From Pseudomonas sp. Os17 (lineage in GTDB: Bacteria; Pseudomonadota; Gammaproteobacteria; Pseudomonadales; Pseudomonadaceae), in the NCBI RefSeq assembly GCF_001547895.1, contig NZ_AP014627.1, forward strand, positions 1,987,501-2,051,500: DNA of 64,000 bases. The letters run 5' to 3'. The notes under the pieces are model-generated. The model had not been told where the DNA came from. It was given only the letters and a program-made list of their open reading frames with translations, and searched no databases. Positions 1-64,000 of this stretch are shown piece after piece. Every line of letters starts with the position of its first letter. The first letter of the stretch is position 1. The position numbers were made by a program, and so were the translations under genes.

Positions 1-526
1 TTCCGCTCTTTTTCACTGTTTTTGGCGCAATGCGGCGTAAAACAACGATTGTTGCCGCGCTTTTTGCACACAAGCTGTTGCAGTTCAGTCCTCCACTCAG
101 CCTGATCCTGATCAATGGCATCGGCATTTTCAGAATGTTCGTCCGTTCCCGATGTCTTTTTCGGTGCTTTTCAGGGTTTTTTCTAATCTCCATTAAGCAA
201 CGAAGCTGATGAGCAATGACGTCATTGCGACTCGTGAATGTATTTTCGTCGAGTAGGGGGCGTGGGCGGGTGTCGGGACCCTGTTATGGAAAAGCTCTAG
301 ACTTTGCGGTCTGATCCGAGGCTCGAAGGCCCAGGATGTTTGCTATGTGAACCGCGCGCCGACCCCGTATTCACGGGATTTTCCTGGTTTCGGCGACCCA
401 TTCAGGGGATGGCGTCAGGTGGGCTTTTCCGCCAGAAACAGCTGCAACGAAGGATGATCCGTGCATTTTGGCGCAAGTTAGGCATAATACGCGGCTTCGA
501 TTTTGACCCCGAACAGACCTTTTCTT
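1..526. other. Non-coding region upstream of the TetR gene
   Basis: No frame here has both coding-like composition and a ribosome binding site. The first 180 bases are rich in short T-runs. A perfect 16-bp palindrome lies at 213-228. The preceding gene lies outside the window. I see no convincing terminator or sigma-70 promoter. Confidence 0.5.
213..228. promoter_or_regulatory. Perfect 16-bp palindrome, candidate operator
   Basis: GCAATGACGTCATTGC reads identically on both strands. Uninterrupted dyads of this size in a non-coding leader are typical of dimeric repressor sites. The nearest regulator is the TetR protein starting at 527, about 300 bp away, so the partner protein is not established. 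Confidence 0.4.
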
Positions 527-1165
527 ATGCAGAAAGAACCTCGTAAGGTCCGTGAGTTTCGTCGCCGCGAGCAAGAAATTCTCGATACCGCGCTCAAGCT
601 GTTCCTCGAACAAGGTGAAGACAGTGTCACCGTCGAGATGATTGCGGATGCCGTGGGTATCGGCAAAGGGACCATCTACAAGCATTTCAAGTCCAAGGCG
701 GAGATCTACCTGCGCCTGATGCTCGACTATGAGCGTGACCTGAACGAGCTGCTGCACTCGGCCGATGTCGACAAGGACAAGGAAGCCCTGTCCAGGGCCT
801 ACTTCGAATTTCGCATGCGCGACCCGCAGCGCTACCGGTTGTTCGACCGCCTGGAAGAGAAGGTGGTCAAGGGCAATCAGGTGCCGGAAATGGTCGAGGA
901 ACTGCACAAGATCCGCGCCTCCAACTTCGAGCGCCTGACCTTGCTGATCAAGGGCCGTATCAGCGAAGGCAAGCTCGAAGACGTACCGCCTTACTTCCAC
1001 TACTGTGCCTCTTGGGCGCTGGTGCATGGCGCGGTGGCGCTGTACCACTCGCCGTTCTGGAGCAATGTGCTCGAGGACCAGGAGGGCTTCTTCCAGTTCC
1101 TGATGGACATCGGCGTGCGCATGGGCAACAAGCGCAAGCGCGACCCCGACACCTCGAACAGCTAA
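527..1165 (+). CDS. TetR/AcrR family transcriptional regulator
   Basis: Predicted 212-aa one-component repressor. Residues 16-60 form the TetR_N DNA-binding domain, with the usual helix-turn-helix around 34-55 (VEMIADAVGIGKGTIYKHF). The remaining ~150 residues are the variable ligand-binding and dimerisation part, whose effector cannot be guessed. I chose ATG at 527; a TTG eight codons upstream (503) is in frame but adds only non-family residues. Length is normal for the family. It is followed on the same strand by moaA after 139 bp containing an inverted repeat, so the two are probably separate transcripts. The target genes are unknown. Confidence 0.85.
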   Translation: MQKEPRKVREFRRREQEILDTALKLFLEQGEDSVTVEMIADAVGIGKGTIYKHFKSKAEIYLRLMLDYERDLNELLHSADVDKDKEALSRAYFEFRMRDPQRYRLFDRLEEKVVKGNQVPEMVEELHKIRASNFERLTLLIKGRISEGKLEDVPPYFHYCASWALVHGAVALYHSPFWSNVLEDQEGFFQFLMDIGVRMGNKRKRDPDTSNS

Positions 1166-1242
1166 GGCATTCAGCCGCTGTATTGCGCCATCGACCATCT
1201 GTATGGCGCAGTGTCCGAGGAATATACTCAGGCATGGGACTT

Positions 1243-1274
1243 GCCAGAACCTGATTTTTGAGTCAGGTTTTGGC
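1243..1274 (+). promoter_or_regulatory. Inverted repeat upstream of moaA
   Basis: GCCAGAACCTGA and TCAGGTTTTGGC form 12-base arms, complementary except for one G-T pair, around an 8-base spacer. No T-run follows, so it is not a standard intrinsic terminator. It ends 30 bp before the moaA start and could be an operator or a 5'-UTR hairpin. Confidence 0.4.
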
Positions 1275-1304
1275 CGGTTCTCCCTTCCTACGCCGGAGTC
1301 ATCC

Positions 1305-2273
1305 ATGATCGTTGATCGTCAAGGCAGGCGCTTTCGCAATTTGCGGATCAGTCTGACGTCCGCCTGCAATTACGCCTGTACCTACTGCGTGCCCAACGGC
1401 AAGCGGCTGGTGGCTGCCCAGGATGAGTTGTCGGCCGAGGCAATGGCTCGGGGCGTGGCGTATCTGATTGAAGCGGCCGGTATTGAACGGCTGCGCATCA
1501 CCGGCGGTGAGCCGCTGGTCAGTCCCAAGCTGGAAACCTTCATGGCCGCGGTCGGACGCATGGGGCTGGAAGACATCAGCCTGACCACCAACGGCCAGTT
1601 GCTGGCACGCAAGCTGCCATTGCTGGTGGACGCGGGGATCCGCCGGATCAATGTTTCTCTCGACACCCTGGATGCCGCGGCTTTTCGCAGCATTGCCCGG
1701 GGTGGCGACCTGGCCAGCGTGCTCGATGGCATGCAGCAAGCACGCGCGGCCGGGCTGAAGATCAAGGTCAACATGGTGCCGTTGCGCGGGCAGAACCTGA
1801 ATCAGGTCATGCCCCTGCTCGACTACTGCCTGGAGCGAGGCTATGAGCTGCGTTTCATCGAGCTGATGCGCATGGGGCACCTGGCCAGCGATGGCAATGC
1901 CTTCCTGCAGCAGTTTGTCAGCCTGCAACAGTTGCTGGAGATGATCGGCGAGCACTACGAGTACCTCCAGGCCGACGCGCCGCTGGATGCGACCGCCGTG
2001 CGCTACGAGATTCCCGGGCGCGGTCATTTCGGGGTGATTGCCAACGAAAGCGTGCCGTTCTGCCGGACCTGCTCGCGCCTGCGCCTGTCCTCGACCGGTT
2101 GGCTGCACGGCTGCCTGTCGTCAAGCAATCGCCACTATGTTGGCGACCTGCTGGACAAGCCGCGCCATCAAGCCTTGCCGGCGCTCCAGCGCCTGCTGGT
2201 CAAGGCCCTGGGCGACAAGCAGGACCTGGCCTTTTCCGGTGGCGCCACGGTGATGAAAATCATCGGCGGCTAG
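1305..2273 (+). CDS. moaA: GTP 3',8-cyclase MoaA (molybdenum cofactor biosynthesis)
   Basis: Radical SAM enzyme that, with MoaC, turns GTP into cyclic pyranopterin monophosphate, the first stage of molybdenum cofactor synthesis. The 323-aa protein has the N-terminal 4Fe-4S/SAM motif Cys21-x3-Cys25-x2-Cys28, the ITGGEP motif near 65-70, and a second C-terminal cluster motif CRTCSRLRLSSTGWLHGC. It ends in Gly-Gly, a tail conserved in MoaA. The start is ATG 1305; the open frame runs back to 1203 but those residues are not MoaA-like. No other moa genes are adjacent. Pseudomonads often have two moaA copies, and this stand-alone one may be the second (moaA2-like). Confidence 0.92.
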   Translation: MIVDRQGRRFRNLRISLTSACNYACTYCVPNGKRLVAAQDELSAEAMARGVAYLIEAAGIERLRITGGEPLVSPKLETFMAAVGRMGLEDISLTTNGQLLARKLPLLVDAGIRRINVSLDTLDAAAFRSIARGGDLASVLDGMQQARAAGLKIKVNMVPLRGQNLNQVMPLLDYCLERGYELRFIELMRMGHLASDGNAFLQQFVSLQQLLEMIGEHYEYLQADAPLDATAVRYEIPGRGHFGVIANESVPFCRTCSRLRLSSTGWLHGCLSSSNRHYVGDLLDKPRHQALPALQRLLVKALGDKQDLAFSGGATVMKIIGG

Positions 2274-2373
2274 TTTGGCCGACGCTGGAATGTCCTCCAT
2301 TTGCCTAGCTGGCGCGGAAGCTGCATCCCGTGGCCATTCGCCGGTTTTCCGTCACCGGTTTTTGGAGGGTAGG

Positions 2374-2976
2374 ATGCGTAGCCTGGTTTTGCTGCTGGCC
2401 TTTTTGGCACTCGGCGGCTGCATGAATGTCAGTGATATGGGCGAGGGGGTGCGCTATCACCTGAGCGATGCGGGGATGCTCGATCACAGCGATACCCGTC
2501 GTACCAGTTCATTCCGCATTCAGCCGGATTCGTTCATTTTCATCGCCCAAGGGCACTTTGTACCGCCGGGCGGTGCTTACCCGCGACCCAACGTAGTGGC
2601 CGAAGAGGCCTTCAACGGCTTTGTCGAGTATTTCCCCATGGTGCGCCGGGCCAAAGCTCCCGAAGGCTTGAACGAAGCCATGGCCGAAGCCCGGGAAGCG
2701 GGCGCCCACTATTTGCTCTACGCTCGTTTCGCCAAGGCCGACGACCGTATCGGCAACTCCGATGAGTGGCTGGACCAGGAGGCGGTGGATCGCCTGGGCG
2801 TCGATACCAGCACCATCCAGATCATGCTGATCGAAACCAGTACCCAGTACCTGATCGATACGACCCGTATTCGCAGTCGTGGCGGATTACTGACGTTCCA
2901 CGACAACAAGCCCCAGGACCTGCTGGGCCCGCCGTTGCAGCAATATGCCCGCGGTTTGCTGGGCCTGAGCGACTGA
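2374..2976 (+). CDS. DUF4823-type lipoprotein
   Basis: A 200-aa protein with a clear lipoprotein signal: a hydrophobic stretch then the lipobox LGGC, putting the lipidated cysteine at residue 16. The mature part matches my recollection of the DUF4823 family, small Pseudomonas envelope proteins of unknown role. Start ATG 2374 is preceded by GGAGGG; an upstream in-frame TTG (2275) would bury the signal peptide and is rejected. The DUF1285 gene follows with 18 bp between, so the two are probably cotranscribed. Expected to be anchored in the outer or inner membrane facing the periplasm. Confidence 0.75.
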   Translation: MRSLVLLLAFLALGGCMNVSDMGEGVRYHLSDAGMLDHSDTRRTSSFRIQPDSFIFIAQGHFVPPGGAYPRPNVVAEEAFNGFVEYFPMVRRAKAPEGLNEAMAEAREAGAHYLLYARFAKADDRIGNSDEWLDQEAVDRLGVDTSTIQIMLIETSTQYLIDTTRIRSRGGLLTFHDNKPQDLLGPPLQQYARGLLGLSD

Positions 2977-2994
2977 TTGAACGAGGAGAGCGAC

Positions 2995-3558
2995 ATGAGT
3001 GGTCCAGGCAAGGCCAACGACCTGTTGGCGCAGATTCCCAAGGCCGAGAAGGGCCTGCCGCCGGTCCACCTGTGGAATCCCGATTTCTGTGGCGATATCG
3101 ACATGCGTATCGCCCGCGACGGCACCTGGTACTACCTGGGCTCGCCCATCGGTCGCAAGCCGATGGTCAAGCTGTTCTCCACCATCATCCGCCGCGATGG
3201 TGACGATTACTTCCTCATTACCCCGGTGGAGAAGGTGGGTATCAAGGTCGACGATGCTCCTTTCGTCGCCGTGACCCTGGAGGTCGAAGGGCAGGGTGAA
3301 GGGCAACTGTTGCGCTTTACCAGCAATGTCGACGAGCAGGTGGTTGCTAGCCTCGAGCATCCGCTGCGGGTGGTGATCGACCCGCTGACCCAGGAGCCTG
3401 CGCCTTATGTTCTGGTTCGAAACAACCTTGAGGCGCTGATCCATCGCAATGTCTTCTACCAGTTGGTGGAGCTGGCACAGACGCGTGTTCTGGATGGCCA
3501 GCGCTGGCTGGGAGTGTGGAGTGATGGGGTGTTCTTCCCCATTGGCCTGGAGCCCTAA
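2995..3558 (+). CDS. DUF1285 domain protein
   Basis: A 187-aa soluble protein with no signal peptide, recognisable as DUF1285 by features such as WNPDFCGDIDMRI near residues 25-40 and the repeated small beta-rich modules (GTWYYLGSPIGRKPMVKLFS). Structures in this family suggest a small-molecule or signalling role, but no function is established. ATG 2995 has a good GAGGAGAG ribosome site; an in-frame TTG at 2977 overlaps the stop region of the previous gene and is less likely. It probably shares a transcript with the upstream lipoprotein gene. Confidence 0.8.
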   Translation: MSGPGKANDLLAQIPKAEKGLPPVHLWNPDFCGDIDMRIARDGTWYYLGSPIGRKPMVKLFSTIIRRDGDDYFLITPVEKVGIKVDDAPFVAVTLEVEGQGEGQLLRFTSNVDEQVVASLEHPLRVVIDPLTQEPAPYVLVRNNLEALIHRNVFYQLVELAQTRVLDGQRWLGVWSDGVFFPIGLEP

Positions 3559-3626
3559 AGACATTTCAATTTCGATTTCGAGATATTTCTTGATCTTGAT
3601 CCCGGGTTTCATGTATCAACCCGCAC

Positions 3627-4340
3627 ATGCCTAAACATGTTCGATTCGATAAGAAAACAAGAGTGGTCGACGAGCTGATCCGGCGCATTGAAAGCGGTCT
3701 GCTGGAAGACGGCTTCCAACTGCCGGGAGAGCACCAGTTGGCCGGGGAGTTCGGTGTCAGTCGTGGCACCTTGCGTGAAGCCCTGGCCGAGCTCAAGCGT
3801 CGCAACTACATCGCCACGCAGAGCGGGGTGGGGTCCATCGTCACCTTCGACGGCGTGGCCCTGGACCAGCATCATGGCTGGGCCCAGGCCCTGGCCGAGA
3901 GCGGCGCCCTGGTCAACACCGAGGTACTGCGCCTGGAGGCCGTGCGCCGACCGGAGCTCAAGCACCGCCTGGGCACCGACCAGTTCATAGCCCTGGATCG
4001 CCGCCGGCGCAGCACCGACGGCAGGGTGCTGTCCCTCGAACGTTCCCTGATCCCGGCCTCCGGCGAGCTGGAAGGCTTGCCCCGGGTCGGCCTGATCGAT
4101 GATTCCCTGACCATTACCCTGGCCGCCTACGGCTATATCGGCGAGCGCGGCGATCAGTGGATCGGCGCCGAGCCCCTGAACGCCGAAGACGCCGAGCTGC
4201 TCGGGCGGGCGCCGGGAGATGTGTTTCTCAAGGCCCTGCGCACCACCTATGATCGCCAGGGGCGTTTCATGGAGCAGGTCGAGAGCCTGCTCGATCCACA
4301 GCATTTCCGCATGCACCTGCAATTCGGAGAGTCGCGTTGA
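3627..4340 (+). CDS. GntR family regulator, HutC/UTRA subfamily (YegW-like)
   Basis: A 237-aa regulator. Residues 10-75 are a winged helix of the GntR type (PGEHQLAGEFGVSRGTLREALAELKRRNYIATQSGVGSIV). The rest is a UTRA effector domain ending in LDPQHFRMHLQF. In this subfamily the effector is usually a substrate or intermediate of the adjacent pathway. Its stop overlaps the start of the ADP-ribosylglycohydrolase gene (TTGA), so it is cotranscribed and probably translationally coupled with it. With the three following genes it gives the same functional set as E. coli yegW plus yegTUV. It most likely represses its own operon. Confidence 0.88.
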   Translation: MPKHVRFDKKTRVVDELIRRIESGLLEDGFQLPGEHQLAGEFGVSRGTLREALAELKRRNYIATQSGVGSIVTFDGVALDQHHGWAQALAESGALVNTEVLRLEAVRRPELKHRLGTDQFIALDRRRRSTDGRVLSLERSLIPASGELEGLPRVGLIDDSLTITLAAYGYIGERGDQWIGAEPLNAEDAELLGRAPGDVFLKALRTTYDRQGRFMEQVESLLDPQHFRMHLQFGESR

Positions 4341-5335
4341 GCCCGCTTCAGCGGGCACTTGGCGCCTTCTATGGCCTGGCCCTGGGCGATGCCCTGGGCA
4401 TGCCCACCCAATCCTTGAGTCATGAACAGATCCACCAGCGTTTCGGCGTGATCCGCACCCTGGAAGACGCGGGGCCCGAGCAGCCGATTGCTGCCAACCT
4501 GCCCGCAGGGACCATCACCGACGACACCGAACAGGCGATCCTGGTGGGGCGCCTGCTGGTTCAGGGCCAAGGCCGGATCGATCCGGCGGCCCTGGCCCGG
4601 AGCCTGATCCAGTGGGAGGCGGCGATGCAGGCCAAGGGTTCCCAGGACCTGCTCGGCCCGTCCACCAAGCGCGCCATTGAAATGATCCTCGCCGGTGAGT
4701 CGGTGGAGGAGGCCGGACGCTATGGCGCCACCAATGGCGCCGCCATGCGCATCACGCCGGTGGGCATCGCCGCCGATGTCGCCGGCACTCAAGGCTTTGT
4801 CCAGGCGGTGGTCGAGGCCTGCCAGGTCACGCATAACACCAACCTGGGAATCGCCAGCGCGGCAGCGGTGGCGGCGGTGGTGTCCGCCGGCATCAATGGC
4901 GCCGCGTTGATCGAGGCCCTGCCCCTGGGGGCGCAGATTGCCCGCCAGGCACAGGCTCATGGCCATTGGGTGGCCGGGGCCACTATCGCGGCGCGCCTGG
5001 AGTGGGCCGGCACCTTGAGGATTGAAGGCGACAAGCAGGCCTTTGCTCGAATGCTGTATGAACTGATCGGTACCTCGGTGGCCTCCCAAGAGTCGGTGGT
5101 GGTCAGTTTCGCCCTGGCCCGGCAGGTCGCCCTGGGGCACCTTGAGGCCTTCGAGGCACTGTGCATGGCCGCCGGTCTTGGCGGCGACACCGACACCATC
5201 GCGGCGATTCTCGGCGCCATGCTGGGCGCCTGCCTGGGCTTGCAGGCCTGGCCCGCGGAGTTGATCCATCAGGTGCAACAGGTCAATGAACTGGACCTGC
5301 TGCCTCTGGTAGAAGCGTTGCTGGCGCTGCGTTAA
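4337..5335 (+). CDS. ADP-ribosylglycohydrolase (DraG/YegU-like)
   Basis: A 332-aa protein of the DraG/ARH fold, enzymes that hydrolyse N- or O-glycosidic bonds to ribose using two metal ions. Both metal-site signatures are present: Thr61-Asp-Asp-Thr64 and GGDTDT at 282-287. The TTG start overlaps the regulator's stop codon by 4 bases, implying coupling. Next to a GntR/UTRA regulator, a nucleobase-type permease and a PfkB kinase, it is more likely a catabolic glycosidase acting on a small ribosylated compound than a protein de-ADP-ribosylase. That is inference; the substrate is not shown by sequence. E. coli YegU is the nearest analogue I know. Confidence 0.85.
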   Translation: MSPLQRALGAFYGLALGDALGMPTQSLSHEQIHQRFGVIRTLEDAGPEQPIAANLPAGTITDDTEQAILVGRLLVQGQGRIDPAALARSLIQWEAAMQAKGSQDLLGPSTKRAIEMILAGESVEEAGRYGATNGAAMRITPVGIAADVAGTQGFVQAVVEACQVTHNTNLGIASAAAVAAVVSAGINGAALIEALPLGAQIARQAQAHGHWVAGATIAARLEWAGTLRIEGDKQAFARMLYELIGTSVASQESVVVSFALARQVALGHLEAFEALCMAAGLGGDTDTIAAILGAMLGACLGLQAWPAELIHQVQQVNELDLLPLVEALLALR

Positions 5336-5489
5336 GTCGTCGCGCCCAGTGCCGAGCCCCAGGCTCGCTACACCTTTCGGCCGTACTGCCGATCGCTAGG
5401 GAAAGCTGGAACACGGCCAGGAATGCCGGACTGTTCTGTGACTTCCGAAATTGCCAGACACCCCAATAACGGCAACAGGAGTTTCATTC

Positions 5490-6956
5490 ATGAGTTCATC
5501 GACGGTCGGCTCAGGCGCCGGGCAACTGGAAACCCGCGGCATCGAACCGGTACCCGAGGCGGAGTGCAACGGTCATCCGTTGCAGCTGTTCTGGGTCTGG
5601 TTCGCGGCCAATATCAGTATTCTCGGCTTGCCCCTCGGGGCGACGCTGGTGGCGTTTCGTGGCCTGTCGATCTGGCAGGTGCTGTTGGTGGCGATCCTCG
5701 GTTCAGTGGGTTCGTTCGCCGTGGTCGGCCTGATCTCGGTGGCCGGCCGACGCGGTCGGGCCCCCAGCCTGACCCTGTCCCGGGCGATCTTCGGCGTGCG
5801 TGGCAACATCGGTCCGACCCTGGTGTCGATGCTTTCGCGGGTCGGCTGGGAAACGGTGAACACCACCACCGCAGCCTTTGTCCTGCTGTCGCTGAGTTCG
5901 ATCCTGTTCCAGACCCCGGCTTCGGCCAAGGACGCGCCACTGCTGACCCTGCTGTTCATTGGCATCTTCGTACTGATGACCCTGAGCGTCTCCGGCCTGG
6001 GCCACGCCACCTTGCTGGTGATCCAGAAGTGGGCCACCTACGGTTTTGGCGCGTTGAACGTACTGGTGGGCGGTTTCCTCTGCGCCACCATCGACTGGAC
6101 GGCGGTGTTCAATGCGGCACCGGCCCCCATGAGCGCGATGATCATCGGGGTCGGCACCATGGCGGCCGGCACCGGGATCGGCTGGGCCAGCTCCGGGGCC
6201 GACATGTCGCGCTACCAGCATCGCTCGGTGACGGCAGGACGCCTGGTGGCCTCGGCGGCGTTCGGTGCCGGTATCCCGCTGGTGCTGCTGATCACCCTGG
6301 GCGGCCTGCTGTCGGTGGGCAACGATCACCTGGCTTCGGCGGTGGACCCGATCATCGCGATCCGCGACATGCTGCCCACCTGGATGGCCGTGCCTTACCT
6401 GATCGCGGCCTTTGGCGGCTTGCTGCTGTCCAACAACCTGTCGGTGTATTCCGCCGGTCTCACCGCGCTGACCCTGGGCCTCAAGGTCAAGCGGGTCTAC
6501 GCGGTGCTGGTGGATATCGTGGCGATCTTCCTCGGCTCGATCTACTTCATGCTGATTGCCGACAGCTTCTACGGGCCCTTTATCAGCTTCATTTCCCTGC
6601 TGGCGGTGCCGATCACTGCCTGGGTGGGGATCTTCGTGGTGGACCTGATCCATCGCCATTACTACAGCGCCGATGATTTGTTGAATGTCGGGCCCAGCAG
6701 TGCCTACTGGTATCAGGGCGGGATCGAGTGGCGGGCTTTCGGCGCCTGGGTGCTGGCGATCATTCTGGGCTTCTGTTTCACCAGCATCGGCACCACCGCT
6801 GAGGACGTCTGGTTCACCGGGCCGCTGGCCGATTCCTGGCTGGGGCATAACGGCCTGGGCTGGATCGTCACCTTCCTGGTGGCCGGCGGTGGGTACGCTC
6901 TGCTGGGCGGAGCCCGCGATCGGCGTGGGGCCTTTGTCGAGAATGCCAATGCCTAG
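5490..6956 (+). CDS. NCS1 family nucleobase/cation symporter (purine-cytosine permease type)
   Basis: A 488-aa inner-membrane transporter with about 12 hydrophobic segments. The N-terminal region HPLQLFWVWFAANISILGLPLGA is typical of the cytosine/purine permease (CodB-type) branch of NCS1. Family members import nucleobases, hydantoins or related compounds with sodium or protons. Start ATG 5490 is preceded by AACAGGAG; an upstream ATG at 5451 lacks a good site. It lies 154 bp after the glycohydrolase gene and its stop overlaps the kinase start by 8 bp. It presumably imports the substrate of the glycohydrolase/kinase pair. E. coli has an MFS-type transporter (YegT) in the equivalent position. 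Confidence 0.88.
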   Translation: MSSSTVGSGAGQLETRGIEPVPEAECNGHPLQLFWVWFAANISILGLPLGATLVAFRGLSIWQVLLVAILGSVGSFAVVGLISVAGRRGRAPSLTLSRAIFGVRGNIGPTLVSMLSRVGWETVNTTTAAFVLLSLSSILFQTPASAKDAPLLTLLFIGIFVLMTLSVSGLGHATLLVIQKWATYGFGALNVLVGGFLCATIDWTAVFNAAPAPMSAMIIGVGTMAAGTGIGWASSGADMSRYQHRSVTAGRLVASAAFGAGIPLVLLITLGGLLSVGNDHLASAVDPIIAIRDMLPTWMAVPYLIAAFGGLLLSNNLSVYSAGLTALTLGLKVKRVYAVLVDIVAIFLGSIYFMLIADSFYGPFISFISLLAVPITAWVGIFVVDLIHRHYYSADDLLNVGPSSAYWYQGGIEWRAFGAWVLAIILGFCFTSIGTTAEDVWFTGPLADSWLGHNGLGWIVTFLVAGGGYALLGGARDRRGAFVENANA

Positions 6957-7878
6957 GTTGCTCCATAGCGGCCAGGTGATCGTCGACCTGGTGATGGCCG
7001 TGGACCGCCTGCCGCCTGCCGGTGGTGATGTCTTGGCCCAGTCAGCGAGCTTCGAGGCCGGCGGCGGCTTCAATGTCATGGCCGCGGCTGCGCGCAATGG
7101 CTTGCCGGTACTCTACCTGGGGCGCCACGGCCAGGGGCGCTTTGGCGACCTGGCCCGAGCAGCGATGCAGGCGGAAGGCATTGGCCTGAGTCTGCCGTCC
7201 AGCCCGGGTGCCGATACCGGTGTGTGTGTGGCCCTGACCGATGCCTCGGCCGAGCGCACCTTCATCTCCCATATCGGCGCCGAGGGTGAGCTTTCGGCCC
7301 AGGACCTGGCGCAGGTCAGGGTCCAGGCGGATGACTATCTGTATGTCAGCGGCTACAGCCTGCTGCAGGCGAGCAAGGCCCAGGCCCTGATCGACTGGCT
7401 GCTGGCATTGCCGCGCTCGGTGCCCGTGATGTTCGATCCGGGCCCGCTGGTGGACTCGCCCGACTCCCCCCTGATGGCGGCCCTGTTGCCGCGGATCGAT
7501 ATCTGGAGCAGCAACCGCGCCGAAGCCTTGGGCTTTACCGCCAGTTCGAGTATCGAACTGGCCTTGCAGCGGCTTGGTGCGTGGCTGTCACCCACGGCCT
7601 TGCTGGTGCTACGCGACGGCGCTCGGGGCTGTTGGGTAGGCGCCCAGGGGCAACAGGCGCAGGTTGACGGATTCAAGGTCCAGGCGCTGGACAGCAACGG
7701 GGCCGGCGACGCTCATGCCGGAGTCTTTGTCGCGGGGCTGGCGGCGGGGCTTGAGCCACTGGTGGCCGCCCGTCGAGCCAATGCCGCAGCGGCCATTGCC
7801 GTGACCCGCCGTGGTCCGGCCACCGCGCCGGGCCGTGCAGAAGTGGACGCGTTGCTGCAGGCCCGGGAATCTCGCTAA
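6949..7878 (+). CDS. PfkB family sugar/nucleoside kinase (YegV-like)
   Basis: A 309-aa ribokinase-fold kinase. It has the PfkB signature 1 glycine motif GGGFN at 38-42 and signature 2 D248-S-N-G-A-G-D254, where the last Asp is the catalytic base. Substrate is a free sugar or nucleoside; ribose or a ribosyl compound would suit the neighbouring glycohydrolase, but this is inference. ATG 6949 overlaps the permease stop codon (ATG at 6943 is an alternative), so the genes are translationally coupled. The long open frame reaching back to 6685 is read-through of the permease gene in another frame and is not part of the protein. Confidence 0.87.
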   Translation: MPRLLHSGQVIVDLVMAVDRLPPAGGDVLAQSASFEAGGGFNVMAAAARNGLPVLYLGRHGQGRFGDLARAAMQAEGIGLSLPSSPGADTGVCVALTDASAERTFISHIGAEGELSAQDLAQVRVQADDYLYVSGYSLLQASKAQALIDWLLALPRSVPVMFDPGPLVDSPDSPLMAALLPRIDIWSSNRAEALGFTASSSIELALQRLGAWLSPTALLVLRDGARGCWVGAQGQQAQVDGFKVQALDSNGAGDAHAGVFVAGLAAGLEPLVAARRANAAAAIAVTRRGPATAPGRAEVDALLQARESR

Positions 7879-7953
7879 GTGCCCGGCGCAGGCCGGACAT
7901 CGGCTTGCGCGATGCCTCGAACAGCGCCAGGTGCAATGAACCCCGGCCCAGCC

Positions 7954-8277
7954 TTACTGGCTGCTACCTTCGGAGCCGGAGCCGCCGCTGGTGGTTTTCG
8001 AGGCGGTGCCGGTCTTGCCGTTGTCCGGGGTGGCCTGTTGAGCGCCCGCGCCGCCTTGGCGGCCATTGTCGTTGCCCTGGGTGCGCGGGTCGGTGCCGGT
8101 GGCCGGTGGCAGCGAACCTTCGTCCATGGGGGCCGGGTTGATGTTGATCTTGGGTGTGTTCTTGGGCGCGGGGGATGTCGGCCCGTCCACGGGATTGTCC
8201 GGCCCGGTGGCGCCGGCCAGTGCACAGGTGGACAGCAGTCCGGCCAGGGTCAGTACAGCCAGTTGAAGCTTGATCAT
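7954..8277 (-). CDS. Small exported Pro/Gly/Thr-rich protein
   Basis: A 107-aa protein with an N-terminal signal peptide (hydrophobic core 4-18, possible cleavage after ALA at about residue 21). The mature part is low-complexity, rich in Pro, Gly, Asn, Thr and Ser, with no recognisable domain; it is probably disordered. The ATG has a strong GGAGG site. The cysteine before ALA does not fit a lipobox well (Thr at -1), so Sec export with free release is more likely than lipidation. It lies convergent with the kinase gene and downstream of the MFS gene on the same strand. Function unknown. Confidence 0.65.
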   Translation of the reverse strand: MIKLQLAVLTLAGLLSTCALAGATGPDNPVDGPTSPAPKNTPKININPAPMDEGSLPPATGTDPRTQGNDNGRQGGAGAQQATPDNGKTGTASKTTSGGSGSEGSSQ

Positions 8278-8361
8278 GGTGTCGCCTCCATTCGTCAGAG
8301 TCGTTACCTGATATTGGTCTGTGCTGCCTGGCGGTTGGTGCCTGACGGCCGACGAACGGTG

Positions 8362-9579
8362 TCAGGCCCCGTGGGCCATCTGGGGTGCCTGCAAGCGGCG
8401 CCACCCCAGGCGCGCGAGGCTGATCAGCCAGTTCAGCACGGCAATGGCCAACACGCTGAACAGCAGCGCCTGGATACCGGCCTCGACGATGATCCTGCCG
8501 GCCAGCCAGGGAAAGCCGAACACCCCGATGAAGTAGGACAGGCTGAACAGCAACAGGGATTGTGACGTGTTGCCGTTCGGCGCTTCGTTGGCCGCCAGAC
8601 CATTGATCACCGAATAGGTCAGGCCATAGCCGACACCCAGGACGGCGGCGGCCAACAGGTAGCTGGCGCTGCCGTTCACGGCGAACAGCAACAGCAGGAT
8701 CGATATCACCATCAGTCCCGAGAGCAGGCAGGCGGCGCGGTAGGGATCGTGCCTGACCACGATGCCGGCCAGCAGCAGGCGGCTGGCGATGGCCGCACTC
8801 ATGAAACCGAGGAAGAACAGCGAGTAATCCACGCCTCGGGAGGGGCCGTAGCTGGTCTGGAAACTCGACAGTCCACCAAAGACACAGCCCCCCAGGCCCA
8901 CCATGAGAATGGGGAACAGTGCCTTGGACGAGAGCACGCGGGCCGCGCCGTTGCAGCTGATTTTCGCCGCTGAGGCGCCCAGGTGATTGGTCTGTCGAAG
9001 CAGCTTGGCGCCCAGTTTCCAGAAGATCAGCACCCCCATCAGGCTGGCTGCTGCCGCCAGCCAGAAGGCACTGGTCAACGGGTAGTCGAGGGCGCTGGCC
9101 AAGCGGCCCAGGAGCGGGCCGGAGCCAATGCCGCTCAGCATGCTGCCCGACAGCAGGGCGAAATAGCGCGCCCTTTGTGCGGGCTGCACCAGCGTCGCCA
9201 CGATGATCGGCCCCAGGGTGTAGAACACCCCCCAGCCCAGGCCCAGGGTCAGGCCGAACCACAGCAGGCTGTGGCCGAGCCCCGGCGTCAGGGCAAACCC
9301 CAGGCTGGCCACCACCAGGAGACAGCCGAACAGCGCCACCGAGCGGGCGGCGCCGAGCCAGTCCGAGAGGTGGCCGGAGCCGATCACGGCGACAAAGGTG
9401 CTGAGCATCGCGGCTGCGATCACGCGGCCGGCGTCGTGCTCATTGCCGCCACGGCTGCTGATCAGCAGGGACAGGAGAAAGGTCGAGCCGTAAGACAGAG
9501 ACAGCAGATAGCTGCCCAGGCACAACAGCCCGAACAAGGGGCCTGGCACCTCGGATTGCGGCTTGGCCTGCGTGGACAT
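8362..9579 (-). CDS. MFS transporter
   Basis: A 405-aa polytopic inner-membrane protein with about 12 predicted helices in two halves, a central hydrophilic loop near 200-215, and a major-facilitator motif-A-like loop (SGHLSDWLGAARSVALFG) between helices 2 and 3. This is normal family length. Substrate cannot be deduced; efflux of a small molecule is most likely for this type. It is monocistronic or linked to the small exported protein gene downstream (85 bp). The next gene upstream on this strand is an HD-domain protein whose function gives no hint. Confidence 0.85.
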   Translation of the reverse strand: MSTQAKPQSEVPGPLFGLLCLGSYLLSLSYGSTFLLSLLISSRGGNEHDAGRVIAAAMLSTFVAVIGSGHLSDWLGAARSVALFGCLLVVASLGFALTPGLGHSLLWFGLTLGLGWGVFYTLGPIIVATLVQPAQRARYFALLSGSMLSGIGSGPLLGRLASALDYPLTSAFWLAAAASLMGVLIFWKLGAKLLRQTNHLGASAAKISCNGAARVLSSKALFPILMVGLGGCVFGGLSSFQTSYGPSRGVDYSLFFLGFMSAAIASRLLLAGIVVRHDPYRAACLLSGLMVISILLLLFAVNGSASYLLAAAVLGVGYGLTYSVINGLAANEAPNGNTSQSLLLFSLSYFIGVFGFPWLAGRIIVEAGIQALLFSVLAIAVLNWLISLARLGWRRLQAPQMAHGA

Positions 9580-9694
9580 GAAAGCGCCTCGTCATGCTGG
9601 AAGTCATGCCGGGCTTTCTAACATGGCGCCGCCGCCGGTTGGTTGTGTTCCTGGTGGTCTCAGGGTTAGCCGCCAGCGGAGTAAGCCCGCCGGC

Positions 9695-10372
9695 TCACTC
9701 GCCGATTTCCTCCAGCAACTCCTGTCGGAAGCGTTGCAGGCGCTCTTGCCGGATCCGCGCCAGTCGGGTGCCGCAGGACGTCTGGAAACCTTCGGCCAAA
9801 TGCAGCAGCTTGGTCTGGAAGTGATCCAGGGTGAAGCGTGAGTCATCGAGTTCGCGCTGCCGGGCCGTGGGGTCGGCGGGGTCGTAGAGGGCCAGGCCCA
9901 GACGGCCGGAGACGTAGAAGGTCCGCGCCACGCCCAGGGCGCCCAGGGCATCGAGGCGATCGGCGTCCTGAAGGATCCTGGCTTCCAGGGTGGCAGGGGT
10001 GAGGGCGGCGGAAAAACTGTGGGCGGCGATGGCGTGGGCTACCGCTTCGCGCTCGGCGTCGCTCCAGCCCAGCCCGGCGAGAATGCCGCGGGCCTTGTCC
10101 GCCGACAGACGTGATGCCTGGGCGCGCAACGGCGAGTTTTTTTCCACGCTCACGCAATCGTGGAGCAGGGTGGCGGCCAGCAGCACCCGGAGGTTGCCGC
10201 CTTCTTCGTCGACTATGCGTCGCACGTTGTGCCAGACCCGTTGCAGGTGGGACAGGTCGTGGGAGCCGTCCTTGGTCGGTTCGAGGGCGTGGGGCAGCAA
10301 GGTTTCTGCCAGGGCGTGCAGGGGGGCAAAGTGCATTCGGCGGTCCAGGATATGCGGTTCGGTGTGCTGCAT
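9695..10372 (-). CDS. HD-domain phosphohydrolase (YedJ-like)
   Basis: A 225-aa soluble protein of the HD superfamily, metal-dependent phosphohydrolases. Visible motifs are HDLSHLQRVWHN, LLHDC (the HD pair) followed by the KNSPL segment, and DADRLDALG, all in the order seen in E. coli YedJ-type enzymes. Natural substrate is unknown, possibly nucleotides. The start is uncertain. The frame is open to 10507, but ATG 10372 leaves room for the promoter of the divergent GNAT gene (starting 10465). ATG at 10396 or 10336 are alternatives. Confidence 0.82.
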   Translation of the reverse strand: MQHTEPHILDRRMHFAPLHALAETLLPHALEPTKDGSHDLSHLQRVWHNVRRIVDEEGGNLRVLLAATLLHDCVSVEKNSPLRAQASRLSADKARGILAGLGWSDAEREAVAHAIAAHSFSAALTPATLEARILQDADRLDALGALGVARTFYVSGRLGLALYDPADPTARQRELDDSRFTLDHFQTKLLHLAEGFQTSCGTRLARIRQERLQRFRQELLEEIGE

Positions 10373-10464
10373 GATCGGTGATTGGCCGATTCCCATAAAT
10401 GCCCGTGCAAGTCTTTCGACTGTCGTTCTAATATGGCCGCCTGATTCCGCCATGAGAACCGTCG

Positions 10465-10944
10465 ATGTCCGTCGAAATCCGTCCCGCACTGCCCAGTGAT
10501 GCCCCACAGATTCTTACCTTTATCACCGAGCTCGCCGACTACGAGCGAGCACGTCATGAGGTGATCGCCAGTGTCGCCGACATCGAGCGCAGCCTGTTCA
10601 GCGAGGGCGCCACGGCCCACGGCCTGATTTGCCTGCGCAACGGACAGCCGATCGGTTTCGCGGTGTTTTTCTTCAGCTATTCCACCTGGCTGGGCAGCAA
10701 CTGCCTGTACCTGGAGGATCTCTACATCACTCCGGAACAGCGGGGCGGCGGGGCGGGCAAGCAACTGCTGCGGCACCTGGCGCAGATCGCCTGTGACAAC
10801 GATTGCGGACGCTTCGAATGGAGCGTGCTGGAGTGGAACGAACCGGCGATCCAGTTCTACAAGTCCCTGGGCGCCCAGCCTCAGGAAGAGTGGGTCAAGT
10901 ACCGCATGGACGGTGAGGTGCTGCGCGCCTTTGCCCGCGGCTGA
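10465..10944 (+). CDS. GNAT family N-acetyltransferase
   Basis: A 159-aa acetyl-CoA-dependent acetyltransferase. The GNAT fold is seen from IRPALPSDAPQI at the N-terminus through the acetyl-CoA pyrophosphate loop EQRGGGAGKQLL near 92-103 and the C-terminal NEPAIQFYKSLGAQ segment. The LYLEDLYITPEQRGGG stretch resembles diamine/spermidine acetyltransferases (SSAT-like), so a small amine substrate is plausible but unproven. Divergent from the HD-domain gene with about 90 bp between them. Followed by a degenerate REP-like palindrome. Confidence 0.87.
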   Translation: MSVEIRPALPSDAPQILTFITELADYERARHEVIASVADIERSLFSEGATAHGLICLRNGQPIGFAVFFFSYSTWLGSNCLYLEDLYITPEQRGGGAGKQLLRHLAQIACDNDCGRFEWSVLEWNEPAIQFYKSLGAQPQEEWVKYRMDGEVLRAFARG

Positions 10945-10963
10945 TCACCGCCGCTGTTCGCCG

Positions 10964-11035
10964 ACGCCGGCTTGGGCGGGAGCCGGCTTGCCGGCCAAGG
11001 CCGCTCCATGGAGCGCCTGCCACCGCCAAGCCGGG
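10964..11035. repeat. Degenerate REP-like palindromic repeat
   Basis: CCGGCTTGGGCGGG at the left is answered by CACCGCCAAGCCGG at the right, imperfect inverted arms around an inner AGCCGGCTTGCCGGC dyad. It lies between convergent genes, the usual place for Pseudomonas REP sequences. Confidence 0.45.
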
Positions 11036-11053
11036 TCTGCATGACGCGGGGAT

Positions 11054-12106
11054 TCAGCCCTTCAGGCTCGCCATGTCGATCACGAAACGGTATTTCACAT
11101 CGCCCTTGATCATGCGCTCAAAGGCTTCATTGATCTGGCGGATGTCGAGCATTTCGATGTCGCAGGTGATGCCGTGCTCGGCGCAGAAGTCCAGCACCTC
11201 CTGGGTTTCGGCGATGCCGCCGATCAGTGAGCCGGCCAGCACCCGACGGCTCATCACCAGTTTGCCGGCGTGCAACGCCGGGTCCACCGGCTCGATCAGG
11301 CCCACCAGAATGTGCACGCCATCAAAGCGCAGGGTATCGAGGTAGGGGTTGAGGTCGTGGGGCACCGGAATGGTGTCCAGCAGAAAGTCGAAATGCCCGG
11401 CCACCGACTGCATCTGCGCCGCGTCGGTGGACACGATCACGTGATCGGCGCCCTGGCGTCGCGCTTCTTCGGCCTTGCTCGCCGAGCGGGTGAACAGGGT
11501 CACTTCGGCGCCCAGGGCCTTGGCGAACTTGATGCCCATGTGGCCCAGGCCGCCCATGCCGAGGATTCCCACCTTGTCGCCGGGCTTGACCCCGTAGTGC
11601 TTGAGCGGCGAGTAGGTGGTGATGCCGGCGCAGAGAATCGGCGCGGCGCTGGCCAGGTCGAGTTTCTCCGGGATGCGCACGACAAAGTGCTCGCTGACCA
11701 CGATGCTGTCGGAGTAGCCGCCCATGGTGTTGCTGCCGTCGATCCGGTCCGGGGTGGCGTAGGTCATGGTCGGACCTTCCAGACAGTACTGTTCCAGGTC
11801 CGCGGCGCAGGCCTCGCAGTGGCGGCAGGAATCCACCATGCAGCCGACGCCCACCAGGTCGCCGACCTTGTGCTTGCTGACGTTGGCGCCGACCGCGGTG
11901 ACCTTGCCGACGATCTCGTGGCCCGGCATCAGCGGGTACACGGCGATGCCCCATTCGTTGCGGGCCTGGTGGATGTCGGAGTGGCAGACGCCGCAGTAGA
12001 GGATCTGGATGGCGACGTCGTCCGGGCGCGGGCTGCGGCGCTGGAAACTCATGGGGGCGAGGGGAGTGGTGGCCGACTGGGCGGCATAACCGATGGCGGT
12101 GTACAT
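11054..12106 (-). CDS. Zinc-dependent NAD(P) alcohol/aldehyde dehydrogenase (YahK-like)
   Basis: A 350-aa medium-chain dehydrogenase of the cinnamyl-alcohol/YahK type. Seen are the catalytic zinc site (CGVCHSDIH and GHE), the structural-zinc cysteine group (CMVDSCRHCEACAADLEQYC), and the nucleotide-binding GMGGLGHMG. These enzymes reduce a range of aldehydes with NADPH in the cytoplasm, often as detoxification. I chose ATG 12106; the frame stays open upstream to 12517, but those residues are not family-like and overlap the divergent regulator. The AraC regulator starts 180 bp away on the other strand and probably controls this gene, as YqhC controls yqhD in E. coli. Confidence 0.92.
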   Translation of the reverse strand: MYTAIGYAAQSATTPLAPMSFQRRSPRPDDVAIQILYCGVCHSDIHQARNEWGIAVYPLMPGHEIVGKVTAVGANVSKHKVGDLVGVGCMVDSCRHCEACAADLEQYCLEGPTMTYATPDRIDGSNTMGGYSDSIVVSEHFVVRIPEKLDLASAAPILCAGITTYSPLKHYGVKPGDKVGILGMGGLGHMGIKFAKALGAEVTLFTRSASKAEEARRQGADHVIVSTDAAQMQSVAGHFDFLLDTIPVPHDLNPYLDTLRFDGVHILVGLIEPVDPALHAGKLVMSRRVLAGSLIGGIAETQEVLDFCAEHGITCDIEMLDIRQINEAFERMIKGDVKYRFVIDMASLKG

Positions 12107-12286
12107 GATGGACCTCGCGAAAACGCTGACGATTGAGGCGGGGCATTCTCGGCGTCGGGCCTGCGGCCAACCATGGCGATTCCTCGGCATGTCATGCCTA
12201 TTCCTCCGTCTTTGGCGGTTTTCACGCGGCATTGGCGGACAGACCTGCGATGATGTTTTCATCCCTTTTTCCGTGAAGTTTTTCCC

Positions 12287-13177
12287 ATGCTGCTGACCCG
12301 TCATCTGGACGCCAACGCCACCCTGGTTTCGCTGATCCGGCCCCTTGCCAGCCGAGATGGTTTCGTGGCTACCGCCTTGCCTGGAGTCCAGGTGCTGCGA
12401 GCCAGCTGTGATGTGGCGCGCGGCCCGCAGATTTATGAGCCGAGCCTGATGATCATTGTCCAGGGCAGCAAACTGGCCTATCTGGGCACGCGGACCCTGG
12501 AATATGGGGCCGGGCACTACCTGATCCAGGCCCTGTCGGTGCCCTTCGAATGTGAAACCTTCGCTATGCCCGATGCGCCGCTGCTGGGCATTTCCATCGC
12601 CATCGACCGGGCGGTCCTCAGCGAGCTGGTGCTAGCCATGGGCATCACCGAAGGCCGGGCCGCTTCGGCGCAGACCCTGGAATCCATGACCTCGGCGGTG
12701 CTCGATGACAGCATGCGTGGTTGTGTGGAGCGGCTGCTGCGCTGTCTGCACGATCCTCTGGAGTGCAAGGTCATGGGCGCCTCCAGGGTGCGCGAACTGC
12801 TTTTCGCTGCCCTGCGTGGGCCCCAGGCCGATGCCCTGCGGGCACTGGTGGAGCAGCAGGGGCATTTCGCCCGGGTCGCGGCATCGCTCAATCATCTGCA
12901 CGAGCATTACACCGAGCCCCTGAGCGTCGAGACCCTGGCCCGCTGCGCCAATATGAGCCCCTCGACCTTCCACGAGCATTTCAAGCGCAGCACCTTGCTC
13001 TCGCCGGTGCAGTACCTCAAGCGCCTGCGCCTGCTCAAGGCCCAGCAGCTGCTGTTGGGGGAGGGGCTGGGCGTGGCCCAGGTAGCGCATCGGGTGGGCT
13101 ACCAGAGCACCTCGCAGTTCAGTCGCGAGTACAAGCGCTACTTCGAGCGCAACCCCGGCGAAGAGCGCGCTGCCTGA
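12287..13177 (+). CDS. AraC family regulator with AraC_N domain (YqhC-like)
   Basis: A 296-aa regulator. The N-terminal AraC_N (type 1) cupin-like region covers about 25-175 (PQIYEPSLMIIVQGSK is characteristic). The C-terminal two-helix-turn-helix AraC domain covers about 195-290 (LSVETLARCANMSPSTFHEHFKR and VAQVAHRVGYQSTSQFSREYKR). Members near aldehyde reductase genes respond to reactive aldehydes. The divergent position next to the YahK-like dehydrogenase suggests an aldehyde-inducible activator of that gene; this is inference. The ATG is preceded by a weak site. The 13178-13300 stretch downstream holds REP-like remnants. Confidence 0.88.
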   Translation: MLLTRHLDANATLVSLIRPLASRDGFVATALPGVQVLRASCDVARGPQIYEPSLMIIVQGSKLAYLGTRTLEYGAGHYLIQALSVPFECETFAMPDAPLLGISIAIDRAVLSELVLAMGITEGRAASAQTLESMTSAVLDDSMRGCVERLLRCLHDPLECKVMGASRVRELLFAALRGPQADALRALVEQQGHFARVAASLNHLHEHYTEPLSVETLARCANMSPSTFHEHFKRSTLLSPVQYLKRLRLLKAQQLLLGEGLGVAQVAHRVGYQSTSQFSREYKRYFERNPGEERAA

Positions 13178-13302
13178 GCAGCCATGCCCTTGCAGGCGTC
13201 GGCTTGCCAGCGAAGATGCCCCTGAGCCGGTACCGGGCTTGAGGGCGCGTTTTCGCCGGCGGCCGGTTCCACAGGCTGCCGGGGCGGCGAATGCCGGGCA
13301 TG

Positions 13303-13328
13303 AAAAAGGCCCCCATATAGGGGGCCTC
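13303..13328 (-). terminator. Rho-independent terminator of the ETF-QO gene
   Basis: On the minus strand GGCCCCCTATATGGGGGCC folds into a strong hairpin followed by TTTTT, 18 bp after the stop codon of the oxidoreductase gene. Confidence 0.85.
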
Positions 13329-13345
13329 TTGTGTCGCGCGGCGAG

Positions 13346-15010
13346 TTACATGTTCGGGTAAGTCGGGCCGCCGGCGCCTTCCGGAGTGACCCAGGTGATG
13401 TTCTGGGCCGGGTCCTTGATGTCGCAGGTCTTGCAGTGCACACAGTTCTGCGCGTTGATCTGGAAGCGCTTCTCGCCATCTTCCTGGGTGATCACCTCGT
13501 ACACGCCGGCCGGGCAGTAACGCTGGGCCGGTTCATCGTACAGCGGCAGGTTGCGGCTCAGCGGGATGCTCGGGTCGGTCAGCTTCAGGTGGCACGGCTG
13601 TTCTTCTTCGTGGTTGGTACCGGAGATGAACACCGAGCTCAGTTTGTCGAAGCTGAGTTTGCCGTCGGGTTTCGGGTAGTCGATCTTCGCGCAGTCCTTG
13701 GCCAGCTTCAGGCAGGCGTAGTCCGGCTTGGTGTCGTGCAGGGTGAAGGGCAGCTTGCCACCGAAGATGTTCTGATCCATCCAGTTGAAGCCGGCACCGA
13801 TGATCGGGCCGAACTTGTGCATGGCCGGGCCGAAGTTGCGGCTGGCGAACAGCTCTTCATACAGCCAGCTGGATTTGAACGAGTCGACATAGCTCTTGAG
13901 CTCGTCGGCGCCTTCGGAGCCGGCGAACAGCGAGTCGGCCACCGCGTCGGCGGCGAGCATGCCGGACTTCATGGCCGTGTGGCTGCCCTTGATCTTGGCG
14001 AAGTTCAGGGTGCCCAGGTCGCAACCGATCAGCGCGCCGCCCTTGAACACCATCTTCGGCAGCGAGTTCAGGCCGCCCTTGCAGATGGCACGGGCGCCGT
14101 AGCTGATGCGCTTGCCGCCTTCCAGGTACTGCTTGAGCACCGGGTGATGCTTGAGGCGCTGGAACTCGTCGAACGGCGACAGGTAGGTGTTGGCGTAGGA
14201 CAGGTCGACGATCAGGCCCACCACCACCTGGTTGTTTTCCAGGTGATAGAGGAAGGAGCCGCCGGTGTTCTCGTTGCCCATGATGTCCAGCGGCCAGCCG
14301 GCGGTGTGCACCACCAGGCCCGGTTGGTGCTTGGCCGGATCGATTTCCCAGATTTCCTTGAGGCCGATGCCGTAGTGCTGGGCGTCGGCGTCGCTGTCCA
14401 GGTTGAAGCGCTTGATCAGCTGCTTGCCGATATGGCCGCGGCAGCCTTCGGCGAACAGGGTGTATTTGCCGCGCAGTTCCATGCCGGGGGTGTAGAGGCC
14501 GTCTTTTGGCTGGCCTTCACGGTCGACGCCCAGGTCGCCGGTGATGATCCCGCGCACCACGCCGTTTTCGTCGATCAGGGCTTCCTGGGCGGCGAAGCCC
14601 GGGTAGATTTCCACGCCCAGGTTCTCGGCTTGCTGGGCCAGCCAGCGGCACAGGTTGCCCAGGGAGATGATGTAGTTGCCTTCGTTGTGCATGGTCTTGG
14701 GCACAAAGAAGTCCGGAACCTTGGTGGACGTTTCGCCGCTGCGCAGGACATAGATGTCGTCGCGGGTCACCGGAGTGTTGAGCGGGGCGCCCAGTTCCTT
14801 CCAGTCCGGGAACAGTTCGTTCAGGGCCCGTGGTTCGAACACGGCACCGGAAAGGATGTGAGCACCGACTTCGGAGCCTTTCTCGACCACGCAGACGCTG
14901 ATTTCCTTACCGGCTTCAGCGGCCTTCTGCTTAAGGCGGCAAGCGGCGGACAAGCCTGCGGGGCCGGCACCGACGATGACCACGTCGAATTCCATGTATT
15001 CGCGTTCCAC
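13346..15010 (-). CDS. Electron transfer flavoprotein-ubiquinone oxidoreductase
   Basis: A 554-aa inner-membrane-associated FAD and 4Fe-4S enzyme that passes electrons from reduced ETF (fed by acyl-CoA dehydrogenases) to ubiquinone. The FAD-binding GAGPAGLSAA motif is near residues 14-23. The C-terminal ferredoxin-like cluster is CPAGVYEV followed by CVHCKTCDIKDP. Length matches bacterial ETF-QO. The GTG at 15010 has AGGAG eight bases upstream and is preferred; ATG 14995 is an alternative. It is divergent from etfB-etfA, its electron donor, across a 550-bp control region with a PsrA-like box. Also known as etfD. Confidence 0.96.
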   Translation of the reverse strand: MEREYMEFDVVIVGAGPAGLSAACRLKQKAAEAGKEISVCVVEKGSEVGAHILSGAVFEPRALNELFPDWKELGAPLNTPVTRDDIYVLRSGETSTKVPDFFVPKTMHNEGNYIISLGNLCRWLAQQAENLGVEIYPGFAAQEALIDENGVVRGIITGDLGVDREGQPKDGLYTPGMELRGKYTLFAEGCRGHIGKQLIKRFNLDSDADAQHYGIGLKEIWEIDPAKHQPGLVVHTAGWPLDIMGNENTGGSFLYHLENNQVVVGLIVDLSYANTYLSPFDEFQRLKHHPVLKQYLEGGKRISYGARAICKGGLNSLPKMVFKGGALIGCDLGTLNFAKIKGSHTAMKSGMLAADAVADSLFAGSEGADELKSYVDSFKSSWLYEELFASRNFGPAMHKFGPIIGAGFNWMDQNIFGGKLPFTLHDTKPDYACLKLAKDCAKIDYPKPDGKLSFDKLSSVFISGTNHEEEQPCHLKLTDPSIPLSRNLPLYDEPAQRYCPAGVYEVITQEDGEKRFQINAQNCVHCKTCDIKDPAQNITWVTPEGAGGPTYPNM

Positions 15011-15137
15011 TAGGCTATCTCCTACTCAAGGCTCAACGGTTTTTTCTAATTGGAGGTTTGGCGTTGCATCCGCGCTTTCTCCCATCGCAAATGGGGGGAG
15101 GAGGGGTGGATGGCCGACCTTTCTCTCTGGGCGGCGC

Positions 15138-15166
15138 ATTATATCTACACCACTCTCAGCGTCCAA
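15138..15166 (-). promoter_or_regulatory. Sigma-70 promoter of the ETF-QO gene
   Basis: On the minus strand TTGGAC (15166-15161) and TATAAT (15143-15138) are separated by exactly 17 bases, an almost perfect sigma-70 promoter. Transcription would start near 15130, giving a leader of about 120 nt before the GTG. Confidence 0.7.
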
Positions 15167-15168
15167 TA

Positions 15169-15182
15169 CAAACGTTTGTTTG
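15169..15182. promoter_or_regulatory. PsrA-like operator
   Basis: CAAAC-GTTT-GTTTG fits the PsrA recognition pattern I remember, (C/G)AAAC-N2-4-GTTT(G/C). PsrA is a TetR-type regulator of fatty-acid oxidation released by long-chain acyl compounds. The box sits two bases upstream of the -35 element of the ETF-QO promoter, where a bound dimer could interfere with polymerase. Confidence 0.6.
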
Positions 15183-15560
15183 AAATTGCTGCAGCCCAGA
15201 TAAATCAAAGAAGCGCGGCTTATAAACGGCTATTTTGCCGTATTGACCAGAAAAGGCGTTCCGGTCAAGATACGGTCGGTTTTGCGCTCGCCGTAGGCTG
15301 ACTGTTGGTTTCAAGAGCACCTCTAAAGACAGGGCAAAGGCAGTAAAGGTGATGCGCCGCACAGCTTGAACGTGCGCAGTTTACACGCCGCGATAATGAA
15401 TGACTCGCCGGTCACCACTGACCAACGGTCATCACTCCCGTGAGCAAGGTCATCCTTTATGTACGCCAGCGTTTTTGGAGGTGCCCTTGTGCCGATGAGC
15501 ATCAACCGCCAGGTTCTCGCCTAGGCGACTTTCTTTTCACCGGAGAGTAACGAGGAATCC

Positions 15561-16310
15561 ATGAAGGTTCTTGTAGCTGTCAAACGAGTGGTCGACTATA
15601 ACGTCAAGGTTCGCGTCAAAGCGGACAACTCCGGCGTCGACCTCGCCAACGTCAAGATGTCGATGAACCCTTTCTGCGAAATCGCAGTGGAAGAAGCCGT
15701 ACGCCTGAAAGAGAAAGGTGTAGCGACTGAAATCGTCGTCGTCTCCATCGGTCCTGCTACTGCTCAAGAGCAACTGCGTACCGCCCTGGCACTGGGTGCC
15801 GATCGCGCAATCCTCGTCGAGTCCGCTGAAGAGTTGAACTCCCTGGCCGTGGCCAAGCTGCTCAAGGCTGTGGTCGACAAGGAGCAGCCACAACTGGTGA
15901 TCCTCGGCAAACAGGCCATCGATAGCGACAACAACCAGACCGGCCAGATGCTGGCGGCCCTGAGCGGTTACGCTCAAGGCACCTTCGCCTCCAAGGTCGA
16001 AGTGTCCGGCGACAAGGTCAATGTCACTCGCGAAATCGATGGCGGCCTGCAGACCGTTGCACTGAACCTGCCAGCCATCGTCACCACCGACCTGCGTCTG
16101 AACGAGCCGCGCTACGCGTCTCTGCCAAACATCATGAAAGCCAAGAAGAAGCCGCTTGAAACGCTGACTCCTGATGCTTTGGGTGTTTCCACCGCCTCCA
16201 CCAACAAGACCCTGAAAGTCGAAGCGCCGGCTGCACGCAGCGCGGGTATCAAGGTCAAGTCGGTGGCTGAACTGGTCGAGAAACTGAAAAACGAAGCGAA
16301 GGTAATCTGA
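15561..16310 (+). CDS. etfB: Electron transfer flavoprotein beta subunit
   Basis: A 249-aa small subunit of the heterodimeric ETF, which collects electrons from acyl-CoA and other dehydrogenases and gives them to ETF-QO. The protein begins [20 protein letters not shown], the canonical EtfB N-terminus. It contains the AMP-binding segment and the recognition-loop region [37 protein letters not shown] around 180-215. Good ribosome site (GAGGAA) before the ATG. It is followed after only 2 bp by etfA, so the pair is one operon. Codon use is strongly biased, consistent with high expression. Confidence 0.97.
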
Positions 16311-16312
16311 TC

Positions 16313-17242
16313 ATGACTATCTTGGTAATCGCCGAACACGATAACAAGGCGCTGGCTCCGGCCACCCTGAACACCGTTGCCGCCGCCGCCAAAATCGGTG
16401 GTGACATTCATGTACTGGTCGCCGGTCAGGGCGTTGGTGCTGTGGCTGAAGCCGCCGCCAAAGTCGCTGGCGTGGCCAAAGTGCTGGTGGCCGACAACGC
16501 CGCCTACGCTCACCAACTGCCGGAAAACGTTGCGCCGCTGGTCGCCGAACTGGGCGCTGGCTACAGCCACATCCTGGCTGCCGCGACTTCCAACGGCAAA
16601 AACATCCTGCCGCGGGTTGCCGCCCAGCTGGACGTTGACCAGATCTCCGAGATCATCTCGGTCGAAAGCGCCGATACCTTCAAGCGTCCGATCTATGCCG
16701 GCAACGCCATCGCCACCGTGCAGTCCTCGGCTGCGGTGAAAGTCATCACCGTGCGTGCCACCGGCTTCGACGCCGTTGCCGCTGAAGGTGGTTCGGCTGC
16801 GGTTGAAGCGGTTGGCGCCGCTCACGATGCGGGCAAGTCGAGCTTCGTTGGCGAAGAGCTGGCCAAGTCCGATCGTCCTGAGCTGACCGCTGCCAAGATC
16901 GTCGTTTCCGGCGGTCGCGGCATGCAGAACGGTGACAACTTCAAGCACCTGTATGCCCTGGCCGACAAGCTGGGTGCCGCTGTCGGCGCTTCCCGCGCTG
17001 CAGTGGACGCAGGCTTCGTGCCCAACGACATGCAGGTCGGCCAGACCGGCAAGATCGTTGCGCCACAGCTGTACATCGCTGTCGGTATCTCCGGCGCGAT
17101 CCAGCACCTGGCCGGCATGAAAGACTCCAAAGTGATCGTTGCGATCAACAAGGACGAAGAGGCGCCGATCTTCCAGGTGGCCGATTACGGCCTGGTGGCG
17201 GACTTGTTCGAAGCCGTACCCGAGTTGGAGAAGCTGGTCTAA
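16313..17242 (+). CDS. etfA: Electron transfer flavoprotein alpha subunit
   Basis: A 309-aa FAD-binding subunit of ETF. N-terminal adenine-nucleotide-like domain begins [14 protein letters not shown]. The C-terminal FAD domain has the conserved ETF-alpha signature from about 200 onward ([19 protein letters not shown], then [45 protein letters not shown]). It pairs with EtfB from the gene 2 bp upstream, and the dimer hands electrons to the ETF-QO encoded divergently. A strong terminator follows 23 bp after the stop, closing the etfBA operon. Confidence 0.97.
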
Positions 17243-17265
17243 TCCGGCGTCTTCACTTATAAAGA

Positions 17266-17291
17266 GCCCGGCCTTTTGGCCGGGTTTTTTT
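17266..17291 (+). terminator. Rho-independent terminator after etfA
   Basis: GCCCGGCC-TTTT-GGCCGGGT followed by a run of seven T, ideal form, 23 bp after the etfA stop. Confidence 0.9.
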
Positions 17292-17323
17292 ATGGGTGTT
17301 TTTTGTTGGGGGAGGGTATCGCC

Positions 17324-18148
17324 ATGGATCTGCACCGCATCAGTGGCTGGGCAGCGCTGTTGGGCCTGGCGTTGTCGCCAGCGCTGTCACTGGCAGCAGG
17401 CAAGTGCGAGCGTCTGGTGGTGACCGGCAGCCCGGACGCGCCACCGTACCTGTGGCAAGACCCGCAGAACCCCAAGCACCTGATGGGAGCCAGTGCCGAT
17501 CTGCTGCAGCAAGTGGCGGGGGAGCTGGGACTCAAGGTCGAGCTGTTGTACGCCGGCAAACGTTCCGACGCCCTGGATGAAGTTCGTAGCGGGCGCATGG
17601 ACCTGCTGGCCGATGCGCCACTGACCTTCAATGAGCTGGAGTCTCTGGACTACATCCATCCGGCGCTGGTGCAGAACGACTATCTGGTGTGGACCCGCAA
17701 GGACTCGACCCTGAGCTACACCCAGGTGGCGGACCTTGCCGGCCATCCGGGCGCGGTTTCGGAAAAGGCCCGGTTGACCCAGCCCTTTCAGGTCGTGGCC
17801 AAGGAGCACTTGCAGCTCAAGCGCCTGCCGAACTTGACCCAGGTCTTCCAGACCTTGCTGCTGGGGGAAGTGGACTATGTTCTGGCACCGCGCTATGCGG
17901 GCATGGCCATGGCCCAGTCCCTGGGAATGGCGGCGGACCTGCAGGCGTTTCCCCAGGCCATCGACAAACCGGGACTGTTTCTCGCGCTGTCCCATAACTC
18001 CGCCTGCAATGACCCATGGTTGCGCGGACAGCTGGCAAAAAAGATGACAGAATTGCCCGCGTCCGGTCTGACGGAGGCCTTGCTGCAGCGCAATCTGGAG
18101 CGCTGGAAGGCCCAGTTGCAGCAACCCGTCAGCAGCCCAAAACCGTAG
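17324..18148 (+). CDS. Periplasmic solute-binding protein, family 3 type
   Basis: A 274-aa protein with a cleavable signal peptide (hydrophobic 9-22, possible cut after SLAAG). The mature part has the amino-acid-binding SBP_bac_3 layout (PDAPPYLWQ, GASADLLQQVAGELGL, DLLADAPLTFNELESLDYIHPAL, and the late VDYVLAPRYAG segment). No ABC permease or ATPase is nearby, so it may act as an orphan binding protein or sensor. ATG 17324 has GGGGAGG upstream; the 16 codons before it belong to the terminator region. Followed after 9 bp by two lipoprotein genes, suggesting one envelope operon of three. Confidence 0.8.
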   Translation: MDLHRISGWAALLGLALSPALSLAAGKCERLVVTGSPDAPPYLWQDPQNPKHLMGASADLLQQVAGELGLKVELLYAGKRSDALDEVRSGRMDLLADAPLTFNELESLDYIHPALVQNDYLVWTRKDSTLSYTQVADLAGHPGAVSEKARLTQPFQVVAKEHLQLKRLPNLTQVFQTLLLGEVDYVLAPRYAGMAMAQSLGMAADLQAFPQAIDKPGLFLALSHNSACNDPWLRGQLAKKMTELPASGLTEALLQRNLERWKAQLQQPVSSPKP

Positions 18149-18157
18149 GAATCACGT

Positions 18158-18514
18158 GTGACTATTCGACCTCTTTTCCCTGCCCTGGCCCTGTTGGCCA
18201 TGGCGGGTTGTGCAACCGATCCGGCGCCCACCGAGCAAATGCGCCTCACTGCCCAGGCACTGGAGCAAGCCAAGGCCGTGGGGGCCTCGGCCGAGGCGAT
18301 GCCTGAGTTGAAACTGGCCGAAGACAAGTTCTCCCGGGCTCAGGGCAATATGCAGGATGAGTCCTACAAGAAGGCGCGGATGCGTGCCGAACAGGCAGAA
18401 CTGGATGCCCGGTTGGCCGAGGCCAAGGTCCTGACCCAGAAGAGCCAGGAACAGGTGAACGAGCTCAACACCCGTATCACCCGCCTGCGCAAGCAACTGG
18501 GAGATGCCCAATGA
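18158..18514 (+). CDS. DUF4398-type lipoprotein
   Basis: A 118-aa lipoprotein starting at GTG 18158. Signal with lipobox MAGC gives the lipidated Cys at 18. The mature part is almost entirely helical and charged (ALEQAKAVGASAEAMPELKLAEDKFSRAQ then AEAKVLTQKSQEQVNELNTRITRLRKQL), fitting DUF4398 and a coiled coil. Its stop overlaps the start of the OmpA-like gene (ATGA), showing translational coupling. The pair probably work together at the outer membrane/peptidoglycan interface. Function unknown. Confidence 0.8.
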   Translation: MTIRPLFPALALLAMAGCATDPAPTEQMRLTAQALEQAKAVGASAEAMPELKLAEDKFSRAQGNMQDESYKKARMRAEQAELDARLAEAKVLTQKSQEQVNELNTRITRLRKQLGDAQ

Positions 18515-19323
18515 GCCTTTCGACCCGCATCTTTGGTGGCGCGTTGCTGTTGGCCTGCGCCGGTCTCTATGGCTGTGCCGGCCAGCACAGCGAGGAAGCC
18601 CTGCAGCAAGCCGGTGCCGACTTCCAGAAGGTCAAGGAGGACTCCAACGTGTTGCGTATCGCGCCCAAGGACGTGATACGCGCCGGAGAATCCCTGGCCC
18701 GTGCCGATCGACTGTCGACCTACTGGGGCAGCGGCGCCGATGTGGAGCACTATGCCTACCTGAGTCGGCGCTACAGCGAAATTGCCCGGGAACACACGGA
18801 TCAGGCGCTGAACCAGGAGCGCGCCGCCAAGCTCGAACTGGAACGACAGCGCCTGCAACTGGCCCTGCGTGAGGCCAAACTGTTGAGCGTGCAGCAGCAG
18901 GGCAAGTGGCTGGAGGAGCAGATCATCAGCCTGGCGACCACCCAGACCGACCGGGGCCTGGTGATGACGCTGGGCGACGTGCTGTTTGACACCGGCGAGG
19001 CCGAATTGAAGAACTCGGCCAATCGCACAGTGCTCAAGGTGGTGCAGTTCCTGCAACTGAACCCCAAGCGTGTCGTGCGCATCGAGGGCTACACCGACAA
19101 CACCGGTGAGCGTCAGAGCAATCTGCAGCTGTCGCGTGATCGGGCCCAGGCCGTGGCGGACGTGCTGGTGGATCTGGGGATCGACGAGAAGCGGATCCAG
19201 GTCGAAGGCTACGGTGACGACTACCCGGTGGAAGCCAATGCGTCGGAGCGTGGCCGGGCGCAGAACCGGCGAGTGGAAATCGTCTTCTCCGACGAAAAGG
19301 GCCAGCTTGGCGCCGCTCGCTGA
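18511..19323 (+). CDS. OmpA-family lipoprotein with DUF4398-like N-terminus
   Basis: A 270-aa protein. Lipobox LYGC puts the lipidated Cys at about 22. A helical region with DUF4398-like character spans about 30-145, and a C-terminal OmpA domain about 150-262. That domain has the peptidoglycan-binding pattern (VLFDTGEAELKNSANRTVLKV, IEGYTDNTG, LSRDRAQAVADVLVDLGI, RGRAQNRRVEIVF), including the Asp and Arg that hold diaminopimelate. It thus tethers the outer membrane to the wall. Coupled by a 4-base overlap to the small DUF4398 lipoprotein upstream. A strong terminator closes the operon. Confidence 0.88.
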   Translation: MSLSTRIFGGALLLACAGLYGCAGQHSEEALQQAGADFQKVKEDSNVLRIAPKDVIRAGESLARADRLSTYWGSGADVEHYAYLSRRYSEIAREHTDQALNQERAAKLELERQRLQLALREAKLLSVQQQGKWLEEQIISLATTQTDRGLVMTLGDVLFDTGEAELKNSANRTVLKVVQFLQLNPKRVVRIEGYTDNTGERQSNLQLSRDRAQAVADVLVDLGIDEKRIQVEGYGDDYPVEANASERGRAQNRRVEIVFSDEKGQLGAAR

Positions 19324-19340
19324 AACCCCTGTTGTCCCCG

Positions 19341-19375
19341 AAAAACCCGACGTCCGCTAGGCGTCGGGTTTTTTT
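19341..19375 (+). terminator. Rho-independent terminator after the OmpA-like gene
   Basis: ACCCGACG and CGTCGGGT arms around a short loop, followed by seven T, 17 bp after the stop. Confidence 0.9.
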
Positions 19376-19404
19376 ATGTCTGCCAAGGTGCTCACAAAAA
19401 CCCT

Positions 19405-19477
19405 ACAGTTCTACTTTTCACTGCCCGGTGTCCTCGACTATTGTAGGAACTGTCCCAGTACACTTCTAAACTGTGCC
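19405..19477 (+). promoter_or_regulatory. Candidate MocR operator cluster
   Basis: AACTGTCCC at 19448-19456 is repeated directly as AACTGTGCC at 19469-19477, 21 bases apart (two helical turns). An inverted copy ACAGTTC lies at 19405-19411. MocR regulators characteristically bind spaced direct repeats near their own gene, which here starts at 19527. Confidence 0.5.
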
Positions 19478-19526
19478 GGTATTGTTTCACACAAGAATAA
19501 AACGCCGTGAAATCGAGTGCTGTGCC

Positions 19527-20966
19527 ATGACCAATCTCTTGCTCTATCAACGTATCGCTCAGCAACTGGCTGAGGATATTCGCCGTGGTGTCTACCAGCC
19601 GGGGGAGCGCGTGCCGTCGGTACGCAAGATGAGCTCGCAGCTCAACGTCAGCCACGCCACGGTGCTCCAGGCCTACGCCAACCTCGAGGACCAGGGGCTG
19701 ATCCGCGCGCGCCCCCAGTCCGGTTACTACGTGCACCAGACGCCGGCGCTGACCGCGCCCACGCCGGACATCGCCCGGGTCGAGCGTCCAGGGCTGGTGA
19801 CCCGCAGCAGCATTATCCAGCAGGTGTTGGTGGAGTCCCGTCGCGAAGGGGTCTTTCCGCTGGGGGCTGCGGTGCCCAGCGTCGACTACCTGCCGGTGCG
19901 GGCCTTGCACCAGCAATTGGCCAAGGTCACGCGGTTTCACAGCCCTCGGGCGTTCAGCTACATGTTCAGTCCGGGCTTCGAGCCACTGCGACGCCAGGTG
20001 GCGATTCGCATGCGTGACGCCGGGGTGGTGGTCGATCCTTCGGAAGTGGTGATCACTCACGGTTGCGTCGATGCCCTGCAAATGTCGCTGCGGGTCCTGA
20101 CCCGGCCGGGTGATCTGATCGCCGCGGAATCACCGACCTATTACGGATTGCTGCAACTGGCGGACCTGCTGGGGCTCAAGGTCATCGAGATTCCCAGCGA
20201 TCCTTCCACCGGGATGAGCCTCGAAGCGCTGCAACTGGCGGCCAACCAGTGGTCGATCAAGGCTCTGGTGCTGACGACGCGTCTGAGCAATCCCCTGGGC
20301 GGCACCATGCCGGAGGAACGGCAGAAGCAGTTGCTGCGTCTGGCTTCGGATTTCGATATCCAGGTGGTCGAGGACGATATCTACGGCGAGTTGATGTTCG
20401 AGGTAGGGCGCACCAAGGCCCTCAAGGCCTATGACCGCCTGGACCGGGTGATCTACTGCTCGAGTTTCTCCAAGACCCTGTCACCGGGGGTGCGCATCGG
20501 CTGGATGATCGCCGGCAAGTATCAGCAGGAGATCCAGCGCCTGCAGACCTTCAGTACTCATTCGGCGTGCAGCGTGACGCAGATGGGCGTTGCGGCGTAC
20601 CTGGAGAACGGCGGCTACGACCGGCATTTACGCTACATCCGCCAGGAGTACCGCAAGAACCTCAGCGCCTTTCAACTGGCGGTGCAGCAGTACTTTCCGG
20701 AAGGCACGCAGATCACCCGGCCCAACGGCGGCTTCATTCTCTGGGTCAGCCTGCCGGGGCGGGTCAATACCCAGGAATTGCATGTGCGGGCCTTGCAGCA
20801 GGGCATCAGCATCGCCCCGGGGTTGATCTTCAGTAACACCGAGCAGTTCAACCACTGCGTGCGGCTCAATTGCGGCACCCCCTGGAACCGTGAGGCCGAG
20901 CGGGCCTTGATGACCCTGGGCATGCTCGCCAGCCAGTTGTGCCAGGAGGCGGCCGGCGGTTTTTAA
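19527..20966 (+). CDS. MocR-type regulator (GntR winged helix fused to aminotransferase fold)
   Basis: A 479-aa fusion. Residues 5-75 form a GntR winged helix (YQPGERVPSVRKMSSQLNVSHATVLQAYANLEDQGLI). Residues 115-470 are a class I aminotransferase-like domain with the PLP-binding lysine K316 in SSFSKTLSPGVRIGW and the aspartate region VVEDDIYGEL. Such proteins sense PLP, an amino acid or an amine rather than act as aminotransferases. ATG 19527 is preceded by operator-like repeats. No metabolic gene is divergent here (only the terminator of the OmpA operon upstream), so the target may be distant or the gene only autoregulated. Confidence 0.9.
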   Translation: MTNLLLYQRIAQQLAEDIRRGVYQPGERVPSVRKMSSQLNVSHATVLQAYANLEDQGLIRARPQSGYYVHQTPALTAPTPDIARVERPGLVTRSSIIQQVLVESRREGVFPLGAAVPSVDYLPVRALHQQLAKVTRFHSPRAFSYMFSPGFEPLRRQVAIRMRDAGVVVDPSEVVITHGCVDALQMSLRVLTRPGDLIAAESPTYYGLLQLADLLGLKVIEIPSDPSTGMSLEALQLAANQWSIKALVLTTRLSNPLGGTMPEERQKQLLRLASDFDIQVVEDDIYGELMFEVGRTKALKAYDRLDRVIYCSSFSKTLSPGVRIGWMIAGKYQQEIQRLQTFSTHSACSVTQMGVAAYLENGGYDRHLRYIRQEYRKNLSAFQLAVQQYFPEGTQITRPNGGFILWVSLPGRVNTQELHVRALQQGISIAPGLIFSNTEQFNHCVRLNCGTPWNREAERALMTLGMLASQLCQEAAGGF

Positions 20967-21042
20967 ACAATGCGGCCCTGTGCTTGTCATGGGGCTTGCA
21001 ACAAGCGAGCATAGGGCACCTTTTGTCGATCTACCTGCCTTT

Positions 21043-21543
21043 ATGAATGCCTTTTTTCCTGCCATCTGGTTATCAGCCTGTCTGTTGGGAGTTGTCGCTG
21101 TCACGCCTGTCCAGGCAGCCTCGGCCGCCGATAAACCGGCCGCCAGCAGCGCCCATCCGAGCAAGCCTGCTACCGCCAAGCAGGCCTCGGCGAGCAAGGC
21201 CAAGGCCCAGGCCAGCACTGGCAAGAGCAAGCCGGCAAGCAAGAAGGCTGCAGCCAAGCCCAAATCCAAGTGGGCCTATCAAGACATCAAGACGCCGCTG
21301 AAGAGCCCCAAGCTGGACCTCAGCCTGCCGCCGGAAATGGTCAAGCATCTGCAACCTGTCGGCAGTGTGCCATTGCCCAAGCGCGAACCGTTGCTGCCGC
21401 AGATGTTTGGCGAGAAACCCAAGGAAAGCAGTCCGTTCCAACTCAACGGTCGCTTGCTGAGCAACGAAATGCAGTTGCAGTTGCGCAATGAGGAGCGTCG
21501 TGAAATCGAAGGCGCGGCCCTGGATTTCGAATTCAAGCAGTAA
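21043..21543 (+). CDS. Exported Ala/Lys-rich hypothetical protein
   Basis: A 166-aa protein with a signal peptide (hydrophobic 5-22, cut after VQA at about 25). An Ala/Ser/Lys-rich linker resembling histone H1/AlgP-type repeats spans about 26-80. A more ordered C-terminal part (KTPLKSPKLDLSLPPEMVKHLQP ... LLPQMFGEKP ... GRLLSNEMQLQLRNEE) follows. It is probably periplasmic. ATG 21043 is chosen because it begins a proper signal sequence; the open frame goes back to 20980. I recognise no domain and believe it to be a Pseudomonas-restricted family. Confidence 0.65.
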   Translation: MNAFFPAIWLSACLLGVVAVTPVQAASAADKPAASSAHPSKPATAKQASASKAKAQASTGKSKPASKKAAAKPKSKWAYQDIKTPLKSPKLDLSLPPEMVKHLQPVGSVPLPKREPLLPQMFGEKPKESSPFQLNGRLLSNEMQLQLRNEERREIEGAALDFEFKQ

Positions 21544-21711
21544 ATTCTTCAACCTGTTTGTGACTGGCTGCAGCGACGCTTTGTCGGAGACTGATCAGTC
21601 ACGCACGGTTGTGCGTCAAATCCGTTCTTTGAGTAATTTTAAACGGCTGTTTTAGCGGTTACTCTTGTGCGGCGTCATTCAACACTATGCTTGTCGCGAG
21701 GAGCTTTCGTC

Positions 21712-21966
21712 ATGAAATGCCGTGAAGGTTGTGGCGCCTGCTGCATTGCCCCTTCCATCAGCTCACCGATCCCCGGAATGCCCAATGGCAAGCCGGCGGG
21801 AGAACGTTGCCTGCACCTGTCTGTCGAACACCTGTGTGGCTTGTTCGGTAGGCCGGAGCGGCCAGCGGTGTGCGGCGCGTTTCAGGCAGATCCCGAGGTT
21901 TGCGGCGAAAGCCGGGAAGATGCCATCCGCTTGCTCGGATGGTGGGAACAAGTGACAGCGGCTTAG
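21712..21966 (+). CDS. YkgJ-family cysteine-cluster protein
   Basis: An 84-aa small protein with eight cysteines in the zinc/iron-chelating YkgJ (UPF0153) arrangement: C-x3-C-x2-CC near the N-terminus (CREGCGACC), then C, C and a late C pair. Such proteins probably hold a metal ion or Fe-S cluster; function is unknown. ATG 21712 has GAGGAGC upstream. Monocistronic or read with the START-domain gene starting 43 bp after its stop. Confidence 0.85.
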   Translation: MKCREGCGACCIAPSISSPIPGMPNGKPAGERCLHLSVEHLCGLFGRPERPAVCGAFQADPEVCGESREDAIRLLGWWEQVTAA

Positions 21967-22009
21967 AGTGTTCTCAATGAACGGAACTTCAACAATAAGG
22001 AATAAGACA

Positions 22010-22618
22010 ATGGGTTCGCTGTATCGAATGGCTGTGCTCTGTGGCTTCACCGTGCTGTTATCGGCAACAGCCCACGCCGAAGACTGGCAGACGGCGAAGG
22101 ATGAAGACGGCATCAAGATCTCCTTGAGTGAAGTGGCCGGTTCCAAATACAAGGCCTACCGTGGCGTCACCACCATGAAGACCTCCATCGCCAAGCTTCG
22201 TGCATTGCAGGAAGACGTGGTGGGTGCCTGCGCCTGGATCCACGAGTGCAAGACCCAGAAACTGCTCAAGCACGAAGGCGATCAAACCTGGACCTACACC
22301 CAGTTCAACACGCCTTGGCCGGTCACTGCGCGTGACTCGGTGCTGCACATCACGACCAGCGAAGCCGCGGACGGCAGTCTGACCCGCAAGCTGGAAGGCG
22401 TGCCGACCTACATCCCGGAAGAGAAAGGTTTCGTGCGTGTATCCCAGGTCGAGGGTTACTGGAAGTTCGTGCCCAAAGGTGCCGATCAGGTCGAAGTGAC
22501 CTATCAGGTGCACACCGAGCCCGGTGGCAGCGTGCCGTCCTGGCTGGCCAACAAGTTCGTGGTGGATGCGCCCTTCAACACTCTGAAGGCGCTCAAGGCC
22601 CGTGCCGAAAAGCCATGA
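22010..22618 (+). CDS. START-domain (lipid-binding) exported protein
   Basis: A 202-aa protein with a signal peptide (hydrophobic 8-20, cut after AHA at about 23). A START/SRPBCC domain fills the mature region (EDWQTAKDEDGIKISLSEVAGSKYKAYRGVTTMKTSIAKLRALQED ... YTQFNTPWPVTARDSVLHITT ... VEGYWKFVPKG). Bacterial periplasmic START proteins are thought to bind hydrophobic ligands such as lipids or sterol-like molecules; the ligand is unknown. ATG 22010 follows AAGGAATAAG. A strong terminator follows. Confidence 0.85.
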   Translation: MGSLYRMAVLCGFTVLLSATAHAEDWQTAKDEDGIKISLSEVAGSKYKAYRGVTTMKTSIAKLRALQEDVVGACAWIHECKTQKLLKHEGDQTWTYTQFNTPWPVTARDSVLHITTSEAADGSLTRKLEGVPTYIPEEKGFVRVSQVEGYWKFVPKGADQVEVTYQVHTEPGGSVPSWLANKFVVDAPFNTLKALKARAEKP

Positions 22619-22644
22619 TCGGCTGACGGTCCAAGGGTTCGATC

Positions 22645-22669
22645 AAGGCCGCCTCCGGGCGGCCTTTTT
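22645..22669 (+). terminator. Rho-independent terminator after the START-domain gene
   Basis: AAGGCCGCC-TCC-GGGCGGCCTT followed by T residues, about 27 bp after the stop. Confidence 0.88.
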
Positions 22670-22761
22670 GTTGGCTGGCCCGCCCGTGCCGTGGAACGTT
22701 TGCCTCTGGCTCAAGGTCGAGATGTTGTAGGCCCACTGACAGGGCTATCGAGGAGGCGCTG

Positions 22762-22995
22762 ATGCAAAAGTGGCAAGTCACTTTCGTGGACGATCATGGT
22801 GTGCAGTCCGTCGAAGACTTCGATTGCGAACAGGAGCCGACGCTGGAACGGGCCGCGCAGTTGGTTAGGGCCAAGCTGCTGCCGGTCAGTGCCGAACTGG
22901 ATCTGAATGATCTGGACGGACGTATCGAAGCCCCCACTCTCAAAAGCCTGAAAGAGCAGAACAGCATTCAGATTCTCAGCATCACGCCGATCTAG
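22762..22995 (+). CDS. Conserved hypothetical small protein
   Basis: A 77-aa acidic protein, no signal peptide or membrane segment, with the look of a small alpha/beta fold (MQKWQVTFVDDHGVQSVEDF ... TLERAAQLVRAKLLPV ... IQILSITPI). ATG 22762 has AGGAGG at ideal distance. Codon use matches the neighbours. It resembles short proteins common in Pseudomonas genomes for which I know no function. Confidence 0.65.
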   Translation: MQKWQVTFVDDHGVQSVEDFDCEQEPTLERAAQLVRAKLLPVSAELDLNDLDGRIEAPTLKSLKEQNSIQILSITPI

Positions 22996-23208
22996 ATACG
23001 ACAGAGATCGCTTGCGCAGCTATTTCTGGCGGCGCCCAGGCGTTGGCGCTAATCTGCAAACGAGATCAGCAAATTCTTCGCCTAGCTCTGATCTTGTCAG
23101 CTCCATGCTTGTTTCCTGACGACCCGCCCCGGGTCGTGATGCCGGTTGCTTTGGCCGGCGAGTCGGGAAGCACGGAAAGTCTATCCATCGGTTTGAGGAG
23201 GACGTTTC

Positions 23209-23550
23209 ATGAGCACAGCCGTTCAAGAAGACCTCAGCAGCAGTGTGCTGCGCCGCATGAAAGAAGGCGGTTTTGATTTTTCACGATTCCATCCCATCGA
23301 GTTCTACGCCATTTTCCCGGATGAGGAGCGGGCGCGCAGGGCGGCAGGACAGTTTCGCGGTGAATCCTTGAACGCCCAGGTCAGCGTGCGTGATGACGGC
23401 GCCTGGTATCTGGAACTGAGCAAGGTGATGTACGCCACCTATGGCGGCATCGGGGATTTTGAACAGGACTTCGAGGCCGTGGTCGAGCCTCTGGGCGGCA
23501 TCATTGACGGATGGGGGGTGAAGCAGGAGATTCGCGGGCGCCTGGTTTAA
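23209..23550 (+). CDS. RraB-like ribonuclease E regulator family protein
   Basis: A 113-aa protein matching the RraB fold: DFSRFHPIEFYAIFPDEERARRAAGQF then LEVS-type strands, and a final GGIGDFEQDFEAVVEPLGGIIDGWGVKQ segment. RraB proteins bind the RNase E C-terminal region in E. coli and alter mRNA decay; whether this homologue does so is not shown. GAGGAGG precedes ATG 23209. Monocistronic as far as can be seen. The rraA gene is also in this window, 40 kb away. Confidence 0.75.
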   Translation: MSTAVQEDLSSSVLRRMKEGGFDFSRFHPIEFYAIFPDEERARRAAGQFRGESLNAQVSVRDDGAWYLELSKVMYATYGGIGDFEQDFEAVVEPLGGIIDGWGVKQEIRGRLV

Positions 23551-23627
23551 CCCGGAGCCATTGCATCAAGATGGACAATTGGCTGGCCCTCGGGTCGGCC
23601 AATTGCGTTTTCAGGGGGCTCAAAGGT

Positions 23628-23654
23628 AAAAAAAAGCCACCCGGGAGGGTGGCT
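23628..23654 (-). terminator. Rho-independent terminator (minus strand)
   Basis: AGCCACCC-TCCC-GGGTGGCT on the minus strand is a perfect 8-bp hairpin followed by seven T. It is 197 bp downstream of the cytochrome gene's stop, and probably ends a separate transcript as well. On the plus strand it has only four A after the stem, so it works one way. Confidence 0.85.
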
Positions 23655-23850
23655 AAAAGGGAAGACCGGTCAGGAGAGGGAACCGGTCGGGAGAGCCCGG
23701 ACCCGGTTGTCATCGGCGTCATCAAGGTTGCAGCAGCGACTTCATCAGGCGTGATGAAGTCTTTGCTCGATGGACGCGATTGTCCGCCTGCCTGGCCGGA
23801 CCGTGAAATCAACTCTGGCTATCCAGGCGATAGATAACACCCGCATCAGC
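23655..23850 (-). ncRNA. Candidate small RNA ending at the 23.63-kb terminator
   Basis: A 200-bp non-coding stretch downstream of the cytochrome gene, unusually rich in dyads. ACTTCATCA-GGCG-TGATGAAGT (23739-23760) is a perfect 9-bp hairpin, and two ACCGGT palindromes about 24 bp apart flank a purine-rich segment near 23666-23692. With the perfect terminator this suggests a structured minus-strand transcript. It could equally be a long 3'-UTR of the cytochrome gene. RgsA-type sRNA is one possibility, but I cannot match it from memory. No clear promoter was found. Confidence 0.4.
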
Positions 23851-24657
23851 TCAAGGCAGCTGCTTGCGCCCCGCCATATGTCGCAGATAGCCCAGCAACA
23901 ACTCCAGCTCTTGATCCGGCAACACAGTGCTGTCGAACCCGGGCATCTTGGCCTGTGGCCAGCGCCTCAGGCTCTGCGGATCGCGGATGTAGCGCTTGAG
24001 AAAGTCGCCATTGAAATACTCGGTAGGGTTGTAGGGAATGTTCAAGTCCGGCCCGAACTGCGAGTCACCGGCGGCATTGAGGCGGTGGCAGGCCAGGCAG
24101 TTCTTCTGGAACAGGATGAAACCCTGGTTGACCGGATCATTGCTGGCCAGCTTCGGATCCGGAGCCAGGGCCGGAAAGCGCTCTGCCACCGGCGCCAGGC
24201 GCTGGATGCGCGCCACCTGGAATGGCCATTGCTCGGGGCTGACATGCCCGGCTTGCGGGTTCGTCCACACCAGGTAGAAAGGCCCGGCGCCGGGCTTGTC
24301 CGCGGCCAGGGCAGGCCAGGGTTGGCTTGGGTCTTCAATGGCCAGCCAGGCCTGGGAGCCCTGGGTGTCGAGCAGAGGCGCGGCACTCAGTTCGGCGGCG
24401 AAGCCGTCCAGGGCCACGGCCTGCAGGTGGTCATCGGCCTTGAGCCCCTGGAGCAGGGCCGCTATGGGCACGGCCCGGTACTGCATGTCGCGGTGGTAGG
24501 ACACGTCGTCCTTGATCTGGATGGTCCGCGCGGCGGGGTGCTTGAGCAGTTCTTCGGTCTGCCAGGTGCGGCTGCCGGAGCCCAGGTCGATCAGCAGTTG
24601 GGCGGCGTATAGCGGGCTGCTCGTCAGGAGGGCAGCGCAAAGGAGGAGAGCTTTCAA
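23851..24657 (-). CDS. Periplasmic c-type cytochrome
   Basis: A 268-aa exported protein: signal peptide 1-18 (cut after LYA), a ~150-residue N-terminal domain (LIDLGSGSRTWQTEELLKHP ... DDVSYHRDMQYRAVPIAALLQGLK) reminiscent of sulfite-oxidase/SoxD-like associated domains, then a mono-haem cytochrome c. The haem motif is CLACH near residue 190, with the likely methionine ligand in KMPGFDS. It probably carries electrons for a periplasmic oxidoreductase encoded elsewhere. Start ATG 24657. A tiny possible gene lies just upstream on the same strand. Confidence 0.85.
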   Translation of the reverse strand: MKALLLCAALLTSSPLYAAQLLIDLGSGSRTWQTEELLKHPAARTIQIKDDVSYHRDMQYRAVPIAALLQGLKADDHLQAVALDGFAAELSAAPLLDTQGSQAWLAIEDPSQPWPALAADKPGAGPFYLVWTNPQAGHVSPEQWPFQVARIQRLAPVAERFPALAPDPKLASNDPVNQGFILFQKNCLACHRLNAAGDSQFGPDLNIPYNPTEYFNGDFLKRYIRDPQSLRRWPQAKMPGFDSTVLPDQELELLLGYLRHMAGRKQLP

Positions 24658-24678
24658 TGGATGGCCGTCGGATCTTCG

Positions 24679-24839
24679 TCAGTGGGTAGGCGTCATCGGG
24701 CTGCAGGTCTTGCGGTTGCGACACAGGGTCGACCAGGCATCCCGGCGTTCTTTGTGGTCAGCGTGGTTCACGATACCGAAATAGTCGCGCTTGGCTAGCG
24801 GGTCTTGGCCTTCCTGCGTGGACGGGGCGGTGGCGACAT
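24679..24839 (-). pseudogene. Possible small gene with a one-base frameshift
   Basis: ATG 24839 has a near-perfect AGGAGG site five bases before it but reads only 14 codons (MSPPPRPRRKAKTR, stop at 24795). The -1 frame continues open from the same place to 24679 with a protein-like composition (STQEGQDPLAKRDYFGIVNH and so on). One extra C in the CCCC run near the fifth codon would join them into a ~53-aa protein ending 21 bp before the cytochrome start. It may be a frameshifted gene, a sequencing error, or a true 14-aa leader. Confidence 0.3.
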
Positions 24840-24943
24840 GAAGCCTCCTGCTTGCGGTTGCTCAGCAAGATGGACACGCGACAGCCAGCCCCCGGCGAGA
24901 ACCGGGGGGCAAGGTGCTGGTCGGTTGGTCGAGCAACCCCGTA

Positions 24944-25039
24944 TCAGCCGATCACTTTGGTGAGGTTCGGCAAGATCAACAGCAATGTGGTTGCGAAGAG
25001 GATGAGCCCCGCCTGACGTACTTTCGAATGTTTGAACAT
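24944..25039 (-). CDS. 31-aa single-pass membrane peptide
   Basis: A short ORF starting ATG 25039 with AAAGG about ten bases upstream. It has a charged N-terminus (MFKHSKVRQ), one hydrophobic helix (AGLILFATTLLLILP) and a short tail NLTKVIG, the layout of a small inner-membrane protein with a positive-inside N-terminus. A GC-rich hairpin without T-run (CCCCCGG/CCGGGGG, near 24890-24907) lies downstream. No function is known to me; similar tiny membrane proteins are common in Pseudomonas. Confidence 0.5.
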   Translation of the reverse strand: MFKHSKVRQAGLILFATTLLLILPNLTKVIG

Positions 25040-25440
25040 GGCTGAATGCCTTTTGTTGTTATTCCTGAGCATCAATGCATGCCGGTCCTGAATGTGATTG
25101 TGGGCCGGTTATGTGTCCCTTTTTTGACCTGTCCCGATGCAGAATCCGTCCGGGACTTCCTACAGCTTCTACCTTAGGGGCCTTGTATCCTCTGGCTTAG
25201 ATCCAATTCGTATGAAGTTATAGCTGCAATCCCTGAAAACGCTATAAATCCACTGACACACCGGGTGGTCGCCCTTTGGCTAGACAGCTCGCGACCCTTC
25301 ATCGGGCGATCGCTTAGCTGCCTACCGTTCGTCTGAGCGTCACCGTCAAGGCGGCTGAGCGCATCGGTCATTGAATCCACGGCTGTCGCGCCTAAGGTGA
25401 GGGCTCGACATTTTCCCCTGCACAGCGGTTCGAGGACGTC
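25040..25440. other. Non-coding region between the small membrane peptide and the thiolase gene
   Basis: No frame with a ribosome site and protein-like composition. It should hold the promoter of the minus-strand peptide and that of the plus-strand thiolase, but no near-consensus promoter or clean palindrome stands out. Confidence 0.5.
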
Positions 25441-26646
25441 ATGACCCAAGCTTTGATATTCGATGCGTTACGCACGCCCCGTGGCAAAGGCAAGGCCGAT
25501 GGCGCCTTGCACAGCGTGAAACCGGTGAACCTGGTGGCCGGCTTGCTGCGGGCTCTGCAACAGCGTTGCGAGCTGGACACCAGCCAGGTGGACGACGTGG
25601 TCCTGGGCTGTGTGACGCCCATCGGCGATCAAGGGGCCGATATCGCCAAGACCGCCGTTCAGGCTGCGGATTGGGATGTGAGCGTGGCCGGCGTGCAGAT
25701 CAATCGCTTTTGCGCCTCGGGGCTGGAAGCGGTCAATCTCGGTGCGATGAAGGTGCGCTCGGGGTTCGAGGAGCTGGTGGTGGTCGGTGGCGTGGAGTCC
25801 ATGTCCCGGGTGCCCATGGGCAGCGATGGCGGGGCCTGGGTGCTGGATCCGGAAACCAATATGCACAGCCATTTCACCCCCCAGGGCATTGGCGCGGACC
25901 TGATCGCGACCCTGGAGGGCTTCTCCCGCGAGGAGGTCGACCGCTTCGCCCTGCAATCCCAGCAGAAGGCGGCCCGGGCCCGGGCCAGCGGCGCCTTCGC
26001 CAAGTCCCTGGTGCCGGTGCAGGACCAGAACGGCATCGTCTTGCTGGAGCATGACGAGTTCATCCGCGCCGACTCGACCCTGGAAGGCCTGGGCAGCCTC
26101 AAGCCGAGTTTCGAAATGATGGGGCAGATGGGCTTCGACGCCACCGCGCTGCGGGTCTACAGCCATGTCGAGCGCATCAACCACGTGCACACCCCGGGCA
26201 ACAGTTCGGGCATCGTCGACGGTTCGGCGCTGATGCTCATCGGTTCAGAGGCCAAGGGCCGGGAGCTGGGGCTCAAGCCCCGGGCGCGGATCGTGGCCAC
26301 GGCGGTGACCAGCACCGACCCCACCATCATGCTCACCGGCCCGGCGCCGGCCACCCGCAAGGCCCTGGCCAAGGCCGGGTTGCGGGTCGAGGACATCGAT
26401 CTGTTCGAGGTCAACGAAGCCTTTGCCTCGGTGGTGCTCAAGTTCATCAAGGACATGGCCATCGATCCGGCCCGGGTCAACGTCAACGGGGGCGCCATCG
26501 CCCTGGGGCATCCGCTGGGCGCCACCGGCTGCGCGATCCTCGGCACCTTGCTCGATGAGCTGGAAAGCCGGCGCCAGCGCTACGGCCTGGCGACCCTCTG
26601 TGTCGGCGGCGGCATGGGTATCGCCACCATCATCGAACGCCTCTGA
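25441..26646 (+). CDS. Acetyl-CoA C-acyltransferase (thiolase)
   Basis: A 401-aa thiolase that cleaves 3-ketoacyl-CoA with CoA, the last step of beta-oxidation. The acylated nucleophile is Cys91 in [12 protein letters not shown]. The conserved [19 protein letters not shown] (His) and the second cysteine in CVGGGMG are all present in order. Start ATG 25441. It is followed after 25 bp by the multifunctional hydratase/dehydrogenase, so the pair is one operon giving three steps of beta-oxidation. The gene order (thiolase first) differs from fadBA, and I have not assigned a symbol. Confidence 0.93.
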
Positions 26647-26671
26647 GCCCCGACTTCAAGGAATCAACTTC

Positions 26672-28816
26672 ATGACCGATGCCATCCGTTACGAAAAGGG
26701 CCAGGACCAGATCGTCGTCCTGACCATCGATATGCCGGGCCAGAGCGCCAACACCATGAACGCGGTGTACCGCGACGCCATGGCCGGCGTCGTGGCGCGC
26801 CTGCAGGCCGAGCAGCAATCGATTGCCGGGGTGATCATCACCTCGGCGAAAAAGACCTTCTTTGCCGGCGGCGACCTCAATGAGCTGATCAAGGTCGACA
26901 GGCCGCAAGCCAAGGCTTTTCATGACCGGGTGCTGGCCCTCAAGGGCCAGTTGCGCGCTCTGGAAACCCTAGGCAAACCGGTGGTCGCTGCAATCAATGG
27001 CGCTGCCCTGGGTGGCGGCTGGGAAATCTGCCTGGCCTGCCATCACCGGGTGGCCCTGGACGATAAATCGGTACAGATCGGCCTGCCGGAAGTCACCCTG
27101 GGCCTGTTGCCCGGTGGCGGTGGGGTGGTGCGCATGGTGCGCATGCTGGGCCTGGAAAAGGCGCTGCCGTATCTGCTGGAAGGCAAGAAAGTGCGCCCGC
27201 AGCAGGCGCTGCAAGCTGGCCTGATCGACGCCCTGGCGACGGATCGCGATGAGCTGCTGGCCAAGGCTCGGGCCTGGATCCTCGCCAACCCGGCGCCCCA
27301 GCAGCCCTGGGACGTGCGCGGTTATCAGATCCCCGGCGGCACGCCAGCCAACCCGAAAGTGGCGCAGATGCTGGCCATTGCCCCGTCGATCCTGCGAGCC
27401 AAGACCCAGGGCTGTTTCCCCGCGCCGGAGAAGATCCTGTGCGCCGCCGTCGAAGGCGCCCAGGTGGATTTCGCCACCGCGCACCTGATTGAGACTCGCT
27501 ACTTCACCGAGCTGGCCACCGGCCAGGTGGCGAAGAACATGATTGGCACCTTCTGGTTCCAGCTCAATGAAATCAATGCCGGTGGCTCGCGCCCTCAAGG
27601 TATCGCGCCGCAGACCACGAAAAAGCTCGGGGTGCTGGGGGCCGGGATGATGGGGGCGGGGATTGCCTACGTCAGCGCGGTGGCGGGTATCGAGGTGGTG
27701 CTCAAGGACATCAGCGTCGAGGCGGCAGAGAAGGGCAAGGCCCACTCGGCGGCGCTGCTGGAGAAAAAGCTGGCGCGTGGGCAATTGAGCCGCGAGCAGC
27801 GTGACGCGACCCTGGCGCGAATCCGTACCACCGCCGAGGACGCCGACCTGGCCGGTTGCGACCTGATCATCGAGGCGGTGTTCGAGGATCGCGAGCTCAA
27901 GGGCAAGGTGTCCCGGGCTGCGCAGCAGGTGGTCGGCGCAGAAGCGGTGATTGCCTCCAACACTTCGACCCTGCCCATCACCGGACTGGCCACGGCGGTG
28001 CCGAATCCGGACAAGTTCATCGGCCTGCATTTCTTCAGCCCGGTGGAAAAGATGCCCTTGGTGGAGATCATCAAGGGCGCACAGACCAGCGAGGCGACCC
28101 TGGCCCGTGGGTTCGACTTCGTGCTGCAGATCAACAAGACCCCGATCGTGGTCAACGACAGCCGCGGATTCTTCACCTCCCGGGTGTTCGGCACCTTCAC
28201 CAATGAAGGGATTGCCATGCTCGGCGAAGGCATTTCGGCGCCGATGATCGAAACCGAGGCGCGCAAGGCCGGGATGCCGGTCGGGCCGCTGGCGATTTCC
28301 GATGAAGTGTCCCTGAGCCTGATGAGCCACATCCGTCAGCAGACCACCAAGGACCTGCAGGCTGAAGGCAAGCCGCCTATCAAGCATCCGGCGTTTGCCG
28401 TGATCGACCAGTTGCTCAACGACCACAAGCGTGCGGGCAAGGCCGCCGGCGGCGGTTTCTACGATTACCCGGCCGGTGGCCAGAAGCACTTGTGGCCCGA
28501 GTTGCACACGCGCTTCTATCGCGCCGATGGACAGATCTCGCCCCAGGACGTGCGCGACCGCCTGCTGTTCATCCAGGCCATCGAAACCGTGCGTTGCCTG
28601 GAGGAGGGGGTGCTGCAGTCCACGGCGGACGCCAATATCGGCTCGATCTTCGGCATCGGTTTCGCTGCCTGGAGTGGCGGCGCCCTGCAGTTCATCAACC
28701 AGTACGGGGTGAAGGATTTCGTCGCTCGTGCGCAGTACCTGGCGCAGCAATACGGTGAACGATTCGCCCCGCCGACCCTGCTCCTGGAGAAGGCTCGCCA
28801 GGGGCAGTTGTTCTGA
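26672..28816 (+). CDS. Multifunctional enoyl-CoA hydratase/3-hydroxyacyl-CoA dehydrogenase (FadB/FadJ-type)
   Basis: A 714-aa bifunctional beta-oxidation enzyme. N-terminal crotonase domain (1-~190) with the catalytic glutamates in GALGGGWE and LPEVTLGLLPGGGG. NAD-binding dehydrogenase domain from about 320 with GVLGAGMMGAGIA and the catalytic His in GLHFFSPVEKMPL. C-terminal dehydrogenase domains follow to ~700, including GGGFYDY. Substrate length cannot be read from sequence. ATG 26672 follows AAGGAATC; the frame is open further upstream inside the thiolase gene but that part is read-through. Works with the thiolase upstream; electrons go to ETF through acyl-CoA dehydrogenases encoded elsewhere. 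Confidence 0.93.
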   Translation: MTDAIRYEKGQDQIVVLTIDMPGQSANTMNAVYRDAMAGVVARLQAEQQSIAGVIITSAKKTFFAGGDLNELIKVDRPQAKAFHDRVLALKGQLRALETLGKPVVAAINGAALGGGWEICLACHHRVALDDKSVQIGLPEVTLGLLPGGGGVVRMVRMLGLEKALPYLLEGKKVRPQQALQAGLIDALATDRDELLAKARAWILANPAPQQPWDVRGYQIPGGTPANPKVAQMLAIAPSILRAKTQGCFPAPEKILCAAVEGAQVDFATAHLIETRYFTELATGQVAKNMIGTFWFQLNEINAGGSRPQGIAPQTTKKLGVLGAGMMGAGIAYVSAVAGIEVVLKDISVEAAEKGKAHSAALLEKKLARGQLSREQRDATLARIRTTAEDADLAGCDLIIEAVFEDRELKGKVSRAAQQVVGAEAVIASNTSTLPITGLATAVPNPDKFIGLHFFSPVEKMPLVEIIKGAQTSEATLARGFDFVLQINKTPIVVNDSRGFFTSRVFGTFTNEGIAMLGEGISAPMIETEARKAGMPVGPLAISDEVSLSLMSHIRQQTTKDLQAEGKPPIKHPAFAVIDQLLNDHKRAGKAAGGGFYDYPAGGQKHLWPELHTRFYRADGQISPQDVRDRLLFIQAIETVRCLEEGVLQSTADANIGSIFGIGFAAWSGGALQFINQYGVKDFVARAQYLAQQYGERFAPPTLLLEKARQGQLF

Positions 28817-28921
28817 GGTTGACGGGCGCTCGATGAGTGGCCCCGGGGCTTGCCTTGCCGTGGTATTTCAAGGCAGGCTCTGGGCTGTTCATTATTGCCA
28901 TCACCTTGTCAGGAATTTTTT

Positions 28922-29644
28922 ATGTCGCTACGCATCTGCATTCTTGAAACCGATATCCTGCGTCCCGAACTGGTCGATCAATATCAGGGTTACGGGCAGA
29001 TGTTCCAGCGCCTGTTTTCCCAGCAACCCATTGCCGCCCAGTTCAGCGTCTACAACGTGGTCCAGGGCGAATACCCCAGCGACGAGCTGGAGTTCGACGC
29101 TTATCTGGTGACCGGCAGTAAGGCCGACTCCTTCGGCACCGACCCCTGGATTCAAACCCTCAAGACCTACCTGCTGGGCCGCTACGAGCGCGGTGACAAG
29201 CTGCTGGGCATCTGCTTTGGCCATCAGTTGCTGGCGTTGTTGCTGGGGGGCAAGAGCGAGCGGGCGACTCAGGGCTGGGGCGTTGGCACCCATAGCTACA
29301 AGCTTTCCGCCAAGGCGCCGTGGATGAGCCCGGTGGTGGAGGAACTGACACTGTTGATCAGCCACCAGGATCAGGTCACCGCGCTACCGGAAAACGCCAC
29401 AGTGATCGCCTCCAGCGATTTCTGCCCCTATGCCGCCTATCACATCAATGACCAGGTGCTGTGTTTCCAGGGGCACCCCGAGTTCATCCACGACTACTCC
29501 CGGGCGCTGCTGGACCTGCGCCAGGAGTTTCTCGGCGAGAAGATCTACCAGAAGGGCCTGGCCAGTCTCGAGCACGAGCACCACGGCACCACCGTTGCGG
29601 AATGGATGATGCGTTTCGTCGCCCACAAGCCCGAAGCCGCATGA
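28922..29644 (+). CDS. Class I glutamine amidotransferase-like protein
   Basis: A 240-aa protein with the GATase1 triad: Cys98 in GICFGHQ, His and Glu in FQGHPEF. The rest resembles the GMP-synthase-like/YfeJ group that stands alone without a synthetase domain. It may hydrolyse gamma-glutamyl bonds of a small substrate, for example in polyamine or amino-acid catabolism; the substrate is unknown. ATG 28922 follows CAGGAAT. Monocistronic, convergent with the CorA-type gene, with 40 bp between stops. Confidence 0.88.
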   Translation: MSLRICILETDILRPELVDQYQGYGQMFQRLFSQQPIAAQFSVYNVVQGEYPSDELEFDAYLVTGSKADSFGTDPWIQTLKTYLLGRYERGDKLLGICFGHQLLALLLGGKSERATQGWGVGTHSYKLSAKAPWMSPVVEELTLLISHQDQVTALPENATVIASSDFCPYAAYHINDQVLCFQGHPEFIHDYSRALLDLRQEFLGEKIYQKGLASLEHEHHGTTVAEWMMRFVAHKPEAA

Positions 29645-29684
29645 CCTGGCAGGGCCCTGGCGTCCGCGCCCGGGGCCCAGTCCC

Positions 29685-30656
29685 CTAGAGCCAGCCGGAA
29701 CGCTTGAAGCTGGCCCACAGGCTGATACAGCCGACACTGATAAAACCCAAAACACCAAAGTAGCCGTAGTGCCAGCTCAGTTCCGGCATGTTCTGGAAGT
29801 TCATCCCGTAGATCCCCGCCACCGCGGTGGGAAACGCCAGGATCGCCGCCCAGGCGGCGAACTTGCGCTGCACGATGCTTTGCCGTGAAGCCTCCAGCAG
29901 CACACCAATCTCGATGGTCTGGCTGGCAATGTCGCGCAGGGTCGACAAGTCCTCCATCTGCCGGGTGACGTGAATCTGCACGTCACGGAAATACGGCCGC
30001 ATGTTCTTGTCGATGAACGGAAAGCTGAGTTTCTGCAGCTCCTCGCTGATCTCCACCATCGGCGCGACATAGCGGCGCAGGCGCAGCACGTCGCGGCGCA
30101 GGCCGTGGAGGTTCTGGATATCCCGTTCGTTCAGCGAGTTGCACAGGACGTTGCGTTCCAGTTCGTCGATCTCGCCGTGGATGGCCTCACTGACCGGCTG
30201 GTAGTTCTCGGTGACGAAATCCAGCAGCGCATAAAGGACGAAGTCCTCGCCGTGCTCCAGCAGCAGTGGGCGCGCCTCGCAACGCTGGCGTACATAGCCA
30301 TAGGAGGCCGAGTGGCCGTTGCGGGCGGTGATGATGTAGCCGTTGCCGGCAAAGATGTGGGTTTCGATGAACTCCAGCTTGCCCTCGGTGCGCACCGGCG
30401 AATACGTGACGATGAACAAGGCGTCGCCAAAGGTTTCCAGCTTGGGGCGGCTGTGCTTCTCCAGAGCGTCTTCGATGGCCAGTTCATGCAGGTTGAACTG
30501 GCGTTGCAGATTGGCCAGTTCGTGGGCATTGGGTTCCTCCAGGCCGATCCACACGAAGTGGCCGGGTTTCGCGGCCCAGGCAGCCCCTTCGTCAAGGCTG
30601 ATATCGGTGACTTTCTTTCCGCCGCTGTACACGGCGGCAGCAACAACTCTACCCAT
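29685..30656 (-). CDS. CorA-type magnesium/divalent cation transporter
   Basis: A 323-aa inner-membrane channel. A large cytoplasmic N-terminal domain (~1-260) includes the LNERDIQNLHGLRRDVLRLRRYVAPM stalk helix, followed by two C-terminal membrane helices. The gate motif YGMNFQNMPEL closes the first helix. Family members form homopentamers and move Mg2+, Co2+, Ni2+ or Zn2+ (CorA vs ZntB). Which ion is not shown. ATG 30656 has a weak site. No Mg-sensing leader structure was recognised. Confidence 0.92.
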   Translation of the reverse strand: MGRVVAAAVYSGGKKVTDISLDEGAAWAAKPGHFVWIGLEEPNAHELANLQRQFNLHELAIEDALEKHSRPKLETFGDALFIVTYSPVRTEGKLEFIETHIFAGNGYIITARNGHSASYGYVRQRCEARPLLLEHGEDFVLYALLDFVTENYQPVSEAIHGEIDELERNVLCNSLNERDIQNLHGLRRDVLRLRRYVAPMVEISEELQKLSFPFIDKNMRPYFRDVQIHVTRQMEDLSTLRDIASQTIEIGVLLEASRQSIVQRKFAAWAAILAFPTAVAGIYGMNFQNMPELSWHYGYFGVLGFISVGCISLWASFKRSGWL

Positions 30657-30757
30657 GGCTCTGCTTCACTTCTTCTTATCAATGGGGCGGTTACAAATCA
30701 GCAGCTTAGCCTGCAATGCAGCATCAGAGTCACTGCCGGAGCTGGAGTTCGCAGACA

Positions 30758-30783
30758 AATTAAAGCCCGCACGGGGCGGGCTT
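30758..30783 (-). terminator. Rho-independent terminator of the acyltransferase gene
   Basis: On the minus strand AAGCCCGCCCCGTGCGGGCTT forms a hairpin followed by TAATTT, 27 bp after the stop. Confidence 0.75.
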
Positions 30784-30809
30784 GCTGGCATCGGGGGAGG
30801 GCTCGCGGT

Positions 30810-31532
30810 TCAGGCGGCTTGCAGCTGGCGATCCATGTGGGCGATGCATTCGCGCATCTGCTCACGACACTGAGCGATCAGCCGCGGCATGTCGTCCATG
30901 GTTAGCCCGGCGGTGGGAATCGCCGGCAGCGAGCGGATCAGGATCTTGCCGCTGTTCCAGCGGTTCAGGCGCATGTGCTTGATGTAGCTGCTGACGCACA
31001 CCGGCACGATCGGCACGCCGGCGGCGATGGCCATCTGGAACGCGCCCTTCTTGAACGGCAGCAGGTCCTCGCCGAGGTTGCGGGTGCCTTCGGGGAAGAC
31101 CCAGATCGAGGTGTCCTTGTGTTGCAGCGTATGGGTGGTGGTGAGCATGGAGCGCCGCGCCTTGTGCGGGTTGCCGCGATCGATCAGGACATTGCCCGCC
31201 AGCCAGAACAGTTGCCCGAACAGCGGCACCCATTTCAGGCTCTTCTTGCCGATGCACACCGTACGTCGCGGCACCACGTTGCCGAACACGAACAAATCGT
31301 AATTGGACTGGTGGTTGGCGATGATCACGCAGCTCTCAGGCTTGTCCATCAGCGGCCTGACTTCGGCCTTGACCCGCAGGCGCAGGATGCACATGGCCGG
31401 CCAGGCGTAGAGGCGGGCGCACAGGCGACTGTTGTCCGGGTTGAAGGGGCGGCACAGTCCAAGCAGCAGGCCCAGGCTTCCGGCAAGGATAAAGTGCAGG
31501 CCCATCAACGACATACGAAACAGATACAGCAT
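30810..31532 (-). CDS. 1-acyl-sn-glycerol-3-phosphate acyltransferase (PlsC family)
   Basis: A 240-aa membrane-associated acyltransferase that makes phosphatidic acid from lysophosphatidic acid. N-terminal hydrophobic segment (MGLHFILAGSLGLLLGLC), catalytic NHQSNYD (H-x4-D) at about residues 73-79, then FPEGTRN (motif III) and the VPIVPVCVSSY motif IV. Length is that of PlsC. Several paralogues are usual in Pseudomonas, so it may not be the only one. Start ATG 31532; 90-bp leader to the divergent region. Confidence 0.9.
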   Translation of the reverse strand: MLYLFRMSLMGLHFILAGSLGLLLGLCRPFNPDNSRLCARLYAWPAMCILRLRVKAEVRPLMDKPESCVIIANHQSNYDLFVFGNVVPRRTVCIGKKSLKWVPLFGQLFWLAGNVLIDRGNPHKARRSMLTTTHTLQHKDTSIWVFPEGTRNLGEDLLPFKKGAFQMAIAAGVPIVPVCVSSYIKHMRLNRWNSGKILIRSLPAIPTAGLTMDDMPRLIAQCREQMRECIAHMDRQLQAA

Positions 31533-31696
31533 CTAAACGGCCCACCGGGGACAAAAGGTGGCGCAGTGTACGGATGTGCACTGTTTTCGGCAATTGCCGC
31601 TCTCAGCCGGGAGATGGGCGATGTTTAAGTACATGTTTCCGCAGGCTGGTGCCAGCCGCGGTCTAGAGGCCTTTGCCTGTTCATCTCGGCCAGGCA

Positions 31697-31724
31697 AGAA
31701 AAAGCCCGACACACAGGTCGGGCC
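31697..31724 (-). terminator. Rho-independent terminator of the crotonase gene
   Basis: CGGCCCGAC-CTGTGT-GTCGGGC on the minus strand followed by TTTTT, 22 bp after the stop. Confidence 0.88.
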
Positions 31725-31745
31725 GATTCATTCAGCACGGGCGAT

Positions 31746-32435
31746 TCAGCCCATGTGTTCCTGGTCGAGGATGATGGCGTTGTCGAGGGTGTCCAGCAGG
31801 GCCTTGCGCACCTTCAGCTTGGTGTTCTTGTGGGCCAGCATATTGATCTTCTTCAGCTGGCGTGCGGCGGCCAGTGCCGTGCCTTGCAGTTCCTCGGCGC
31901 TCACCACCTTGTCGAGGAAGCCCGCATCCACCGCGCCTTGCGGGTCGAACATCTCGCCATTGATCACCGAACGATGGAAGGCTGAACGCCGCAGGCGATC
32001 GCGGGCCAGCTCGATGCCGGCATGGTGCATGGTCATGCCGATCTGCACTTCATTCAGGCCGATGCTGAAGGGACCGTCGACGCCGATACGGTAATCCGCC
32101 GACAACAGCAGGAAGGCACCCTTGGCCACCGCGTGACCCGGGCAAGCGACGATCACCGGGAACGGGTGGGACAGCAGGCGGCGGGCCAGGGTCGATCCTT
32201 GGGTTACCAGCGCCACGGCTTCTTTGGGACCGGCTGTCATGACCTTGAGGTCATAACCGCCGGAGAGAATGCCCGGCTGACCGGTGATGATCACCACGGC
32301 GCGATCGGCGGTGGCCTGATCCAGCGCGGCGTTGAAAGCGGCAATCACGTCCGGGGAGATGGCATTGACCTTGCCATTGCTCAAGGTCAGGGTCGCGATA
32401 CCGTCTTCGAGATGGTAGGAAATCAACTCACTCAT
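31746..32435 (-). CDS. Crotonase/enoyl-CoA hydratase family protein
   Basis: A 229-aa single-domain crotonase. The oxyanion-hole segments are present (ILSGGYDLKVM and AKGAFLLLSADYRIG). The hydratase glutamates are not both obvious: NEVQIGM keeps one Glu, while AKGAFLLL replaces the usual GGG(C/A)ELAL stretch. It may be an isomerase, hydrolase or another CoA-thioester enzyme rather than a true hydratase. Monocistronic with its own terminator. Start ATG 32435 follows AAGGAATT. Confidence 0.85.
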   Translation of the reverse strand: MSELISYHLEDGIATLTLSNGKVNAISPDVIAAFNAALDQATADRAVVIITGQPGILSGGYDLKVMTAGPKEAVALVTQGSTLARRLLSHPFPVIVACPGHAVAKGAFLLLSADYRIGVDGPFSIGLNEVQIGMTMHHAGIELARDRLRRSAFHRSVINGEMFDPQGAVDAGFLDKVVSAEELQGTALAAARQLKKINMLAHKNTKLKVRKALLDTLDNAIILDQEHMG

Positions 32436-32753
32436 GACGCAATTCCTTGTATTGAAGTGCAGCAGAAGTTACCCACCACGACCGAACTGGTAAAGCGCCG
32501 TGACTGACTGATGAGTCAGGTGCAAGGCCGGGCATTGGCCTGCACGCCGCCGCCGGCCATGCCTGCTTTCTTCTATATAGCTAGAGACAAGGCTGAAGAA
32601 TGGCCGGTTTGCCTTGTTGCCGCTGGCTCCCAGCCCCCTGCAACGACGGATCGATCTTAAGCGCATGAAAATTCTGAAAAAAAAGTTTGCCATCTGAAAA
32701 GCTATCGACTACATTAGCGCGCCTCGACAGACTGAATCGGTTTGACGAGATAC
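32436..32753. other. Non-coding region before tRNA-Ser
   Basis: The first part holds the crotonase leader. The rest carries an A-rich stretch (AAAAAAAAG near 32677) upstream of the tRNA promoter, likely acting as an UP-like element. No ORF is supported. Confidence 0.5.
32687..32715 (+). promoter_or_regulatory. Promoter of tRNA-Ser
   Basis: TTGCCA (32687-32692) and TACATT (32710-32715) are separated by 17 bases, followed by the GC-rich discriminator AGCGCGCC, the sequence style of growth-rate-controlled stable RNA promoters. Confidence 0.7.
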
Positions 32754-32843
32754 GGTGAAGTGTCCGAGTGGCTTAAGGAGCACGCCTGGAAAGTGTGTAT
32801 ACAGGAAACTGTATCGAGAGTTCGAATCTCTCCTTCACCGCCA
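32754..32843 (+). tRNA. tRNA-Ser (anticodon GGA)
   Basis: A 90-nt class II tRNA with complete cloverleaf: acceptor stem GGTGAAG/CTTCACC, anticodon loop CTGGAAA with GGA at 32788-32790, long variable arm (TATACAGGAAACTGTATC), T-loop TTCGAAT between GAGAG and CTCTC, and the CCA encoded in the gene. It reads UCC/UCU serine codons. The terminator follows directly, so it is a single-gene transcript. Confidence 0.98.
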
Positions 32844-32857
32844 CATTCGATGTACAG

Positions 32858-32894
32858 AAAACCCCTGGTTTCCGCGAGAAGCCAGGGGTTTTTT
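32858..32894 (+). terminator. Rho-independent terminator of tRNA-Ser
   Basis: AACCCCTGG and CCAGGGGTT are perfect arms around an 11-base loop, followed by a T-run. Confidence 0.92.
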
Positions 32895-33200
32895 GCATTC
32901 TGGCCCTGGGCCCTGGGCTCGGTGCCTGTTGTGGCTGGTGCGTGCGGGCTTGATCAGGCCCTGTGGCCGTTGATGATTGTTGTGAGTCTTGTCGACAGCT
33001 TCTGCCGCCGCTCCGGTTGTGCGCGAAAGATTGTCCTGGATCAGCTATCCTCCTGTGTGCCTTGGCCGCTCGTCGGTGTCTGGCGATTTTGAACGGCAGG
33101 TCGGTAAATGACTGTCTAGTCTGATCTGCCGTGGCGATCAGTATTTTCCAGGCAATCAGGAGCTTGCCGGTACTGATCGGTTGTTGGAGGGAGCTGGGAG
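32895..33200. other. Non-coding region after tRNA-Ser
   Basis: Frames across here are low quality. A CGGCAGGTC ... GATCTGCCG dyad (33094-33131, arms of nine) lies ahead of the small ORF. No duplicate of the tRNA 3' end was seen within this region, so no island attachment pair is evident. Confidence 0.45.
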
Positions 33201-33392
33201 ATGAGGAGTCTTGCCTATATCGAAGACAACGGGGATGAGTTCCCAATCAACAACTTGGTGCGTTGCGGTCAGGCCGCATTTGAAGTGGAAGATCAATCCC
33301 GAGTCAGCGTGAGTAACAGGAAAAAAACTGCACCGCTGCCGGTAGCCAGTAATACGATGTTTTTCCCCAAGGCATTGCCGAAGAGAAAGTAA
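33201..33392 (+). CDS. Hypothetical small protein
   Basis: A 63-aa ORF with ATG 33201, a GGAGGG site nine bases upstream, and a perfect terminator starting 13 bp after its stop, which together support expression. The protein has no hydrophobic helix; the C-terminal part is basic (KKTAPLPVAS...FPKALPKRK). Codon use is less GC-biased than in neighbours. I do not recognise it. It may be a species-specific gene or a relic. Confidence 0.4.
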   Translation: MRSLAYIEDNGDEFPINNLVRCGQAAFEVEDQSRVSVSNRKKTAPLPVASNTMFFPKALPKRK

Positions 33393-33404
33393 AGTTCAGT
33401 TATA

Positions 33405-33432
33405 AGAGCCCCGCCAGATGCGGGGTTTTTTA
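33405..33432 (+). terminator. Rho-independent terminator
   Basis: GCCCCGC-CAGAT-GCGGGG followed by six T, just after the 63-aa ORF. Confidence 0.85.
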
Positions 33433-33862
33433 TTGTCCGCAGGTTATCGATGACAGATGTTGGAAGGCCCGGCGTTTCAATGGTGGGGGCGCAAGTGTGT
33501 TCAGGGCGCGAGGTTGCCCAGGGCAGGGCGGATAAGCTGTTTCCCGGAGTCAGGCGGCGTTTTCCGGGGGGCTGTGGTGTCGTGGGCAAGTGCCATTGGT
33601 AGGTGGGGTTCAGTGGTGTTGCGGGTCAGGAGCATGCGGCAGGGGTGGGCCAGTTTGTGTATTAAATTTTTGATTGATTTTGAGTAGCCGTATTAATTGT
33701 TTATCGCCAGTGCGAAGAGATCAGTAAAGAAGGTTCTGTTGTGATTTGGGAATCTTCTTATCTCAATTGGCTATAACTGACGATATGTTCCTTATCCCGA
33801 TTAAAGCGGGGCTGTGCATCCAGCGATGATGCCTCTATATGAAAAGCGATAAGGAAATAAAC
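33433..33862. other. AT-richer non-coding region
   Basis: Lower GC than the surroundings, particularly 33650-33840 (TTAATTGTTTATCG, ATTAAATTTTTG). Likely the promoter region of the lipoprotein gene that follows. No ORF is supported. Confidence 0.5.
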
Positions 33863-34303
33863 GTGAAAGCTATTTTCAAACTCCTCGCCCTGTCCACGCT
33901 TGTAGCCGCTGCCACCGGTTGCACCAGCTACAACATCAGCCAGCCATCGGCGCCTATCGACAGTCAGGTCAAGGCTGACCTGAAGGCGGACGTGGCAGTA
34001 GGCGAGGCGATCTCGGGTCAATCGTCGGTGAACATCCTGTTTGGCTTCCTGCAGTTTGGCGGCGATAGCCAGTTCGCTGACGGTGTGGCTTACGGCGGTG
34101 ATGGTGGCGGTGCTTTGGGTGGCCTGGGCCTGGACCCGGTCAGCTCGGTCAAGTCCGCTGCGGCCTACAAGGCCGTCAAGTCGTCGGGCGCCGACCTGAT
34201 CGTTGCCCCGCGTTATGAAGTGAACGAAGAAAACTACTTTGTCTTCAAGAAAGTCTCGGTCACGGTCAAAGGCAATAAAGGCAACATCCGCAGCATTCGT
34301 TGA
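33863..34303 (+). CDS. Lipoprotein of unknown function
   Basis: A 146-aa lipoprotein. GTG 33863 has AAGGA eight bases upstream; an in-frame ATG at 33839 would add charged residues before the signal. The signal MKAIFKLLALSTLVAAATGC has a lipobox ATGC with Cys20. The mature part includes a Gly/Asp-rich stretch (FGGDSQFADGVAYGGDGGGALGGLGLDP) and a beta-rich end (VAPRYEVNEENYFVFKKVSVTVKGNKG), reminiscent of TRL-like small lipoproteins. AT-rich upstream DNA hints at tight regulation or recent gain. Function unknown. Confidence 0.68.
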   Translation: MKAIFKLLALSTLVAAATGCTSYNISQPSAPIDSQVKADLKADVAVGEAISGQSSVNILFGFLQFGGDSQFADGVAYGGDGGGALGGLGLDPVSSVKSAAAYKAVKSSGADLIVAPRYEVNEENYFVFKKVSVTVKGNKGNIRSIR

Positions 34304-34700
34304 TTCGTGCTGCGCATGAGCGTCCTGGGTGGAGGCCGGATCGTGCGGCAGCAGTCTTCCAAGGGGCTGCGGGCTGCCGATCTGGCCTGAACATCTTCAG
34401 TCAGGTGAGCTGAAGTTGCCTCGGGATCTGTGAGTTGAAGGATCTGCCGCTGTTGCTCCCAGCGGTAGGGTCTTTTCACAGAATCTTCACATCTGCCTGA
34501 GTACGCTCAAACCATCCGTTAAACGCAATACCCCTAGCCCGTTCCCCAGCGGGCTTTTTTTTGCGCGGTGATAAAACTCTTTTAAAATCAGCTGTCCAAG
34601 CCACCGGAGAGCAACCCGGTGTTGCCGTGACGCCGCATCTCGGGCGGCGCGGCGCTGGTCTTACAAGTCGGATCCACAGTCTTTTTTTGAGGTTCAAGTC
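34304..34700. other. Non-coding region with a terminator
   Basis: After the lipoprotein stop comes about 230 bp without supported coding, then a terminator (34534-34562), then the leader of the glycine-zipper gene. The gap before the terminator could be a long 3'-UTR or a separate short transcript. Confidence 0.45.
34534..34562 (+). terminator. Rho-independent terminator
   Basis: AGCCCG and CGGGCT arms around TTCCCCAG, followed by eight T. Confidence 0.8.
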
Positions 34701-35066
34701 ATGCGTTCAACTTTACCTGCCCTGGTTGTGGGACTTCTGCTGGCTCAAGGCGCCATGGCCGGTGATGGCACCGCAGCCATCGGTGGCGGCCTCGGCGGTG
34801 CGCTGGGCAACGTGGTTGGCCAGCAGCTCGGTGGCAGCACCGGGGCAGCCATTGGTGCGGGTGTGGCCGGGGCGGCCGGCAGTGCAGCGGGTGCGCGCAA
34901 GGGCAGCCGGGCCAAAGCGGCGATTGGCGGCGGCCTGGGTTCGGCAGGTGGGTCGCTGATCGGCAACCGTCTGGGCGGCAGCACCGGTTCCACCGTGGGG
35001 GCCGGTATCGGCGGCGCGGCGGGCGGAGCCCTGGGCAGCAGCATGGGCCACAAGAAGCGTCATTGA
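34701..35066 (+). CDS. Glycine-zipper outer-envelope protein
   Basis: A 121-aa exported protein: signal peptide 1-20 (cut after AMA), then two nearly identical glycine-zipper repeats (GGGLGGALGNVVGQQLGGSTGAAIGAG and GGGLGSAGGSLIGNRLGGSTGSTVGAG) with GxxxG spacing that packs membrane helices, and a basic tail HKKRH. Proteins of this kind (YMGG/Gly-zipper) insert in or associate with the outer membrane; role unknown. Bounded by terminators on both sides, so monocistronic. Confidence 0.82.
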   Translation: MRSTLPALVVGLLLAQGAMAGDGTAAIGGGLGGALGNVVGQQLGGSTGAAIGAGVAGAAGSAAGARKGSRAKAAIGGGLGSAGGSLIGNRLGGSTGSTVGAGIGGAAGGALGSSMGHKKRH

Positions 35067-35085
35067 TCGTTGTTGTTTGCAAAGA

Positions 35086-35111
35086 AACCCGGCCCTGTGC
35101 CGGGTTTTTTG
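35086..35111 (+). terminator. Rho-independent terminator
   Basis: AACCCGGC-CCTGT-GCCGGGTT followed by a T-run, 20 bp after the glycine-zipper stop. Confidence 0.88.
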
Positions 35112-35174
35112 TGCGCGTCGGTTCTGGCTTCACCATACTCAACAGTGTCAGCCCCGATATTCCAGGAGACGATC

Positions 35175-35336
35175 ATGCCCCGCGAGACTCCAGGCACTAC
35201 CCAGCCACCCTCCGTCGAACCGCAGGTGATCAACGACCCGGGCAACGAAGATCCGGGCTCCTTGATGGACGATGCGCAAGTGCCGTTGCAAGAGGCACCT
35301 GAAGCGCAGGAGGACGAATCCTCGGACGATGCCTGA
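35175..35336 (+). CDS. Small acidic hypothetical protein
   Basis: A 53-aa highly acidic protein rich in Pro, Glu and Asp (GNEDPGSLMDDAQVPLQEAP) with no hydrophobic segment; probably disordered and cytoplasmic. ATG 35175 has CAGGAGACG upstream; the longer frame from 35070 overlaps the terminator and is rejected. I know similar short acidic proteins in Pseudomonas genomes but no function. Confidence 0.6.
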   Translation: MPRETPGTTQPPSVEPQVINDPGNEDPGSLMDDAQVPLQEAPEAQEDESSDDA

Positions 35337-35489
35337 TGCCGTCCCGCTCAACCCTGGCCATGCCCCTTGGTTGCTCCTGACCCAGCCCCGCCGCTATGCT
35401 GCCAAACCCTTTAATTGACGCGTTGCCAAGAACACGGGCCGTATCCGAGCCGCTCCCTGGAATGTACTTTTGCTAACGGATCCGATGCG

Positions 35490-36185
35490 ATGAATGCACA
35501 GTTGAATGATTTGGGGCCGATCAAGGCGGTGATTTTCGACATGGATGGCCTGCTGCTCGACACCGAGGGCATCTACACCGAGATCACCCAGTTGATCGCC
35601 GAGCGTTATGGCCGCACCTACGACTGGACCATCAAGCAGAACATCATCGGTCGCGGGGCCGCTGATCTGGCGCGCTACGTGGTGCAGGCCCTGGACCTGC
35701 CCATCAGCGCCGAGGAGTTCCTGGTCATGCGCGAGCCGTTGATGCGCGAGCGCTTTCCTCGCGCCGAAGCCATGCCGGGCGCCCAGCAACTGGTGCGCCA
35801 CTTGAAGGATCACCGGATCCCCATTGCGGTGGGCACCAGTTCGTCACAGATGTCCTTTGGTGAGAAAACCACCCGCCATGGCGATTGGTTCGCTCTGTTC
35901 GACACCATCGTCACCGCCGATGATCCGGAAGTGACGGCGGCCAAGCCGGCGCCGGACATCTTCCTCACCGCCGCCCGACGCCTGGGCGTGGCGCCGCAGG
36001 AGTGCCTGGTCTTCGAGGATTCGCCGTTCGGCGTGACCGCTGCCCGGGCCGCGGGCATGAGTGTGATCGCGGTCCCCGATCCGGCCATGGCCGATGCCAA
36101 GTTTGCCCATGCCGACAGGATTCTGCGTTCGCTCAAGGGCTTCGAACCTGCGACCTGCGGTTTGCCCCATCTGATCTGGGACTGA
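35490..36185 (+). CDS. HAD-superfamily phosphatase, beta-PGM/pseudouridine-5'-phosphatase-like
   Basis: A 231-aa haloacid dehalogenase-fold hydrolase. Motif I D17-M-D19-GLLLDTEG carries the nucleophile and acid/base. Motif II is VGTSSS, motif III K in AAKPAPD, motif IV ED in FEDSPFGVTAARAAGM. The helical cap is inserted after motif I. It most resembles GS1/HDHD1-type pseudouridine-5'-phosphatases and sugar-phosphate phosphatases; the substrate cannot be fixed from sequence. ATG 35490 is preceded by a weak site. A terminator follows the gene. Confidence 0.87.
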   Translation: MNAQLNDLGPIKAVIFDMDGLLLDTEGIYTEITQLIAERYGRTYDWTIKQNIIGRGAADLARYVVQALDLPISAEEFLVMREPLMRERFPRAEAMPGAQQLVRHLKDHRIPIAVGTSSSQMSFGEKTTRHGDWFALFDTIVTADDPEVTAAKPAPDIFLTAARRLGVAPQECLVFEDSPFGVTAARAAGMSVIAVPDPAMADAKFAHADRILRSLKGFEPATCGLPHLIWD

Positions 36186-36260
36186 ACGGGCGAGAGCGGC
36201 GTTCGCCTGTTGGAATAAGGCACTGCCAGGCTGTTTCCAGCCGCAAGCCGCAAGCTCGGG

Positions 36261-36296
36261 AGCCGGGTCACCTCAGATGGGTGGCCCGGCTTTTTT
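36261..36296 (+). terminator. Rho-independent terminator after the HAD gene
   Basis: AGCCGGGTCACC and GGTGGCCCGGCT arms (one mismatch) around a short loop, followed by six T. It serves the plus strand only. Confidence 0.8.
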
Positions 36297-36309
36297 CTGC
36301 TCGCGGTTT

Positions 36310-37056
36310 TCAGGCGCTGAAGCCGCCGTCGATGCTCAAGCTGGCACCGGTGATATAGGCCGCTTCTGGGCCGGCCAGGTAGGCCACGAAACCGGCGATC
36401 TCTTCGGCACGGCCGTAGCGGCGCACGGCCATGAGATCCAGCAGGCTTTCGGCAAAGGCGCCGTCGGCCGGGTTCATGTCGGTGTCCACCGGGCCGGGCT
36501 GGACGTTGTTGATGGTGATGCCCCGTGGTCCCAGGTCCCGCGCCAGGCCTTTGGTCAGGCCCACCAGCGCGGCCTTGCTCATGGCGTAGGGGCCGCCACC
36601 GGCGAAGGGCATGCGCTCGGCGTTGGTGCTGCCGATATTGATGATGCGTCCGCCTTCGCCCATGTGCCGCGCAGCCTCCTGGGTGGCGATGAACACGCTG
36701 CGGATGTTGATGGCCAGGGTCTGGTCAAAGTCTTCCAGCTTGAACTCGTCCAGCGGGGCCATTGCCAGTACCCCGGCATTGTTGACCAGGATGTCGAGGC
36801 CGCCGAAGGCCTGGACGGTACGTTGCACGGCTTCCCGAATGGCTTCGGCGTCGGCGCTGTCGGCCTGGATCGCCAACGCCTTGCCGCCCTTGGCGAGGAT
36901 GCTGTCCTGCAGGGCCTGGGCCTTGCTCGCCGAGCTGACATAGGTAAAGGCGACGCTGGCGCCTTCGGCGGCCAGGCGCTCGACGATGGCGGCGCCGATA
37001 CCGCGGGAACCGCCTTGGATCAAGGCCACTTTGCCGCTGAGGTTGTGCTTGCTCAT
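36310..37056 (-). CDS. Short-chain dehydrogenase/reductase
   Basis: A 248-aa classical SDR: cofactor motif GGSRGIG at 15-21 (threonine-type TGxxxGIG replaced by QGGSRGIG), NNAG near 91, catalytic Ser in NIGSTNAE and Tyr/Lys in PYAMSKAAL, and the C-terminal ITGASLSIDGGFSA. It resembles 3-oxoacyl-ACP-reductase-like enzymes of unknown substrate. Divergent from the LysR regulator starting at 37182, with a dyad between them, so it is likely that regulator's target. Confidence 0.92.
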   Translation of the reverse strand: MSKHNLSGKVALIQGGSRGIGAAIVERLAAEGASVAFTYVSSASKAQALQDSILAKGGKALAIQADSADAEAIREAVQRTVQAFGGLDILVNNAGVLAMAPLDEFKLEDFDQTLAINIRSVFIATQEAARHMGEGGRIINIGSTNAERMPFAGGGPYAMSKAALVGLTKGLARDLGPRGITINNVQPGPVDTDMNPADGAFAESLLDLMAVRRYGRAEEIAGFVAYLAGPEAAYITGASLSIDGGFSA

Positions 37057-37138
37057 GTGCTTCTCCAGAGGTTCAAGGCCGGGTGCCTTGTGCTTGGCGT
37101 CGAGTATCGATTGTCGATTGGCCGCTGTGTAGCGGGTA

Positions 37139-37173
37139 ATTCCTATACTCTGTGTAAACCAAAAGTATGGAAT
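37139..37173. promoter_or_regulatory. Inverted repeat between SDR and LysR genes
   Basis: ATTCCTATAC (37139-37148) and GTATGGAAT (37165-37173) are inverted with one base inserted, set in GGT/ACC flanks. Its position 9 bp before the LysR start and 83 bp from the SDR start is right for a LysR binding site controlling both. Confidence 0.5.
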
Positions 37174-37181
37174 GACCGGTG

Positions 37182-38105
37182 ATGGAAGCTTTCGGCAGTA
37201 TCGAATGTTTTGTCCGCAGCGCTGAAGTCGGCAGCTTTGCCGAGGCGGCGCGACGCCTGGGATTGACCCCTGCCGCGGTGGGAAAAAGCGTAGCCAAGCT
37301 GGAGGCGCGGGTGGGTGTACGTCTATTCCAGCGCAGTACCCGGCGTTTGACCCTGACCGAGGCCGGGCGCTTGTTCCTGGCGGAAGTCAGCGACAGCCTG
37401 CAGACCATCCAGAACGCCGTGAGCAGCCTGTCCACCGTCCAGGGGCGCCCGGCAGGCACGCTCAGGGTCAGCATGGGAACGGTATTTGGCTGTTTTTACA
37501 TCGTGCCGATGCTCGCCAGCTTCCTGCAGCGTTACCCGGATATCCAGCCGGACTGGCATTTCGACAATCGCCAGGTGGACCTGATCGGCCAGGGCTTCGA
37601 TGCCGCCATCGGTGGCGGTTTCGAGTTGCCGCAAGGGGTGGTCGCCCGGCGCCTTTCCCCGGCCCATCGGGTGCTGGTGGCCAGCCCGGCCTACCTCGCA
37701 GGGCGCGCGCCGATCCACGATCCGCAGGACCTGCAGCATTGCCGGGGGATCCTGATCCGTTCTCCGCAGACCGGCCGCATCCGTCCCTGGCAACTCAGCG
37801 GGCGCGGCGGTGGCGTGCGCCCGTTGGAGCTCAAGGCCAGCATGACCATGAGCGATTCCGAAGCCGCCTGCGTGGCGGCCGCCCAGGACCTGGGGTTGGC
37901 CCTGGTGAGCATGCCGTTTGCCGTCAACTACCTGCGTTCCGGCGCGCTGCAACGTGTCTTGCCGGATTGGTACGTCGATGATGGCTACACCTCGATCTAC
38001 TACGCCGAGCACAAGATGCTCCCGGGCAAGACCCGGGCTTTTGTCGACTTCGTCATCGAGCAATTCGCCGAACAGGGCCTGGCGCAAACCTTCAGCGCCC
38101 TGTAA
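37182..38105 (+). CDS. LysR family transcriptional regulator
   Basis: A 307-aa regulator. N-terminal winged helix 1-60 (FVRSAEVGSFAEAARRLGLTPAAVGKSVAKLEARVGVRLFQRSTRRLTLTEAG) and the C-terminal periplasmic-binding-like effector domain 90-300. It belongs to the CrgA/DsdC-like group by its short IGGGFELPQGVVARRL segment. ATG 37182 directly follows GTG 37179; either may be used. Divergent from the SDR gene, which it probably controls. Effector unknown. Confidence 0.88.
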   Translation: MEAFGSIECFVRSAEVGSFAEAARRLGLTPAAVGKSVAKLEARVGVRLFQRSTRRLTLTEAGRLFLAEVSDSLQTIQNAVSSLSTVQGRPAGTLRVSMGTVFGCFYIVPMLASFLQRYPDIQPDWHFDNRQVDLIGQGFDAAIGGGFELPQGVVARRLSPAHRVLVASPAYLAGRAPIHDPQDLQHCRGILIRSPQTGRIRPWQLSGRGGGVRPLELKASMTMSDSEAACVAAAQDLGLALVSMPFAVNYLRSGALQRVLPDWYVDDGYTSIYYAEHKMLPGKTRAFVDFVIEQFAEQGLAQTFSAL

Positions 38106-38142
38106 GCGCCAGCCTGGCTGGCAACCCCGGGCGCTGGCTAAC

Positions 38143-38871
38143 TCAGCGCCCCAAACGCAGCGGCCAGCCAACCACCTTTTTCGGCCGGGGCGTCGCGTAG
38201 GTCCGCACCTTCGAGGTGGACAGTCCCAGGCGCACCAGGGACTCGGCGACGGTCACCGCCGCCGTGACCCCATCCACCACCGGCACCCCGGTGCGCTGGC
38301 GGATCTGTTCATCCAGCCCGGCCATGCCGCCACAGCCCAGGCAGATCACTTCGGCCTTGTCCTGGGTCACCGCCAGTTCGGCCTGGCGCACGATGGCTTC
38401 CACCGCCCGCAGCGGGTCTTCCTCCAGCTCCAGCACCGCCAGGCCGCTGGCCCGCACCGAGGCGCAGCGCTCGTAGAGGCCGGACAGCTTGAGCCGGTCC
38501 TCGATCAGCGGCACGGTGCGATCCAGGGTGGTCACCACCGAGTAGGCATGGCCGAGGAACATCGCGGTGCTGGCAGCGGCGTCGGTGATGTCCACCACCG
38601 GCACATTCAGCAACTCCTGCAGGCCCTCGCGGCCGTGCTCGCCGTAACCGGCCTGGATCACTGCGTCATAGGGCTGGTCGTAGGCCAGCACCCGATCCAT
38701 CACGGCGATGGCCGCCAGGTAGCTTTCGAAGTTGCCTTCCACCGATTCGGCGCCGAAGTAGGGGGTCAAACCGACGATTTCCGTTCCCGGCGCCGCCACG
38801 CTTTGCGCCTGGCGGGCGATGGCCTGGGTGATGGAGTCGGTGGTGTTGACGTTGACCACGAGAATGCGCAT
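38143..38871 (-). CDS. Hydantoin/Asp-Glu racemase family protein lacking the first Cys
   Basis: A 242-aa protein of the aspartate/glutamate/hydantoin racemase fold (VVNVNTTDSITQAIARQA start). These racemases use two cysteines. The second is present (ICLGCGGMAGL, Cys180). At the first, where hydantoin racemases have ACFGDPG, this protein reads AGYGEHG (Gly75). It may be a non-racemase isomerase, a decarboxylase-like enzyme or a binding protein. Cotranscribed with the NCS1 permease gene 55 bp upstream, so the ligand is probably what that permease imports, such as a hydantoin, allantoin or a heterocycle. Confidence 0.85.
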   Translation of the reverse strand: MRILVVNVNTTDSITQAIARQAQSVAAPGTEIVGLTPYFGAESVEGNFESYLAAIAVMDRVLAYDQPYDAVIQAGYGEHGREGLQELLNVPVVDITDAAASTAMFLGHAYSVVTTLDRTVPLIEDRLKLSGLYERCASVRASGLAVLELEEDPLRAVEAIVRQAELAVTQDKAEVICLGCGGMAGLDEQIRQRTGVPVVDGVTAAVTVAESLVRLGLSTSKVRTYATPRPKKVVGWPLRLGR

Positions 38872-38926
38872 GGGGGTTCCTTACTGGTTGGGCAGTTCAA
38901 GGCCCGGCGCACCGGGCCGTTCAGGT

Positions 38927-40474
38927 TCAATGACTGACGTTGTCCACGGCGATGGATTCGCCGCTGACATCGGCGTACCCGGGTTGGCGCTTGGCGATGA
39001 TCAGGTACAGCAGGCCGGCGATACCGGCACCGATCAGCCAGGAAAACGGCGAGACGCTGGCAAAGCCCGGCACCAGGGCCAGCACGATGGCGATCAGCGC
39101 CGCGGGGATGAAGGCCGCCAGCGCCCGCAGATTGACCCCGCGGCTGTAGAAGTACGCGCCTTGCGGGTCTTCGCTGTACAGCTGCGGCACGTGGATCCGG
39201 GCTTTGCGCAGGATCCAGTAGTCCACCATGATCACCCCGTACAACGGGCCGAGCAGGGCGCCCAGGCCGGAGAGGAAGTACACGATCACCAGCGGGCTGT
39301 TGTACAGGTTCCATGGCAGGATCAGCACCGCCAGCGCCGCACTGATCAGCCCGGCGCGGCGGAAGGTCAGGTACTTGGGCGCCAGGTTGCTGAGGACGAA
39401 GGCCGGGGCGACGAAGTTGGCCATGATGTTCACCGCCACGGTGACGATCAGGAAGGCCAGGCAGCCCAGCACCAGAAACAGCGTATTGGGGATCGAGGCG
39501 ATGATCTGGGTCGGGCTTTCGATAACCTGGCCGTTGATCTGGAACTGCGCGCCGCACAGCAGCACGGTGATGGTGGCGAACACCAGGATGTTCACCGGCA
39601 GGCCCCAGAAGTTGCCGACCTTGATGGTCTTGCGGCACGGCGAGGAGCGCGCGAAGTCGCAGAAATTGAGGATCAGCGTGCCGTAGATCGCCAACCACAA
39701 TGCGCCGCCGGCGAAGATCTGCCGCCACATTTCGCCACCGCTCAACGGCTCGCGGATCGACCAGGCAATCTGCCCGTCGGCCTGGGTGTACATCCACCCG
39801 GCGAGGCAGGCCACGGTCAGCAGAATGATCGGCCCGGCGAAGGCTTCGTAGCGGCGGATCATCTCCATGCCGTAGGCGAGGATCACCAGCTGCACCAGCC
39901 AGATCACCACGAAACAGGCCCAGCCCAGGCTCGACAGGCCGAGGATCGAGTCGTGGTCGTAATCGGCGAAACCGGGATGGATCGCGGTCAGCAACACGCG
40001 AAACACGACCGAGGCCAGGTAGGTCTGGATGCCGAACCAGGCGATCGCGATCACCGCGCGGATCAGCGCCGGTATCTGCGCGCCGTGGATGCCGAAGCTG
40101 ATGCGGCTGATCACCGGGAACGGCACGCCGGTCTTCTGCCCCATGTAGCCGGACAGGTTCATGAAGCAGTACACCAGCGCCGCGCCTATCCCCAGCGACA
40201 GCAGGATCTGCCAGCCGCCCAGGCCCAGGGCGTAGAGGCCGATGGCAAAGGAGTAGTTGGCGATGTTGTGCACGTCGTTGGTCCACAGGGCAAAGATGCT
40301 GTAGCCACCCCAGCGCCGACCCTCGACCTTGGTCGGTGCCAGGTCGCGGTTGTGCAGGCGCGGGCTGAGGACAATAGGGTGCGGGTGGGGATCGGCGACG
40401 GGGTGCTGGGCGTTGGGCGAATGCAGCGAGGAGGGCAGATCCAGTGCGATGTGGTTGGAAGGGCTGGTACGCAT
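38927..40474 (-). CDS. NCS1 family allantoin/hydantoin/uracil-type permease
   Basis: A 515-aa inner-membrane symporter with about 12 hydrophobic segments. The N-terminal LAPTKVEGRRWGGYSIFALWTNDVHNIANYSFAIGLYALGLG is characteristic of the hydantoin (Mhp1)/allantoin (PucI)/uracil branch of NCS1. The conserved TM4-5 FGIHGAQIPALIRAVIAIAWFGIQTYL region is also present. ATG 40474 with CAGGAGC upstream is the best start; an in-frame start at 40522 is less likely. First gene of a two-gene operon with the racemase-like protein. A 16-bp palindrome lies 154 bp before the start. Confidence 0.9.
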   Translation of the reverse strand: MRTSPSNHIALDLPSSLHSPNAQHPVADPHPHPIVLSPRLHNRDLAPTKVEGRRWGGYSIFALWTNDVHNIANYSFAIGLYALGLGGWQILLSLGIGAALVYCFMNLSGYMGQKTGVPFPVISRISFGIHGAQIPALIRAVIAIAWFGIQTYLASVVFRVLLTAIHPGFADYDHDSILGLSSLGWACFVVIWLVQLVILAYGMEMIRRYEAFAGPIILLTVACLAGWMYTQADGQIAWSIREPLSGGEMWRQIFAGGALWLAIYGTLILNFCDFARSSPCRKTIKVGNFWGLPVNILVFATITVLLCGAQFQINGQVIESPTQIIASIPNTLFLVLGCLAFLIVTVAVNIMANFVAPAFVLSNLAPKYLTFRRAGLISAALAVLILPWNLYNSPLVIVYFLSGLGALLGPLYGVIMVDYWILRKARIHVPQLYSEDPQGAYFYSRGVNLRALAAFIPAALIAIVLALVPGFASVSPFSWLIGAGIAGLLYLIIAKRQPGYADVSGESIAVDNVSH

Positions 40475-40989
40475 TCCGGCATGCTCCTGACTCCAGCCCT
40501 GGATGACTGTGCTTGAGCGCAAGGCTCGACAATCTTCGTCGCAGGGGAGGAATCACTGGGTTCGGGGCATCTGCAGCTTGAGTCGTGGGTCAGGCGTGCG
40601 GACGGTTAGTGTATGTATGTTTTGCTTGTTTTGTATACAAAACATAAGTCGACTAAAGCCACTTCTGTGCCAATTTTGCTGCTATGAAATCGGCTGCTGA
40701 TTTCGTTTTGTTATGAGTTGCGCCTAACTGTATGAAACAGCTGGATTAAAAATTGACCGATTGAACAGGTATTTATTTTTTCTCGGGCGCGACAGTGCAT
40801 GCCACGAAATCCGGTGGGAGAAAGGCCTGTAACCTTTTGGGGCGGCGGGTTCTGAAAGTGCACACAAAAATGGCACTGATGGTGACATTTCTGTGTACAT
40901 CTTTGTTGTCTGCGTGAGCTGGGCGCGTTCGCTTTGTCAGCCAAGGCGTCCTCGGGGTGAGGAGCCTGGCGCCGGCAGAAGAAGGGAGG
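40475..40989. other. Control region between the permease gene and cysH
   Basis: Non-coding, with long AT-richer stretches (40600-40780). It holds the perfect palindrome at 40628-40643 and an imperfect TGCACACA/TGTGTACA dyad near 40860-40900. No cysH terminator was recognised at its right end. Confidence 0.55.
40628..40643. promoter_or_regulatory. Perfect 16-bp palindrome, GntR-type operator
   Basis: GTTTTGTATACAAAAC. The TTGTATACAA core resembles operators of GntR/FCD-type regulators. It lies upstream of the permease-racemase operon but no GntR gene is adjacent. Confidence 0.55.
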
Positions 40990-41724
40990 TCAGGCTTTAC
41001 TGATGAGGTTGCCGGCGTGCAGGCCGCATTCCTTCTGGGTGGCTTCTTCCCACCACCAGCGGCCTTCGCGCTCGTGCTGGTTGGGCAGTACCGGGCGAGT
41101 GCAGGGCTCGCAGCCGATGCTGATGAAGCCGCGTTCATGCAGGCTGTTGTACGGCAGTTCGAGCATGCGGATGTAACCCCAGATCTCCTCGCTGCTCATC
41201 TGCGCCAGCGGGTTGAACTTGTACAGCGGGCGTTCGGGGGTGGAGAAGGCGCTGTCGATCTCCAGCACCGCCACCTGGCTGCGGGTGCCCGGGCTCTGGT
41301 CGCGGCGCTGGCCGGTGGCCCAGGCGCTGACGGTGGACAGTTTGCGTCGCAGTGGCTCGATCTTGCGGATGCCGCAGCATTCGCCGTGGCCGTCCTTGTA
41401 GAAGCTGAACAGGCCCTTTTCCTTGACGAAGGGTTCGAGCTTGCTGTGGTCCGGCGAGATCAGTTCGATGTCGATCTTGTAGTGTTCGCGCACCTGATCG
41501 ATGAAGCGGTAGGTTTCCGGGTGCAGGCGCCCGGTGTCGAGGCTGAACACCTTGACGTTCTTGTTCAGCTTCCAGGCCATGTCCACCAGCACCACATCCT
41601 CGGCGCCGCTGAAGGAGATCCACAGGTCGTCACCAAACTGGGCGAAGGCCAGCTTGAGAATGTCCTGGGCGGATTTGTTGGCATAGGTCGCGGCGAGTTC
41701 AGCGACGTCGAACGATGGGTTCAT
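40990..41724 (-). CDS. cysH: Adenylyl-sulfate (APS) reductase
   Basis: A 244-aa enzyme of assimilatory sulfate reduction that reduces APS to sulfite with thioredoxin. The 4Fe-4S-binding cysteines mark it as an APS rather than PAPS reductase: CCGIRK near residue 120 and CEPCTRP near 205. The catalytic Cys is in the C-terminal ECGLH. The PP-loop region is [14 protein letters not shown] (with SFSGAED). Start ATG 41724. Next to thrH, as I recall in P. aeruginosa. Confidence 0.96.
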
Positions 41725-41899
41725 CAGGGCGGTTTCCTACAGGTCGGTGGCGCTGTGCGCTCTATAGGGGGGCGATCTTAACAAAATCCACCCGGCCCTG
41801 GCGCGCTCCTCTGCGTTGCGCCTGCGCAGGCGAGTCGCTAGAGTTCGGCAGTCCTTTTGCTCGCTCAACGTCAATAATCAGAACCAATGGGAGTGTCTT

Positions 41900-42517
41900 G
41901 TGGAAATTGCCTGTCTCGATCTGGAAGGTGTACTGGTCCCGGAAATCTGGATCGCCTTTGCCGAAAAAACCGGGATTGAATCCCTCAAGGCAACCACCCG
42001 GGATATTCCCGACTACGACGTATTGATGAAGCAGCGCCTGCGGATTCTCGACGAACACGGCCTGAAGCTGTCGGACATCCAGGAAGTGATCGCCACCCTC
42101 AAGCCCCTGGAGGGCGCGGTGGAGTTCGTCAACTGGCTGCGTGAGCGCTTCCAGGTGGTGATCCTCTCCGACACCTTCTATGAGTTTTCCCAGCCCTTGA
42201 TGCGCCAGCTGGGTTTCCCGACCCTGCTGTGTCACCGCCTGATCACCGATGACGGCGGTCGGGTCACCGGTTACCAACTGCGCCAGAAGGACCCCAAGCG
42301 TCAATCGGTGCTGGCCTTCAAGAGCCTGTACTACCGGGTGATCGCCGCGGGGGATTCCTACAACGACACGACCATGCTCGGCGAGGCCGATGCCGGCATC
42401 CTGTTCCATGCCCCGGACAACGTGATCCGCGAGTTCCCGCAGTTCCCCGCGGTGCACAGCTTTGCCGAGTTGAAGCAGGAATTCATCAAGGCTTCCAACC
42501 GCACCCTGAGTCTGTAA
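41900..42517 (+). CDS. thrH: Bifunctional phosphoserine phosphatase/homoserine phosphotransferase ThrH
   Basis: A 205-aa HAD-fold enzyme, the exact length of P. aeruginosa ThrH. Motif I D7-LEG-VL (nucleophile D7, E9 in place of the usual Asp), motif II SDTF, motif III K in KDPKRQ, motif IV GDSYNDT. It dephosphorylates phosphoserine and can transfer the phosphate to homoserine. Start GTG 41900 follows GGGAGTG. Divergent from cysH. Confidence 0.94.
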   Translation: MEIACLDLEGVLVPEIWIAFAEKTGIESLKATTRDIPDYDVLMKQRLRILDEHGLKLSDIQEVIATLKPLEGAVEFVNWLRERFQVVILSDTFYEFSQPLMRQLGFPTLLCHRLITDDGGRVTGYQLRQKDPKRQSVLAFKSLYYRVIAAGDSYNDTTMLGEADAGILFHAPDNVIREFPQFPAVHSFAELKQEFIKASNRTLSL

Positions 42518-42523
42518 AGCGCA

Positions 42524-42628
42524 CCTGTAGCTGCTGCCGCAGGCTGCGACAAGCCCCGCAGGGGCTTCAAGGCCTCAAGAGCGACGCCTGCTTCGCAGTC
42601 GATCGCAGCCTGCGGCAGCGGCTACAGG
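42524..42628. repeat. REP doublet (GCTGCCGCAGGC class)
   Basis: Arms of 26 bases at 42524-42549 and 42603-42628 are inverted copies with one mismatch (CCTGTAGCTGCTGCCGCAGG and its complement), around a 53-base spacer with its own AAGCCCCGCAGGGGCTT hairpin. It fills the gap between the convergent thrH and pabB genes and may end both transcripts. Confidence 0.9.
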
Positions 42629-42631
42629 GGT

Positions 42632-43975
42632 TCAGAGCCCCTGCAGCGTTTCCAGCAACACCCGCACCTTGGTGATGGATTCCTGGTACTCCGCCTGCCA
42701 GTCCGAATCCGCGACGATTCCGCCGCCACCCCAGCAACAGATCTGCCCGTCCTTGGCCAGCAGGCTGCGGATGGCGATCGAGCTGTCCATTTCTCCGCGC
42801 ACGTCCAGGTACAGCAGCGAGCCGCAGTACAGGGCCCGTCGTGTGGGCTCCAGCTCGTCGATGATCTGCATCGAGCGGATCTTCGGCGCGCCGGTGATCG
42901 AGCCGCCGGGGAAGCTGCCGGCAATCAGGTCCAGGGCGTCCTTGCCGGGTGCCAGTTCGCCGGTGACGCTGCTCACCAGGTGGTGCACGTTGGGGTAGCT
43001 TTCCAGGCTGAACAGCTCCGGCACGCGCACCGAGCCGGTGCGGCAGGTGCGCCCCAGGTCGTTGCGCAGCAGGTCGACGATCATCAGGTTTTCCGCGCGG
43101 TCCTTGGGGCTGGACAGCAGCTCGGCGGCGTTGGCCGCATCTTCGGCCGCATCCCGGCCGCGCGGGCGGGTGCCCTTGATCGGCCGGGTTTCCACCCGGC
43201 CCTGGCTGACATGGACGAAGCGCTCCGGCGACAGGCTGAGCACCGCGCCGCCGTCCGGCAGGCGTTGAAAGCCCGAGAAGGGCGTCGGGCACGCCGCGCG
43301 CAACGCGCAGTAGGCGACCCACGGCTCGCCCTGGTACTGGCCGCGAAAGCGCTGGGCGAAGTTCACCTGGTAGCAGTCGCCGGCCTGGATGTAATGCTGG
43401 ATGCGCTGGAACGCCTGACGGTAATCCTCGGCACTCAGGTCGGCCTGCATGGGCCGGCTGAGTGTGAACGAGCCTGCCGCCGTGGCGGGCGGTTGGCTGA
43501 ACAGCTGGATCAGGCGCCGACGCTCTGCCTCTTCCAGGCTGGGGTGGAACAGCAACTGGCTGGTGCCCGCCTGGTGGTCATTGATCAGCGCCCAGGCGTA
43601 CAGGCCAAAGCGTGCGTCCGGCAGGTTCAGGTCATCCCGGGCCTGGCTCGGCAGGCGTTCCAGATGGCGGCCGAAGTCGTAGCTGAGGTAGCCGATCAGG
43701 CCGCCGGCGAAGGGCAGTTCATAGGGCGCCGGGACCTGGGCCGGCCCCAGTTGCTGCAGGTTGTGCCGCAGGCGCTGGAGGAAGTCGCCGCCACTTTCGT
43801 CGGCGGCCACCGTCAGCTCGGCCAGCGGCCAGGCGCTGAGCAGGTCGTAGCGACCGCGCTCGGCAGTGGGCCGGCCGCTGTCCAGCAGCACGGCGCCGGG
43901 AGCGTGTTCGATTGCCGCGAAATACTCGGCGGGGTTGGCGCGATAGGGGAGCGGGTGTACGGAACAGGTCAACAT
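42632..43975 (-). CDS. pabB: Aminodeoxychorismate synthase component I
   Basis: A 447-aa chorismate-using enzyme that adds ammonia (from PabA) to make 4-amino-4-deoxychorismate for folate. The N-terminal half has the tryptophan-binding-type fold. The C-terminal chorismate domain shows SLSPERFV, the PIKGTRPRG loop (Lys that forms the covalent intermediate in PabB) and the FPGGSITGAPK signature. ATG 43975 was chosen; ATG 43993 adds six residues. Convergent with thrH. Downstream of the REP doublet on its stop side. Confidence 0.94.
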   Translation of the reverse strand: MLTCSVHPLPYRANPAEYFAAIEHAPGAVLLDSGRPTAERGRYDLLSAWPLAELTVAADESGGDFLQRLRHNLQQLGPAQVPAPYELPFAGGLIGYLSYDFGRHLERLPSQARDDLNLPDARFGLYAWALINDHQAGTSQLLFHPSLEEAERRRLIQLFSQPPATAAGSFTLSRPMQADLSAEDYRQAFQRIQHYIQAGDCYQVNFAQRFRGQYQGEPWVAYCALRAACPTPFSGFQRLPDGGAVLSLSPERFVHVSQGRVETRPIKGTRPRGRDAAEDAANAAELLSSPKDRAENLMIVDLLRNDLGRTCRTGSVRVPELFSLESYPNVHHLVSSVTGELAPGKDALDLIAGSFPGGSITGAPKIRSMQIIDELEPTRRALYCGSLLYLDVRGEMDSSIAIRSLLAKDGQICCWGGGGIVADSDWQAEYQESITKVRVLLETLQGL

Positions 43976-44081
43976 GCGGGGCAAATCAGCCATCGGAGCG
44001 CGGTTGGCGATTGTATGCCTGTGCAGGAGTTGCTCCTAGAGGGGATGTCGGCGATTGCCTGATTCAGGGCGCATTCACCGA

Positions 44082-44130
44082 CCTGTAGCCGCTGCCGCAG
44101 GCGGCGAAAGTTGCCTTCGCACCCCGCGGC
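44082..44130. repeat. Single REP element (GCTGCCGCAGGC class)
   Basis: CCTGTAGCCGCTGCCGCAGGC matches the arms at 42524-42628. A partial inverted copy follows (CCCCGCGGCAG). It lies between pabB and the ATP-grasp gene. Confidence 0.7.
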
Positions 44131-44138
44131 AGTCGTTA

Positions 44139-45125
44139 TCAGCCTTCCACCGGCGGAATGTGACCGAACAGCTCCTGGGCGAAGCGCACTCGCTCTTCGA
44201 CGCTTTCCACGATGCCGCGGGTCTTGAGTTGCTCAAGGTGGGCTTCGATGGCGTGGGTACGCTGGGTCAGGCCGCAGTCGTTGGCGATCTGGATGTTCAG
44301 CCCGGGACGGGCGTTGAGTTCGAGAATCAGCGGGCCCTTGTCCTGGTCCAGGACCATGTCCACGCCGATGTAGCCCAGGCCGCAGAGCTCGTAGCAACCG
44401 GCCGCCAGCTTCATGAAACCGTCCCAGTAGGGCAGTTGCACGCCGTCCACGGCGTTGGTGGTGTCCGGGTGCTTGGTGATGATGTTGTTCAGCCAGGTGC
44501 CGCGCAGCGTCAGGCCGGTGGCCAGGTCGACGCCGACGCCGATGGCGCCCTGGTGCAGGTTGGCCTTGCCCCCGGACTGGCGGGTCGGCAGGCGCAGCAT
44601 GGCCATCACCGGATAGCCCATGAGCACGATGATGCGGATGTCCGGCACGCCTTCGTAGCTGATGCTCTTGAAGATCTGGTCCGGGGTCACCCGGTATTCG
44701 ATCAGCGCGCGGTCGCGGTGGCCGCCCAGGGAGTACAGGCCGGTGAGGATGCTGGAGATATGGTGCTCGATTTCCTCGTGGCTGATGATCTTGCCCGACA
44801 CCGTGCGATAGCGTCCCTCGAAGCGGTCGGCGATCACAATGATGCCGTCACCGCCGGCGCCTTGCGCCGGCTTGATCACGAAGTCGTTGCGTTCACCGAT
44901 GATCGCGTCGAGCTTGTCGATTTCCTTCTCGGTGGAGATCACCCCGTACAGTTCCGGCACATGGATGCCGGCCTTGATCGCCCGCTCCTTGGTGATGATC
45001 TTGTCATCGACGATGGGGTACAGGCTGCGCTTGTTGTACTTGAGCACGTAGTCGGCGTTACGCCGGTTGATGCCCATGATTCCCCGCGCTTCCAGGGCTT
45101 TCCAGGTCTTCCACAGGCCGAACAT
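44139..45125 (-). CDS. RimK-like ATP-grasp ligase (alpha-L-glutamate ligase family)
   Basis: A 328-aa ATP-grasp enzyme that probably joins an amino acid to a peptide or protein end. ATP-site features: FVIKPAQGAGGDGIIVIAD near 82-100 and GLGYIGVDMVLDQDKGPLILELNARPGLNIQIAN near 249-282 (Mg-binding ELN). Last gene of a three-gene operon: its ATG shares one base with the stop of the 7TM gene. The set protease-7TM-ligase is conserved in many Gammaproteobacteria. Substrate unknown. Confidence 0.88.
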   Translation of the reverse strand: MFGLWKTWKALEARGIMGINRRNADYVLKYNKRSLYPIVDDKIITKERAIKAGIHVPELYGVISTEKEIDKLDAIIGERNDFVIKPAQGAGGDGIIVIADRFEGRYRTVSGKIISHEEIEHHISSILTGLYSLGGHRDRALIEYRVTPDQIFKSISYEGVPDIRIIVLMGYPVMAMLRLPTRQSGGKANLHQGAIGVGVDLATGLTLRGTWLNNIITKHPDTTNAVDGVQLPYWDGFMKLAAGCYELCGLGYIGVDMVLDQDKGPLILELNARPGLNIQIANDCGLTQRTHAIEAHLEQLKTRGIVESVEERVRFAQELFGHIPPVEG

Positions 45126-46657
45126 CAGGAGTCTGCCTTGACGAAGGCTTTGAAACGCACGAGTTCGGTCAGGCGGTAGCCGCGATAGCGACCCATCGCC
45201 AGCATGAAGCCCACCAGGATCAGCAGCATCGCCGGGAAGGTGAAGACGAAGTACGTCAGCTCCGGCACGCTCATGATCAGGTGCGCCAGGGACGCGGCGA
45301 ACAGGGTGCCGATGGCGACTTTCATCGCATGGCCGGCACCGCGCTCTTCCCAGGTGATGGACAGGCGTTCGATGGTCATGGTCAGGATCACCATCGGGAA
45401 CAGCGCCACCGACAGGCCGCGCTCCAGGCCCAGCTTGTGGCTGAACAGGCTGATGGCGGCGATCAGCACCACGACGAAGGTCAGCACCACCGACAGCCGC
45501 GGCAGCATCTGCAGTTTCAGGTGTTCCAGGTAGGAGCGCAGGGACAGCCCGAGCGCGGTGATCACCGTGAACAGCACGATGCCGAAGCCCAGTTGGGTTT
45601 CGCGGAACGCCAGGGCGATCAGTACCGGGGTGAAGGTGCCCAGGGTCTGCAGGCCGATCAGGTTGCGCAACACCAGGATCACCAGCACGCCGATGGGGAT
45701 CATCACCATGATCATGAAGGTCTGCTGGGTCTGCAGCGGCAGGCCGTAGAGCGAGTATTCGAGGAAGTTGGCGTCGGTGTTCTCGTCGGTCAGCTTGGCC
45801 AGGCGAATGGCGTTCATTTCGCTGTTGTTGAGGCTGAAGGTGACGTTGGCTTTCTTGCCGCCATCGACGGTGATCAGGTTGTCGTCACCGGTCCACCACA
45901 GCAGGCGGTCGCTGGGCATGCCCTGCTCGCCGGTTTCCGGGTTGAAGTACAGCCAGTCGGTGCCATTGAAGCTGCGCAGCCAGAGCTCCGGGGTCTGCGG
46001 CTGGTCGGCCACCAGGCGGATGGTGTGGACCTTCTCCATCGGCACATGGGCAATGGACAGCAGCAGCTCGACGATCTTGGCCTTGTTGGCGCTGGACGTG
46101 TCGCCGGCCAGCAGCAGCTTGGCGTTGTCGTCATTGGCGTTGTTGACGCGCTTGATGGCTTCGCTGATGAAGGTCTCGACGTCCGCCGAGTGCTGGCGGA
46201 TCGGCGCCAGCAAGGCTTCGGCGGCAATCTTTTCCGGGCCTTCCACGGCCATGCTGTCGCGGAAGGTCGGGCCCTTGATCTTGGATTTCTCGGCGCTGTA
46301 GCGCTTGGTCAGCACCAGGCGGTAGTACAGGGTCTGGTTGCCCTTGGCCCGGCGCGCCGACCAGGTGACCTTGCGGTTGCCGTCGACGCGGTTCACCGCC
46401 ACCCCATAGTTGTTGGAGATGAAGCTCTCGTTGAGGCTCACGTAGTCGCGGCTCAGGGGCGGCACGAACATCTGGATCTTGATCGGGTCCTTGCCGTTGG
46501 CGACGAACTCGACCTTGGCATCGATGTTCCACAGATCGTCGGTGGCGTCTTCGGTCACTGGAATGCCCAGCACGAAGATCTGATAGGCCGTGATCGAAAT
46601 GCCCAGCACCACCAGGATGGCGATCAGGACTTTCAGATGAAGGGTAAGAGAGCGCAT
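45125..46657 (-). CDS. Inactive transglutaminase-like domain fused to seven membrane helices
   Basis: A 510-aa membrane protein. Residues 7-29 anchor it. A periplasmic transglutaminase-like region covers about 40-310, without the usual catalytic Cys (no cysteine is seen in the domain), so it is probably a binding rather than catalytic domain. From about 333 to 500 follow about seven helices (FMIMVMIPIGVLVILVLRNLIG ... MLLILVGFMLAMGRYRGYR). Middle gene of the operon, 5 bp after the protease-like gene and overlapping the ligase gene by one base. It may pass a periplasmic signal to, or deliver substrate for, the ligase. Confidence 0.9.
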   Translation of the reverse strand: MRSLTLHLKVLIAILVVLGISITAYQIFVLGIPVTEDATDDLWNIDAKVEFVANGKDPIKIQMFVPPLSRDYVSLNESFISNNYGVAVNRVDGNRKVTWSARRAKGNQTLYYRLVLTKRYSAEKSKIKGPTFRDSMAVEGPEKIAAEALLAPIRQHSADVETFISEAIKRVNNANDDNAKLLLAGDTSSANKAKIVELLLSIAHVPMEKVHTIRLVADQPQTPELWLRSFNGTDWLYFNPETGEQGMPSDRLLWWTGDDNLITVDGGKKANVTFSLNNSEMNAIRLAKLTDENTDANFLEYSLYGLPLQTQQTFMIMVMIPIGVLVILVLRNLIGLQTLGTFTPVLIALAFRETQLGFGIVLFTVITALGLSLRSYLEHLKLQMLPRLSVVLTFVVVLIAAISLFSHKLGLERGLSVALFPMVILTMTIERLSITWEERGAGHAMKVAIGTLFAASLAHLIMSVPELTYFVFTFPAMLLILVGFMLAMGRYRGYRLTELVRFKAFVKADS

Positions 46658-46662
46658 TGGAA

Positions 46663-47199
46663 TTACTCTGCGGTATGAGCGTCGGTGGCGCAGGCGGGTT
46701 TGCCAGCAGCGTATTTAAGACTGGGGTCGACCAGGGCATCGAAGCGTTTCAGGGCTTCGGAGCCAATCAGCAGCGGGTATTGGAAGGCGCTGCGGTCGGT
46801 CAAGTTCACTTCGATGCTGCGCAAGGCGCTGCCCATGCACACATCCAGGGCGATCACCGGCCGGGCGGTGTAGTTCTTGTCTTCATCGGGGTCATAGTCG
46901 CCGGCGCGGCGCTTGATCTTGCTGACCCGGGCCAGAGGCCGCTCGATGGGGTGGCTGTGGGCGGTGTCGATGGCCAGGTAGAAACGCACCCAGGATTCGC
47001 CATTGCGCTTGAAGCGCTTGATGTCGCGGGCACTCAGGGACGCGGTCTTGGCGCCGGTGTCGAGCTTGGCCGCGACTTCCAGGTCAATGTCCGACAACCG
47101 TGCGTATTCATTCAAACCGTAGACAGTCTTGCCGGCGGCGGCGCTGATGCCGGGAAGGGCAAGCAGGCAGAGGAGGGGGGGGAGGGCCTTGAGTCTCAT
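46663..47199 (-). CDS. Retropepsin-like (RimB/DUF-type) aspartic protease, periplasmic
   Basis: A 178-aa protein, signal peptide 1-22 (cut after SAAA), then a single retropepsin-like domain with the catalytic Asp in LDTGAKTASLSA (D47-T-G). These proteins are often annotated as ATP-dependent zinc proteases but the DTG motif indicates an aspartic-type fold, acting as a dimer. First gene of the operon with the transglutaminase-like/7TM and ATP-grasp genes. ATG 47199 follows AGGATCT. It may trim the peptide that the ligase extends; that is inference. Confidence 0.87.
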   Translation of the reverse strand: MRLKALPPLLCLLALPGISAAAGKTVYGLNEYARLSDIDLEVAAKLDTGAKTASLSARDIKRFKRNGESWVRFYLAIDTAHSHPIERPLARVSKIKRRAGDYDPDEDKNYTARPVIALDVCMGSALRSIEVNLTDRSAFQYPLLIGSEALKRFDALVDPSLKYAAGKPACATDAHTAE

Positions 47200-47380
47200 A
47201 GATCCTGATGGGCATGGGTTCTTCAATTCAAGGCGACCGGCATTGCTGCGCAAGCTCCCTCGTGTGCGTGCCATAAAAAGATGACAGGCCAATGCGGGCG
47301 GCATTCTAGCATGCTGGTTTTGCCGCGCCAGGGCTGGGGGCGGGCCTTTTGTCTCGTTTTGGTGCAAAGGGTTATTAGAC

Positions 47381-47394
47381 GATTGTCGACAATC
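47381..47394. promoter_or_regulatory. Perfect 14-bp palindrome upstream of the prp operon
   Basis: GATTGTCGACAATC. A GntR/FCD-type dyad, 73 bases (about seven helical turns) centre to centre from the TGTCGACA copy at 47457-47464. Likely bound by the GntR regulator encoded next. Confidence 0.65.
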
Positions 47395-47456
47395 TCAATT
47401 TTTCCTTTGACTGTTTTCGGGGTATTGGCTAGTTTTTGCCTCATTGATTTTCAAGG

Positions 47457-47464
47457 TGTCGACA
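47457..47464. promoter_or_regulatory. Second TGTCGACA operator copy, overlapping the GntR translation start
   Basis: GTGTCGACAAT repeats the core of the 47381 palindrome, three bases before the ATG. With the upstream copy it could form a loop or a roadblock to shut the operon. Confidence 0.55.
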
Positions 47465-47466
47465 AT

Positions 47467-48189
47467 ATGCTGGATCAACTGGAACATCCGCTGCCGGCGC
47501 AGGACGATTCTGAAACCCTGTCCGAAAACGTCTTCCGGCGTATCCAGGCCGCCATCGTCAAGGGCGAGATCGCCCCGGGCAGCAAGATCTCCGAACCGGA
47601 ATTGGCCCGAACCTACGGCATCAGTCGTGGCCCGTTGCGCGAGGCCATCCACCGCCTGGAAGGCCAGCGCCTGCTGGTGCGGGTGCCCCATGTCGGCGCC
47701 CGGGTGGTGTCCCTGAGCCACGCCGAACTGATCGAACTCTACGAAATCCGCGAATCCCTGGAAGGCATGGCCTGTCGCCTGGCGGCGGAGCGCATGACCG
47801 GCGAGGAGATCGACGAACTGCGCCGGGTGCTCGATACCCACGAGCGCGATGCGGCGTTCCAGGCCGGCGTCGGCTACTACCAGCAGGAAGGGGATTTCGA
47901 CTTCCACTACCGGATCATCCAGGGCGCGGGCAATCGCACCCTCACGCAGATGCTCTGTGGCGAGCTGTATCAGCTGGTGCGCATGTACCGCATCCAGTTT
48001 TCCGCGACCCCCAACCGCCCGCACCAGGCCTTTGCCGAACACCACCGGATTCTCGATGCCATTGCCGATCGCGACGGCGAACTGGCCGAGTTGTTGATGC
48101 GCCGCCACATCGGCGCCTCGAAACGCAATATTGCGCGTCACTACCAGGACAGCGCCCATCAGACAGCCACTCCACGAGGTGAGTCATGA
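47467..48189 (+). CDS. GntR/FCD-type regulator of the methylcitrate operon
   Basis: A 240-aa GntR-family regulator: winged helix about 14-80 ([52 protein letters not shown]) and an FCD all-helical effector domain about 90-220 ([27 protein letters not shown], then the metal-site His pattern [24 protein letters not shown]). Effector probably a tricarboxylate such as 2-methylcitrate or a derivative. Its stop overlaps the prpB start by 4 bases (ATGA), so it heads the operon. This differs from the sigma-54-type PrpR of enterics. ATG 47467 is supported by family fit; the frame upstream is not protein-like. Confidence 0.9.
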
Positions 48190-49079
48190 GTTCCAACAAG
48201 AGCACTCCAGGCCAGCGTTTCCGCGATGCGGTCGCCAGCGAACAGCCGTTGCAAGTGGTCGGCGCGATCAACGCCAACCACGCCCTGCTGGCCAAGCGCG
48301 CCGGTTTCAAGGCCATCTACCTGTCCGGTGGCGGGGTCGCCGCAGGCTCCCTGGGCGTACCTGACCTGGGCATCACCGGCCTCGACGACGTCCTCACCGA
48401 CGTGCGCCGCATCACCGACGTCTGCGACCTGCCGCTGCTGGTGGACGTGGACACCGGCTTCGGCTCCTCGGCCTTCAACGTGGCCCGCACCGTCAAGTCG
48501 ATGATCAAGTTCGGCGCCGCGGCGATCCATATCGAAGACCAGGTCGGCGCCAAGCGCTGCGGTCACCGCCCGAACAAGGAGATCGTCTCCCAGCAGGAAA
48601 TGGTCGACCGCATCAAGGCCGCGGTGGATGCCCGCACCGACGACAGTTTCGTGATCATGGCGCGCACCGACGCCCTGGCGGTGGAAGGCCTGGAATCGGC
48701 CCTGGAGCGCGCCGCGGCGTGCATCGAGGCCGGTGCCGACATGGTGTTCCCGGAAGCCATCACCGAGCTTGAGATGTACAAGATCTTCGCCGACCGGGTG
48801 AAGGCGCCGATCCTGGCCAACATCACCGAATTCGGCGCGACCCCGCTGTACACCACCGAACAACTGAAATCCGTGGATGTTTCCCTGGTGCTGTACCCGC
48901 TGTCGGCGTTCCGTGCCATGAACAAGGCGGCGGAAAACGTCTACACCGCGATCCGTCGCGACGGCACCCAGCAGAACGTGATCGACACCATGCAGACCCG
49001 CATGGAGCTCTACGAGCGCATCGACTACCACAGCTTCGAACAGAAGCTCGACGCGCTGTTCGCACAGAAGAAAGGTTGA
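48186..49079 (+). CDS. prpB: 2-methylisocitrate lyase
   Basis: A 297-aa enzyme of the isocitrate-lyase superfamily that splits 2-methylisocitrate to pyruvate and succinate, the last step of the methylcitrate cycle. Catalytic Cys125 lies in [10 protein letters not shown]; the DVDTGFG metal region is at 87-93. Length is normal for PrpB. ATG overlaps the regulator's stop. A REP doublet lies between it and prpC. Confidence 0.96.
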
Positions 49080-49085
49080 ATGAAT

Positions 49086-49175
49086 GCTTGCTCGCGACGG
49101 CCGTCAACGCTGACGCGCAGCCCCTGACTCGCTGGGGCGCGCGGGCCTGGATCGCGAGCAAGCTCGCTCCTACAG
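49086..49175. repeat. REP doublet (GCGAGCAAGC class) between prpB and prpC
   Basis: GCTTGCTCGCGA (49086-49097) and TCGCGAGCAAGC (49152-49163) are perfect inverted arms, the right one extending to CTCGCTCCTACAG. Inside is a second GCCCC/GGGGC dyad. It starts 7 bp after the prpB stop. Confidence 0.9.
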
Positions 49176-49240
49176 TGTCGGGGTGAGTCCCGACCAACGA
49201 AGTTGCCAAGTCCCTAACAAATTCAAGATTGGAGAGAGCA

Positions 49241-50368
49241 ATGGCCGAAGCAAAAGTATTGAGTGGTGCAGGTCTGCGCGGCCAGGTCGCCGGGCAAACC
49301 GCGCTGTCCACCGTGGGCCAGGCCGGTGCCGGATTGACCTACCGCGGCTATGACGTGCGCGAACTGGCGGCCGATGCGCAGTTCGAGGAAGTCGCCTACC
49401 TGTTGCTGTACGGCGACCTGCCGACCCAGGAACAGCTGGTCGCCTACAGCGCCAAGCTGAGCAAGCTGCGGGATCTGCCGCAATCCCTGAAGGAAGTGCT
49501 GGAGCGAATTCCGGCCCAGGCCCATCCGATGGACGTGATGCGCACCGGTTGCTCGTTCCTCGGCAACATCGAGCCGGAGAAGGACTTCTCCCAGCAGCAC
49601 GATGTCACCGACCGCCTGCTGGCGGCCTTCCCGGCGATCATGTGCTACTGGTACCGCTTCAGTCATGAAGGCGTGCGCATCAACTGCGTCAGCGACGAGC
49701 AGACCATTGGTGGTCACTTCCTGCACCTGCTGCACGGCAAGAAGCCCAGCGACTTGCACGTCAAGGTGATGAACGTCTCGCTGATTCTCTACGCCGAGCA
49801 CGAGTTCAACGCCTCCACCTTCACTGCCCGGGTCTGTGCCTCGACCCTGTCGGACTTGTACTCGTGCATCACCGCCGCCATCGGTTCGCTGCGTGGCCCG
49901 CTGCACGGTGGCGCCAACGAAGCGGCCATGGAGCTGATCGAGCGCTTCCACAGCCCCGAAGAGGCGACCGCCGAACTGCTGCGGATGCTGGAGCGCAAGG
50001 ACAAGATCATGGGCTTTGGCCACGCGATCTACAAAGACAGCGACCCGCGCAACGAGGTGATCAAGGGCTGGTCGAAGAAGCTGGCTGACGAAGTCGGTGA
50101 CAAGGTGCTGTTCCCGGTGTCCGAAGCCATCGACAAGACCATGTGGGAGCAGAAGAAGCTGTTCCCCAACGCCGACTTCTACCACGCCTCGGCGTACCAC
50201 TTCATGGGCATCCCGACCAAGCTGTTCACCCCGATCTTCGTCTGCTCGCGCCTGACCGGCTGGGCCGCCCACGTGTTCGAGCAGCGGGGCAACAACCGCA
50301 TCATCCGTCCAAGCGCCGAGTACATCGGCGTTGAACAGCGCAAGTTCGTGCCAATCGAACGCCGCTGA
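49241..50368 (+). CDS. prpC: 2-methylcitrate synthase
   Basis: A 375-aa citrate-synthase-fold enzyme condensing propionyl-CoA with oxaloacetate. Active-site His and Asp are visible: GSLRGPLHGGANE and GFGHAIYKDSDPR with the Asp region SDPRNEVIKGW. Start ATG 49241 follows GGAGAGAGC; an in-frame TTG (49229) is inside the ribosome site. Third gene of the operon, separated from acnD by another REP doublet. Confidence 0.95.
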   Translation: MAEAKVLSGAGLRGQVAGQTALSTVGQAGAGLTYRGYDVRELAADAQFEEVAYLLLYGDLPTQEQLVAYSAKLSKLRDLPQSLKEVLERIPAQAHPMDVMRTGCSFLGNIEPEKDFSQQHDVTDRLLAAFPAIMCYWYRFSHEGVRINCVSDEQTIGGHFLHLLHGKKPSDLHVKVMNVSLILYAEHEFNASTFTARVCASTLSDLYSCITAAIGSLRGPLHGGANEAAMELIERFHSPEEATAELLRMLERKDKIMGFGHAIYKDSDPRNEVIKGWSKKLADEVGDKVLFPVSEAIDKTMWEQKKLFPNADFYHASAYHFMGIPTKLFTPIFVCSRLTGWAAHVFEQRGNNRIIRPSAEYIGVEQRKFVPIERR

Positions 50369-50410
50369 CCGGGAGGGCGCCGGCACCGTGGCTTGAATGC
50401 TCCACACCTT

Positions 50411-50498
50411 TAGGAGCGAGCTTGCTCGCGATCGCGATGGATCAGCCGACAGCGATGTCGGATCGGATTCAGTCATCGCGAGCAAGCTCGCCCCACAA
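50411..50498. repeat. REP doublet (GCGAGCAAGC class) between prpC and acnD
   Basis: GCGAGCTTGCTCGCGAT (50416-50432) and ATCGCGAGCAAGCTCGC (50475-50491) are perfect 17-base inverted arms around a 42-base loop. It occupies most of the gap before acnD. Confidence 0.93.
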
Positions 50499-50567
50499 GG
50501 GATGGATGCCCATTCAGCCCCGTGCCGGACGCTCCCTTTGAAACTACCGTGATCGAGTCCCCTGACC

Positions 50568-53162
50568 ATGAACACTGAATTTCGCAAGACGCTGCCCGGC
50601 AGCCAGCTGGACTATTTCGACGCCCGTGCGGCGGTCGATGCGCTGCAGCCCGGGGCCTACGACAGCCTGCCCTACACCTCCCGCGTACTGGCGGAAAACC
50701 TGGTGCGTCGCTGTGATCCGGCGACCCTCAACGCCTCCCTCGGGCAACTGATCGAACGCCGCGACGACCTGGACTTCCCGTGGTTCCCGGCCCGCGTGGT
50801 GTGCCACGACATCCTCGGCCAGACCGCGCTGGTGGACCTGGCCGGCCTGCGCGACGCCATCGCCGACCAGGGCGGTGACCCGGCCCTGGTCAACCCGGTG
50901 GTGCCGACCCAGCTGATCGTCGACCACTCCCTGGCCGTGGAATGCGGCGGTTTCGACCCGGACGCCTTCGACAAGAACCGCGCCATAGAAGACCGGCGCA
51001 ACGAAGACCGTTTCCACTTCATCAACTGGACCAAGAAGGCCTTCAAGAACGTCGACGTGATCCCGCCGGGCAACGGCATCATGCACCAGATCAACCTGGA
51101 GAAAATGTCCCCGGTGATCCAGGTGCGCGACGGGGTGGCCTTCCCTGATACCTGCGTCGGCACCGACAGCCACACCCCTCACGTGGATGCCCTGGGCGTG
51201 ATCGCCATCGGCGTCGGCGGCCTGGAAGCCGAGAACGTCATGCTCGGTCGCGCTTCGTGGATGCGCCTGCCGGAAATCATCGGCGTCGAGCTCACCGGCA
51301 AGCTGCAACCGGGGATCACCGCCACCGACATGGTGCTGGCGCTGACCGAGTTCCTGCGCAAGCAGAAAGTGGTCGGGGCCTGGCTGGAGTTCTTCGGCGC
51401 AGGCGCCGCGGCCCTGACCCTGGGCGACCGCGCCACCATCTCCAACATGGCCCCGGAATACGGCGCCACCGCGGCGATGTTCTACATCGACCAGCAGACC
51501 ATCGACTACCTCAAGCTCACCGGTCGTGAAGACGAACAAGTGCGCCTGGTAGAGAGCTACGCCAAGCACACCGGCCTGTGGGCCGACAGCCTGAAGAGCG
51601 CGCGTTACGAGCGCGGCCTGCAGTTCGACCTGTCGTCGGTGGTGCGCAACATGGCCGGGCCGAGCAACCCCCACGCCCGGGTCGCCACCCGCGACCTGGC
51701 GGCCAAGGGCATTGCCGGGCAGTGGTCCGAAGTACCGGGGCAGATGCCCGACGGCGCGGTGATCATCGCCGCCATCACCAGCTGCACCAACACCAGCAAC
51801 CCACGCAACGTGATCGCCGCCGGCCTGCTGGCGCGCAACGCCAACAAGCTGGGGTTGACCCGCAAGCCGTGGGTCAAGTCGTCCCTGGCCCCGGGTTCGA
51901 AAACCGTGGCCATGTACCTGGAAGAAGCCGGCCTGGGCCATGAGCTGGAGCAGCTTGGCTTTGGCGTGGTGGCCTTTGCCTGCACCACCTGCAACGGCAT
52001 GTCCGGCGCCCTGGACCCGGTGATCCAGAAAGAGATCATCGATCGCGACCTGTACGCCACCGCCGTGCTGTCGGGCAACCGCAACTTCGACGGGCGCATC
52101 CACCCTTATGCCAAGCAGGCGTTCCTGGCTTCGCCGCCGCTGGTGGTGGCCTACGCGATTGCCGGCACCATCCGCTTCGATATCGAGAAGGACGTGCTGG
52201 GCCTGGATGCCGACGGCCGGGAAATCCGCCTCAAGGACATCTGGCCGAGCGACGAAGAGATCGACGCCGTGGTCAAGTCAGCGGTCAAGCCGGAGCAGTT
52301 CCGCAAGGTCTACATCCCGATGTTCGCCATCCACGAAGACACCGGCCCGAAAGTCGAGCCGCTGTACGACTGGCGCCCGCAGAGCACCTACATCCGCCGT
52401 CCGCCTTACTGGGAAGGGGCGCTGGCCGGGGAGCGCAGCCTCAAGGGCATGCGCCCGCTGGCAGTGCTGCCGGACAACATCACCACCGACCACCTGTCGC
52501 CGTCCAACGCCATCATGCTCGACAGTGCGGCGGGCGAGTACCTGGCGAAAATGGGCCTGCCGGAAGAGGACTTCAACTCCTACGCGACCCACCGTGGCGA
52601 CCACTTGACCGCCCAGCGTGCGACCTTCGCCAACCCGAAACTGTTCAATGAAATGGTCCAGGAAAACGGCAAGGTCAAGCAGGGCTCCCTGGCGCGGATC
52701 GAGCCGGAAGGCAAAGTGACGCGGATGTGGGAAGCCATCGAAACCTACATGCAGCGCAAGCAGCCGCTGATCATCATTGCCGGCGCCGACTACGGCCAGG
52801 GTTCGTCCCGCGACTGGGCGGCCAAGGGCGTGCGCCTGGCGGGCGTGGAAGCCATCGTCGCCGAAGGCTTCGAGCGCATCCACCGCACCAACCTGGTGGG
52901 CATGGGCGTGCTGCCGCTGGAGTTCCTCGCGGGCACCGACCGCAAGACCCTGGGCATCGACGGCACTGAAACCTACGACGTGATCGGCGAACGCACGCCA
53001 CGGGCGCAGTTGACCCTGGTGATCAACCGCCGCAACGGCGAGCGGTTGGAGGTGCCGGTCACCTGCCGCCTCGACACCGCCGAAGAAGTGTCGATCTACG
53101 AGGCGGGTGGGGTGCTGCAACGCTTCGCCCAGGACTTCCTGGAATCGGCCGTAGCCAGCTAA
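50568..53162 (+). CDS. acnD: Fe/S-dependent 2-methylisocitrate dehydratase AcnD
   Basis: An 864-aa aconitase-family enzyme that, with PrpF, forms the alternative route to 2-methyl-cis-aconitate. The 4Fe-4S cysteines are in TSCTNTSNP and CTTCNGMSG. The DTCVGTDSHTPHVDALGV substrate region and the C-terminal swivelling domain (GADYGQGSSRDWAAKG) are intact. Length fits AcnD rather than AcnA or AcnB. ATG 50568 has a weak site. Separated from prpF by 61 bp. Confidence 0.95.
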   Translation: MNTEFRKTLPGSQLDYFDARAAVDALQPGAYDSLPYTSRVLAENLVRRCDPATLNASLGQLIERRDDLDFPWFPARVVCHDILGQTALVDLAGLRDAIADQGGDPALVNPVVPTQLIVDHSLAVECGGFDPDAFDKNRAIEDRRNEDRFHFINWTKKAFKNVDVIPPGNGIMHQINLEKMSPVIQVRDGVAFPDTCVGTDSHTPHVDALGVIAIGVGGLEAENVMLGRASWMRLPEIIGVELTGKLQPGITATDMVLALTEFLRKQKVVGAWLEFFGAGAAALTLGDRATISNMAPEYGATAAMFYIDQQTIDYLKLTGREDEQVRLVESYAKHTGLWADSLKSARYERGLQFDLSSVVRNMAGPSNPHARVATRDLAAKGIAGQWSEVPGQMPDGAVIIAAITSCTNTSNPRNVIAAGLLARNANKLGLTRKPWVKSSLAPGSKTVAMYLEEAGLGHELEQLGFGVVAFACTTCNGMSGALDPVIQKEIIDRDLYATAVLSGNRNFDGRIHPYAKQAFLASPPLVVAYAIAGTIRFDIEKDVLGLDADGREIRLKDIWPSDEEIDAVVKSAVKPEQFRKVYIPMFAIHEDTGPKVEPLYDWRPQSTYIRRPPYWEGALAGERSLKGMRPLAVLPDNITTDHLSPSNAIMLDSAAGEYLAKMGLPEEDFNSYATHRGDHLTAQRATFANPKLFNEMVQENGKVKQGSLARIEPEGKVTRMWEAIETYMQRKQPLIIIAGADYGQGSSRDWAAKGVRLAGVEAIVAEGFERIHRTNLVGMGVLPLEFLAGTDRKTLGIDGTETYDVIGERTPRAQLTLVINRRNGERLEVPVTCRLDTAEEVSIYEAGGVLQRFAQDFLESAVAS

Positions 53163-53223
53163 GCAACGTACCGGGGGCGGGCCGCAAGGCACCGCCCCCG
53201 GTCATTATCGGGACCTGAAATTC

Positions 53224-54414
53224 ATGGCATTTGTAGCGCAGATCAAGATTCCCGCCACCTACATGCGTGGCGGCACCAGCAAGGGCGTGTTCTTCAACCT
53301 CAAGGACCTGCCCGAGGCGGCCCAGCTGCCGGGCGCGGCCCGCGATGCCCTGCTGTTGCGGGTGATCGGCAGCCCCGATCCCTATGACAAGCAGATCGAC
53401 GGCATGGGCGGCGCCACCTCCAGCACCAGCAAGACGGTGATCCTGTCCAAGAGCATCAAGGCCGATCACGACGTCGACTACCTGTTCGGCCAAGTGGCCA
53501 TCGACAAGGCCTTCGTCGACTGGAGCGGCAACTGCGGCAACCTCTCGGCGGCGGTCGGTTCGTTCGCCATCAGCAGCGGCCTGGTGGACCCGGCGCGCAT
53601 TCCGCAGAACGGCGTGGCGGTGGTGCGTATCTGGCAGGCCAATATCGGCAAGAGCATCATCGCCCACGTGCCGATCACCAATGGCGAGGTTCAGGAAACC
53701 GGTGATTTCGAGCTGGATGGGGTGACCTTTCCGGCGGCCGAAGTGCAACTGGAGTTTCTCGATCCGGCGGCCGAGGAGGAGGGCGCCGGCGGTTCGATGT
53801 TCCCCACCGGCAACCTGGTGGACGATCTGGAAGTGCCCGGTGTCGGCACCTTCAAGGCGACCCTGATCAATGCCGGGATTCCAACGATCTTCGTCAACGC
53901 GGCGGACATCGGTTATCGCGGCACCGAACTGCAGGGCGACATCAATGGCGACCCCAAGGCCCTGGCGATGTTCGAGACCATCCGCGCCCACGGTGCCCTG
54001 CGCATGGGCCTGATTCAGCACCTGGACCAAGCCGCTCAGCGCCAGCACACGCCGAAGGTGGCCTTTGTCGCGCCGCCGGCGGATTACCAGGCCTCCAGCG
54101 GCAAGGCGATCAAGGCCGGGGACGTCGACCTGCTGGTGCGCGCCCTGTCCATGGGCAAGCTGCACCACGCGATGATGGGCACCGCCGCGGTCGCCATCGG
54201 CACCGCGGCGGCAATTCCGGGGACCCTGGTCAACCTGGCGGCCGGTGGTGGTGCGCGCAGCGCGGTGCGTTTTGGCCACCCTTCGGGCACCTTGCGCGTT
54301 GGCGCCGAAGCCACCCGGAACGGCGATGACTGGACCGTGGTCAAGGCCATCATGAGCCGCAGCGCGCGGGTGCTGATGGAAGGCTGGGTGCGAGTGCCTG
54401 GCGACAGTTTCTAA
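53224..54414 (+). CDS. prpF: 2-methylaconitate cis-trans isomerase PrpF
   Basis: A 396-aa protein of the diaminopimelate-epimerase-like fold that isomerises the product of AcnD for PrpD/aconitase. The family marks IPATYMRGGTSKGVFF at 9-24, and SGNCGNLSAAVGSFAIS near 101-117, are present. Found only in organisms using AcnD, as here. ATG 53224 overlaps the end of a non-coding leader of 61 bp. A REP doublet separates it from prpD. Confidence 0.95.
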   Translation: MAFVAQIKIPATYMRGGTSKGVFFNLKDLPEAAQLPGAARDALLLRVIGSPDPYDKQIDGMGGATSSTSKTVILSKSIKADHDVDYLFGQVAIDKAFVDWSGNCGNLSAAVGSFAISSGLVDPARIPQNGVAVVRIWQANIGKSIIAHVPITNGEVQETGDFELDGVTFPAAEVQLEFLDPAAEEEGAGGSMFPTGNLVDDLEVPGVGTFKATLINAGIPTIFVNAADIGYRGTELQGDINGDPKALAMFETIRAHGALRMGLIQHLDQAAQRQHTPKVAFVAPPADYQASSGKAIKAGDVDLLVRALSMGKLHHAMMGTAAVAIGTAAAIPGTLVNLAAGGGARSAVRFGHPSGTLRVGAEATRNGDDWTVVKAIMSRSARVLMEGWVRVPGDSF

Positions 54415-54445
54415 GCAGAGTAGTGTCGGTGGTGGTGGGACTTAA

Positions 54446-54578
54446 GGTGGCGCGGGAGCTTGCTCCCGCTCGGCCGCGTAGCGGTCGTAAGCCCTGAGTT
54501 CGCGATTGACCTGTTGCAACGCATGGACCGCCTTTGGGGCGGTTGTGCCACCCAGCGGGAGCAAGCTCCCTCGCCACC
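54446..54578. repeat. REP doublet between prpF and prpD
   Basis: Left arm 54446-54470 and right arm 54554-54578 match over 25 bases with one mismatch (GGGAGCTTGCTCCCGCT core). It is the third REP doublet inside this operon. Confidence 0.92.
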
Positions 54579-54697
54579 ACCGCCAAGCGTGACGTTGTTA
54601 TTGAATCGCTGAGCAGGCGCAGACCTGCGATGCCGTTATTGACCTGTACCCGAGGAATCACCGCTACCCACAACCTTGCAACAGGAGTGAAGCCCTC

Positions 54698-56182
54698 ATG
54701 AGCGCCAACGTAGACCTGAACAACCGTCCCGAGTACGACCAGGTCCTGCAGGACATCGCCGACTATGTCCTGACCTATTCCATCGACTCCCAAGAAGCCC
54801 TCGACACCGCTCGCAACTGCCTGATGGACACCCTGGGCTGCGGCCTGCTGGCCTTGCGTTTTCCCGAATGCACCAAGCACCTGGGGCCATTCGTCGAAGG
54901 CACCGTGGTGCCCTTTGGTGCGCGGGTGCCCGGCACCAGCTACCGCCTCGACCCGGTAAAGGCGGCCTGGGACATCGGCTGCATCGTGCGCTGGCTGGAC
55001 TACAACGACACCTGGCTGGCGGCCGAGTGGGGGCATCCTTCGGACAACCTCGGCGGGATTCTGGCGGTGGCCGATCACCTGTCGCAAAAGCGCGTGGCCA
55101 ATGGCGAGGCGCCGCTGACCATGAGCGATGTGCTCAAGGCGATGATCATGGCTCATGAGATTCAGGGCGTGATGGCCCTGGAAAACTCCTTCAACCGCGT
55201 CGGGCTCGATCATGTGCTGCTGGTGAAAGTCGCCTCCACCGCCGTCTGCGCCCAACTGATGGGGGCCGATCGCGAGCAACTGCTGGCGGCGCTGTCCCAG
55301 GCCTTCGTCGATGGCCAGGCGCTGCGCACCTACCGTCATGCGCCGAATGCCGGTTCACGCAAATCCTGGGCGGCGGGGGATGCAACCAGTCGCGGGGTGC
55401 GCCTGGCGGATATCGCCCTGCGCGGCGAGATGGGCATTCCCGGGGTGCTCAGCGCGCCGCAGTGGGGCTTCTATGACGTGCTGTTCAGCCATACCAACAA
55501 GGACCTGGCGCTCAAGCCCGAGGGCCAGCGGCAGTTCAAGCTGGCGCAGGAATACGCCAGCTACGTGATGGAAAACGTGCTGTTCAAGATCAGCTTCCCG
55601 GCGGAGTTTCATGCGCAGACCGCGTGTGAGGCGGCGGTGATCCTGCATCCGAAAGTGCGCAATCGCCTGCACGAAATCGACCGCATCGTCATCACCACCC
55701 ATGAGTCGGCGATCCGCATCATTTCCAAGGTCGGGCCGCTGGCCAATGCCGCCGATCGCGATCACTGCCTGCAATACATGACCGCCGTGCCCCTGGCCTT
55801 CGGCACCCTGGTGGCCGAGCACTATGAGGACGACTTTCACGCCGCGCACCCGATCATCGACCAGTTGCGCGAGAAGATGCAGATCGTCGAGGACCCGCGT
55901 TACACCCGGGAATACCTGGAAGCCGACAAGCGCTCGATCGCCAACGCGATCCAGGTGTTCTTCAAGGACGGCTCCAGCACTGAACAGGTGGCGGTGGAAT
56001 ACCCCATCGGCCACCGGCGCCGCCGCGCCGAAGGCATCCCGCTGCTGGAAGACAAGTTCAAGGCCAACCTGGCCACGCGCTTCACCGCCCAGCGCGCGAC
56101 GCAGATTTTCCAGCTGTGCAAGGACCCGGCACGGCTGCAGGCGACGCCGGTGCACCGGTTCGTCGACCTGCTGGTGATCTGA
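54698..56182 (+). CDS. prpD: 2-methylcitrate dehydratase PrpD
   Basis: A 494-aa MmgE/PrpD-family dehydratase. Typical regions: [14 protein letters not shown] near 43-56, [19 protein letters not shown] near 97-115, and [28 protein letters not shown] near 213-240. Acts on 2-methylcitrate to 2-methyl-cis-aconitate, partly redundant with AcnD/PrpF. Start ATG 54698 follows CAGGAGTG. Last gene of the operon; a REP doublet follows and overlaps the end of the convergent EamA gene. Confidence 0.95.
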
Positions 56183-56198
56183 GGCCGTTCCCTCTCTT

Positions 56199-56296
56199 GT
56201 AGGAGCGAGCCTGCTCGCGAAGCACGTCAAGGATGACGCGGACTTGCCGGGCGAACGGGGTGCCCTCAGAAGCATCGCGAGCAAGCACGCTCTTAC
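56199..56296. repeat. REP doublet after prpD, overlapping the EamA stop
   Basis: Arms TGTAGGAGCGAGCCTGCTCG... (56199 on) and ...CGCGAGCAAGCACGCTCTTAC (to 56296) are inverted copies with a few mismatches. The right arm's last bases form the stop codon (TTA on plus, 56293-56295) of the minus-strand EamA gene. Confidence 0.85.
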
Positions 56297-57294
56297 GGAT
56301 TTTCCTGGGGTTGGGCGGCTGTTTTGGACAGCCATTTATCCAGCGGCAATTTGGTGATGGCGAAGCCGCCGAGCAGGGTCGAGGCATACAGCAGCAGATC
56401 GCTGGACAGGCTCAGGCCTTCGTACCAGGCGCCGATGATCACTGCGAACACCGGGAAGATGATGAAGACGAAGGACAGGATCACCGGATTCAGGCGTTTG
56501 AGCAGGAAGAAGTACACGATAAACCCGCCCACCGAGGCGACCAGTCCCAGGTACAGCAGGGCGCCCCAGGAGCGGGGGCTGATGGCCGAGTAATCCGGAT
56601 TTTCCATCCACAGGCCGGCCAGGCACAGCAGCAGGCCGGCGATGCCGATGGGCAGGGCGTTGTAGGTGATGACGCTGATGGCGCTCCCGTGTTTCTTGGT
56701 GACGACGTAGCACAAGGCATGCAGCAGCGCCGCGCCGAGAATCGCCAGCACTCCCGAGAGTTCGTTGTGATCGTTGAGCAGGCCCTGGCCGCGGATGATC
56801 TGGAACAGGCTGGCAAAGCCGACGGCGATGCCGAGTACCTGCGCCAGGTGGATTTTTTCCCGCAGCAGCAGGGCGGAAAAGATCAGGATGAACACCGGCA
56901 TGCAGCTGAACAGCAGGGCGGTCAGTCCCGAGGACACGTGCACCTCGCCGTAGTTGAGCAAGGTATAGGGCAGGCTGAAATAGCACAGGGTGACGAACAG
57001 CAGGAAACCGCGGCTGCCCTTGGGGAACATCAGCGGCTCGCGGCGCAGCCAGGCAAAGCAGGCAAACAGCGGAAAGGCGATCAAGAAGCGCAGCCCGGCC
57101 GCGGTCAGGGGCGGCGTGCTGGCCACGGCCACCTTGATCCCCAGCCAGGTGGTGCCCCAGCTCAGGCAGACAATCAGGAACAGGGTGCAGGTCACCAGGG
57201 TGGCGAGCCAGTGGCGCGCAGGCACTTGAGCGGTCGGTGCTGCCGTGGTGGTTGTGGTCACGCTGACACTCCTTTCGTGATCGGTAATTGACAC
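56293..57294 (-). CDS. EamA/DMT-family transporter
   Basis: A 333-aa inner-membrane protein with two EamA repeats, about 10 helices, starting after a 27-residue hydrophilic N-terminus. Typical parts: CLSWGTTWLGIKVAVASTPPLTAAGLRFLIAFP, the first repeat's SGLTALLFSCMPVFILIFSALLLREKI, and the second repeat's FLLKRLNPVILSFVFIIFPVFAVIIGAWYEG. Probably exports amino acids or metabolites. Divergent from a MocR regulator, with operator-like dyads overlapping both starts. Its C-terminal codons and stop overlap a REP. Confidence 0.9.
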   Translation of the reverse strand: MSITDHERSVSVTTTTTAAPTAQVPARHWLATLVTCTLFLIVCLSWGTTWLGIKVAVASTPPLTAAGLRFLIAFPLFACFAWLRREPLMFPKGSRGFLLFVTLCYFSLPYTLLNYGEVHVSSGLTALLFSCMPVFILIFSALLLREKIHLAQVLGIAVGFASLFQIIRGQGLLNDHNELSGVLAILGAALLHALCYVVTKKHGSAISVITYNALPIGIAGLLLCLAGLWMENPDYSAISPRSWGALLYLGLVASVGGFIVYFFLLKRLNPVILSFVFIIFPVFAVIIGAWYEGLSLSSDLLLYASTLLGGFAITKLPLDKWLSKTAAQPQENP

Positions 57295-57389
57295 CTATAT
57301 TGAGCGGGTCATTTCCGGTGATTGAACCTGTAAAGCACGTTATTGGGGTAAATGATGGCTGTCAAAGTAAGTATTGACATGGTGTCAAT
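57287..57389. promoter_or_regulatory. Candidate MocR operators overlapping both divergent starts
   Basis: ATTGACACC at 57287-57295 overlaps the EamA start. Its inverse GGTGTCAAT is at 57381-57389 inside the regulator gene, where ATTGACA (57373-57379) also makes a perfect 7-bp inverted pair with it. The same 9-mer at both ends fits binding by the encoded MocR protein. Confidence 0.55.
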
Positions 57390-58779
57390 GTTGCGTTCCG
57401 CCTTGCACGAAGGGGCGGGGCCCAAGTACAAGCGCCTGGCCGACGCACTGGATCAGGGCATTGACCAGGGGCTGCTGGCCCCTGGCAGCAAGCTGTTTCC
57501 CCATCGGCAGCTGGCCGATCAACTGGGGGTGACCATTGGCACCATCAGTCGCGCCTATGCCGAGCTGGAGCGCATGGGGCAGGTGGTGGCGCGGGTCGGT
57601 GATGGCACCTACGTGCGTCAGGACGGCTTGCAGCGTTCGCGCGACGCCGGGTTTCGTCACGTCGGGGACGAGTCGCCCGCGCTGTTCGACATGAGCCGCA
57701 ATACGCATATTCCCGGGGCGGAGAGCCGTTTGCTCGCTCAGGGCCTGCGGGCGCTGGCGGACGATCCCCAAGGGCTGCTGGAGGTGGCTCGCTACAGCCC
57801 GGAGGCCGGGCTGGCGCGCTATCGCGAGGCCGGCGCGAGCTGGCTGACCCAGGAAGGGTTACAGGTCGATGCCTCGCAGGTGATTTGCGTCAACGGCGCC
57901 CAGCACGGCTTGCATATCGCCCTGCTGGCGCTGCTCAAGGCCGGGGATACCCTGGCCACCGAGCACCTGACCTATCCGGGCCTGATCAGTACCGCACGGA
58001 TGCAGGGGATCAAGTTGCTGGGCCTGCCCATGGATGAGCAGGGGCTGCTGCCCGAGGCGCTGGAAGAGGCATGCCGGCATCATCGGCTGGCGGCCCTGTA
58101 TTGCACGCCGACCTTGCAGAACCCCAGCACCGCGGTGCAGTCCGCGGCGCGCCGGGAGGCGATCGCCGACGTCTGTCGGCGGCACAACCTGTTGATTCTG
58201 GAGGACGAAACCCACGCGGTGCTGATGGCCCGGCGGCCGGCGCCGCTGGCGCATTTTGCCCCTGAGCGCACGGTGCTGATCAGCAGCTTGAGCAAGGCAG
58301 TGGCCGCGGGGTTGCGGGTCGGTTTCCTGTGCGGGCCGGCGCCGCTGGTGGGACGATTGGCCGCCGCGCTGCGGGCGACCTGCTGGATGGCCACGCCACT
58401 CGCCCTGGAGCTGGCTGCCGGTTGGATCGACAACGGTATTGCCGAACGCCTGCGTCAGCAGCAAATGCTCGAGATCACCCGGCGCAAGGGGTTGGTGGCG
58501 GGGCTGCTACAGGGGTTGCAATGGCGCAGTCCAGAGGCCTGCCCGCATTTCTGGATCCGCGTTCCCGAGCCCTGGCGGGCCTCGGAGATCGAGGCGCACC
58601 TGAAGCAGCAGCACTATCTGGTGGCCACTGCCGAGACATTTGCCGTGGGTCAGGCGGCGGTGCCGCAGTTCATTCGTGCCAGTGTCTGCAACACCACGGC
58701 CGATGATCGGAAACTGACCGAGGGCTTTGCTGCCCTGGCGACGGCGTTACGCCAGGAGCGCGGATTGCCGGGGTGGTGA
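57352..58779 (+). CDS. MocR-type regulator (GntR winged helix plus aminotransferase fold)
   Basis: A 475-aa fusion: winged helix about 22-95 (KYKRLADALDQGIDQGLLAPGSKLFPHRQLADQLGVTIGTISRAYAELERMGQV), then a PLP aminotransferase-like domain with Lys315 in SSLSKAVAAGLRVGF and the Asp-containing LILEDETHAVL. Probably senses an amino acid or PLP and controls the divergent EamA exporter. Two ATG codons (57352, 57355) are possible. The N-terminal ~20 residues precede the usual winged helix; part of this segment coincides with an operator-like dyad in the DNA. Confidence 0.9.
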   Translation: MMAVKVSIDMVSMLRSALHEGAGPKYKRLADALDQGIDQGLLAPGSKLFPHRQLADQLGVTIGTISRAYAELERMGQVVARVGDGTYVRQDGLQRSRDAGFRHVGDESPALFDMSRNTHIPGAESRLLAQGLRALADDPQGLLEVARYSPEAGLARYREAGASWLTQEGLQVDASQVICVNGAQHGLHIALLALLKAGDTLATEHLTYPGLISTARMQGIKLLGLPMDEQGLLPEALEEACRHHRLAALYCTPTLQNPSTAVQSAARREAIADVCRRHNLLILEDETHAVLMARRPAPLAHFAPERTVLISSLSKAVAAGLRVGFLCGPAPLVGRLAAALRATCWMATPLALELAAGWIDNGIAERLRQQQMLEITRRKGLVAGLLQGLQWRSPEACPHFWIRVPEPWRASEIEAHLKQQHYLVATAETFAVGQAAVPQFIRASVCNTTADDRKLTEGFAALATALRQERGLPGW

Positions 58780-58853
58780 CGGGGTGATGGGGGCAAGCCT
58801 TGTGGCAGGGACGATTCCTTGCCACATCGGGCGGGCTGAAGCCGTGGCGCGGC

Positions 58854-59672
58854 CTACTTGAAGCGGCGCTCCACGCCTTTTTCCACGAGGATCTTGGCCG
58901 AGATCTCTTCCACCGAGAAATGCGTGGAGTTGATATGGGGAATGTTTTCGCGGCGGAACAGGTTCTCCACTTCGCGCACTTCGAACTCGCACTGGGCGTA
59001 GCTGGAGTAGCGGCTGTTGGGCTTGCGCTCGTTGCGGATCGCGGTGAGGCGGTCGGGGTCGATGGTCAGGCCGAACAGCTTGTGCTTGTGGGCGCGCAGG
59101 GCATTGGGCAGTTGCAGGCGCTCCATGTCTTCTTCGGTCAGCGGGTAGTTGGCCGCGCGGATGCCGAATTGCATGGCCATGTACAGGCAGGTTGGGGTCT
59201 TGCCGCAGCGCGACACGCCCACCAGGATCAGGTCGGCCTTGTCGTAGTAGTGGGTGCGGGCGCCGTCGTCGTTGTCCAGGGCGAAGTTCACCGCCTCGAT
59301 CCGCTCCATGTAGTTGGAGTTGTGGCCAATGGAATGGGACTTGCCGACGGAGTAGGAGGAGTGCTCGCTGAGCTCCTGTTCCAGGGGCGCGAGGAAGGTC
59401 GAGAAGATGTCGATCATGAAACCATTGGAGGTCGCGAGAATCTCACGAATGTCCTGATTGACGATGGTGTCGAAAATGATCGGCCGATGGCCGTCTTTTT
59501 CGGCGGCCATATTGATTTGTTGTACCATGGCCCGCGCTTTTTCCATGCTGTCGATGTACGGCCGCGTGAATTTGCTGAAGGTAATGTTTTCGAACTGCGC
59601 CAACAGGCTCTGGCCGAGGGTTTCCGCTGTGATACCGGTACCGTCGGAAATAAAGAAAGCAGATCGTTTCAT
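58854..59672 (-). CDS. ppsR: PEP synthase regulatory protein (bifunctional kinase/pyrophosphorylase)
   Basis: A 272-aa DUF299 protein that switches PEP synthase off by ADP-dependent phosphorylation and on by phosphate-dependent removal. It begins [20 protein letters not shown]. The nucleotide-binding loop GVSRCGKTP lies near 152-160. The C-terminal [21 protein letters not shown] is also family-typical. Encoded divergently from ppsA, its target, with a 174-bp shared region. Confidence 0.95.
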
Positions 59673-59846
59673 TTGCGGCTTGGGCCTTAAGCTAGTGACG
59701 ATTCTTGGATATGATAGGCGCGATTTGTCGGCCGGGAATGGCCCGCATTCTCACTTATTTTCCAGGTCCAGGCCATATAGCGGGCAAACGCTCCCCCGAG
59801 CAGCCGGCTTCTGAGCTTTTCCAACACAGTTAGTGGAGAGATCACC

Positions 59847-62222
59847 TTGGTAGAGTACGTAGTTTCCCTCGATAAGCTCGGCAAACACGATGTTGAGCAT
59901 GTGGGGGGCAAGAACGCATCCCTGGGCGAGATGATCAGCAACCTCGCAGGTGCGGGCGTATCGGTCCCTGGTGGCTTTGCCACGACAGCTCAGGCTTATC
60001 GTGATTTTCTTGAGTTGAGCGGTCTGAACGACCAGATCCATGCCGCCCTCGATGCGCTGGATGTCGATGACGTCAACGCCCTGGCCAAGACCGGCGCGCA
60101 GATCCGTCAATGGATCATGGAAGCCGAGTTCCCCGAGCGCCTGAACACCGAGATTCGTACCGCCTTCGCCGCGCTGTCGGCCGGCAATCCGGAAATGGCC
60201 GTGGCCGTGCGTTCCTCGGCCACCGCCGAAGACTTGCCGGACGCCTCCTTCGCTGGCCAGCAGGAAACCTTCCTCAACATCCGTGGCGTGGACAACGTGA
60301 TCCGTGCCGCCAAGGAAGTGTTTGCCTCCCTGTTCAACGATCGCGCCATTTCCTACCGCGTACACCAGGGTTTCGACCACAAGCTGGTGGCCCTGTCTGC
60401 CGGTGTGCAGCGCATGGTGCGTTCGGAAACCGGCACTGCCGGCGTGATGTTCACCCTCGACACCGAATCGGGCTTCCGTGACGTGGTGTTCATCACCGGT
60501 GCCTATGGCCTGGGTGAAACCGTGGTCCAGGGCGCGGTCAACCCGGACGAGTTCTACGTCCACAAGAACACCCTTGAAGCCGGCCGTCCGGCCATCCTGC
60601 GCCGCAACCTGGGCAGCAAGGCGATCAAGATGATCTACGGCGACGAGGCCAAGGCCGGTCGCTCGGTGAAGACCGTGGACGTGGACGCGGCCGATCGCGC
60701 ACGTTTCTGCCTGACCGACGCCGAAGTCAGCGAGCTGGCCAAGCAGGCGATGATCATCGAGAAGCACTACCAGTGCCCGATGGATATCGAGTGGGCCAAA
60801 GATGGCGACGACGGCAAGCTGTACATCGTCCAGGCCCGTCCGGAAACCGTGAAGAGCCGTACCCAGGCCAACGTCATGGAACGCTACCTGCTCAAGGAAA
60901 CCGGCACCGTCCTGGTGGAAGGCCGTGCCATCGGCCAGCGCATCGGCGCCGGCAAGGTGCGGATCATCAAGGACGTTTCCGAGATGGACAAGGTCCAGGC
61001 CGGCGACGTGCTGGTTTCCGACATGACCGACCCGGACTGGGAGCCAGTGATGAAGCGCGCCAGCGCCATCGTCACCAACCGTGGCGGTCGTACCTGCCAC
61101 GCGGCGATCATCGCTCGTGAACTGGGGATTCCGGCGGTAGTGGGTTGTGGCAACGCCACCGAGCTGCTCAAGGATGGCCAGGGCGTGACCGTTTCCTGCG
61201 CCGAAGGCGACACCGGCTTGATCTTCGAAGGCGAACTGGGTTTCGACATCAAGCAGAACTCGGTAGACGCCATGCCGGAACTGCCGTTCAAGATCATGAT
61301 GAACGTCGGCAACCCGGACCGCGCCTTTGACTTCGCCCAGTTGCCGAACGCCGGCGTGGGCCTGGCCCGCCTGGAGTTCATCATCAACCGCATGATCGGC
61401 GTGCACCCCAAGGCGCTGCTGAACTACGCCGGGCTGCCGCAAGAGATCAAGGACAGCGTCGACAAGCGTATTGCCGGCTACCATGATCCTGTGGATTTCT
61501 ACGTCGACAAGCTGGTGGAAGGCATCAGCACCCTGGCTGCGGCGTTCACTCCGAAGAAGGTCATCGTGCGTCTGTCGGACTTCAAGTCCAACGAATACGC
61601 CAACCTGATCGGCGGCAAGCTCTACGAGCCGGAAGAAGAGAACCCGATGCTGGGCTTCCGTGGCGCCTCGCGCTACATCAGCGAATCCTTCCGTGACTGC
61701 TTCGAACTCGAATGCCGTGCGCTGAAACGCGTGCGCAACGAGATGGGCCTGACCAACGTCGAAATCATGGTGCCGTTCGTGCGCACCTTGGGCGAAGCCA
61801 GCCAAGTGGTTGATCTGCTGGCTGAAAATGGCCTCAAGCGCGGCGAAAACGGTCTGCGCGTGATCATGATGTGCGAACTGCCTTCCAACGCCATCCTGGC
61901 TGAGGAATTCCTCGAGTACTTCGATGGTTTCTCCATCGGCTCCAACGACCTGACCCAACTGACCCTGGGCCTGGACCGTGACTCGGGGATCATCGCCCAC
62001 CTGTTCGACGAGCGTAATCCTGCGGTCAAGAAGCTGCTGGCCAATGCCATCGCCGCCTGCAACAAGGCCGGCAAATACATCGGCATCTGCGGCCAGGGAC
62101 CTTCGGACCACCCGGACCTGGCCAAGTGGCTGATGGAGCAGGGCATTGAAAGCGTCTCGCTGAACCCGGACTCGGTGCTGGAAACCTGGTTCTTCCTGGC
62201 CGAAGGTCAGGGCGCGGCGTAA
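59847..62222 (+). CDS. ppsA: Phosphoenolpyruvate synthase
   Basis: A 791-aa enzyme that makes PEP from pyruvate and ATP, the entry to gluconeogenesis. The N-terminal ATP-binding domain covers about 1-350. The phosphohistidine domain has the catalytic His in [15 protein letters not shown] near 420. The C-terminal PEP domain has the active-site Cys748 in [10 protein letters not shown]. The TTG start (59847) is the only one that gives the canonical [21 protein letters not shown]-terminus; GTGGAGAG lies upstream. Regulated by the divergent PpsR. Confidence 0.97.
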
Positions 62223-62232
62223 TCGGTGAACG

Positions 62233-62265
62233 AAGAGCCGGTCGCGCTTGGGCGGACCGGCTCTT
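62233..62265 (+). terminator. Terminator-like hairpin after ppsA
   Basis: AAGAGCCGGTC and GACCGGCTCTT are perfect 11-bp arms around an 11-base loop, 11 bp after the stop. The T-run is only two bases, so it may act as a weak terminator or mRNA stabiliser. Confidence 0.5.
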
Positions 62266-62323
62266 GAAGATTCAAGCAGGGCGTGCTTCTTCTGGATGCC
62301 GCCCTTTTTTGTGCAAGAAGAAT

Positions 62324-63298
62324 ATGCAAAGCAGCAGCAACCTATTTCCCGTCGCCTTGATCAGTGCCGAGCGTCGAGGCGACCTCAGCGAAGATGTCTA
62401 TCGCTTGAAACCCGGCAACAGTCCGGACCCTTCGGTCGAACTGGCCGTGACCCGCCTGGGGCTGGCGGATGAGCCGCAAGCCCGGGGCGTGCCTGTGGTT
62501 CTGCTCCACGGCAGCTTTTCCAACCGGCGCTTCTGGTATTCGCCCAAGGGCGTGGGCCTTGGCGCCTACCTGGCCCGTGCCGGTTTCGATGTGTGGATTC
62601 CCGAGATGCGCGGCCATGGCTTGTCGCGCCGCAATGCCGACTACCGCAAGAACCGGGTGGCCGACTATGCGCGCTACGATCTGCCGGCGATTGCCGCCTT
62701 TGTCCGTGAGCAAAGCGCCCAGATTCCCCACTGGATCGGTCATTCCCTGGGGGGCACTACCCTGGCGGCGGCGCTGGGCGGGCAGTACCTGGGCGAGGCG
62801 GGGGTGGCTTCGGCGGCGTTTTTCGGAACCCAGATCAGTCGGACCTACTGGCCGTTGAAAATCCCCATGGTGGAATGGGGCGGGCGCCTGCTCATCAAGC
62901 GCTTTGCCCAATTGTCCGGTTCTCGGCTCAAGCGCGGGCCGGAAGACGAGCCTATTGGCCTGGCCCTGGAAAGCATGCGCTGGCACGGCCTGTTCGGTCG
63001 CTTTGGCGATGCCGACAAGGACTGGTGGGCGGGGCTGGCGCAGGTGACGGTGCCGGTACTGGCGGTCAGTGCCGCCGGGGATCATCAGGATCCGACCTGG
63101 GCCTGTCGCAAGTTGTTCGATCAGTTGGCCAGTGAGCAGAAACAATTTATCTGCCTGGGGCGTGAGCTAGGGTTCAGTAGCAATTTCGGCCATGTCGAGA
63201 TGCTGGTGAGCAAGCCGGCGCAGGCCGAGGTCTGGCCATTGGTGGCGCGCTGGCTCCAGGATCAGCAGACGCCGTTGCTGGCTTCTGCTGGCGAATAG
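62324..63298 (+). CDS. Alpha/beta hydrolase
   Basis: A 324-aa alpha/beta-fold hydrolase with the catalytic Ser141 in GHSLGG, probable acid Asp in AAGDHQDP and His in FGHVEML, and the oxyanion segment VVLLHGSFSNRRFW near 58-71. The substrate is unknown; an ester or lipid-like compound is plausible. ATG 62324 follows AAGAAGAA; in-frame codons upstream to 62264 lack support. In P. aeruginosa an esterase gene lies between ppsA and rraA, matching this order. Confidence 0.87.
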   Translation: MQSSSNLFPVALISAERRGDLSEDVYRLKPGNSPDPSVELAVTRLGLADEPQARGVPVVLLHGSFSNRRFWYSPKGVGLGAYLARAGFDVWIPEMRGHGLSRRNADYRKNRVADYARYDLPAIAAFVREQSAQIPHWIGHSLGGTTLAAALGGQYLGEAGVASAAFFGTQISRTYWPLKIPMVEWGGRLLIKRFAQLSGSRLKRGPEDEPIGLALESMRWHGLFGRFGDADKDWWAGLAQVTVPVLAVSAAGDHQDPTWACRKLFDQLASEQKQFICLGRELGFSSNFGHVEMLVSKPAQAEVWPLVARWLQDQQTPLLASAGE

Positions 63299-63566
63299 GT
63301 GGCTGAGGTTTGAAGCGAGGGCTCTGACAAGGGCATTTCGTTGGATAGCGCTTGCGGCTAAGATATGACGCATTGTGCTGTTCTGGTCACATTCAGTTAT
63401 TGAGTCGACTTTCCGTTCAGGTGGCATGGCTGCAGATGCGCGACAGGCTGATCTGCTGCTTTGAGGGGCAGGTTAAACCTCGGCTTGCCGGACTCGTATG
63501 TCCAGAATGGCCCCCTGAAATGGCCGATACCTTCGATCGTGTTCTTTCTGCTACAGGAGTTTCTCG

Positions 63567-64000
63567 ATGAATCATTACCTCACTCCCGACCTGTGCGACG
63601 CCTATCCGGACCTGGTGCAGGTGGTTGAACCCATGTTCAGCAACTTCGGCGGTCGCGATTCCTTTGGTGGTGAAATCGTCACCATCAAGTGCTTCGAGGA
63701 CAACTCGCTGGTCAAGGAGCAAGTGGAGCTCAAGGGACACGGCAAGGTGCTGGTGGTCGATGGCGGCGGTTCCCTGCGCCGTGCGCTGCTGGGAGACATG
63801 CTGGCCGAGAAGGCGGTGAAAAATGGCTGGGAAGGCCTGGTGATCTACGGGTGCATCCGTGATGTGGATGTCATCGCCCAGACCGATCTCGGGGTTCAGG
63901 CCCTGGCCAGTCATCCGATGAAGACTGACAAGCGCGGCATCGGCGATCTCAATGTGGCAGTGACCTTTGCCGGTGTGACTTTCCGTCCGGGTGAATATGT
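63567..64000 (+). CDS. rraA: Ribonuclease E activity regulator RraA (cut by window end)
   Basis: The first 144 residues of an RraA-family protein. It begins [20 protein letters not shown] and includes [57 protein letters not shown] and [31 protein letters not shown]. In E. coli RraA binds RNase E and slows decay; the same fold also occurs in aldolase-type enzymes. ATG 63567 has CAGGAG at ideal distance. About 20 more residues should lie beyond the window. Confidence 0.93.

Follow-up and report, generated by a model that had tools for sequence, protein, structure and literature searches.

We consider it likely that four genes carried by the DNA examined herein (the window, 64,000 nucleotides from Pseudomonas sp. 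Os17) constitute a self-regulated module for using an external ribosylated small molecule, whatever the order in which its enzymes act. These genes, located at positions 3627 to 7878, encode a GntR/UTRA regulator, a DraG-fold hydrolase (PF03747), an NCS1 permease, and a PfkB kinase, and together with their relatives they look like a mobile bacterial kit for the import and breakdown of a ribose-bearing compound. The observed basis for the module is its gene content, the linkage of the genes, the exchange of transporters, the metal-site residues of the hydrolase, and the repeats at the start of the regulator gene. The full reading, in which a non-canonical riboside is imported, phosphorylated, and then cleaved to ribose 5-phosphate, is one that we hold with a confidence slightly short of even.

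Architecture of the Gene Cluster

A sequence-only reading of this DNA had recognized the same four genes, and all are present where it placed them, each scoring above its Pfam cut-off (26.2 bits for the hydrolase, 23.5 bits for the permease, and 25.8 bits for the kinase). The features are as follows.

3623..3643, + strand: putative autoregulatory operator of two ACATG units, at 3625 and 3635 (exactly 10 bp apart), overlapping the gntR start codon
3627..4340, + strand: GntR/UTRA transcriptional regulator (PF00392, 58.3 bits; PF07702, UTRA, 49.8 bits)
4337..5335, + strand: DraG-fold glycohydrolase of the YegU clade, 332 aa (PF03747, ADP_ribosyl_GH, 194 bits)
5336..5489, no strand: hydrolase–permease gap of 154 nt, with a ribosome-binding-like AGGAG at 5477–5481
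5490..6956, + strand: NCS1-family permease, 488 aa (PF02133, Transp_cyt_pur, 177.5 bits, scored on 5451–6953)
6949..7878, + strand: PfkB-family kinase, 309 aa (PF00294, 150.8 bits)

The hydrolase gene begins with a TTG codon and has a 4-nt overlap with the regulator stop. Judging from the sequence, the permease most likely starts at ATG 5490 behind the AGGAG element rather than at TTG 5451, and the most likely kinase start is ATG 6949, giving an 8-nt overlap with the permease gene, rather than the mechanical ORF start at 6685. A consensus scan listed no terminator-like site in the 154-nt gap, and a single transcript spanning it is plausible. Because the four genes occur in identical order in 20 of 20 Pseudomonas loci despite differing flanks (17 chosen for divergence from the 92 found, plus three closer ones), the arrangement reflects more than chance.

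Linkage and Distribution of the Hydrolase and Kinase Genes

The hydrolase is present in 92 of 199 sampled Pseudomonas genomes, including that of the window, and its clade extends through Pseudomonadota, Actinomycetes, and Bacillota, including E. coli K-12. The window hydrolase fetched 146 loci, representing 139 distinct hydrolase sequences with a few regions fetched twice. A same-strand PfkB gene lies within 4.5 kb of the hydrolase in 140 of these (80 of 81 in Pseudomonas and 60 of 65 in other organisms), a recognized transporter is found beside it in 132, and a GntR gene is near it in 130. As a control, the searched flanks of 28 other PF03747 loci in Pseudomonas were scanned, and none yielded a kinase, NCS1, or GntR match. 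In addition, hydrolase and kinase distances are correlated (r = 0.944 over 63 loci; none of 2000 permutations reached this value), with a contribution from common descent.

To look for other recurrent neighbors, the ORFs of 52 loci were clustered, and of the 60 largest clusters, some of them annotated, those present in at least three non-Pseudomonas loci were considered. Once the cassette and its transporters, antisense ORFs that overlap them, and syntenic Caballeronia genes were set apart, this left LacI-type regulators (3 members scanned) and short-chain dehydrogenases (1 member scanned), both of which are generic. Among the names in the annotated tables of the neighborhoods, none is that of an ADP-ribosyltransferase. 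Pathway assignments suggested by single neighborhoods were not adopted. Hydantoin or purine catabolism was suggested by two actinomycete loci, of which one (L214) has hydantoinase A nearby and the other (L212) has CoxG together with a molybdopterin-binding protein, each seen once. NAD salvage was suggested by the Lactiplantibacillus neighborhood (L066) but by neither of the other two Lactobacillales contexts (L149, of which L150 is a near copy, and L151), and is kept as a hint.

Exchange of Transporters and Relationship to E. coli yegTUV

Transporter type changes at least six times along the hydrolase tree, among NCS1, Pot-like ABC, YegT-like, PTS, and MFS proteins, when rows without a recognized transporter are left out. 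For example, the hydrolases of Halomonadaceae ABC loci are 62–65% identical to that of a Salinicola NCS1 locus and 46–48% identical to that of a Mesorhizobium ABC locus. The rhizobial variant employs a PotD-like (polyamine-type) ABC importer, with relatives in Halomonadaceae. Both PTS loci lack the kinase; the PTS of Enterococcus is of the beta-glucoside type, and a mannose/sorbose-type PTS is also represented. Ten actinomycete loci, several on short contigs, carry hydrolase and kinase genes with no transporter of the reference set. A PotD-like, PTS, or MFS transporter is not in itself a sign that the cargo is a riboside.

The window permease scores 74.4 bits with TIGR00800 (cut-off 353.1 bits), and its sequence alone matched nothing in the PDB at E ≤ 1. 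A profile of 18 permease relatives gave hydantoin permease Mhp1 as the only PDB match (E about 1e-7). In this remote alignment the equivalent of Mhp1 Trp117 is kept and that of Trp220 is Gly, both of which we take to be pocket residues; given the remoteness of the alignment, the pocket comparison was set aside.

Among the closest known systems is E. coli yegT-yegU-yegV with yegW (ggaR), which likewise combines a hydrolase of the same clade, a PfkB kinase, and a GntR/UTRA regulator with a transporter encoded in the operon. The window hydrolase is 33.7% identical to YegU over 332 aa (144 bits by tblastn, 170 bits by blastp), and the hydrolase tree also places both in one clade; DraG and MJ1187 reach 72–95 bits by phmmer, a different program that permits only a rough comparison. 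The kinase is 32.8% identical to YegV over 296 aa, and the regulator 28.6% identical to YegW over 175 aa. Direct repeats also occur upstream in E. coli, but with an 11-bp period and a different sequence. Moreover, the E. coli regulator gene is convergent and diverged, its product is reported to sense ADP-glucose, and YegU has Glu at hydrolase position 25. Because an NCS1 permease takes the place of the nucleoside:H+ symporter-type YegT (PF03825), the window cluster is a sister variant and not a strict yegTUV operon. Plesiomonas and Photobacterium carry relatives of YegU (56% and 58%), YegV, and YegW with an NCS1 permease, and these loci join the E. coli genes to the window cluster.

YegT keeps NupG residues R136, T140, and E264, which contact ribose, as well as Q261, and it changes five of the six base-binding residues (Q225, N228, Y318, F143, and F322), with aromatic residues (W, Y, H, and Y) at base-pocket positions; the residue roles are those given in the available portion of PMC11241209. 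The retained ribose contacts are weak evidence because, according to the same text, they are invariable across the whole family. YegT uptake of uridine, cytidine, and xanthosine was not detected (PMC11241209, in part), and isothermal titration with common nucleosides gave no significant result in the accessible text of PMC11979927. The uptake result is not decisive, since that test also missed the pseudouridine-type PsuT (PMC11241209, in part).

The sequence-only reading had argued from a conserved pairing of glycohydrolase and kinase with different permeases, and the neighborhood analysis it proposed bears this out, with both the PfkB linkage and the repeated transporter changes. It had drawn the parallel to yegTUV/yegW from logic alone; the tree and the identities extend that parallel to a common hydrolase clade. 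Because a recognized transporter and a PfkB kinase accompany the hydrolase so consistently (132 and 140 of 146 loci), a metabolic role, as had been suggested, probably fits this enzyme better than protein de-modification. Salvage of canonical nucleosides fared worse: such cargo is disfavored by the published results on YegT and by the presence in this genome of a nucleoside hydrolase and a ribokinase outside the cluster.

Features of the Hydrolase

The window hydrolase matches only PF03747 in Pfam. It shares with the DraG/ARH glycohydrolases (PDB 2woc, 3g9d, and 1t5j) the fold family, the TDD and DxD metal-site motifs, and an NGAAMR-type motif. All of the metal-site motif residues (T61, D62, D63, D284, D286, and T287) are kept; among 147 sequences, T61, D62, and D63 are found in every one, D284 and D286 in 146 with one gap, and T287 in 145. 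Distinctions from DraG are also evident. Specifically, DraG aligns as two pieces, with the region around residues 190–238 unmatched, and the window enzyme is clustered with a transporter and a kinase. In addition, position 25, which we take to be the flap position (DraG E28, ARH3 E41), is Gln in the window hydrolase and Glu in DraG and MJ1187. Gln occupies this position in 126 of the 147 sequences, and Glu is found in the other 21 (YegU and the Lactobacillales, PTS, MFS, and L218–L221 rows). Scores with equivalog models are under the curated cut-offs for both DraG (TIGR02662, 102.3 of 337.05 bits) and Tri1 (NF041672, 54.9 of 490 bits).

The Kinase and the Predicted Order of Steps

Residues D13, G38, G40, and N42 of the kinase and its catalytic motif, GAGD 251–254, are invariant across 19 aligned relatives. 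Its best PDB match is E. coli ribokinase (81 bits), and it keeps positions equivalent to ribokinase D16, N46, and D255. Ribokinase models top its NCBIfam matches, far under the cut-offs (104 of 300–341 bits); with the bacterial ribokinase model TIGR02152 it scores 104.2 bits against a curated cut-off of 299.65. Ribokinase E143 was dropped as an indicator of substrate, since MAFFT and HMMER align different residues with it. Elsewhere in the genome, a ribokinase homolog (43%) adjoins a PF01156 nucleoside hydrolase. Among the 59 genomes common to both samples, ribokinase was detected at E ≤ 1e-60 in 25 of the 30 that carry the cluster and in 13 of the 29 that lack it. That cluster genomes often carry ribokinase besides the dedicated kinase suggests that the latter acts on a substrate other than free ribose.

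Our preferred mechanism begins with the NCS1 permease, which would import a riboside whose aglycone lies outside the usual nucleobases. The PfkB kinase would then act on the intact riboside, phosphorylating its ribose at the 5-hydroxyl, after which the metal-dependent DraG-fold enzyme would cut the glycosidic bond to release the free aglycone and ribose 5-phosphate, which could enter central metabolism. The working model for this order is E. coli psuT-psuG-psuK, in which genes for a transporter, a glycosidase, and a PfkB-type kinase are likewise adjacent. In pseudouridine breakdown PsuK acts first and PsuG then acts on the 5-phosphate, with PsuG belonging to a family other than PF03747.

Two further systems resemble the module. 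The Salmonella aminoimidazole riboside kinase operon (STM4065–4067), which we infer from annotation to be our locus L068, combines an MFS transporter, a PfkB kinase, a PF03747 hydrolase, and a GntR regulator, and STM4066 is reported to be active on the intact riboside (PMC3161100, in part). However, it belongs to a distant clade (27% identity to the window hydrolase), and its kinase is of the fructokinase type. A staphylococcal triad (S. epidermidis SERP2216–2218; SCCmec V subtype of ST398) encodes an ADP-ribosylglycohydrolase, a cytosine/purine-type permease, and a ribokinase, in that order, but sits on chromosome cassettes and is likened by annotation, not by sequence. The gene tables in the available portions of PMC3637587, PMC3321955, and PMC3900703 give no function for it. 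More generally, and aside from the GgaR work, the titles, abstract openings, and consulted passages of the open-licence papers listed by literature searches gave no function assignment or assay for enzymes of this clade.

An Operator-Like Repeat at the Regulator Gene

Tandem ACA[GTA]G units spaced 9–11 bp apart are present in 103 of 113 gntR start regions, compared to a mean of 0.275 and a maximum of 2 in 200 rounds of mononucleotide shuffles. The repeat occurs in Pseudomonas (79 of 82, window included), rhizobia (10 of 10), Halomonadaceae (4 of 4), Actinomycetes (8 of 9), Roseospira (1 of 1), and Burkholderiaceae of the NCS1 type (1 of 6), but not in B. stagnalis (0 of 1). A pattern drawn from these sites matches the genome without mismatch only at gntR, as expected by design, and with two mismatches at two other places, compared to one match for a control. 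The Pseudomonas loci are closely related to one another, and their repeats overlap codons, such that coding constraint and descent contribute to its conservation. We predict that the GntR/UTRA protein acts through the repeats at the start codon of its own gene to keep the operon repressed, and that binding of the substrate or a product lifts this repression.

Alternative Explanations

A possible though somewhat unlikely alternative is the reverse order put forward in the sequence-only reading, in which cleavage of the imported riboside by the DraG-fold enzyme comes first and the PfkB protein serves as a ribokinase for the released ribose. The ribokinase-like features described above (best PDB match, leading NCBIfam models despite scores far under cut-off, and equivalents of D16, N46, and D255) would suit this order, but the genome already has a ribokinase homolog, and PTS variants without a kinase are hard to explain if free ribose needed phosphorylation. 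The two PTS variants instead point the other way: if the PTS carries the substrate, the absence of the kinase there implies phosphorylation before cleavage. The same loci figure in an unlikely proposal in which the cargo is a glycoside of another sugar (e.g., fructosyl, glucosyl, or amino-sugar) and the kinase makes the matching sugar phosphate. This would account for the beta-glucoside-type and mannose/sorbose-type PTS that replace the kinase in two distant members, a SIS protein with weak GlmS-like matches in the Yersinia variant, and a Salmonella partner kinase scored best by a fructokinase model (338 of 450 bits). However, these members are the most distant ones (26–35% identity to the window), closer clades use NCS1, Pot-like ABC, or a symporter with NupG ribose contacts, and the DraG fold is known for ribosyl bonds.

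A role in ADP-glucose/glycogen metabolism, as proposed for E. coli yegTUV with GgaR (YegW), seems very unlikely for the window cluster. According to the available text of PMC10819704, GgaR came off its target in vitro in the presence of ADP-glucose, and glycogen rose when yegW was lost; in addition, yegV is among the deletions listed as lowering glycogen on ADP-glucose medium (PMC6195507, in part). However, the GgaR effector was picked from annotated gene functions, with only ADP-glucose, glucose, and ADP mentioned as tested (PMC10819704, in part), the window regulator has the low identity to YegW given above, and no glycogen gene is named in the annotated neighborhoods examined. Even more improbable, in our estimate, is that the hydrolase acts as DraG, Tri1, or ARH3 do, stripping ADP-ribose from proteins or nucleic acids, and that its neighbors are incidental. 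Membership in PF03747 and intact metal-site motifs would allow for this activity, but the low DraG and Tri1 model scores, the Gln at position 25 where DraG has Glu, and the linkage to a kinase and transporter argue against it.

Candidate Cargo

We speculate that the cargo may be an N-riboside that arises from NAD or ADP-ribose chemistry and is cationic or in some other way non-canonical, for example a nicotinamide-type riboside or the ribosyl-arginine left when ADP-ribosylated proteins are degraded, although we rate this specific identity as quite unlikely. There are only hints that the DraG fold could thereby have shifted from the repair of ADP-ribosylated proteins to the consumption of what is left of them. 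These hints comprise the usual bond type of the fold, the aromatic base-pocket residues of YegT, the PotD-like (polyamine-type) importer, and an UshA-type nucleotidase in the Yersinia variant. In addition, in one of the three Lactobacillales contexts the cluster adjoins genes for nicotinate phosphoribosyltransferase, an isochorismatase-family protein, and a weakly NrtR-like Nudix protein.

Implications

Routine annotation labels PF03747 proteins as ADP-ribosylglycohydrolases, and they are taken to remove modifications from proteins, whereas this clade looks metabolic instead. Its reach also includes staphylococcal cassettes, by annotation in the portions of the papers available. If true, the metabolic reading would explain yegTUV and correct many annotations. 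It also poses a testable question, namely which riboside is common to YegT, the NCS1 permease, and the rhizobial ABC importer, and one presumed cargo with three unrelated importers would make screening tractable.

Gene organization and distribution

Gene calls and Pfam matches bear out the four-gene cluster proposed at window positions 3627–7878, with each gene assigned from sequence and Pfam:

3627–4340, + strand, GntR/UTRA regulator gene
4337–5335, + strand, PF03747 (DraG-fold) hydrolase gene
5490–6956, + strand, NCS1 permease gene
6949–7878, + strand, PfkB kinase gene

The regulator and hydrolase genes overlap by 4 nt and the permease and kinase genes by 8 nt, and the scan listing includes no terminator in the 154-nt hydrolase-permease gap. 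A DUF1285 gene lies upstream on the same strand, and a convergent MFS gene lies downstream. At 1203–2270 lies a MoaA-like gene that stands alone and encodes radical SAM and Mob_synth_C domains; its product scores 276.7 bits, slightly below the MoaA model cut-off of 284.05.

The hydrolase is present in 92 of 199 Pseudomonas genomes, and 20 of 20 loci chosen from the 92 found share the identical four-gene order with variable flanks. When the class was sampled evenly, with few candidates scored per genome, 1 of 369 genomes matched the window hydrolase at E ≤ 1e-25, namely the source genome itself. A profile of 16 relatives (E ≤ 1e-45) matched 26 of the 398 genomes sampled from the phylum, in 13 of 212 genera, and 13 of 296 genomes of an actinomycete class. 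Based on these counts, the hydrolase clade is wide but patchy. The four-gene cassette also occurs in Salinicola, Paraburkholderia, Caballeronia, Roseospira, and several Actinomycetes.

Linkage of the hydrolase to its partners

Genome stretches (given L numbers, with positions counted within each) were fetched by hydrolase, yielding 146 loci with 139 distinct hydrolase sequences. A PfkB gene lies within 4.5 kb in 140 loci (80 of 81 from Pseudomonas, 60 of 65 from others), always on the same strand, and a GntR gene lies near the hydrolase in 130. The six kinase-less loci comprise both loci with a phosphotransferase system (PTS; L060 and L152), actinomycete L218 and L219, and contig-end L102 and L215, the last of which has the start of a kinase gene right at the contig end.

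As a control, we used 27 Pseudomonas loci that encode other PF03747 proteins (L230–L256) plus the source genome's second copy (L001, L228). None of these 28 gave PfkB, NCS1, GntR, YegT, or ABC-binding-protein matches within flanks of at most 1.5 kb (longer for L228). In the NCS1 arrangement the kinase is more than 1.5 kb away, yet the permease and regulator are detectable within such flanks, and both were detected at the positive loci L257 and L258. The second PF03747 protein of the source genome (L228, 7335–8657; C1 about 4749864) belongs to a different clade, and its 16-kb stretch gave no kinase, permease, or GntR matches.

Exchange of transporters

Transporter types assigned across the 146 loci were NCS1 (105), Pot-like ABC (15), YegT-like (8), PTS (2), and MFS (2), with 14 loci carrying no transporter from the reference set. 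We placed 77 hydrolases (Pseudomonas thinned) on a maximum-likelihood tree by a quick method; with the 13 rows without a recognised transporter left out of the count, the type must change at least six times. This bears out the sequence-only reading that a conserved glycohydrolase-kinase pair is accompanied by differing permeases. Flagged long branches include the PTS rows, the MFS rows, and joins of Lactobacillales and Enterococcus rows. Starred branches carry two switches: Halomonadaceae ABC loci fall within the NCS1 clade, and YegT loci group with the NCS1 loci found in Plesiomonas/Photobacterium and Lactobacillales. Pairwise identities agree with the tree. Specifically, hydrolases of the Halomonadaceae ABC loci are 62–65% identical to that of the Salinicola NCS1 locus and 46–48% to that of Mesorhizobium, while their ABC parts are 51–67% identical to those of Mesorhizobium.

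The comparison with the Escherichia coli YegT transporter, YegU hydrolase, YegV kinase, and YegW regulator is strengthened by Plesiomonas and Photobacterium, where an NCS1 permease sits amid YegU-, YegV-, and YegW-like proteins. From this exchange, we infer that NCS1, YegT, and ABC importers share one cargo. Actinomycete L213 encodes an NCS1 protein of a different subtype (34–35% to the Pseudomonas and Plesiomonas forms).

Nature of the cargo and order of steps

YegT offers clues to the cargo when compared with the nucleoside transporter NupG. NupG contacts ribose through R136, T140, and E264 and the base through Q225, N228, Q261, Y318, F143, and F322 (PMC11241209). Our alignment, which includes Pantoea and Vibrio relatives, shows R136, T140, E264, and Q261 retained in YegT, together with F143W, Q225A, N228Y, Y318H, and F322Y changes. 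Because the ribose residues are described there as invariable across the family's proteobacterial members (PMC11241209), it is the base side that sets YegT apart. A ribose-type transporter with an altered aglycone pocket would fit a riboside of unusual aglycone. In the same source, YegT did not detectably take up gemcitabine, uridine, cytidine, or xanthosine; PsuT uptake was likewise undetected (PMC11241209), so the assay may miss a true cargo. Isothermal titration calorimetry of YegT with the nucleosides bound by NupG gave nothing significant (PMC11979927).

Hydrolase residues T61, D62, D63, H166, G134, M137, and E252 are invariant in 147 of 147 sequences, D284 and D286 occur in 146 (one gap), and T287 in 145. 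Position 25, which we take to be the flap glutamate site of DraG/ARH enzymes, is Gln in 126 sequences and Glu in 21, and DraG and MJ1187 have Glu at the equivalent position. Thus the cluster's own clade departs at a position linked to ADP-ribosyl hydrolysis and the YegU clade does not, which hints at a changed substrate. The kinase retains the equivalents of ribokinase D16, N46, and D255, and scores far under the cut-off for all NCBIfam models listed. The open-licence literature searched yielded no enzyme assay for any member of this clade.

The sequence-only reading proposed a module that imports a ribosylated compound, cleaves it, and then phosphorylates the product. That proposal points the right way, with a putative substrate class, and the order of steps is perhaps the reverse. 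The only two loci with a PTS, both distant members, lack a kinase; the Enterococcus PTS is of the beta-glucoside type and the Klebsiella PTS of the mannose/sorbose type. A PTS phosphorylates its substrate upon entry; therefore, should the hydrolase's substrate come in by this route, it would be cleaved there as a phosphorylated glycoside. The Klebsiella plasmid variant (L152, 2065–7788) encodes two amidohydrolases, the PTS, the hydrolase, and a GntR regulator, with no kinase in its gene table. In addition, the source genome carries a separate homologue of ribokinase, 43% identical to E. coli RbsK, adjoining a PF01156 nucleoside hydrolase. Among the 59 genomes common to both samples, ribokinase (E ≤ 1e-60) was found in 25 of 30 with the cluster versus 13 of 29 without it. 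Such strict retention of a second kinase makes more sense if its substrate is the intact riboside. A distant precedent is the Salmonella STM4065–4067 operon, whose kinase is reported to phosphorylate aminoimidazole riboside (PMC3161100).

Several observations pull against a riboside. GgaR (YegW) reportedly senses ADP-glucose (PMC10819704), and yegV appears in a glycogen screen (PMC6195507). Distant members with a sugar-type PTS and an SIS protein are compatible with other sugars. We also count against this reading the 10 actinomycete loci where no recognised transporter accompanies the hydrolase and kinase, although one of them (L210) has an adjoining solute-binding protein gene.

Other neighborhoods are diverse. 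A Yersinia frederiksenii plasmid variant (L067, 6210–12786) encodes GntR, hydrolase, SIS, PfkB, and phytase-like proteins and a UshA-type nucleotidase. On a Lactiplantibacillus plasmid (L066, 3887–10259), genes for a weakly NrtR-like Nudix protein, a nicotinate phosphoribosyltransferase, and an isochorismatase-family protein adjoin the triad, but these genes are absent from two further plasmid contexts in Lactobacillales. One actinomycete hydrolase-kinase pair lies near hydantoinase A (L214, 6650–8731) and another near a molybdopterin-binding protein with CoxG (L212, 2684–5127).

Repeats at regulator start regions

In 103 of 113 gntR start regions (shuffle mean 0.275), including window positions 3623–3643, ACA[GTA]G units recur in tandem, usually at a 10-bp period. 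They are common to Pseudomonas, rhizobia, Halomonadaceae, and Actinomycetes, lying ahead of the start codon in rhizobia and overlapping it in Pseudomonas; NCS1-type Burkholderiaceae mostly lack them (1 of 6). Different repeats (11-bp period, GGTATT or TGGACT type) precede YegU-clade operons in six species. These were matched by 0–4 of 500 shuffles in E. coli, Pantoea, Plesiomonas, and Photobacterium, by 23 of 500 in Vibrio, and by 58 of 500 in Salmonella. The gntR start repeats are putative sites read by the GntR regulator, and recognition of direct repeats is unusual for such a protein.

Relation to known systems

The hydrolase-permease-ribokinase triad is already in print for staphylococcal cassettes, with no function given in the available text of these reports. 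Several SCCmec or SCC-like elements have it beside orfX, and the Staphylococcus haemolyticus kinase is truncated by IS431 (PMC3637587, PMC3321955, PMC3900703). Pseudouridine breakdown shares the transporter-glycosidase-PfkB pattern, whereas the module described here has a DraG-fold glycosidase. We conclude that this module is a widespread, partly plasmid-borne, uncharacterised variant of that pattern, in which the DraG-fold enzyme serves as the glycosidase.
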